Source: a bacterium (GTDB lineage: Bacteria; CSSED10-310; JAJRTK01). From it: DNA of 26,578 nucleotides. The stretch covers positions 1 to 26,578 of the forward strand of contig JAJRTK010000196.1 in NCBI GenBank assembly GCA_024278345.1, in the 5' to 3' direction. This document shows positions 1-26,578 of this stretch, in pieces (positions within the stretch are counted from its first letter, which is position 1; each line of letters begins with the position of its first letter). A model generated the notes under the pieces. That model did no database searches. It was not told where the DNA came from and saw only the letters and a program-made list of their open reading frames with translations. The translations under genes and the position numbers were made by a program.

Positions 1-49
1 GATTTGCCTACCCAAAACTTGGGCAAAAGCCAATCCACTAGCCATGGAA

Positions 50-57
50 GAACCTCC
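50..57. repeat. 8-bp direct repeat, left flank (candidate target-site duplication)
   Basis: GAACCTCC directly abuts the outer end of the left inverted-repeat arm that begins at 58. The same eight bases occur in the same orientation directly outside the right arm (259-266). Identical direct repeats exactly bounding perfect inverted repeats are what transposition leaves behind. Confidence 0.7.
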
Positions 58-258
58 GGCCTCGGTCATGGTACCGGCCACGGTTCAGATTTCAGACGCC
101 GCCCCGGGGCTTCCAGCCCTGGAACCCGGCGTAGGCTCCGCCTCCGGACCTCCGCTGGGAGCGCCGCTCCCAGACCCACGCCAGGGAGCCAGCTCCCTGG
201 ACCCACATCTTTGTGCGCTGCGCGCTTTTTTCGGGTGGCCGGTACCATGACCGAGGCC
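58..258. mobile_element. MITE-like element with 24-bp perfect terminal inverted repeats
   Basis: Bases 58-81 are the exact reverse complement of 235-258 (24 of 24; each arm contains the palindrome GGTACC), and pairing stops at 82/234. An 8-bp direct repeat flanks the pair. The 201-bp interior has no credible gene. It holds a run of hairpins: AGGC/GCCT (133-143), CTGGGAGC/GCTCCCAG (155-173) and CCAGGGAGC/GCTCCCTGG (181-200). The last two are each followed by ACCCAC. A GC-rich stretch and six Ts (226-231) precede the right arm. Too short for a transposase, it would have to be moved in trans. An 8-bp duplication is known for several IS families (for example IS6, ISL3 and IS66), but I cannot assign a parent. 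The remaining bases are unremarkable: 1-49 carry a small CCCAA/TTGGG hairpin (11-23), and 267-385 hold only the leader of the next gene. Confidence 0.7.
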
Positions 259-266
259 GAACCTCC
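259..266. repeat. 8-bp direct repeat, right flank (candidate target-site duplication)
   Basis: Second copy of GAACCTCC, immediately outside the right inverted-repeat arm. It matches 50-57 exactly and in the same orientation. Confidence 0.7.
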
Positions 267-385
267 CTCCTCGCCGGCAAAGTCCCCAGGTTGATATCGG
301 GAGGCGTCGTCGCGCCGCCACCGGAAGTGCGGGCAAATATGGTATCGTTAAATGAAGCTCTCTTTATGAACAGGAGTCCTTCCCG

Positions 386-1699
386 ATGCAAGTCTTGGCC
401 CGGTGGAAATCCGCCCTGATCGTTCCTCTGCTTTTGGCCGCCCGATGCGGAGACGGCGCCAGTGAACCGCCGGCCATCCAGGCCCCCCTGGATCGAGCAG
501 TGGCAGCCGGACTTCCCGGCGTCATCGCCCTTGTGGAAACTCCCGAAAGCGAACGAATCCTGGCCAGCTCCGGTCTTTCAAACCGGCAAACTGGCGAGCC
601 TATGAATCCGGGGGCTCTCTTCCGCATCGCCAGCAATTCCAAAACCTTCGTCGCCGCCGCCGCTGCCGAGCTGCACGCCCGGGGAACCCTGGGCCTGGAC
701 GATCCCATGAGCCGGTGGCTCCCGGATTCCGTGACCACGCGGATCGAGAATGGCGATAGCGTCACCTTGCGCCAGTTGCTCCACCACACGAGCGGAGTGT
801 ACGACTATCTGGCTAACGACGCCTTCTGGAATGCCGTCGATAGCGATCCCGCCCACCGATGGACAGCTCTGGAGGCACTGGCCTACGCATTCGATGAACC
901 AGCGCTCTTTCCCCCGGGGGAAGACTGGGACTATTCCAACAGCAATTACTTACTGGCCGGCCTGATCATCGACGCGGCCACGGGAAGCCATCATTCGGCC
1001 GCGATTCGTTCGTTGCTCCTCGAGCCCCTGGACCTGAAGGAGACTTTTTACGAATACCGGGATCCCCTGGTGGGGAACCTGGCGCACGGATATGCCGATA
1101 TCGACGGCGACGGCCGTCTCGACGACACCTACAGCTATGATCAGGGATACGGCCTGGCCGATGGAGGCCTCATTTCCACGGCCTCCGACCTCGCTCGCTT
1201 CATCGGGAAGATCGCCGGCTCCGGCGGCCCGTTGAGCGAGGCGGCACAACAAGAGCTTTCCAGCGGGTTCATCCCCCTTGGCGGTGGCGATGCCTACGGC
1301 CTTGGCATCGCCCGGATCGCGACGCCCCTGGGGACTGCGCTGGGACATGGAGGAAATGTCATGGGTTACGCCTCCGAAATGTTCTACTTCCAGGATCTGA
1401 GAACAGTGGTCGTGGTTTTCGCCAATGGCACGGACGATGCCCTGGATGGAATCTTCGAGCGCCTCGTCTCCGAGATTCTGCAAGCCGCGGGGAAAAGCCT
1501 TGGCCGTCGGCTGGAACCAGGGTGGCGTCCTCGAAAGAGGACACTCTACAGAGGGTCAAGGGCGGGGGAGCTTTTCCCGCGGAGCAGCGAAAACCGCTCT
1601 CTTCCGGGGCTCGCTACCCCTGTTTTCAACGGGCAATGGAACATGGCACGACGATTGCTGTCGAACCCCCCAGACACCAGCAGGAGGTTCACGCCATGA
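386..1699 (+). CDS. Serine beta-lactamase / D-alanyl-D-alanine carboxypeptidase family protein
   Basis: This 437-residue protein belongs to the class C beta-lactamase / penicillin-binding-like serine hydrolases (PF00144), exported enzymes acting on peptidoglycan peptides, beta-lactams or esters. All three family motifs are present: SxxK at S83-N-S-K86, YxN at Y183-S-N185 and HGG from H321. The start is supported by AGGAG at 371-375. The N-terminus (about 1-21) is hydrophobic and ends LLLAARC, a poor lipobox with Arg at -1, so a plain signal peptide or an atypical lipoprotein is possible. The family domain seems to end near residue 370. The last 65 or so residues are Arg/Pro-rich, resemble nothing I know, and lie over small GC hairpins, so a lost stop or frameshift near 1490 is possible. 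The stop overlaps the next start as ATGA. The true substrate cannot be told from sequence. Confidence 0.88.
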   Translation: MQVLARWKSALIVPLLLAARCGDGASEPPAIQAPLDRAVAAGLPGVIALVETPESERILASSGLSNRQTGEPMNPGALFRIASNSKTFVAAAAAELHARGTLGLDDPMSRWLPDSVTTRIENGDSVTLRQLLHHTSGVYDYLANDAFWNAVDSDPAHRWTALEALAYAFDEPALFPPGEDWDYSNSNYLLAGLIIDAATGSHHSAAIRSLLLEPLDLKETFYEYRDPLVGNLAHGYADIDGDGRLDDTYSYDQGYGLADGGLISTASDLARFIGKIAGSGGPLSEAAQQELSSGFIPLGGGDAYGLGIARIATPLGTALGHGGNVMGYASEMFYFQDLRTVVVVFANGTDDALDGIFERLVSEILQAAGKSLGRRLEPGWRPRKRTLYRGSRAGELFPRSSENRSLPGLATPVFNGQWNMARRLLSNPPDTSRRFTP

Positions 1700-2355
1700 G
1701 AATCGCAACACTCGCCATTCTTGCCACACTCGCCGTCACCATTGGCATCAACGATGCCAACGCCCGAGACAGAGACTCCAAGATCCGTATCCGACCGGTG
1801 CCCGATCCCTACAACCGCCCTGTTCGGGTCGAAGTCTGGACGGATCGGAGGGAGGGCTCCACTTACTGCGCCGGAGATTCGATCCGGATCTTTTTCCGAA
1901 CTAATATCGACGCCTACGTCACCATTTACGACCTCAACACCCAGGGCCGGGTAAACGTTCTTTTCCCCAACCGCTACCACCGGGACAACTTCGTTCGGGG
2001 CGGGCGCACCTATTCACTCCCCAGCGGTTACGGCTACCGCCTGATGGTGGAAGGCCCTCGGGGCTGGGAGTATCTCCGCGCCGTCGCGACGACGAACCGA
2101 AGCTGGCACTACCGCCACGGAAGAAGACCCCCGGTCTGGCGCCGCAACTGGAGCCACCGCAAGGGTCTGGCCCCCGAATCCTTGGACCGGGAGATCCGCT
2201 CCAAGATTGTGGAGATCCCGGACTACGACGTCTCGGTAGATGTCGATGAAACTTCGATCTTCGTGGAAGGGTGGCGCCAATGTCGTGGCGGAGGCTGGGA
2301 TGATCGACGGTATCCCCCTTATGAACCCAACGAGGTTTATCCCTGGAAAAAATAA
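1696..2355 (+). CDS. DUF4384 domain-containing exported protein
   Basis: This is a 219-residue protein. Its start at 1696 is preceded by a strong AGGAGG (1682-1687) and overlaps the previous stop as ATGA, suggesting translational coupling. Residues 1-24 form a signal peptide ending near NDANA. Residues about 45-135 match the DUF4384 pattern: a segment describing exposed strands (YVTIYDLNTQGRVNVLFPN), then an RGGRTYSLPSGYGYRL stretch and a GPRGWEYLRAVAT ending. DUF4384 domains occur in secreted or envelope proteins and have no known enzymatic activity. The C-terminal third is rich in Arg, Trp and Tyr, with a short GGG turn before the end, and has no family that I recognise. A longer reading frame open from 1522 overlaps the lactamase and lacks a ribosome-binding site, so the shorter start is preferred. 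Confidence 0.8.
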   Translation: MRIATLAILATLAVTIGINDANARDRDSKIRIRPVPDPYNRPVRVEVWTDRREGSTYCAGDSIRIFFRTNIDAYVTIYDLNTQGRVNVLFPNRYHRDNFVRGGRTYSLPSGYGYRLMVEGPRGWEYLRAVATTNRSWHYRHGRRPPVWRRNWSHRKGLAPESLDREIRSKIVEIPDYDVSVDVDETSIFVEGWRQCRGGGWDDRRYPPYEPNEVYPWKK

Positions 2356-2375
2356 CGCTCCAGACACCAATTCGG

Positions 2376-2419
2376 GGGGCGGGAGAAACTCACCGCCCCA
2401 CCGGGGTGGCCCGGGCCAC
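2376..2419. terminator. Hairpins between convergent genes
   Basis: Two inverted repeats fill the gap between convergent stops at 2355 and 2459. GGGGCGG/CCGCCCC pairs 2376-2382 with 2393-2399, and a 14-bp perfect palindrome (GTGGCCCGGGCCAC) lies at 2406-2419. No T-run follows on either strand, so a bidirectional terminator role is inferred from position only. Confidence 0.3.
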
Positions 2420-2458
2420 GAGGAAAGCTACGACCGATGGGAGGCAAGGCCGCGCCGC

Positions 2459-3532
2459 TTACACGGCAACCCGCTCACGGCGGCCTCCCCAGTCTCCCTC
2501 CCGACCCGAAAACCGACCGGCCATGGGCGAGCCGCAGCTCTTGCAACGACCCCGGTGGTCGAGACGGTAAGCGCCCAACCGATACCAGTTCCTTTGGATC
2601 ACCGGATCTCCGCACTGGGCGCAATAGGTGCTCTGCCCCGACTCGTCATGAACATTGCCGGTGTAGACGTGATGAAGGCCCGCCCCGCGGGCCTTTTTTC
2701 TTGCACTCTTCAGAAGCGCCTCCGAGGTGCGCTGGATTTCGAGCATTTTGAAGTCAGGATGGAACGCCGTGAGATGCAGCGGAACCGAGGGCCCCAGGTT
2801 TTCGGCGTACCAGTCGAACATCCGGGAAAGCTCGTCGGCGGAATCGTTCTGCCCCGGAATCAAGAGCGTCGTCACCTCGAACCAGACATCGGTCTCGTGC
2901 CGGAGAAATCGGAGCGTGTCCAGGACCGGCTCCAGATGGCCAAAGCAGAGCTTCTGATAAAACTGTTCTGAAAAGGCCTTGAGATCGATGTTCACGGCGT
3001 CCATTGCGGAAAAGAACTCCCGCCGCGCCTTAGCCGTGATATATCCCGCCGTCACGGCAACCGTGGAAATCCCCAAATCGTGGCAAGCCCGTGCGGCCTC
3101 GATAGCGTATTCCGCCCAGATCACCGGGTCATTGTAGGTAAACGCCACGCTCCGGGAACCGGCGCGCTGGGCTGCTTCGGCGATGGCGGACGGCTCGGCC
3201 AAATCGCTCAGCCGCTCGATCTCCCGCGCCTTGGAAATATCCCAGTTCTGGCAAAACCGGCATCCCAGGTTGCAGCCGGCTGTACCAAACGAAAGAACAC
3301 TGGTTCCTGGAAAAAAATGATTGAGAGGCTTCTTTTCGATGGGATCGAGGCAAAACCCCGTGGACCGGCCCCAGGTGGTCAAAACCATGCGACCTTCCCG
3401 GTTCTGGCGCACGAAACAGAACGCTCGCTGCCCCTCGCGGAGCCGGCAGGTCCTGGGACAAAGGTCGCACTGAATCCGCCCGTCCTCCAGCGGGTGCCAC
3501 CAACGTCCCTCGTAAAGTCCCGCCTCCTTCAT
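2459..3532 (-). CDS. amrS: AmmeMemoRadiSam system radical SAM enzyme
   Basis: This 357-residue protein matches the AmrS family (TIGR04337-type), formerly annotated as pyruvate-formate-lyase-activating-like proteins. The radical-SAM [4Fe-4S] motif CNLGCRFC lies at C87, C91 and C94. The N-terminus has the family's extra cysteines (C22, C25, C29), and the C-terminus has CxxC pairs (CAQC, CKSC) resembling a small zinc ribbon. GTAGCNLGC, TYNDPVIWAEY and VNIDLKAFSEQFYQKL are typical of the group. The enzyme is cytoplasmic; its natural reaction is not established, and it usually co-occurs with AMMECR1 and Memo proteins, neither of which is encoded here. GGGAGG sits just upstream of the ATG. The frame ends in a Gly/Arg-rich tail of about 20 residues. 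The glycosyltransferase gene lies upstream on the same strand across a 211-bp gap in which I see nothing. Confidence 0.93.
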   Translation of the reverse strand: MKEAGLYEGRWWHPLEDGRIQCDLCPRTCRLREGQRAFCFVRQNREGRMVLTTWGRSTGFCLDPIEKKPLNHFFPGTSVLSFGTAGCNLGCRFCQNWDISKAREIERLSDLAEPSAIAEAAQRAGSRSVAFTYNDPVIWAEYAIEAARACHDLGISTVAVTAGYITAKARREFFSAMDAVNIDLKAFSEQFYQKLCFGHLEPVLDTLRFLRHETDVWFEVTTLLIPGQNDSADELSRMFDWYAENLGPSVPLHLTAFHPDFKMLEIQRTSEALLKSARKKARGAGLHHVYTGNVHDESGQSTYCAQCGDPVIQRNWYRLGAYRLDHRGRCKSCGSPMAGRFSGREGDWGGRRERVAV

Positions 3533-3743
3533 CGGCCACCTCCCTCACTCGTGCCGGCCGCGCCCGAGAGTGCTCCCCCCCACAGCGAAGAGCCTCGAGA
3601 CCCACCGGCTTCCGGTTCATGTTGCCCCAGCATCTCCCAGGAAACCAACCGCACGCCCGCTCAAAAGATCCCACCGGCGCCATTTCAGATCGGCCGGCAG
3701 GCGCGATTCGACGACCGGAAAGCCCTCGGCCGCAACGGAGCGA

Positions 3744-5477
3744 TTATTGCGGACGTTCGGGCAGCCGTTCCTCTCGGTCGGCGGCGTCCCCGGCCGCGGC
3801 GGGCGGTCGGGCAACCGATCCTTTCCGCCCACGGCGCAAACGGCGGCGACCACCGCGCTTCCTGGCCGCTGGCTGCGACCGGCAGAGCTTCAGTTCCCGC
3901 AGGCGCTCCATCCGGCGGACAATCCAATCGGGATAGTCCCCAAAGCGGACGACGACGATTCCATCGATATCCCGGACGGAACCTGCGGCAGGCCACAACG
4001 GCATTTCGGCGACGCGGTCCGCGATCCGGCACCGGGTCCTGTCCGTGATCACCCGAAGATTGCTCATGCCCAGAAGACCCAAGTAATTCCGGATCCGGAC
4101 GGGATGACCATCGTCCCACTCGAAAACGGAGCTTCCCGTCGTCGCCGTATGGCCCCGCAAATACGAAACCTCGTTCGGAAAGGGTAACGCCCCGGCAAAA
4201 TCTACCCAGTATTCCTTGTGGAGATCGAAGTCATCGACCACCTCTACGATCCTCTCGTAAACCTGGCTGGCAGTAAGTTCATCGTGAACGGCCACGAACT
4301 CCTGGGAAAAGGAAGCATAGCTCTGGAGCTGCAAGAACTGGAGCACCACCAGAATTGCCAGCAGCTTCGAGGAGACCCGAACCATCGACCAACGCGAGGT
4401 CATCGCCGAGTAGGCCACGAACCAGTAGACGAACGGCACGGCCAGGAGAACGCGATAGGGAAGACGGCCGCCACTCACCAGGTGGAACAGGAAAGGACTT
4501 AGCAGCAGGGTGGCCAACCCCAACGCCCTCAGCAAGAATCCCCCCGAAGACAGACCCTCCGGGACCTCCGACGGAAACAGCCCAGAAGCCAGACCCAAGG
4601 CGAAAAGGAGTCCGGAAAAACCCAGCAACCCGCGAAAGACCACGTTCCAGCCCCCGTACAGGGAAACGGCCACGCACGCGGTGCGCCCAAGCACCCCTCC
4701 AGGGGACCGGAGCAGCTCTTCGGGATGGAAAAAGTCCGCAATATAGATGGGCGCGAGGCCGGCGAACGACATGGAAACCTTCCAGATCAAGGCGTACAAG
4801 ATGAGGGCCGTCAGCGTCACGGCAAAGAGCTTCCCCAGGAAGCGGGCGAAAGCGGCAAAGCCGCGGCACTCCTTCGAGCGAAGCGCCGCTCCCACGGCAA
4901 CCGTCCAAGAAACGAGAACCGCCGACTGGTAGATGGAGACGCAGAAAGCCACCAAAATGACAAAGAGCAGGCGCCCGGAAAAACGCTTGAAACCAAAACT
5001 GGCCCCGGCGAGAGACGCCAGGAAGAGCGCCACTCCATTGGAGAAGAGCGTGCTCTTGAACTCCACGATGTAGTGCCACACGGGGAATCCCGCGAAGAGG
5101 GCGAAGGAGGCTAGCACCAGCAGCGTGACCTCGACCCGGACGGCACGGCAGAAGATCAAGAACGAGGCGGCCAGGAAAACCGCGAACAAGAGCAACGCGA
5201 AGTAGGGATTCAACGGAGGGTGGAGCTGCAGAGACTGGAAAAGAAACGTGCCCCACCTCCCCTTGGCAATCCAAAAAAGCGCGTCGGGATGGTGGGTCAA
5301 TAACTCGTCATCGACGCGAAGGCGGTACTCGGAAAACTCGGAGAAGAAGAAGAGCGCGAAGATCCCCACGCAGACCAGGAGATGGCGTACATGCCGCTCC
5401 CAGAGGGAGTCGATGAAAGACTCCAGCCGCCCCAGGCTCCAACGTTCCCGTGCCGAACCTTCCTGAAACGCTTCCAT
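3744..5477 (-). CDS. Polytopic glucosyltransferase domain protein (GtrII / PF14264-like)
   Basis: This is a 577-residue integral membrane protein with about ten hydrophobic segments between residues 33 and 400. The first helix (33-46) is followed by an extracytoplasmic VDD (D56, D57) and a WIAKGRW segment (69-75). That arrangement is characteristic of the Glucos_trans_II family, which includes phage-type O-antigen glucosyltransferases that use lipid-linked glucose in the periplasm. The region after about residue 400 is soluble, and the last 45 residues are strongly basic (RKRGGRRRLRRGRKG) with no known counterpart. The start follows AAGGAGGAGG. Neither a GtrA-like flippase nor a GtrB-like bactoprenol glucosyltransferase lies next to it, so substrate and acceptor are unknown. 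The family call rests on topology and the acidic motif rather than long identity. Confidence 0.68.
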   Translation of the reverse strand: MEAFQEGSARERWSLGRLESFIDSLWERHVRHLLVCVGIFALFFFSEFSEYRLRVDDELLTHHPDALFWIAKGRWGTFLFQSLQLHPPLNPYFALLLFAVFLAASFLIFCRAVRVEVTLLVLASFALFAGFPVWHYIVEFKSTLFSNGVALFLASLAGASFGFKRFSGRLLFVILVAFCVSIYQSAVLVSWTVAVGAALRSKECRGFAAFARFLGKLFAVTLTALILYALIWKVSMSFAGLAPIYIADFFHPEELLRSPGGVLGRTACVAVSLYGGWNVVFRGLLGFSGLLFALGLASGLFPSEVPEGLSSGGFLLRALGLATLLLSPFLFHLVSGGRLPYRVLLAVPFVYWFVAYSAMTSRWSMVRVSSKLLAILVVLQFLQLQSYASFSQEFVAVHDELTASQVYERIVEVVDDFDLHKEYWVDFAGALPFPNEVSYLRGHTATTGSSVFEWDDGHPVRIRNYLGLLGMSNLRVITDRTRCRIADRVAEMPLWPAAGSVRDIDGIVVVRFGDYPDWIVRRMERLRELKLCRSQPAARKRGGRRRLRRGRKGSVARPPAAAGDAADREERLPERPQ

Positions 5478-5490
5478 GGAACCTCCTCCT

Positions 5491-5513
5491 TGGTTTCTCC
5501 AACCCGGAAACCA
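5491..5513 (-). promoter_or_regulatory. Leader hairpin beside the ribosome-binding site of the glucosyltransferase gene
   Basis: TGGTTTC (5491-5497) is the reverse complement of GAAACCA (5507-5513). In the minus-strand mRNA this 7-bp stem ends immediately before AAGGAGGAGG, the ribosome-binding site for the ATG at 5477. It could affect ribosome access, but this is positional inference. The remaining leader and intergenic bases 5514-5784 show no other clear feature. Confidence 0.3.
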
Positions 5514-5784
5514 TGCCAGAGAACGGAAACCACCCTAACAGCGAACGCCGCAACAAAAAAACGGACTGCAGGACGTCGCAACGCCGAAAAACTCGATTGT
5601 GAGACGCTTGCAGGACACGAATCCCGAAGACTGATTTCTTTTCTTTTGGTCGGGGTCCGGTCGGGTCGGCACTACCCACGCCTGCGGCATGAGTTCCCCC
5701 CCCGCCCCTCCCCTATCATCGCCCTCCAACCGGCCAGCCCGCTGGCGGGCCACGGCCTCCGGTCTTTTAGCCTTCCGGCCTTTC

Positions 5785-6149
5785 GCATGGAGGCCTTCCG
5801 GCCTCCATGCTGGCGTGTACTTTCACGGTAAGCGGAACAGCTAGTGGCAACTTCAGATTCGCCGCATGAAGTTTGGGCCTGCCGGTGCTTCTGGCGGCGC
5901 CTTCGCGACGCTCGGCGGGCACACGCCTCGCGTTGCGCGGCGGTCGTTCGGGGACTCCGTCCCCAATCCCCTGGCAGGGCTTTGCCCTGCACCCACCAGG
6001 GAGCGAGCTCATCTTCCCGTTGCCACGAAGGGCAACGGGATCCCAGCCCATATTCATGTACGCCGCGCGGTTTCGCTTTTGTTGCAGCGGGTATCCCGCC
6101 TTGGGTGGATGACCCATCCCCTCATCGCGCTACCGGGCACCCGCGCCCG
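5785..6149. other. Hairpin-dense intergenic block (candidate structured RNA or decayed repeat element)
   Basis: This gene-free stretch contains at least seven perfectly paired stems in 365 bp. They are an 11-bp palindrome arm pair (5785-5795/5800-5810), GGGGAC/GTCCCC (5950-5964), GCAGGGC/GCCCTGC (5974-5990, followed by ACCCAC), CCCGTTGCC/GGCAACGGG (6016-6039), GCGGG/CCCGC (6087-6099), TGGGT/ACCCA (6102-6116) and CGGGC/GCCCG (6134-6149). CCAGGGAGCGAGCTC (5997-6011) matches CCAGGGAGCCAGCTC in the element near base 181 with one difference, so the two regions may belong to related repeat families. No terminal inverted repeats or protein signature were found. Open frames crossing it look like chance products of GC-rich DNA. 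Confidence 0.5.
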
Positions 6150-6187
6150 TACAAAACAGAAGGCCGGGTTGCAATGGCCCGACCTTC
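6150..6187 (-). terminator. Likely Rho-independent terminator of the DegP gene
   Basis: Arms 6159-6168 and 6178-6187 pair around a 9-nt loop. Read as minus-strand RNA, all ten pairs form, with one U-G wobble; the plus-strand version would contain a C-A mismatch, so the hairpin is built for the minus strand. A U-rich stretch (UGUUUUGU) follows it, about 45 nt after the DegP stop. Confidence 0.6.
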
Positions 6188-6231
6188 CAGGGGGGGAGGA
6201 GTTTCGTCCGATTGAGACGAAAGGAGGAGAT

Positions 6232-7650
6232 TTAGTCGTCCAGCTTGACGACAAGGAAAATGTTTCCAGAACGGCCTCGGCCATCGCTTCGTTCGACGAG
6301 AAACAGGAGCGAATCGGTGGCGGAATTTAGGATCTCTTGGAGATCACTTGCGGAGGCTATGGGTTTTCGTTCCGCTTCCCGGATGACATCACCTCGGCGA
6401 AGTCCAGCTTTGTCCGCGGGTGAACCGGGTTCCACGGAGAGGACCAGGAGTCCACCGGCCTCATCCCGGCTGGTGCGCACCTGAATGCCCAACTTCAGGG
6501 CCGATGGGCCGCTTTGCTCGGCGGCGACCAGATCTTGCCCGTCCCGGGGCATAGGCTGAAGCTTCGCCTTGAGGCTGACTTCCTTGCCATCTCTTAGGAT
6601 CGTGATTTCAATGGGCACGCCCGTGGGCGACTGGGCGACGATGAAGGGCAGCTCCCGCATTTCCTTGATCTCACGCCCGTCGAACCGCAGAATGATATCG
6701 CCTTTCACGATCCCGGCCTCTTCGGCGGCAGAGCCTTCCATCACCGACGAAACCAAAGCGCCGTGAGCGCGCTCCATTCCAAACTTTTTGGCCAGCGCCG
6801 GGTCAATCTTCTGAATATTGACTCCCAGCAGGGCACGCTGAACGCGACCTGTCTTTAGGAGCTGGGGCAGAACGGCCTTGGCCATATTGACGGGAACGGC
6901 AAACCCCAAGCCCTGGCCGCCGGGAATGATCGCCGTATTGATACCCACAACTTCCCCGGCTGTATTGAAGAGAGGCCCGCCGCTATTTCCGGGGTTGATG
7001 GAAGCATCCGTCTGGATGAAGTCATCGTAACTCCCGGTTCCAAGGTAGCGTTTTTTCGCACTGACGATGCCCACGGTAACCGTGTGCTCCAAGCCGTAAG
7101 GATTCCCGATGGCCATGACCCACTCACCGATCTGGAGAGAATCAGAGTCACCTAGGGGAACCGTCGGCAGATCGCTGGGAGAATCCTTGAGCTTTAGAAG
7201 AGCCAGGTCGGTCTTCGGATCGGAGCCAATGACCTCAGCGACATAGGTACCATCATCCGTGAGGCGGACCACGATTTCGGTGGCGTCCTTGATCACGTGG
7301 TGGTTTGTCACGACATAGCCATCTTCGCGGATGATGAAGCCCGAGCCGCTGCCCTCTTGCTGCCGGCGCCGCATATTCGGGTGACCGAACTCAAAAAAGA
7401 AACCTCTCGGCATAGCTGGGGTTTCCACGGTCTTGGTGACTTGTATGTGAACGACAGCCGGAGAAAGCTTTTTCGCCAAGGCGACAAAAGGTGATGTCAC
7501 GGGCGCCTTGATGGTGGGACCCTCGTGCCATAGCTCCTGAGCCTCGGCGTTGAGGCGGGCAAAGGACATACCGCCCAAGCCTAAGGAGAAGAGCAGGGTG
7601 AGGATAAGCCCCCCCCTCCGCATTCTTTTTTTTGTCAGGTTGCGTGCCAT
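6232..7650 (-). CDS. degP: DegP/HtrA (Do family) periplasmic serine endopeptidase
   Basis: This 472-residue envelope protease/chaperone cleaves misfolded exported proteins. The catalytic triad is visible: H118 in TNHHV, D148 in KTDLALL and S223 in NPGNSGGPL. An N-terminal signal or anchor segment covers about residues 13-31, and a linker containing an Arg/Gln-rich patch precedes the protease. Two PDZ domains follow (about 265-355 and 380-465), with LLGVNIQKI and KLGIQVRT as their first strands and GSAAEEAGIVKGDII and GSPADKAGLRRGDVI as their cores. The length is normal for the family. An ATG 15 bases upstream (7665) exists, but GGAGGG (7658-7663) lies between the two ATGs, seven bases before the inner one, so the inner start is chosen. 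A terminator follows at 6150-6187. The gene is divergent from the zinc-ribbon/TPR gene. Confidence 0.95.
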   Translation of the reverse strand: MARNLTKKRMRRGGLILTLLFSLGLGGMSFARLNAEAQELWHEGPTIKAPVTSPFVALAKKLSPAVVHIQVTKTVETPAMPRGFFFEFGHPNMRRRQQEGSGSGFIIREDGYVVTNHHVIKDATEIVVRLTDDGTYVAEVIGSDPKTDLALLKLKDSPSDLPTVPLGDSDSLQIGEWVMAIGNPYGLEHTVTVGIVSAKKRYLGTGSYDDFIQTDASINPGNSGGPLFNTAGEVVGINTAIIPGGQGLGFAVPVNMAKAVLPQLLKTGRVQRALLGVNIQKIDPALAKKFGMERAHGALVSSVMEGSAAEEAGIVKGDIILRFDGREIKEMRELPFIVAQSPTGVPIEITILRDGKEVSLKAKLQPMPRDGQDLVAAEQSGPSALKLGIQVRTSRDEAGGLLVLSVEPGSPADKAGLRRGDVIREAERKPIASASDLQEILNSATDSLLFLVERSDGRGRSGNIFLVVKLDD

Positions 7651-7657
7651 GATGTTT

Positions 7658-7663
7658 CCCTCC
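7658..7663 (-). promoter_or_regulatory. Ribosome-binding site deciding the DegP start
   Basis: GGAGGG on the minus strand lies seven bases before the ATG at 7650 and inside the reading frame that would begin at 7665. This favours the inner start. Confidence 0.75.
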
Positions 7664-7710
7664 ATCTTAATGAACTCGAAAGCTGCTATTTTCCTAACTG
7701 ATACCTGTAC

Positions 7711-7748
7711 CTTAGAATCTGCTTAGAGCCGCATTAGAAAACTCTAAG
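7711..7748. promoter_or_regulatory. Helically phased TTAGA repeats in a divergent promoter region
   Basis: TTAGA begins at 7712, 7723 and 7734, exactly 11 bp apart, and the inverse TCTAA follows at 7743-7747. CTTAGAG (7722-7728) and CTCTAAG (7742-7748) form a 7-bp inverted repeat. The array sits between the divergent DegP and zinc-ribbon/TPR genes. Same-face spacing suggests binding by a regulator, but no known box is matched. Confidence 0.35.
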
Positions 7749-7805
7749 GAACAACCTCAAGATGTTGCAAAAGAAAAAAAGAAACCAAACACGGGGATGA
7801 ACACC

Positions 7806-10800
7806 ATGATCTGTCGCCAGTGTCAGGAAGCCAACCCCCCAGCCAACAATTTTTGCGGAAACTGCGGAGCACGCCTGGATGCTGCTCCCAAAAAAGGAAA
7901 CAAACTGTCCCGTTCCCCTTCTTCCCTCTGGAATGACTCGGATGCGGAAGTCGAACGAACCATGGTCCTTGACCGAAGCCAACTTCCAGATGTACTGAAA
8001 TCAGCGGCAAAAGAGCGGCGAATAAAGAAGGCGCAGCCCTCTGGCACAAAGCCCACGCCCTCTAGACCCAAAAGGCGACCTAAAGGCGATGTACCGCCGA
8101 CACGACGGTTCCGAAAAAAGAAAAAAAGAGCTCCAACATCCAATGTGGCAAACCACACCAAGCCCCAAAAACTAAGCCACAACCAAACCGTGAGTCCAGC
8201 TTCCACGGATCTCGAAGGAACTATGGTCCTCCCCCGTCCGGAAGCCTTCAAATCGTTGCGGAAGCGCACGCTCACCCCGCAAAATCGGACGACTCACCAA
8301 GAAATCAGCGAACTCGAGGCACTGGCAGACGCTTTCGAAGAACCGGAAGCCGCGGAAACTACGCCCGACCCCCTTCAAGAGCTTGAAGCACGGGCCGACT
8401 CTTTCCAGGAACCAAAGGTCGCGAAGCCGGCGCCCGATCAGCTCCACGAACTCGAGGCACTGGCAGACGCTTTCGAAGAACCGGAAGCCGCGGAAACCAC
8501 TCCCGAGCCCCTTCAAGAGCTCGAAGCACTGGCCGACTCCTTCGAAGAACCGGAAGCCGCAGAAATCACTCCCGACGTCCTTCAAGAGCTCGAGACACTG
8601 GCGGAATCTTTCGAAGAACCGGAAGCCGCGGAAATCACTCCCGACGTCCTTCAAGAGCTCGAAGCACCGGCAGACACTCCGGAGGAGCCTCCGGCTTCCA
8701 AGCCCAAACCTCACGACCTCCAGGATCTCGAGGCACCGGCTGAACCCTTCGGCGAACCAAAGGTTCTGGACCCTGCGCCAGACGATCTCTCTTCAATTTC
8801 GGAAGATCATCAACAAGTTTTTTTACCGCCAGACCTCGAAGGCGAATTCGAGCAACTTGCATCCTTGGCGCTGGAGTTTCCTGAAATACCACGGGATGAA
8901 TCCCAGGAAGAACCTTCCAAGGAGCCCGCGATCCATGCCTTGAAAAAGCAACAGGCCGAGGCGACTTCCAAAGAAGGGCTTCCCAAATCTGGAATCCCAC
9001 TGGAGGCACGCCATGAACGCCCCATCCACGCGAAGGTAGCGGACCCAACGGCTACAGCACCGGCCGGGGATGTAACGGAGCTCCAGTTGGAACAGGAGCT
9101 GTTTCTCGAAACGTTCGCCAATGCTCTCGCCTCAGCCAGCACGGAAGAATCGGAAAGCCCCGCTGCTGCCAGGGCAACGGATGAGGAAACGAGTGCGGAG
9201 AGTGGAAGCGGCGAAGAGCGGCACACCGTGCGGTCCATGCAGAAGATGGAGGAACAGGCCCTCGACGATCTGATCAAGGAAGAGGCTCAAGAGGCCCTGG
9301 AAGCGCTGCGGGAACTGCTAGGCGACAAGACCGGGCAGCTCTCTGAAGAAGATGGCGAGAACCAAGAACAGGAAGTTCAAAGGCCATCCGACAACGGGGC
9401 CGCGCAGCCTGGAAAAGTCCGAAGGGCGGAAGAACCTGAAGCCCTGGAACAGGAAGAAGAGCTCGAAGGCGAAACGGACCTCGAACAGCTCGAAGACGAA
9501 GAATCCCAGGCCCTGGAACAGGAAGAAGAGCTCGAAGGCGAAACGGACCTCGAACAGCTCGAAGACGAAGAATCCCAGGCACTGGAACAGGAAGAAGAGC
9601 TCGAAGGCGAAACGGACCTCGAACAGCTCGAAGACGAAGAATCCCAGGCACCGGAACGGGAAGAAGAGCTCGAAGGCGAAACGGACCTCGAACAGCTCGA
9701 AGACGAAGAATTCCAGGCACTGGAACGGGAAGAAGAGCTCGAAGGCGAAACGGACCTCGAACAGCTCGAAGACGAAGACGACCTAGAAAAGCAGAGTGGC
9801 GGCGAAGAAACTGAATCTGCGGGATCCGTTGAAAAAGAGAGACCGGTCCCAGCAAAATCTCTTGAGACTGATGCTCTTGAAGAGGAAGACGAGGATTACG
9901 AGGAGATCTTCGACGACGAGGGAGTCCCACTCTTCTTCAAACTCATCATTGTTTTGCTTTTCATGGCGCTGGTGGCCGCCTCCGCCTTCCTGGTCTGGCG
10001 GTATGCTTTCCAGCCCTCGTCAACGATCAACTCCGCGACAAATTCAGGTGATCTGGCGCCAATTCCAGGCGCCACGGAAGAGCAAACCGAGGGCAGCCTA
10101 CGCCGGACACTGGCCATCGCCCCGGACCGGCCCGAAAACTACGAGGCCTTGGCGAAGGCTCTGAAAGAAAAGGGACTCTCCAGACAAGCAAGCCTCTATC
10201 GGCAAGGCGCGGCAACCTTGGGTTCGGAGGACTCGGATCTGCTCCTTGGCATGGCTACGGAGGCCGAAACCGCTGGAGATCTGGAAAAGGCGGTCACAGC
10301 GTATCAAAGGCTCCTTGCGGTCAAACCTCGAGACCGGCAGGCGTTGCTTGGCCTGGGCTCTACCCTGCGGCGCCTGGACCGAACCGAGGAAGCGTACGAG
10401 GTTCTTTCCAGACTGATCCGATTCCATCCGGACTCCGCTCCCGGGCAAAACGAATATGGTTTGATCCTCAAGAGGCTCAACCGAATCCCGGAGGCCATGG
10501 CGGCGTACCAGCAGGCGATGGAGCTCGATCCGAGCCGGCCTGATCCCGCTACCAATCTTGCGGCGCTTCTCTCCCGGCAAGACCGCCAACCCGAAGCGTT
10601 GGAGATTCTGCGGAGAGCCGTGGAGCAGAGCCCCGACAATCCTGAAGTCCATTCTCAGCTCGGGAACACGCTCTTAGTTCTCGGCAACAGAAAGGAGGCC
10701 GCGGTCGCCTTTCGGCGAGCTTTGCTGCTGGCTCCCGCTGAAGCGGTCTACCACAACAATTACGCCCACTTCCTCGATGCCGGGGTAGATACCCGGGGAG

Positions 10801-11321
10801 CCCTGGCCGAGTACCGGCGTGCCATCGAGCTGGAACCTCGTGATGCGGTCTACCGAAGCAACTTTGGGGTCGCCCTCTACAATCAGGAAAGATACGACGA
10901 GGCGGAGGCTTCTTTTCGAAATGCCATCAAACTCGAGCCGCGGAATAGCGCACACAGGACAAACCTCGCCCACGTCTTGGAAAAAAAGGGGGAGCCAGAG
11001 CAGGCGCTGCAAGAACTTGAGACAGCCATCAAGCTCGATCCCGAAGACTCCCAAACTTGGTCGACCCTGGCTCGAATGTACGAGGAGAAAAAGCGCACCA
11101 TGGAAGCGATCCGCGCGTACAGAAGAAGCATCCAGTTGGACCGGTGCAACTACGTGGCTTCTTCCAACCTGGCGCTGCTCTACGAATCCCGCGTCCGGTA
11201 CCGCACCGACGCGGTAAAAGAATGGAAGCACTACCTTGAAATCGTCAAAGACTGCGGAATCGAAGGACAAGAGGAGTTCATGCAGCTAGCCAAGGATAGC
11301 CTGGAAAAGCTGGATTTCTAG
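7806..11321 (+). CDS. Zinc-ribbon, acidic repeat, single-pass membrane TPR protein
   Basis: This is a 1171-residue multidomain protein. A CxxC-x10-CxxC zinc ribbon opens it (C3, C6, C17, C20). A basic, disordered stretch follows with two TMVL motifs (T52, T139). Next comes a seven-unit degenerate 23-residue array (169-329), a low-complexity acidic region, and a five-unit, nearly perfect 23-residue array (546-660). One transmembrane helix lies at about 708-733, preceded by a very acidic stretch. The C-terminal 400 residues are about ten TPR units (for example EAMAAYQQAMELDPSRP). Cytoplasmic zinc ribbon and periplasmic TPRs is the expected topology. TPRs bind other proteins, but the partner and function are unknown. 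An ATG nine bases earlier (7797) is possible; GGGGA at 7793-7797 is better spaced for 7806. It converges on the acyl-CoA dehydrogenase gene 24 bp away. Confidence 0.88.
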   Translation: MICRQCQEANPPANNFCGNCGARLDAAPKKGNKLSRSPSSLWNDSDAEVERTMVLDRSQLPDVLKSAAKERRIKKAQPSGTKPTPSRPKRRPKGDVPPTRRFRKKKKRAPTSNVANHTKPQKLSHNQTVSPASTDLEGTMVLPRPEAFKSLRKRTLTPQNRTTHQEISELEALADAFEEPEAAETTPDPLQELEARADSFQEPKVAKPAPDQLHELEALADAFEEPEAAETTPEPLQELEALADSFEEPEAAEITPDVLQELETLAESFEEPEAAEITPDVLQELEAPADTPEEPPASKPKPHDLQDLEAPAEPFGEPKVLDPAPDDLSSISEDHQQVFLPPDLEGEFEQLASLALEFPEIPRDESQEEPSKEPAIHALKKQQAEATSKEGLPKSGIPLEARHERPIHAKVADPTATAPAGDVTELQLEQELFLETFANALASASTEESESPAAARATDEETSAESGSGEERHTVRSMQKMEEQALDDLIKEEAQEALEALRELLGDKTGQLSEEDGENQEQEVQRPSDNGAAQPGKVRRAEEPEALEQEEELEGETDLEQLEDEESQALEQEEELEGETDLEQLEDEESQALEQEEELEGETDLEQLEDEESQAPEREEELEGETDLEQLEDEEFQALEREEELEGETDLEQLEDEDDLEKQSGGEETESAGSVEKERPVPAKSLETDALEEEDEDYEEIFDDEGVPLFFKLIIVLLFMALVAASAFLVWRYAFQPSSTINSATNSGDLAPIPGATEEQTEGSLRRTLAIAPDRPENYEALAKALKEKGLSRQASLYRQGAATLGSEDSDLLLGMATEAETAGDLEKAVTAYQRLLAVKPRDRQALLGLGSTLRRLDRTEEAYEVLSRLIRFHPDSAPGQNEYGLILKRLNRIPEAMAAYQQAMELDPSRPDPATNLAALLSRQDRQPEALEILRRAVEQSPDNPEVHSQLGNTLLVLGNRKEAAVAFRRALLLAPAEAVYHNNYAHFLDAGVDTRGALAEYRRAIELEPRDAVYRSNFGVALYNQERYDEAEASFRNAIKLEPRNSAHRTNLAHVLEKKGEPEQALQELETAIKLDPEDSQTWSTLARMYEEKKRTMEAIRAYRRSIQLDRCNYVASSNLALLYESRVRYRTDAVKEWKHYLEIVKDCGIEGQEEFMQLAKDSLEKLDF
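8310..8792 (+). repeat. In-frame tandem array, 7 x 69 bp (degenerate)
   Basis: Seven consecutive 23-residue units begin ELEALAD and carry EEPEAAE in the centre. Units 1, 3, 4 and 5 are most alike; units 2, 6 and 7 have drifted (for example DLEAPAEPFGEP in unit 7). Glu and Pro dominate, suggesting an extended, disordered spacer. Confidence 0.85.
9441..9785 (+). repeat. In-frame tandem array, 5 x 69 bp (near perfect)
   Basis: Five 23-residue units carry the core EEELEGETDLEQLEDE. Units 1 and 2 are identical in DNA, unit 3 differs at one base, unit 4 reads APEREEE and ends EEFQ, and unit 5 diverges at its end. The low divergence implies recent expansion. Predicted charge is extremely negative. 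Confidence 0.92.
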
Positions 11322-11345
11322 GAGCTTTTGACAAAGGTCACAAGG

Positions 11346-12524
11346 TCAGCTTCCCCTCGAGCACGTAGGACTGCGTGCGGCTGATGAAAGCACGCTCCTG
11401 GCGATGAGCATTCTCTGGATTTCGTTTGTCCCTTCGAAGATAGTGGCAACGCGAACATCCCTGTAGAACCGGGCAAGGCCGAACTCCTCCATGAATCCAT
11501 AGCCGCCGTGGATCTGGATCGCTTCCGCGGCGACAAAGTTGGCCGTCTCCGTGGCATAGAGTTTCGCCATGGAGGCTTCCTTGGGGCAACCCAGGCCCCG
11601 GTCCATCATCCAGGCGGCACGGCGCGTGAGCAACCGCGAAGCGGAGACGCGGGCGGCCATCTCCCCGAGTTTCGTCTGGATCGCCTCGAACTGGCCGATG
11701 GCTCGGCCAAACGCATGGCGCTCCCTGGCATAATCCACGGCCCGGTCCAGACAGGCCTGGGCGATTCCCACGGCATGCGCCGCGATCCCCACGCGGCCGC
11801 CCTCCAAGGCTCCCAGCGCGACTCTCAGGCCCTTTCCCTCTGCTCCAAGAAGATTCTCCCGGGGAATGCGAGCCTCTTCGAAAACCACTTCCGCGGTGGA
11901 GGAAGAATGGAGGCCCAGCTTTCCCTCCATGAGACGCACGTTGACACCTGGAGAATCCGGCTCCACCAGGAATGCGCTGATCTCTTTCCGGCCATTCTGG
12001 CGCCCGGTAACAGCCATTGTGATCATCACGCCGCACTCCGTTCCGTTGGTGACCCAAATCTTGGTGCCATCCAAGATATAGTGGCCAGCCTCCTGACGGG
12101 CGGTGGTAGAAATGGCCCGCACATCTGACCCCGCACCAGGCTCGGTCAGGGCAAAAGCTCCCAGCATCCGGCCTTCGGCAAGGGGGCGAAGAAATTTTTC
12201 CTTTTGGGCCTCCGTCCCGGCCCGGGCGATGGGAAGCGCGCCAACGGAACAGCTCACGGAAAGGGTGACGGCTAAGGCGGGGGAAACCCGGGCCAGCTCC
12301 TCGATGGCCACCACGTAGCTGACATAATCGGAACCGCCACCGCCCCATTCTTCGGGGAGCACCATGCCAAGGATCCCCAGTTCCCCCAGTTTCCAGACCA
12401 GCTCCATAGGGAGCCTTCCCCGCCGATCATCCTCCTCAACCCTGGGAGCGATCTCCTGGTGCGCGAAATCCCGAACGAGATCGCGGATCATCCGCTGTTC
12501 TTCGGTCAGCTCGAACTCCATCAT
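11346..12524 (-). CDS. Acyl-CoA dehydrogenase
   Basis: This 392-residue flavoprotein catalyses alpha,beta-dehydrogenation of acyl-CoA, passing electrons to ETF. It belongs to the short/branched-chain acyl-CoA dehydrogenase group. The family pattern is complete: an N-terminal helical domain (LTEEQRMIRDLVRDFA), the FAD/substrate signature ALTEPGAGSDV, the middle beta domain (WVTNGTECGVM), and the C-terminal helices with QIHGGYGFMEEF. The likely catalytic base is E364 in IFEGTNEIQR. GGAGGT lies five bases before the first of two adjacent ATGs (12524 and 12521). After the usual IARSVL ending there is an extra tail of about 13 residues (SSAARSPTCSRGS) that is not typical. Chain-length preference cannot be read from sequence. 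The small lipoprotein gene lies 53 bp upstream on the same strand, with no obvious functional link. Confidence 0.94.
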   Translation of the reverse strand: MMEFELTEEQRMIRDLVRDFAHQEIAPRVEEDDRRGRLPMELVWKLGELGILGMVLPEEWGGGGSDYVSYVVAIEELARVSPALAVTLSVSCSVGALPIARAGTEAQKEKFLRPLAEGRMLGAFALTEPGAGSDVRAISTTARQEAGHYILDGTKIWVTNGTECGVMITMAVTGRQNGRKEISAFLVEPDSPGVNVRLMEGKLGLHSSSTAEVVFEEARIPRENLLGAEGKGLRVALGALEGGRVGIAAHAVGIAQACLDRAVDYARERHAFGRAIGQFEAIQTKLGEMAARVSASRLLTRRAAWMMDRGLGCPKEASMAKLYATETANFVAAEAIQIHGGYGFMEEFGLARFYRDVRVATIFEGTNEIQRMLIARSVLSSAARSPTCSRGS

Positions 12525-12577
12525 GGTCTACCTCCGGTTTTTTTCCCGCGGTTTCGATTCTGGATCCGGTGTTCGGT

Positions 12578-13003
12578 TCAGGACCTTGGCCCGGAGAGTT
12601 CGTAGGACGCCGTGCAGGTGATAGACGGGATCACGATTTGCGCAAGACCGCTCTCCACGGAGGCCACGGCAAATTTTCCGGCATAGTTCTGGCTGAAGAG
12701 AGTCGTGACGAAACTGGCTTCGAAGGAGCCGTCCGATTCGAGAATTCCCTCGTAGCTTTGGTTCTGGAAGGTATCAGTGATGGTCAGGACATTCCCGCGC
12801 TGAACGACAGTCCAGCCGATGACCGTTCCGTCGGGCAAGAATTGTTCCGCTGGACAAGTGGGCGTCAAAGTGCGATTGGAAAGAGTTATCTGATAAGTTC
12901 CCTCCACGTCCATCAAGGGGTCACTTTCGCCACCGCAACCAGCTAACACCGCTCCCATCATAAAAATGAACCCTAGCCACCATTTCGACCTTGCGCTCTG
13001 CAT
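12578..13003 (-). CDS. Small lipoprotein of unknown function
   Basis: This is a 141-residue protein with a classic lipoprotein signal: basic N-terminus, a hydrophobic stretch, and LAGC with the lipidated Cys at 23. The mature part (GGESDPLMDVEGTYQITLSN onward) looks like a small all-beta domain with alternating hydrophobics and two further cysteines (in TPTCPAE and SITCTAS) that could form a disulfide. I do not recognise the family. GGAGG sits six bases before the ATG at 13003. A longer frame from 13027 would bury that ribosome-binding site in coding sequence and spoil the signal peptide. The receptor gene is divergent, separated by 221 bp that contain only a weak CGGGCG/CGCCCG hairpin (13114-13133). 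Confidence 0.75.
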   Translation of the reverse strand: MQSARSKWWLGFIFMMGAVLAGCGGESDPLMDVEGTYQITLSNRTLTPTCPAEQFLPDGTVIGWTVVQRGNVLTITDTFQNQSYEGILESDGSFEASFVTTLFSQNYAGKFAVASVESGLAQIVIPSITCTASYELSGPRS

Positions 13004-13009
13004 CCCTAT

Positions 13010-13014
13010 CCTCC
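13010..13014 (-). promoter_or_regulatory. Ribosome-binding site deciding the lipoprotein start
   Basis: GGAGG on the minus strand lies six bases before the ATG at 13003, inside the longer frame that could begin at 13027. It supports the shorter protein. Confidence 0.7.
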
Positions 13015-13224
13015 GTTGAATCAGCAACCTATTGGGTTTGTTGAGTCATGCTCCTGACCTAGTACGTAATTTGCAAAACCCTTTTTTCTCCATGTGTTGC
13101 GTTCCGCTCCCATCGGGCGCCGTCCGACGCCCGCTACTCGCCATTCCCCACCCCTTTTCCATCCAATTGCCCTGAAACCTGAGCACCGCCCATTCGTTGA
13201 GCATCCTGTTTTCCGGAGATTCCC

Positions 13225-16119
13225 ATGTTCGCTTCGAACCACGCGGCCCGAACGCTCCGCAGCGAGTCCATAAGACCGCCCGCTCATAGTCTGCCGACTC
13301 CGTTGGTTCCGCTATTAGTCGTGATTTCGATTCTAGTCTCCCCCGGTTCCGCCATGGGACAGTCCACGAGCGGTGAAATTAGCGGGATTGTCACTGATTC
13401 TCAAGCTCAGCCCTTGCCTGGAGCCACCGTCCGGGCCATGGCGAAGGAGCGAGGCTTCTCCCGCAGGGCCACGGTGGACGGCCTGGGGCGCTTTCGGTTG
13501 CTCCAGTTGCCACCGGGAAACTACACGGTGGAGGCCGAGCTTCCGGGTTTTCGGACGGCGCGCTTCGCCGAAGTGCGCCTCCGTCTTCAGCAGACGCTGC
13601 GCCTAGTGATTGAATTGGAGCTCGAGCTGACACATACCATCGTCGTCGAGACAGAGCGGTCGATGCTAGACGTCAGCGAGACCACACGTATGGGTCTTGT
13701 GGAAACTGAAACCTTGGAAACGTTGCCGTTTACGGGCCGGATCTATACAGATTTAGCGCTCTTGTTTCCCGGAGTTTTTTCCGCGGCGCCGGGAACATTC
13801 TTGGCGGAGCGGCCGGCTGTCCTGACCTTTTCCGGACAGGGCGCCCGCTCGAACTCTTTCCTTGTGGACGGCCTGGACAACAACGACGACAGTTTTGGCG
13901 CACGTTCGAACAGCTCGCTCTCCCAAGAAGTGATCCAGGAATTCCGGGTCCTCAGGAACAACTTTGACGCGGAATTCGGGCGAGCGGCCGGGGGGGTGCT
14001 CAACGTCATCACCCGATCGGGCTCGAACAAACTGGAAGTGAAGAGCTTTGCTCAGGTCATGCCCGAGGATACAGGGGCGTGGAACCGATATTACCGGCAG
14101 TTGGCGGATGGTGAAGAGGAGAGCTTGCGCTCTCTTTCGCGGCGGCAGGCGGGGATCTTCGTCTCCGGACCCATCGTCCGGAACCAGGCTTTCTTCCTGG
14201 TGAACTATGAAGAAACACACGAGACAAGCCCGGTAGGTTTCCAAGGCGCTGAGTTCCGGAGGGACCCCGAGCCTGGCGGGATTTTCTAAGCTCCGTTCGA
14301 CGAAAGAAGCCTCTTTGGGAAGCTGGACTGGGCGCTCAGCAAGAACCATTATGCCGGACTCCGGATTTCTTACGACAAGAACAAAACCCGTGGCTTGAAC
14401 ATCGGTGGGACCAATGTTCCGGAAGCGGGCTCCAGCGTGTCGGATCGGGATATCCAGGTGGCATTGAGCCTGAGCTCGGTTCTTAGCGAGTCGCTCTACA
14501 GCGAAACCCGCCTGCTGGTCTCCCATTCCCGGCAAGACCAGCGGGCCAACTCCGATAAGGTTGGGGAGAGCTATCCGTCGTCCACCCGGGGCGGTTCACC
14601 GCTCCAGGCGCAACTTCGGGACGAACTCCAGTTCCAGATCTTGGAAAACCTCACGCTGGCCGTGGGCGCTCACACCTTCAAGGCTGGCATTGATTTCCGG
14701 CGGGTGGCGGTGGATGCATCGGTGAGATTCAATCCCCTTGGCACCTTTATCTTCCAGAACGACGTCCAGGTAGCCCCTGACGATCCCAGCACCTATCCAC
14801 TTCTGTACCAGCTCATCCGGGGAGAACCCGATGTCGAGATCGACAACGCGACGGTGGGGCTGTTCCTTCAGGATCATTGGGAGATCTCTGAGAGGTTTTC
14901 CCTCAACTTTGGCCTGCGGTACGATTTCGAAAGCTACCGCTTCCCGTCCGAGTTGGCCGTGGATACGGTAGTTCCCAATGGACGTCCCAAGCGCGACGGG
15001 AACAACATCGCGCCGCGATTCAGTCTCTCCTGGCGACCGTTTCCCCAAAGACCCTTCGTCCTCAAAGGCGGGGCGGGTCTCTTCTACGACCAGATCGCCC
15101 TGGCCTTTCCTTCCTTCTCCACGGTCACATCGGGACAAGAATTCCTCTTGGCTTTTCTGCCACCGTTCGGCCCTGAATTCGTCCAAGCCAACGGACCCGC
15201 CGCCGTGGCGGAATTTCTTACCGAAGTCGGTTCTCTCCGCTTTGGCGTCCGTGACGGCCTCCAGACCCCTTTTTCCCACCAGTATACCCTGGGGTTCGAG
15301 TGGGAGCCCATGCAGCGCTCCCTGATGTCCGTCTATTATGTCCATGCGGAAGGCGAGAACCTTCTCCGGCTGGAAGATGTGAACAGCCCCATTGGATTCG
15401 GCTCCGAAGGCCCCATCCGCCCCGACCCGACCTACGGCCCCGTGGCGCTCCTCAGCTCCACCGGTTCCAGCATCTACGACGCTCTGGAAATCTACCTTCA
15501 GCGCCAAGGGCCACTTTTCTCCGGCACGCTGGCCTACACGCTCTCCCGCTCCCAGAATGACGTGACCGACCCCCTGTCCGGCGATGGACTTTACCTGCCG
15601 TCGGACTCTGGGAATCTGGCCTCGGAATGGGGCCGGGCATCGAATGATCAGAGGCACCGGCTGGTGACGAGCGGTTCGGTCCGTTGGCCGCCATGGGGAA
15701 TCAGCTTGAGCGGAATCATGCAGTACGGTTCCGGGCTCCCCTTCAACGTCACATCCGGCCTCGATCAGAACGCCGACGGCCAGATGACGGATCGCCCCCC
15801 GGGGATTCCCCGCAACACAGGTGCGCAGACCTCGCTAGCGCTCGTCAACGCCTACCGGCAGGGTCTTGGCCTGCCGGCGACCCAAACGAAGTTGAGGGAG
15901 CCGGGGTTCTTCACTCTCGATCTCAAGGTCTCGAAACAGATGACCTTCGGAGCGGTATCGGCTGAGATCTTCGGTCAGGTCTTCAATGTGACAAACTACG
16001 AAAACCTGGGCCTCGTGGAGAGTTCGGTTCTGTCGCCCTTCTTTGGCCGTCCCACGGCCCTGGTCAGCCCCCCCCGGCGGGCAGAGCTGGGGGTCCGGCT
16101 TCGGTGGTCAGGAAGCTGA
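13225..16119 (+). pseudogene. Oar-like TonB-dependent receptor interrupted by an in-frame TAA
   Basis: One frame of 965 codons encodes an outer-membrane receptor but is split by TAA at 14287-14289. The part before the stop (354 residues) has a signal peptide ending near SAMGQ, a carboxypeptidase-regulatory-like domain (GEISGIVTDSQAQPLPGATV, about 50-130) and the plug (SFLVDGLDNND, EFGRAAGGVLNVITRSGSN). Reading resumes in the same frame right after the stop (APFDERSLFGKLDWALSKNH) and runs through a 16-18-strand-type barrel to RRAELGVRLRWSGS at 16119. No frameshift is needed, so a single base change is enough. Such receptors take up large substrates in Acidobacteriota; the ligand is unknown. 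GGAG lies six bases before the start. Possible readings are a recent pseudogene, a sequencing error, or two separate polypeptides (a second start at 14395 lacks a clear ribosome-binding site). Confidence 0.85.
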
Positions 16120-16127
16120 GGCCCGGA

Positions 16128-17165
16128 TCAGGTAGGAGGCTCGAGAACGACGCATTCCACCTCGAGCTTGAGCTTGAGGCGAATCTTCTTGTGACCGTTG
16201 AGCTCGGACATCTTGATGGGCACTCGCACCTTCTGGACGAGGATTTTTTCGAGGATCTCGCTTTCGGCGATCTTCTCGGGTGAAGCCGCCTCTTTCAGCG
16301 GGATATCGACGGTAGCACTGGGTCCGGGCCGAGATGGGGCGGAGACTCCCGGAGCCACCACTTTGGGCTGTTCCGCCACGGGAGCAGGCCGCTTTCGCGT
16401 CGATTCCTGGGGTTTGGGCTCCAAACCGGGAACGGCCACCTTGCCGGCCTCTGAGACTTCGCTTCCACCGTGGATGTCAAACTCGACCTCTTCTTCCCGG
16501 GGTGGTGCCGGGCGACGCGTTCTGGCTGCGCCAATGGTGGAGACGGGCCGCCGTTCGCGCTCCGTGGGAGAAGCCTCGCCGACCTTGCGGCGGATGTGTT
16601 TGAGGGTGAGCTTGGAGATCTCCTTCAGAGTCGCCAATACTCCCTTGCCCACGGTGGCCACGGATTCGAAGCAAGGGACGCCATGCTTGTTCAGGTGACG
16701 GTTGAGCTCGGCCACCGGAAGGATGTTTGGCAGATCCCTTTTGTTGTACTGGATAATCCAGGGCAACGAATCGAGATCCAGATTGTGCTCCCGAAGGTTT
16801 TCCTCGAGGTTTTCCAGACTTTCGAGGTTGGCTTCCAAGAGAGGGGCCTGGCTATCGGCCACGAAAACCACGGCATCCACACCGCGAAGCACCAATTTCC
16901 GCGTCGAGTTGTAAAAGACCTGCCCCGGCACCGTATAGAGCTGGAACCTGGTCTTGAAGCCTCCAATGTTGCCAAGCTTAATGGGCAACAAATCGAAGAA
17001 CAAGGTTCGATCAGTTTCCGTCGCCAGTGAAACCATCTCCCCGCGCGTTTGGGGCGACGTCTTCCGGTAGATGTATTGCAAATTCGTCGTCTTGCCACAC
17101 AACCCAGGGCCGTAGTAAACAATCTTGGCCGTAAGTTCCATGGTCGCGTAATTGAAGAAGACCAT
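16128..17165 (-). CDS. mglA: MglA-like small GTPase with long C-terminal extension
   Basis: This is a 345-residue protein whose first 195 residues match MglA, the cytoplasmic polarity/motility GTPase. The P-loop is GPGLCGKTT (19-27), the switch segment TVPGQ (78-82) has the family's replacement of the usual Asp, and NKRD (141-144) gives guanine specificity. R53 and Q82, the intrinsic catalytic pair known for MglA, are conserved at the same numbers. Residues about 200-290 are a Pro/Ala/Arg/Glu-rich linker, followed by a compact end (about 295-345; VPIKMSELNGHKKIRLKLKL) that looks structured but is unfamiliar. Canonical MglA stops near 195. No MglB (its GAP) is encoded nearby. GGAGG precedes the ATG by six bases, and a good promoter lies at 17238-17266. 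The gene converges on the receptor with an 8-bp gap. Confidence 0.9.
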   Translation of the reverse strand: MVFFNYATMELTAKIVYYGPGLCGKTTNLQYIYRKTSPQTRGEMVSLATETDRTLFFDLLPIKLGNIGGFKTRFQLYTVPGQVFYNSTRKLVLRGVDAVVFVADSQAPLLEANLESLENLEENLREHNLDLDSLPWIIQYNKRDLPNILPVAELNRHLNKHGVPCFESVATVGKGVLATLKEISKLTLKHIRRKVGEASPTERERRPVSTIGAARTRRPAPPREEEVEFDIHGGSEVSEAGKVAVPGLEPKPQESTRKRPAPVAEQPKVVAPGVSAPSRPGPSATVDIPLKEAASPEKIAESEILEKILVQKVRVPIKMSELNGHKKIRLKLKLEVECVVLEPPT

Positions 17166-17237
17166 CCGTGCCTCCAGCTCGAGGCCCCACCGGGCATTGT
17201 CTTCGGGGCTTCGTTGTCTCGTCCTCTAGAGATTCTC

Positions 17238-17266
17238 AAAATAACATGCAGTTCCAAGGCCGTCAA
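17238..17266 (-). promoter_or_regulatory. Sigma70-type promoter for the MglA-like gene
   Basis: On the minus strand TTGACG (17261-17266), a 17-bp spacer and TATTTT (17238-17243) match the -35/-10 consensus at five and four of six positions. Predicted transcription begins near 17231, giving a leader of about 65 nt before the ATG at 17165. Confidence 0.55.
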
Positions 17267-17818
17267 CGCTTTCCTACAGAATTCCCGCCTGGGCGCCGAA
17301 ACAGGCATCGAGTCAAAATCGCCTCGAACCGCCTCGACTCGCCCGGCACCCAAGCGGTCCAGACCAGAATCCACGGCATCGTAATCCTCGTTTTCCTTGC
17401 CGCCTGCGGCACAAAACCCTCGCTTATCGAGGACGAGGAGCACCTTCTGTCGGGTCGCTGGACCTTTGCCCCCATGGATTCGGAGATCTTCCACCCCGAA
17501 AGGATGCTCCTTGCGCAGTCCGATTCGGAGCTCAAGGCCTTGCTGGAGGGCGAGCTCTTCCGCACGCGGTTCCAGCGGATTGCCGTAGCCGCGTCAGGCC
17601 CCGAAGCATTCCAGCTCACCATCACTTTTCTTCGGCTCGAAACGGCGCAGCAGTACGAAGTTTTGAGCTTGACCCTCGACGGACGCCTCATGGACCGGAA
17701 CGGGATATCCGGGTCCTACGAGATTCGAGGCAACCTCGATTCCGGCGGAGAGCTGCGCCTGGAACAGGGAAGCTTCGTCGCCACGCGCCAAGGTACAGAG
17801 GCCGGCCGGACCTTATGA
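17246..17818 (+). CDS. Small lipoprotein with unresolved start
   Basis: The frame encodes a probable lipoprotein: GIVILVFLAACGTKPS has a hydrophobic run and a LAAC lipobox. The mature part (about 135 residues; HLLSGRWTFAPMD, ELRLEQGSFVATRQG) is probably all-beta, of a family I do not recognise. The start is a problem. The only in-frame ATG near the signal is at 17246, which places the lipidated Cys at residue 54 behind an odd basic leader, has no ribosome-binding site, and lies inside the MglA promoter. No GTG or TTG exists in frame closer to the signal. An upstream sequencing error or a rare start codon are alternatives. The stop overlaps the ATG at 17815 of the following frame as ATGA, and the two genes probably form one unit. 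The coordinates given use the ATG at 17246. Confidence 0.55.
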   Translation: MQFQGRQRFPTEFPPGRRNRHRVKIASNRLDSPGTQAVQTRIHGIVILVFLAACGTKPSLIEDEEHLLSGRWTFAPMDSEIFHPERMLLAQSDSELKALLEGELFRTRFQRIAVAASGPEAFQLTITFLRLETAQQYEVLSLTLDGRLMDRNGISGSYEIRGNLDSGGELRLEQGSFVATRQGTEAGRTL

Positions 17819-17883
17819 TAGCCTCCCCCAGGGGCCGCCGGAGATCCCGTTCTCTTTTGCACGCCCACCACAGGAACTGGACC

Positions 17884-18387
17884 GTGAAACATTTCATCGC
17901 GAAAACGATTCCGCTGATTCTCCTCATGGTGGCGGCCTGCCTCCCTTCGTCGCGAGAAGACTACGATATTGTCTTCCCTATCCACGACGTCGAGCTGACC
18001 AACGCCAATCCGGGAGTCACCGCCACCTTTCGGCTGTTGGACGATCCCTTCGTGGCCGAGCACGAAAACGACCTCCAGCAGATCGCGGAGATCCATCTTT
18101 CTATCGACGCCCCGAGAAACGGGTCTTCGCGGCTAAAAATCGGTGTTTATGTCTCCGCTGAAGCCGTCGATGACCCCAAGCAGAGCGCCACGAAAATCGC
18201 CGATTTCAATCTGGCGGCGGCCACACCCACCGATGGGCCAGCCTCCGTAAGAGTTTTTAACGAAAGCCGCCTCCGAAACCTGGTCCTCTCCGAAAAATTC
18301 CTTGTCTACGTCCTGGCCGAAGCCGACATGATCGATTTGACGATAGCCGAGCTCGATCTCGTGGTGACGGCAAAGTTCGTTCTGTAG
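17884..18387 (+). CDS. Small lipoprotein of unknown function
   Basis: Starting at GTG 17884, the 167-residue protein has an ideal lipoprotein signal: KHFIAKTIPLILLMVAAC, with the lipidated Cys at 19. The frame is open from an ATG at 17815, which overlaps the previous stop, but that start would put about 23 Arg/His-rich residues before the signal peptide, so the GTG is preferred. Its ribosome-binding site (AGGA about ten bases upstream) is only fair. The mature part (REDYDIVFPIHDVELTNANP onward) has regular beta-strand patterning, NESRLRNLVLSEKFLVYVLAE near the end, and a hydrophobic C-terminus (LDLVVTAKFVL). The family is unknown. Its pairing with the preceding lipoprotein suggests a shared envelope role, which is inference. 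Confidence 0.68.
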   Translation: MKHFIAKTIPLILLMVAACLPSSREDYDIVFPIHDVELTNANPGVTATFRLLDDPFVAEHENDLQQIAEIHLSIDAPRNGSSRLKIGVYVSAEAVDDPKQSATKIADFNLAAATPTDGPASVRVFNESRLRNLVLSEKFLVYVLAEADMIDLTIAELDLVVTAKFVL

Positions 18388-18444
18388 ATTAAGCGCCGGG
18401 AACGCTTCCACCCAACCCCAAAAACCAATCCAGGAAACCTCATC

Positions 18445-19203
18445 ATGGCAGATCGACTGAAAGGCAAGACAGCACTGGTCACCGGAGCCGGCCAGGGCAT
18501 TGGATTCGCTATCGCCCTCCGCCTCGCCGAGGAGGGCGCCAGCATTGCGGTCAACGATATCAGCCCTATTCGCGCCAGCGCCGCCTGCGACAAGATCCGG
18601 GAGAACGGCGGCACCGCGGAACCGGCTCCCGCCAACATCGCGGATTCTGAATCCGTGGCGCGCATGGTAGGCCAAGCCACGGAGTATTTCGGTCATCTGG
18701 ACATCCTGGTGAACAACGCCGGCATCATCCGCGACAATTTCCTGCAAAACCTTCCCGAGACCGACTGGGACGCCGTGCTCAACGTGAATCTCAAGGGCGT
18801 CTATCTCTGTTGCCGTGCGGTAATCCAGGAGATGCTGGCACGGCGGGCGGGAAGGATCATCAATATCTCGTCCCGCGCATACATGGGCAATCGCGGGCAG
18901 GTCAACTATTCGGCTTCCAAAGCCGGAGTGGTGGGACTCACCCGGGCCCTGGCACTGGAAGTGGGTAGATTCGGCATCCGCGTCAACGCGGTGGCCCCTG
19001 GACTCATCGACACACCGCTTGTGGCGGGGCTCCGCGAAGATGTCCGCCAAAAGCTCATTATGGCGCAACCGACGCGCACCATGGGCCAGCCCAAAGACAT
19101 CGCCAATGCCGTCCTCTTCCTGGCATCGGAGGAAGCCGAGTTCATCACGGGTGAAGTCCTCCACGTCGATGGTGGCAAGAGCATCGGCGGAAGAACCTCT
19201 TAG
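18445..19203 (+). CDS. Short-chain dehydrogenase/reductase, FabG-like
   Basis: This is a 252-residue classical SDR with a Rossmann fold. The cofactor motif TGAGQGIG is at 13-20, NNAG at 90-93, and the catalytic residues are S142, Y155 and K159 (YSASK). The closest pattern is beta-ketoacyl-ACP reductase: the GQVNYSASKAGVVGLTRALA segment and the ending FITGEVLHVDGG are typical of FabG. FabG reduces 3-oxoacyl-ACP with NADPH in fatty-acid synthesis, but stand-alone FabG-like SDRs often have other substrates. The residue after beta-strand 2 (ND at 37-38) does not settle NADH versus NADPH. No other fatty-acid-synthesis genes are adjacent. AGGAAA lies upstream of the ATG. The gene converges on the cysteine desulfurase, with a 75-bp gap holding nothing recognisable. 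Confidence 0.9.
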   Translation: MADRLKGKTALVTGAGQGIGFAIALRLAEEGASIAVNDISPIRASAACDKIRENGGTAEPAPANIADSESVARMVGQATEYFGHLDILVNNAGIIRDNFLQNLPETDWDAVLNVNLKGVYLCCRAVIQEMLARRAGRIINISSRAYMGNRGQVNYSASKAGVVGLTRALALEVGRFGIRVNAVAPGLIDTPLVAGLREDVRQKLIMAQPTRTMGQPKDIANAVLFLASEEAEFITGEVLHVDGGKSIGGRTS

Positions 19204-19278
19204 CCCAGTCCGCGCGACCTTGAACAGTCTTCCCAGGCAGAGAACAGACCTCCCAGCCATTGGGTGATCCGAAACAGA

Positions 19279-20442
19279 TCAGCCATGGCCGGCCACCGTC
19301 CTTAGCTCCGAGACGACCAGGGGCAAAATGTCCAGGACGCGCCCGATCTCTTCGGCGGTATTCGACGGGCCGAGGCTGATCCTCAGGGTTTCTCGCGCAT
19401 GAGCCGGGCCCAGCCCCATTGCGGTGAGTACGTGGGAGGATCCGGTGGCTCCGGAATGGCACGCCGATCCAGTAGAAACGGCAATCCCCTCCATATCGAG
19501 GCGAAGCATGAGGGCTTCGCTCCGTATCCCGGCGATCCTGATGGCCAGGGTTCCTGGAAGTCCGCTCTGCCCGCAGCCCAAGAAATAGATATCCGGCACT
19601 TTCCTCTGGAGTCCCATCCAGAGGCGATCCCTCAATTCCCGAACTCGGGCAGAGGCTGCGGCCAACGTCTCCGAGGCCAGATTTGCGGCCTCTCCAAATC
19701 CGGAGATTCCCAGGACGTTTTCGGTGCCGGAGCGAAGTCCATTCTCCTGGCCACCGCCCACCACCAAAGGATCGATCCCCACCCCGCGCCTCACATAAAG
19801 AGCCCCTACGCCTTTGGGACCTTCCAGCTTGTGCGCTGACACTGACAGGAGATCGATTCCCACCGCCTCCACGTCAATGGGTAGTTTTCCCGCGGCTTGC
19901 ACGGCATCGGTGTGGAACAGGGCTCCCGCCCGCCGGCTCATGGCGGCGATCTGTGGCAAGGGCTGAACCGTGCCGACCTCGTTGTTCGCCCACATGATGG
20001 TCACAAGATCGGCGCCGCGGGCCAACTCCTCTTCCAACAGATCCAGACGCACAAAACCGCGGCCATCGACAGGCAGGAAACAGACCTCATCGCCTTCCTG
20101 CCGGAGGCGCCGGAGAGCTTCGAGGACTGAGGGGTGCTCGATGGAGCTCCCCAAGATCCTCAGCCGAGCTTGGCGCCGGCGCCGCAGAACCCGAGCTGCC
20201 CCAAAGAGGGCCAAGACGTTGGCCTCGGAACCGCAACCCGTAAAACAGATCCGCGCGGGATCGGAGCAGCCCAGCAAAGTGGAGACCGCTTCGCGGGCAT
20301 CCTCGCAGAACTCCGCGGCTCGCCGGCCGGGTCCATGGAGGCTCGAAGGGTTGCCGAACTCACCAATCACCTGGATCAAGCATTCCCTAACGCGAGGATG
20401 GATAGGAGTCGTCGCGTTATGGTCAAGATAGATTTCGCTCAT
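19279..20442 (-). CDS. Cysteine desulfurase (NifS/IscS-like, class I)
   Basis: This 387-residue PLP enzyme takes sulfur from cysteine as a protein persulfide for Fe-S clusters or thiolated tRNA. The N-terminus EIYLDHNATTPIHP is typical. The PLP-binding lysine is K205 in SAHKLEGPKG, and the PLP-contacting SSIEHPS and HTDAVQ segments are present. The nucleophilic cysteine is C328 in STGSACHSG, on a loop of the class I type. RSGTENVLGISGFG is also conserved. The start at 20442 (MSEIYLDH) is chosen over 20469 because homologues begin there and GGTGGA lies just before it. The ORF follows hpt with a 23-bp gap. Whether it serves Fe-S assembly or tRNA thiolation cannot be told, as neither IscU nor MnmA is present. 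Confidence 0.92.
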   Translation of the reverse strand: MSEIYLDHNATTPIHPRVRECLIQVIGEFGNPSSLHGPGRRAAEFCEDAREAVSTLLGCSDPARICFTGCGSEANVLALFGAARVLRRRRQARLRILGSSIEHPSVLEALRRLRQEGDEVCFLPVDGRGFVRLDLLEEELARGADLVTIMWANNEVGTVQPLPQIAAMSRRAGALFHTDAVQAAGKLPIDVEAVGIDLLSVSAHKLEGPKGVGALYVRRGVGIDPLVVGGGQENGLRSGTENVLGISGFGEAANLASETLAAASARVRELRDRLWMGLQRKVPDIYFLGCGQSGLPGTLAIRIAGIRSEALMLRLDMEGIAVSTGSACHSGATGSSHVLTAMGLGPAHARETLRISLGPSNTAEEIGRVLDILPLVVSELRTVAGHG

Positions 20443-20465
20443 GGAGTTCCACCCGCCGGGCAAGG

Positions 20466-20993
20466 TCAAACTTCACCGTCGATGTAGGCGATGTGGGGCA
20501 GATTCCGGTAAAGCTGTTGGAAATCCAGGCCATATCCGACGACGAATCGATCCTCTATATCAAACCCGATGTACTCGACATCGACATCGATCACCCGCCG
20601 TGACTGTTTGTTCAGCAATGTGCAGACCTTTAAGCTCGCCGGGGAGCGATCGGACAAGATCCGGCGCAGGTAATCGATGGTCAAACCGGTATCGACGATA
20701 TCCTCCACCACCAGCACGTGGCGCCCGGTGATGGGATCGTCAAGATCCTTGAGAATCCTTACCACGCCCGAAGATTTCGTGGCGGCTCCGTAGCTGGAAA
20801 CGGCCATAAAATCTACCGTGACGGAGATGTTGAGTTCTCGGAGCAAATCGGCCAGAAAAAGCACCGCTCCCCGCAGAATCCCCACCGTGGTGAGCTGCTT
20901 ACCCGCATAGTCGCGGGAGATTTCCTCTCCAAGCTCCGCAATTCGCGCTGCAAGCTGCTGGCGGTCTATCAGGATCTTGCCTGCCTTGAACAT
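20466..20993 (-). CDS. hpt: Hypoxanthine phosphoribosyltransferase
   Basis: This 175-residue purine-salvage enzyme joins hypoxanthine (and usually guanine) with PRPP to form IMP/GMP. The PRPP-binding signature VVEDIVDTGLT is at 95-105. GILRGAVLFLADLLREL (38-54) and FMAVSSYG (62-69, the mobile-loop region) are typical, and the ending IGFDIEDRFVVGYGLDF matches the family's substrate and metal contacts. The length is normal. The frame is open to 21188, but the start at 20993 is set by homology and by AGGGAG about ten bases upstream. It begins four bases after the cytidine deaminase stop (TGACGGGATG), so the two are almost certainly co-transcribed and co-translated. Confidence 0.94.
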   Translation of the reverse strand: MFKAGKILIDRQQLAARIAELGEEISRDYAGKQLTTVGILRGAVLFLADLLRELNISVTVDFMAVSSYGAATKSSGVVRILKDLDDPITGRHVLVVEDIVDTGLTIDYLRRILSDRSPASLKVCTLLNKQSRRVIDVDVEYIGFDIEDRFVVGYGLDFQQLYRNLPHIAYIDGEV

Positions 20994-20997
20994 CCCG

Positions 20998-21432
20998 TCA
21001 CTCCCTATCAACCGGCTGAAAACCCGATTCGCCCAAAAGCCGCGCCGGTTCGAAGCGTTTGGGCAAGTGCTCGTAGAGTTTGCTCTCCAGGCATCGGCTC
21101 TCCGAAGCAAGGAGCAGATCGAGGTCGTCACCCCATTCGCAGAGTACTTGCAGGCATGCGCCACACGGATATGGCAGATCCTGGCCATGCACGGCGATGG
21201 CGATTTTTTGGAAATCGCGGATACCGGAAGCTACGGCGGCGAAGACGGCCGACCGCTCGGCGCATATCGTGAGTACGTAGCTGGCATTCTCTACGTTACA
21301 ACCCACGAAAACCTGGCCGCAACGGCTGAGGAGCGCGGCGCCGACGCGAAACCCCGAATAGGGTGCGTAGGCCTTTTCCGTCATTTTCCGAGCAATCGCC
21401 ACGAGATCCGGCTCTTTTTTTTCGCGATTCAT
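20998..21432 (-). CDS. cdd: Cytidine deaminase
   Basis: This is a 144-residue cytosolic enzyme of pyrimidine salvage that deaminates (deoxy)cytidine to (deoxy)uridine. Zinc ligands and the catalytic Glu are C57-A-E59 and C90/C93 in PCGAC. YAPYSGFRVGAAL near the N-terminus and CNVENASYVLTICAERSAV are the family core, and LYEHLPKRFEP near the end is also typical. The size fits the homotetrameric short form. GGTGAGGG lies upstream of the ATG. It is followed within four bases by hpt and preceded by the metallo-hydrolase after 50 bp, consistent with one transcript. Confidence 0.94.
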   Translation of the reverse strand: MNREKKEPDLVAIARKMTEKAYAPYSGFRVGAALLSRCGQVFVGCNVENASYVLTICAERSAVFAAVASGIRDFQKIAIAVHGQDLPYPCGACLQVLCEWGDDLDLLLASESRCLESKLYEHLPKRFEPARLLGESGFQPVDRE

Positions 21433-21482
21433 CCCTCACCATCCCTTTTAGAATTGATCTCCTTCTTTAGCTCGACTCAGCT

Positions 21483-22292
21483 CTAGACGGCAAATAGACT
21501 CAGGGGTTCCGGTTCACTTGGCCGGAGCTCGAAGAGCGGCGTCGGCCGGTTCTGGCGGGCCACCACGAGATCGATGCCGGTTCTCTGGCCGATGGCCTGA
21601 GCGGCCCGGTCCAGCGCCAGATCGGGGTGGTTGTTTCGCTCACTCAAGTGGGCCAGGATCACTCTTTCCAATCGAGTGTCCGCCGCAAGTTGCCCAAGCA
21701 GGCAACCGGCCGCCTCGTTGGACAGGTGGCCATGGCGGGAGAGGATTCTCTGCTTGACTTGCCACGGGTAGGAGCTCTCCATGAGAAGCTCGGGATCGTG
21801 GTTGAACTCCAGGATCGCAACCTGGCAGCCGGCCAATTTCTGTCGCACCAGATGGGTCGTATGGCCAAGGTCGGTGACGATGCCAATCCGGGAGTTCCCG
21901 GCGGAAATGACAAAGCAGACGGGCTCCGTTGCGTCGTGAGGCACGCAAAAAGGCTGGATTCTCAGGCTCCCTACGTCGAACCCGCGGCCAGGCTCGAAGC
22001 TCCTGACATCTTTGAGATCACCCTGTTTTCCAAGGCACCTTTCGCGGACGGATCGGGCAGCAAACACGGGAGTCTTGTAGCGCCGGCTCACCGGGCCCAG
22101 GCCACCGATGTGATCGGAATGCTCGTGGGTCACCAGGATGGCCTCGAGATCGTTGGGCCTTCGCCCGATCTGCTCCATCCGCTCCGTGAGTTTTCGCGCC
22201 GAGAGGCCGCAATCTACCAGAAGGCTTGTCCGGCCATCGGAGACAAAAACGACATTTGCGGAACTCCCGCTGGCCAGAACGGCAACTTCCAT
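21483..22292 (-). CDS. MBL-fold metallo-hydrolase, WalJ/YycJ-like
   Basis: This is a 269-residue metallo-beta-lactamase-fold protein. It opens with LASGSSANV (6-14), the hallmark of the YycJ/WalJ group, and carries the metal site THEHSDH (55-61). Further metal ligands lie in the CVPHDA and VTDLGHTT segments, and HLSERNNHPD near the end matches the group's last histidine motif. WalJ-like proteins are cytoplasmic; in Firmicutes they lie near the WalRK system and have been linked to DNA exonuclease activity and replication/cell-wall control. No two-component system is present here, so only the fold and subgroup are supported. GGAGG lies ten bases before the ATG. It is the first gene of the apparent four-gene cluster. 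Confidence 0.88.
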   Translation of the reverse strand: MEVAVLASGSSANVVFVSDGRTSLLVDCGLSARKLTERMEQIGRRPNDLEAILVTHEHSDHIGGLGPVSRRYKTPVFAARSVRERCLGKQGDLKDVRSFEPGRGFDVGSLRIQPFCVPHDATEPVCFVISAGNSRIGIVTDLGHTTHLVRQKLAGCQVAILEFNHDPELLMESSYPWQVKQRILSRHGHLSNEAAGCLLGQLAADTRLERVILAHLSERNNHPDLALDRAAQAIGQRTGIDLVVARQNRPTPLFELRPSEPEPLSLFAV

Positions 22293-22351
22293 GCTGAATC
22301 GACCTCCAACCCGGTTTGACGTGATGAGCGATTTTTCTAGTGGGAGGTCTC

Positions 22352-22381
22352 ATTGTGGATCGAAAGGCTGGTCCAGCTCAA
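22352..22381 (-). promoter_or_regulatory. Possible promoter of the metallo-hydrolase cluster
   Basis: The minus strand has TTGAGC (22376-22381), an 18-bp spacer and CACAAT (22352-22357), each matching four of six consensus bases, about 60 bp before the ATG at 22292. Weak, but the only reasonable match in the gap. Confidence 0.3.
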
Positions 22382-22724
22382 TATGGTGCGCTCCGCTAGC
22401 CGGCGGTTGAAAAATTTCGGTCTGGACTTGGAAAGGTCCCGGGGGAAGCTGGGCGAGCAGCGTGAGCGGCTGCGAATGATGGGAGCGGAAGTCAAGTCAA
22501 AAAGAAGAGAGTTTGGGCTTCGCCTTGATTCATGTAGTATTAGAGGAAGCAAAATCGGCCGCGGTGGATACCGTCGTTCTGCCAGGCATGACGGGCCATC
22601 CTGCAGAAATCGCGGAGGGTCACATCCCTGTTTCCCTTGGAATTTTCATGCGACGAATCATCCCCTTATTCCCGCTGAACGCGGTTTTGTTTCCCTTCGC
22701 TCCCCTTTCTCTTCGGGTCTTTGA
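22353..22724 (+). CDS. Possible small basic coiled-coil protein (doubtful)
   Basis: A 123-codon frame starts at TTG 22353, five bases after a strong GGAGG (22343-22347). Its first 55 residues are helix-friendly and highly charged (NFGLDLERSRGKLGEQRERL) and could form a coiled coil. The second half is Arg/Ser/Gly/Cys-rich, overlaps the following gene out of frame, and looks non-coding. Either a short real gene with a mutated end or a chance frame. The 22293-22647 interval otherwise holds nothing recognised. Confidence 0.25.
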   Translation: MWIERLVQLNMVRSASRRLKNFGLDLERSRGKLGEQRERLRMMGAEVKSKRREFGLRLDSCSIRGSKIGRGGYRRSARHDGPSCRNRGGSHPCFPWNFHATNHPLIPAERGFVSLRSPFSSGL

Positions 22725-23292
22725 ACCGCGTTACCTAGAAATGCTTCAGCACTGCCTTGACCGGGAAGACCGGCTTTTCGGGGTCTCTCTCATCGTGGCC
22801 GGAGATGAAAAAGGGGCATCCCCGGAGCCCCATTCGGTGGGCTGTATCGCCAAGATTCTCTCGGTCCAGAAACAAGCGGAAAGCGACATTGTCGTCGTGG
22901 TCCGCGGCGAGAGCCGCTTCCGAATTCTGGAGCTGGATTCAGAGCTTTCCTATCTGCGGGCACGGGTAGACGAATTGTTCGACAAGAGCGAATATGGCGA
23001 CCAATCGGTGGCTTCCCGGGTTTTCGACAAGTTCCGGACGACCTACGGAGAAATGGGCCTGGTGGTTCAGGTGGAGGAAAGTCTGCTGGAGGACGCGACC
23101 CAGGTTTCCTACCTCATCGCGGCACACCTCAACCGGAAGAACGACGACAAGCAGCGGCTCTTGGAGGTGGATTCGGTTCGGGAACGGTTGCTCATGGAGG
23201 AGCGGTGGCTGGATGAGACCCTAAAGTCCGTCAAACAGGCCTGGAAGATGGAGCGGATCAGCCGGCGCAACGGCCGCCTTCGCCAGCGGTAG
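22648..23292 (+). CDS. Stand-alone Lon substrate-binding (N-terminal) domain protein
   Basis: This 214-residue protein consists of the Lon N-terminal domain (PF02190) without ATPase or protease parts. It begins RRIIPLFPLNAVLFPFAPLSLRVFEPRYLEML, the exact family opening in which a Pro/Phe-rich strand precedes the FEPRY motif. A DRLFGVSLI strand, GCIAKIL and VVRGESRFRILEL follow, and the last 90 residues are helical (SYLIAAHLNRKNDDKQRLLE). Such free domains are cytoplasmic and poorly characterised, and are suspected of binding unfolded protein. The start is placed at ATG 22648 by homology. The frame is open further upstream to a TTG at 22513, but those 45 residues are not part of the family. 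The ribosome-binding site (TTGGA) is weak. It converges on the TPR gene, with 20 bp between stops. Confidence 0.88.
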   Translation: MRRIIPLFPLNAVLFPFAPLSLRVFEPRYLEMLQHCLDREDRLFGVSLIVAGDEKGASPEPHSVGCIAKILSVQKQAESDIVVVVRGESRFRILELDSELSYLRARVDELFDKSEYGDQSVASRVFDKFRTTYGEMGLVVQVEESLLEDATQVSYLIAAHLNRKNDDKQRLLEVDSVRERLLMEERWLDETLKSVKQAWKMERISRRNGRLRQR

Positions 23293-23312
23293 AGGTCCGG
23301 CGGCGGGGGAGA

Positions 23313-23813
23313 TCAGGGACCCGGGAGGTTTGTGGCGCGGCAGAAGGGCGTCCCCGGGTGAAGCCGGCGGCATTTTCGCAGCCATTCTCTTGCCTTGTCC
23401 GTCCGGCCGAACATGCGGTATGCGCGGCTCAAGCCAGCATGGATCTCCGGTGATTGGCCGCCAAACCGCAGGGCTTCTTGAAAGTGTGAGACGGCTTTCC
23501 CCGGCTGCCGCTCCAAAAGGAGGAGTTGCCCAAGGCGCCAGTGCAAGCGCCAGTTCTCTGGATCGTTTCGCAGGCTCTGTTCCAACAACGCCACGTTCAA
23601 GGGAAGCGGGGCCTGATCGTCCAGCACTCCTCCCATCTGGATGTCCCAGCGTTGCCTGACATCCAGAGCGGCCTGGAGGCCTCCTACGAGGAGGCAAAGA
23701 AAAAGCAAGAGCCAGGACATCCGTCTCTCGGCCTGAACCTCGAATATCGGGTGGGGGGAAGTGGGGGATGAATGTTCCTGGCGCGGCGACTCAGAATGCT
23801 CCTGATTCTCCAT
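23313..23813 (-). CDS. Membrane-anchored TPR protein
   Basis: This is a 166-residue protein. A hydrophilic N-terminus (MENQEHSESPRQEHSS) precedes one hydrophobic segment (about 33-49, WLLLFLCLLVGGLQAAL). Then come about three TPR-like helical pairs (WRLHWRLGQLLLLERQPGKA, HFQEALRFGGQSPEIHAGLS, YRMFGRTDKAREWLRKCRRL). Anchored TPRs usually act as scaffolds in envelope complexes; no partner can be named. The start at 23813 is chosen because AGGA lies just upstream; an ATG at 23828 and an inner ATG just before the hydrophobic segment are alternatives. Two Cys residues sit near the end (RKC, PFC). It is divergent from the SurA-N-like gene. Confidence 0.7.
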   Translation of the reverse strand: MENQEHSESPRQEHSSPTSPHPIFEVQAERRMSWLLLFLCLLVGGLQAALDVRQRWDIQMGGVLDDQAPLPLNVALLEQSLRNDPENWRLHWRLGQLLLLERQPGKAVSHFQEALRFGGQSPEIHAGLSRAYRMFGRTDKAREWLRKCRRLHPGTPFCRATNLPGP

Positions 23814-23873
23814 GATTCCTGTCCCCATCGGGTTCGGCTTTGCGCAGAAACTAGGCTGAAAAAGAATTCGGGA

Positions 23874-23903
23874 TTGACACATTTCCGCTTGAGTTTGTAG
23901 CAT
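23874..23903 (+). promoter_or_regulatory. Sigma70-type promoter for the SurA-N-like/binding-protein operon
   Basis: A perfect -35 TTGACA (23874-23879) is followed by an 18-bp spacer and TAGCAT (23898-23903; four of six -10 bases). Transcription would begin near 23910, leaving a leader of about 150 nt to the ATG at 24058. Confidence 0.55.
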
Positions 23904-24057
23904 CGTTTTTCGTCGTAGGTCCAGGTGAAAGACCTTTCGGGAGACGTGGATTCGGTATGTGGAATGTCGGGTAGGATCGTCTTCAAAGACAGATTTGGTT
24001 CTTGGTTTGAGAAGTCTCTTGTTTCCCATAAATAGGACGAATAACAGGCAAGCTTGG

Positions 24058-24729
24058 ATGGCGGCGGGGTTTGCGTTGTTTCTTGGAATCATGGTTTCTT
24101 TTGGGCCAGGGGGGAGCGAGGCCAAGAAGCTCGTTGATCGGATTGCCGTGGTGGTGGGCGATGATATCATTACGCTCCGCGCCATCAACGAAATGGAAGC
24201 CTACCTTCGTTACCGGAGGGACCACCAGCAAGCGAATCGGCAAATGAAAGACCAGGGGCGGCTTTTTCAAGAGGCCATCCAAGAGGCAATCACGCGATCC
24301 TTACTATCCCAGAAGCTGAGAGCCGATCCCGATTTTCGAGTAGCCCGTGGACGAGCCAGGCAAGAAATCGACGAGGCTGTGGAAGAAAAAGGCCTCCGCG
24401 CCTACCGCTCGGAGCTAAGGGAGTATGGGCTTACGGTGGAACGTTTCAAGGAGTTAGAGCGGACCACCCGTGCGATTCAAGACTATGTGCGGACCAAGTA
24501 TCGGTACGCGATTCTCCCCACGAGCGTGCAGATCGAACAGACCATCCAGAGTCATTCCGATCTAAAACGGAAGCTCCGGAAGCTTTCCCAGCGGGGGCAG
24601 CGGGAAGTGCGGGAGCTTATCTCCCGGCAATTGGAACTCAAGAACTATCTTGCCGCATACGAGCGGTTTGTCAAAGAATATCAAGCGGATGTCCCCATCA
24701 CCAAGGTCTTCGAACCGGAGGCGCCATGA
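24058..24729 (+). CDS. SurA-N-like exported chaperone-type protein without PPIase domain
   Basis: The 223-residue protein has a signal peptide (about 1-24; MAAGFALFLGIMVSFGPGGS). KKLVDRIAVVVGDDIITLRAINEM then resembles the start of SurA/PpiD chaperones (VDxIxAVVNxxxIT). The rest is highly charged and helical (KDQGRLFQEAIQEAITRSLL, then a long basic helix near 170-215). The parvulin PPIase domain found in SurA is absent, so the protein would be a chaperone-only or adaptor form in the periplasm. The frame opens at GTG 23959, but the ATG at 24058 gives a normal signal peptide; its ribosome-binding site is weak, so the start is uncertain. It overlaps the next gene as ATGA. Confidence 0.72.
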   Translation: MAAGFALFLGIMVSFGPGGSEAKKLVDRIAVVVGDDIITLRAINEMEAYLRYRRDHQQANRQMKDQGRLFQEAIQEAITRSLLSQKLRADPDFRVARGRARQEIDEAVEEKGLRAYRSELREYGLTVERFKELERTTRAIQDYVRTKYRYAILPTSVQIEQTIQSHSDLKRKLRKLSQRGQREVRELISRQLELKNYLAAYERFVKEYQADVPITKVFEPEAP

Positions 24730-25832
24730 ACCCCTCGAGACTCCTGCTGGCATGTGGCCTGCTGGTCGCTGCCGCCGGCTGTGGGATTGACTCGCGAACA
24801 CCCGTCACAGTGGGAGCTATCTTGCCTCTCAGTGGCCCTCACGCCGGATATGGTTCCAGCATCAAGAAGGGGTTGGTCCTGGCTTTAGCTCACGAGCTGG
24901 GCAAGCCACAGAAAGGTGCCTACACGATTCGCATTCTTTACCGCGACTCTCGCTCCGATCCTGAGCAGGGACGGCAAGCGATGCGTGAACTCATCAAGGA
25001 ATCGGGAGTCCCCTTGGTCATTACAGTCTCTTCCGAGGTCACTCTGGCCTGTGCGCCACTTGCCCGAAATACTGAAACCGTGCTCATCACGGCTCGCGGC
25101 ACGGCGCCTGACATCACGAATCAGGGAAAGTGGGTTTACCGCAACTCATCCACCGATGTGATGGAGGCCTATTCGGCGGCGAGTTATTTGCTCCAAACTT
25201 CCTCCGCTCCCATCGCGATGGCGGTTTCGAGGCGCCCCCACGGTCAAGCCCTGGCTGCGGCTTTTGAGAAGTATTACAATGGTAAGAAGAGGCCTTTGGC
25301 GGCGCGGTTCGAGTTCGATCCGCGTGCGGAGGACTATGGAGAACTGGTGGCGGCGTTAAAGAAAGAAGCCCCGAAATCGCTGTTCATTGCCGGCTATTAC
25401 GGGGCGGCAACGCGGCTGATGGTCCAGGCAAGGCAAAGTGGGCTCAAAACACAGTTCATGCTGCCGTCCTCTTTTTATGTCAATCAGGTGCTCCTCCGGG
25501 CGCCCAAGGAGCTCGACGGTACGCTCATTGCCCATCCGGCATACGATCCGACGTCCACGGAGAGTCCTCTCCCCGAGTTTGTCGGTGCGTTCAAGGATCG
25601 GTACGGCATGATCCCCGACCTCTATTCGGCGGCGGCTTATGACGTTGGGAAGCTTGCGATCATCGCGGTCGATATCGGTGGAACCAAGGCATCGGACATC
25701 AAACAGGCTCTTAATAGAATCCTGAGATTCAAAGGAACCACGGGTGAAACCACCTTCGACGAAAATGGTGACGCAGCCCGGGTCCCGCAGATATCCACAA
25801 TTAAAGACGGCCAATTCGTCCGCATCAGGTAG
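24726..25832 (+). CDS. Type I periplasmic-binding lipoprotein (branched-chain amino acid ABC transporter type)
   Basis: This is a 368-residue lipoprotein. The signal peptide ends VAAAGC with lipidated Cys19, and the mature part starts with the Peripla_BP_6/LivJ-like core VTVGAILPLSGPHAGYGSSI. The two-lobe fold is visible in alternating strands and helices (IRILYRDSRSDPEQGRQAM, LFIAGYYGAATRLMVQAR, PDLYSAAAYDVGKLAIIAV). The ending GTTGETTFDENGDA is also typical of LivJ-like proteins. Such proteins bind small ligands and feed an ABC importer or act as sensors. No permease or ATPase is present here, so an orphan sensor or scavenger role is possible. Translation is coupled to the SurA-N-like gene (ATGA overlap at 24726-24729), and the next gene starts four bases after its stop. 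Confidence 0.88.
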   Translation: MNPSRLLLACGLLVAAAGCGIDSRTPVTVGAILPLSGPHAGYGSSIKKGLVLALAHELGKPQKGAYTIRILYRDSRSDPEQGRQAMRELIKESGVPLVITVSSEVTLACAPLARNTETVLITARGTAPDITNQGKWVYRNSSTDVMEAYSAASYLLQTSSAPIAMAVSRRPHGQALAAAFEKYYNGKKRPLAARFEFDPRAEDYGELVAALKKEAPKSLFIAGYYGAATRLMVQARQSGLKTQFMLPSSFYVNQVLLRAPKELDGTLIAHPAYDPTSTESPLPEFVGAFKDRYGMIPDLYSAAAYDVGKLAIIAVDIGGTKASDIKQALNRILRFKGTTGETTFDENGDAARVPQISTIKDGQFVRIR

Positions 25833-25836
25833 AATC

Positions 25837-26578
25837 ATGAGGGACAATCATCGACGGACAAGAGGCAACCCCACGCTCCACGGTGCAATTCTGGAAGCGC
25901 CGTTGGCGGAGCGCCGCCTTGCCCTGGTCCGGTCGGGCACTCATCCCCTGGAAATCTTGGCCCTGGCGCGCTGGCCCCGTTGTGAATCCGATCTCCTGAG
26001 CGCCATCGCCAACAACAAGCGATGGGTCCGGCACTACGATATCGTCCGGGCACTCTGCCGAAACCCCAAAACCCCACTCCGAGCCGCGCTTCACCTTATC
26101 CACCAACTCAAGCCCATGGACCTGCTCTGGATCCTTGGGGAAACTCGCATCAATCCAGCCCTGCGAACCAAAGTGATGGACCTTTTCAAGACGCGCATCC
26201 GTTCTCTGACTCCTGGCGAAATGATAGGTTTGGCAAAGAATGCGCGTGGAAAGGCGGCAATGCACCTACTCGGTGAGACAGCCGATCCCCGCAGTTTCTC
26301 CGCGCTTCTTGACAACCGCTCGCTCCGAGAGATCGATCTTCTGCAATACATCCACGGGAAGCGGGCAACCCCTCAAACGCTGAAGCAAATCGCGGCCCAC
26401 AATCGGTGGAAGCGCTCCATCAAGATCCTGGCCGCGCTGGTGGCCAATGAGCGCACGCCCTTGGACGCCGCGCTCCCCCTGGTGGAATCCCTTAGAATTC
26501 CAGAGCTTCGGGAAATCCTCACCGCCGGGCACGTCTCCCCCATCGTGCTCGGGGTGGTGAGGCGCTACCACGAGGAGC
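25837..26578 (+). CDS. Helical-repeat (HEAT/DUF2336-like) protein, 3' end beyond the window
   Basis: The frame is open from ATG 25837 to the last base (247 codons), so the gene is partial. It starts four bases after the binding-protein stop, consistent with the same operon. The protein is helical. A repeated motif of the form alanine-rich helix, N-x-(R/K)-TP, hydrophobic helix is visible at least twice: VRALCRNPKTPLRAALHLIHQL (about residues 72-93) and LAALVANERTPLDAALPLVE. Similar repeats occur in DUF2336/HEAT-like proteins, usually protein-binding scaffolds. No signal peptide is visible, so it is probably cytoplasmic. The match to a named family is by pattern only. Confidence 0.75.
   Translation, partial: MRDNHRRTRGNPTLHGAILEAPLAERRLALVRSGTHPLEILALARWPRCESDLLSAIANNKRWVRHYDIVRALCRNPKTPLRAALHLIHQLKPMDLLWILGETRINPALRTKVMDLFKTRIRSLTPGEMIGLAKNARGKAAMHLLGETADPRSFSALLDNRSLREIDLLQYIHGKRATPQTLKQIAAHNRWKRSIKILAALVANERTPLDAALPLVESLRIPELREILTAGHVSPIVLGVVRRYHEE

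Follow-up and report, generated by a model that had tools for sequence, protein, structure and literature searches.

The 201-bp sequence at positions 58–258 of the window is very probably a MITE on whose ends the transposase of an insertion sequence (IS) family encoding DUF6399 proteins (Pfam PF19936) acts in trans, binding and cutting them. The element itself is of an ordinary kind; the new part is its parent IS family, which is apparently undescribed, judged against a literature search, NCBIfam and plasmid annotation. The window (26,578 nucleotides) is the whole of contig C120 from a 6.06-Mb draft genome of 550 contigs (G000), and hence the left flank of the element consists of only 57 bases. 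The element and its flanks are organized as follows.

50–57: left target duplication, 8 bp, GAACCTCC (direct reading)
58–81, plus strand: left terminal inverted repeat, 24 bp, GGCCTCGGTCATGGTACCGGCCAC (direct reading, repeat search)
82–234, plus strand: non-coding interior, 153 bp, with short GC-rich hairpins (no transposase, no Rfam match)
155–173, plus strand: hairpin in the interior, CTGGGAGCGCCGCTCCCAG (predicted fold)
181–200, plus strand: hairpin in the interior, CCAGGGAGCCAGCTCCCTGG (predicted fold)
213–225, plus strand: terminator-like stem-loop and T run near the right end (consensus match only)
235–258, minus strand: right terminal inverted repeat, 24 bp, exact reverse complement of the left (direct reading, repeat search)
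259–266: right target duplication, 8 bp, GAACCTCC (direct reading)

An earlier note on this DNA had described perfect 24-bp inverted repeats spanning 201 bp and identical 8-bp flanks. Direct reading and a repeat search confirm the repeats, and GAACCTCC abuts them on both sides. The note also judged the flank match hard to obtain by chance; for a given pair, the chance of an 8-bp match abutting the repeats is ~1 in 65,536, and the same layout is found with other 8-mers at further copies. The interior (82–234) is non-coding and, as the note had it, holds no transposase gene; nor does it match Rfam. The gene placed downstream by the note, at 386–1699, encodes a serine hydrolase of the beta-lactamase family (PF00144, E 9e-60), and starts 127 bp from the right end of the element and 119 bp from the outer duplication. 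Could this arrangement be an artefact of assembly or chance, with a coincidental duplication? In favor of this, the element lies only 57 bases from the left edge of its contig, and the draft probably contains some joins between copies. Misassembly of this sort, however, would not yield identical 8-mers on the two sides, and the same architecture is found at numerous independent copies as well as on a finished plasmid. We therefore consider an artefact barely credible.

The element is dispersed through its host genome. BLASTN against that genome identified 40 scored copies, most of them 92–100% identical, and 20 aligned full-length copies have a mean pairwise identity of 96.5%. Within 3 mismatches, the 24-bp end matches 233 sites, whereas the reversed control has none. 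With a broader version of the end pattern, the count is 320; among 386 genomes, G003, a member of the same phylum but of another family, has 27, and every other genome has ≤2. In a sample of 60 contigs (0.55 Mb), chosen by number and not by content, there are 29 to 37 ends at ≤1 to ≤3 mismatches, which extrapolates to ~320–407 ends and roughly 160–200 insertions in the genome. Many contigs stop 85–141 bp inside a copy, which is the expected behavior of an assembler that meets a repeat longer than its word. Beyond the host, 60 relatives yielded no copy except hairpin-level chance matches, the nearest genomes compared being seven others that share only the phylum. A DNA search of plasmids and phages identified no copy, and the end pattern was not found in viral contigs.

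The earlier note looked to two signs of insertion: further copies with different 8-bp duplications, and uninterrupted sites. Both exist within the host genome, the former at many copies. Flanks could be read for 23 full-length copies; exact 8-bp duplications border 13 of them, and 9-bp duplications border two. Since two of these 23 records are views of one insertion, there are 22 distinct testable copies, 14 of which have a duplication (9 bp in two cases), and the target sequence is different at every site. The other 8 have none; most of these are close to the ends of contigs, places at which the assembler is likely to have joined different copies. The insertion at L078 lies inside another repeat that is uninterrupted at the paralogous loci L064 and L099. 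The empty site has the target once, with GGGCAACG intact in L099 and one base different in L064. In contig C507 (L113:12947–13688), a 249-bp variant of the window-type MITE interrupts the remnant of a transposase gene. When its two flanks are joined and one copy of GAAAGCGA is removed, the reading frame becomes continuous again, and the resulting protein is like residues ~57–144 of the Thiodictyon protein described below. Here, a window-type MITE has inserted into what remains of the transposase gene presumed to be that of its parent. The host also has older, diverged relatives of the element, with ends GGCCTTGGTCATCGTTTCGGCCAC or GGCCTCGTCCATCGTTTCGGCCAC and other interiors (L064:1205–1336, L079:3212–3413, L088, L142 and L113:8966–9165), and a duplication of 8 or 9 bp flanks some of them. 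These relatives suggest that the elements spread in several waves.

An alternative explanation for the abundance of these sequences is that they are dispersed structured repeats, REP/BIME-like or terminator-like, that have a regulatory or RNA function and spread without transposition. The whole element has a strong predicted fold (z = −8.5), with interior hairpins and a terminator-like site. Furthermore, non-coding positions are favored, with 10 of 37 ends adjoining ORFs ≥300 aa, compared with a background of 75%. However, the target duplications and the empty sites are signatures of transposition. Part of the folding signal comes from the end repeats themselves, such that the fold is largely a consequence of perfect inverted ends, and selection acting on insertions of any kind would be expected to deplete them in genes. 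Together, these observations largely refute a structured repeat as the origin of the element, and we give this explanation very little weight. Single copies may have acquired a later function.

What is the parent of the MITE? A complete IS of 1,916 bp is located on the finished plasmid pTs417 of Candidatus Thiodictyon syntrophicum (NZ_CP020371, 366.3–368.2 kb, locus L187). It has 24-bp ends, GGCCTTGATCATAAATCCGGCCAA and GGCCTTGATCATCGTTCCGGCCAC, an 8-bp duplication, GTCCAACC, and a single gene, for a 558-aa DUF6399 protein that is annotated only as “DUF6399 domain-containing protein”. The earlier note had suggested that a full-length IS sharing the 24-bp ends would name the parent. This IS has an 8-bp duplication and related ends, but not identical ones: 20 of 24 positions match the MITE ends at the right end and 17 of 24 at the other, and across all IS ends known so far the MITE ends are identical at 16–20 of 24 positions, with none exact. 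In the 403 kb of NZ_CP020371 that were read there are 27 end sites, compared with 0 in the control, and one IS remnant. Six MITEs of 124–178 bp are also present on this plasmid, each flanked by a duplication of 8 or 9 bp. In Thiodictyon, the IS and the MITEs thus share an end pattern and a duplication length, indicating that the arrangement recurs in a gammaproteobacterium. The complete DUF6399 IS is the likely parent type of the MITE.

In the host, DUF6399 sequences are found beside the ends as remnants. Contig C507 has an A-type DUF6399 N-terminal remnant directly inside the end GGCCTTGTTCATCGTTTGATCCAC, and contig C387 has a C-terminal A-type fragment of 179 aa. The host draft, from which repeats longer than the assembly word are lost, yielded fragments but no intact A-type DUF6399 gene, and the ~12% of the host genome that was read contained no intact IS bounded by terminal inverted repeats. 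G003 has 31 related ends. At two loci, L147 and L150, an end of this kind follows shortly after a coding sequence whose product is a protein tail with a match to PF19936 (2e-15); at L150, the DUF6399 stop codon is 8 bp from the end. The ends behind the stop are GGCCTCGTTCATCGTTTGGGCCAC or a one-base variant, further DUF6399 remnants adjoin ends elsewhere in G003, and there is a 127-bp MITE with the duplication GAGAAAAC. The layout that we propose for the DUF6399 IS family, a single gene with 24-bp ends and an 8-bp duplication, is represented by one complete element, in Thiodictyon, and is partial in G003 and the host. DUF6399 was detected in 3 of 386 genomes, namely the host, G003 and one whose copy resembles the other subtype; it was found in none of six other genomes of the phylum, none of 14 controls, and no viral contigs or phages. 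The window element has the features by which MITEs are recognized: it is short, has no transposase, and has terminal repeats, fixed-length duplications, dispersed copies and uninterrupted sites. Its autonomous counterpart is a DUF6399 IS of the same end pattern and duplication length in Thiodictyon, and is present in the host as remnants only.

It might instead be that another host transposase, with ends that resemble those of the DUF6399 IS by chance, moved the MITE. The host, where no intact A-type DUF6399 gene was found, has IS1595- and ISAs1-type fragments. The IS1595 and ISAs1 families are both known to give target duplications of about 8 bp. However, within the stretches read, no such end adjoins the IS1595 fragments or the ISAs1 fragment, and the link between the end and DUF6399 recurs in three unrelated genomes, one instance being a complete element with its own duplication. 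We consider a different transposase unlikely. Host searches for an IS1595 (PF12762) or DDE_Tnp_1 (PF01609) parent gave unrelated fragments only, without these ends in the stretches read, and both candidates were rejected.

We propose that the DUF6399 transposase would pair two 24-bp ends, cut, and join them to target strands 8 bp apart, and that the staggered cut at insertion would lead to duplication of 8 bp, sometimes 9 bp, of the target. The MITE would have only its ends in common with the parent IS, the interior being a set of small hairpins; retaining ends only, it would be movable only in trans. A DUF6399 protein probably moved the window element in this way. Pfam lists PF19936 as a family of unknown function. 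Three full-length DUF6399 proteins have invariant residues D147 (DET), D201 (SD), D221 (DLFH) and E474 (VEGRNG), as well as a weak N-terminal helix-turn-helix (HTH). From these four conserved acidic residues in three sequences, we infer that DUF6399 proteins are transposases of the DDE type. Searching PDB sequences gave no match. The best IS model in NCBIfam is IS3, whose score of 17 bits comes from the HTH alone and falls short of the cut-off of 160; we reject a recognized IS family with an NCBIfam model, since the DUF6399 protein passes none.

The host has a second DUF6399 subtype. On contig C188 (L175), ~12 bp past the stop codon of a DUF6399 gene of this subtype, there is an end that is the reverse complement of GGGTATTCACTTAAGGCGGGACAAA. 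Sites like GGGTATCCACGCAAGGCGGGACA number 72 in the 0.73 Mb of sequence that was read, compared with 0 in the control, and perhaps 360–540 ends of this kind are present genome-wide. These ends define a second MITE family, with six elements of 211–280 bp that have GGGTATCCACGCAAGGCGGGACA ends and 8-bp duplications.

L113:2035–2245: second-family MITE
L096:8882–9123: second-family MITE
L094:6953–7182: second-family MITE
L117:4075–4318: second-family MITE
L071:572–815: second-family MITE
L016:1000–1279: second-family MITE

Given the DUF6399 gene on L175 and the GGGTATCCACGCAAGGCGGGACA elements with duplications, both subtypes appear to have produced MITEs in the host. The window itself has a degraded second-family copy at 5960–6114, which is 86% similar over 122 bp and has a single minus-strand end, at 6114, with 3 mismatches. 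Further DUF6399 genes are found on plasmids of Acaryochloris (NZ_CP071718), Crinalium (NC_019737) and Methylomonas (CP157007); behind the Acaryochloris and Methylomonas genes there is an end of the GGCTTAAATT type, similar to that of the second subtype.

A group II intron (RF00029, 58 bits) is located at one exact point in at least 7 copies of the MITE, 2 bp after the hairpin CCAGGGAGC..GCTCCCTGG. The equivalent position in the window is 202|203, and the window copy is without the intron. Intron-bearing loci are as follows.

L145:7–85: group II intron match
L143:7–85: group II intron match
L137:3005–3083: group II intron match
L127:6–84: group II intron match
L067, about 5556 on: 5ʹ side of the intron (probable 5ʹ end assignment)
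L068: 5ʹ side of the intron (probable 5ʹ end assignment)

Further intron copies follow a similar short motif elsewhere. The pattern suggests that the MITEs serve the intron as dispersed homing sites. A broader proposal, to which we give even chances, is that DUF6399 represents an undescribed IS family of at least two subtypes (ends GGCCTYGGTCATSGT... and GGGTATCCACGCAAGGCGGGACA), that each subtype seeded hundreds of MITEs in the host genome, and that those MITEs serve as homing sites for the intron.

How do these elements compare with known systems? MITECca01 of Cardinium cOegib is a MITE of about 240 bp with 169 copies that derives from a co-resident IS (PMC9769881). It is similar to the window MITE in being bacterial and of high copy number, and is mostly intergenic or inside other mobile elements (PMC9769881). 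In contrast to the window MITE, which has another end type and duplication length and whose A-type parent is present as remnants, MITECca01 has an IS982-family parent with intact genomic copies (PMC9769881). MITEAba12 of Acinetobacter is likewise short and non-autonomous, has only its ends in common with an IS, and was assigned a parent from its ends and duplication length (PMC6382973). However, it has 16-bp ends, a 9-bp duplication and ISAba12 as its parent, and its movement has been observed (PMC6382973), whereas the window MITE is known from sequence alone. The Thiodictyon DUF6399 IS shares the 24-bp end pattern and the 8-bp duplication and has companion MITEs; it differs from the MITE in being autonomous and 1,916 bp long. 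The recently recognized IS1202 family, drawn out of ISNCY, resembles the DUF6399 IS in having imperfect ends of 24–26 bp and a large transposase (PMC10132070). IS1202 elements, however, have 5-bp duplications, ends beginning 5ʹ-TGT and a TnsB-like transposase of 441–457 aa (PMC10132070), whereas DUF6399 elements have 8-bp duplications and ends beginning 5ʹ-GG. Our literature search identified no paper mentioning DUF6399.

What is the significance of these elements? Our analysis suggests a likely function, transposition, for a Pfam family of unknown function and for proteins annotated as “DUF6399 domain-containing”, and it supplies the ends and duplication length needed for annotating the whole DUF6399 family. 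The host is a further example of a bacterium in which the MITE load is very high, with two families and an estimated several hundred insertions, and the two MITE families appear to break the draft assembly at many copies. If the broader proposal that includes the intron is true, three layers of mobile DNA are stacked in one bacterium.
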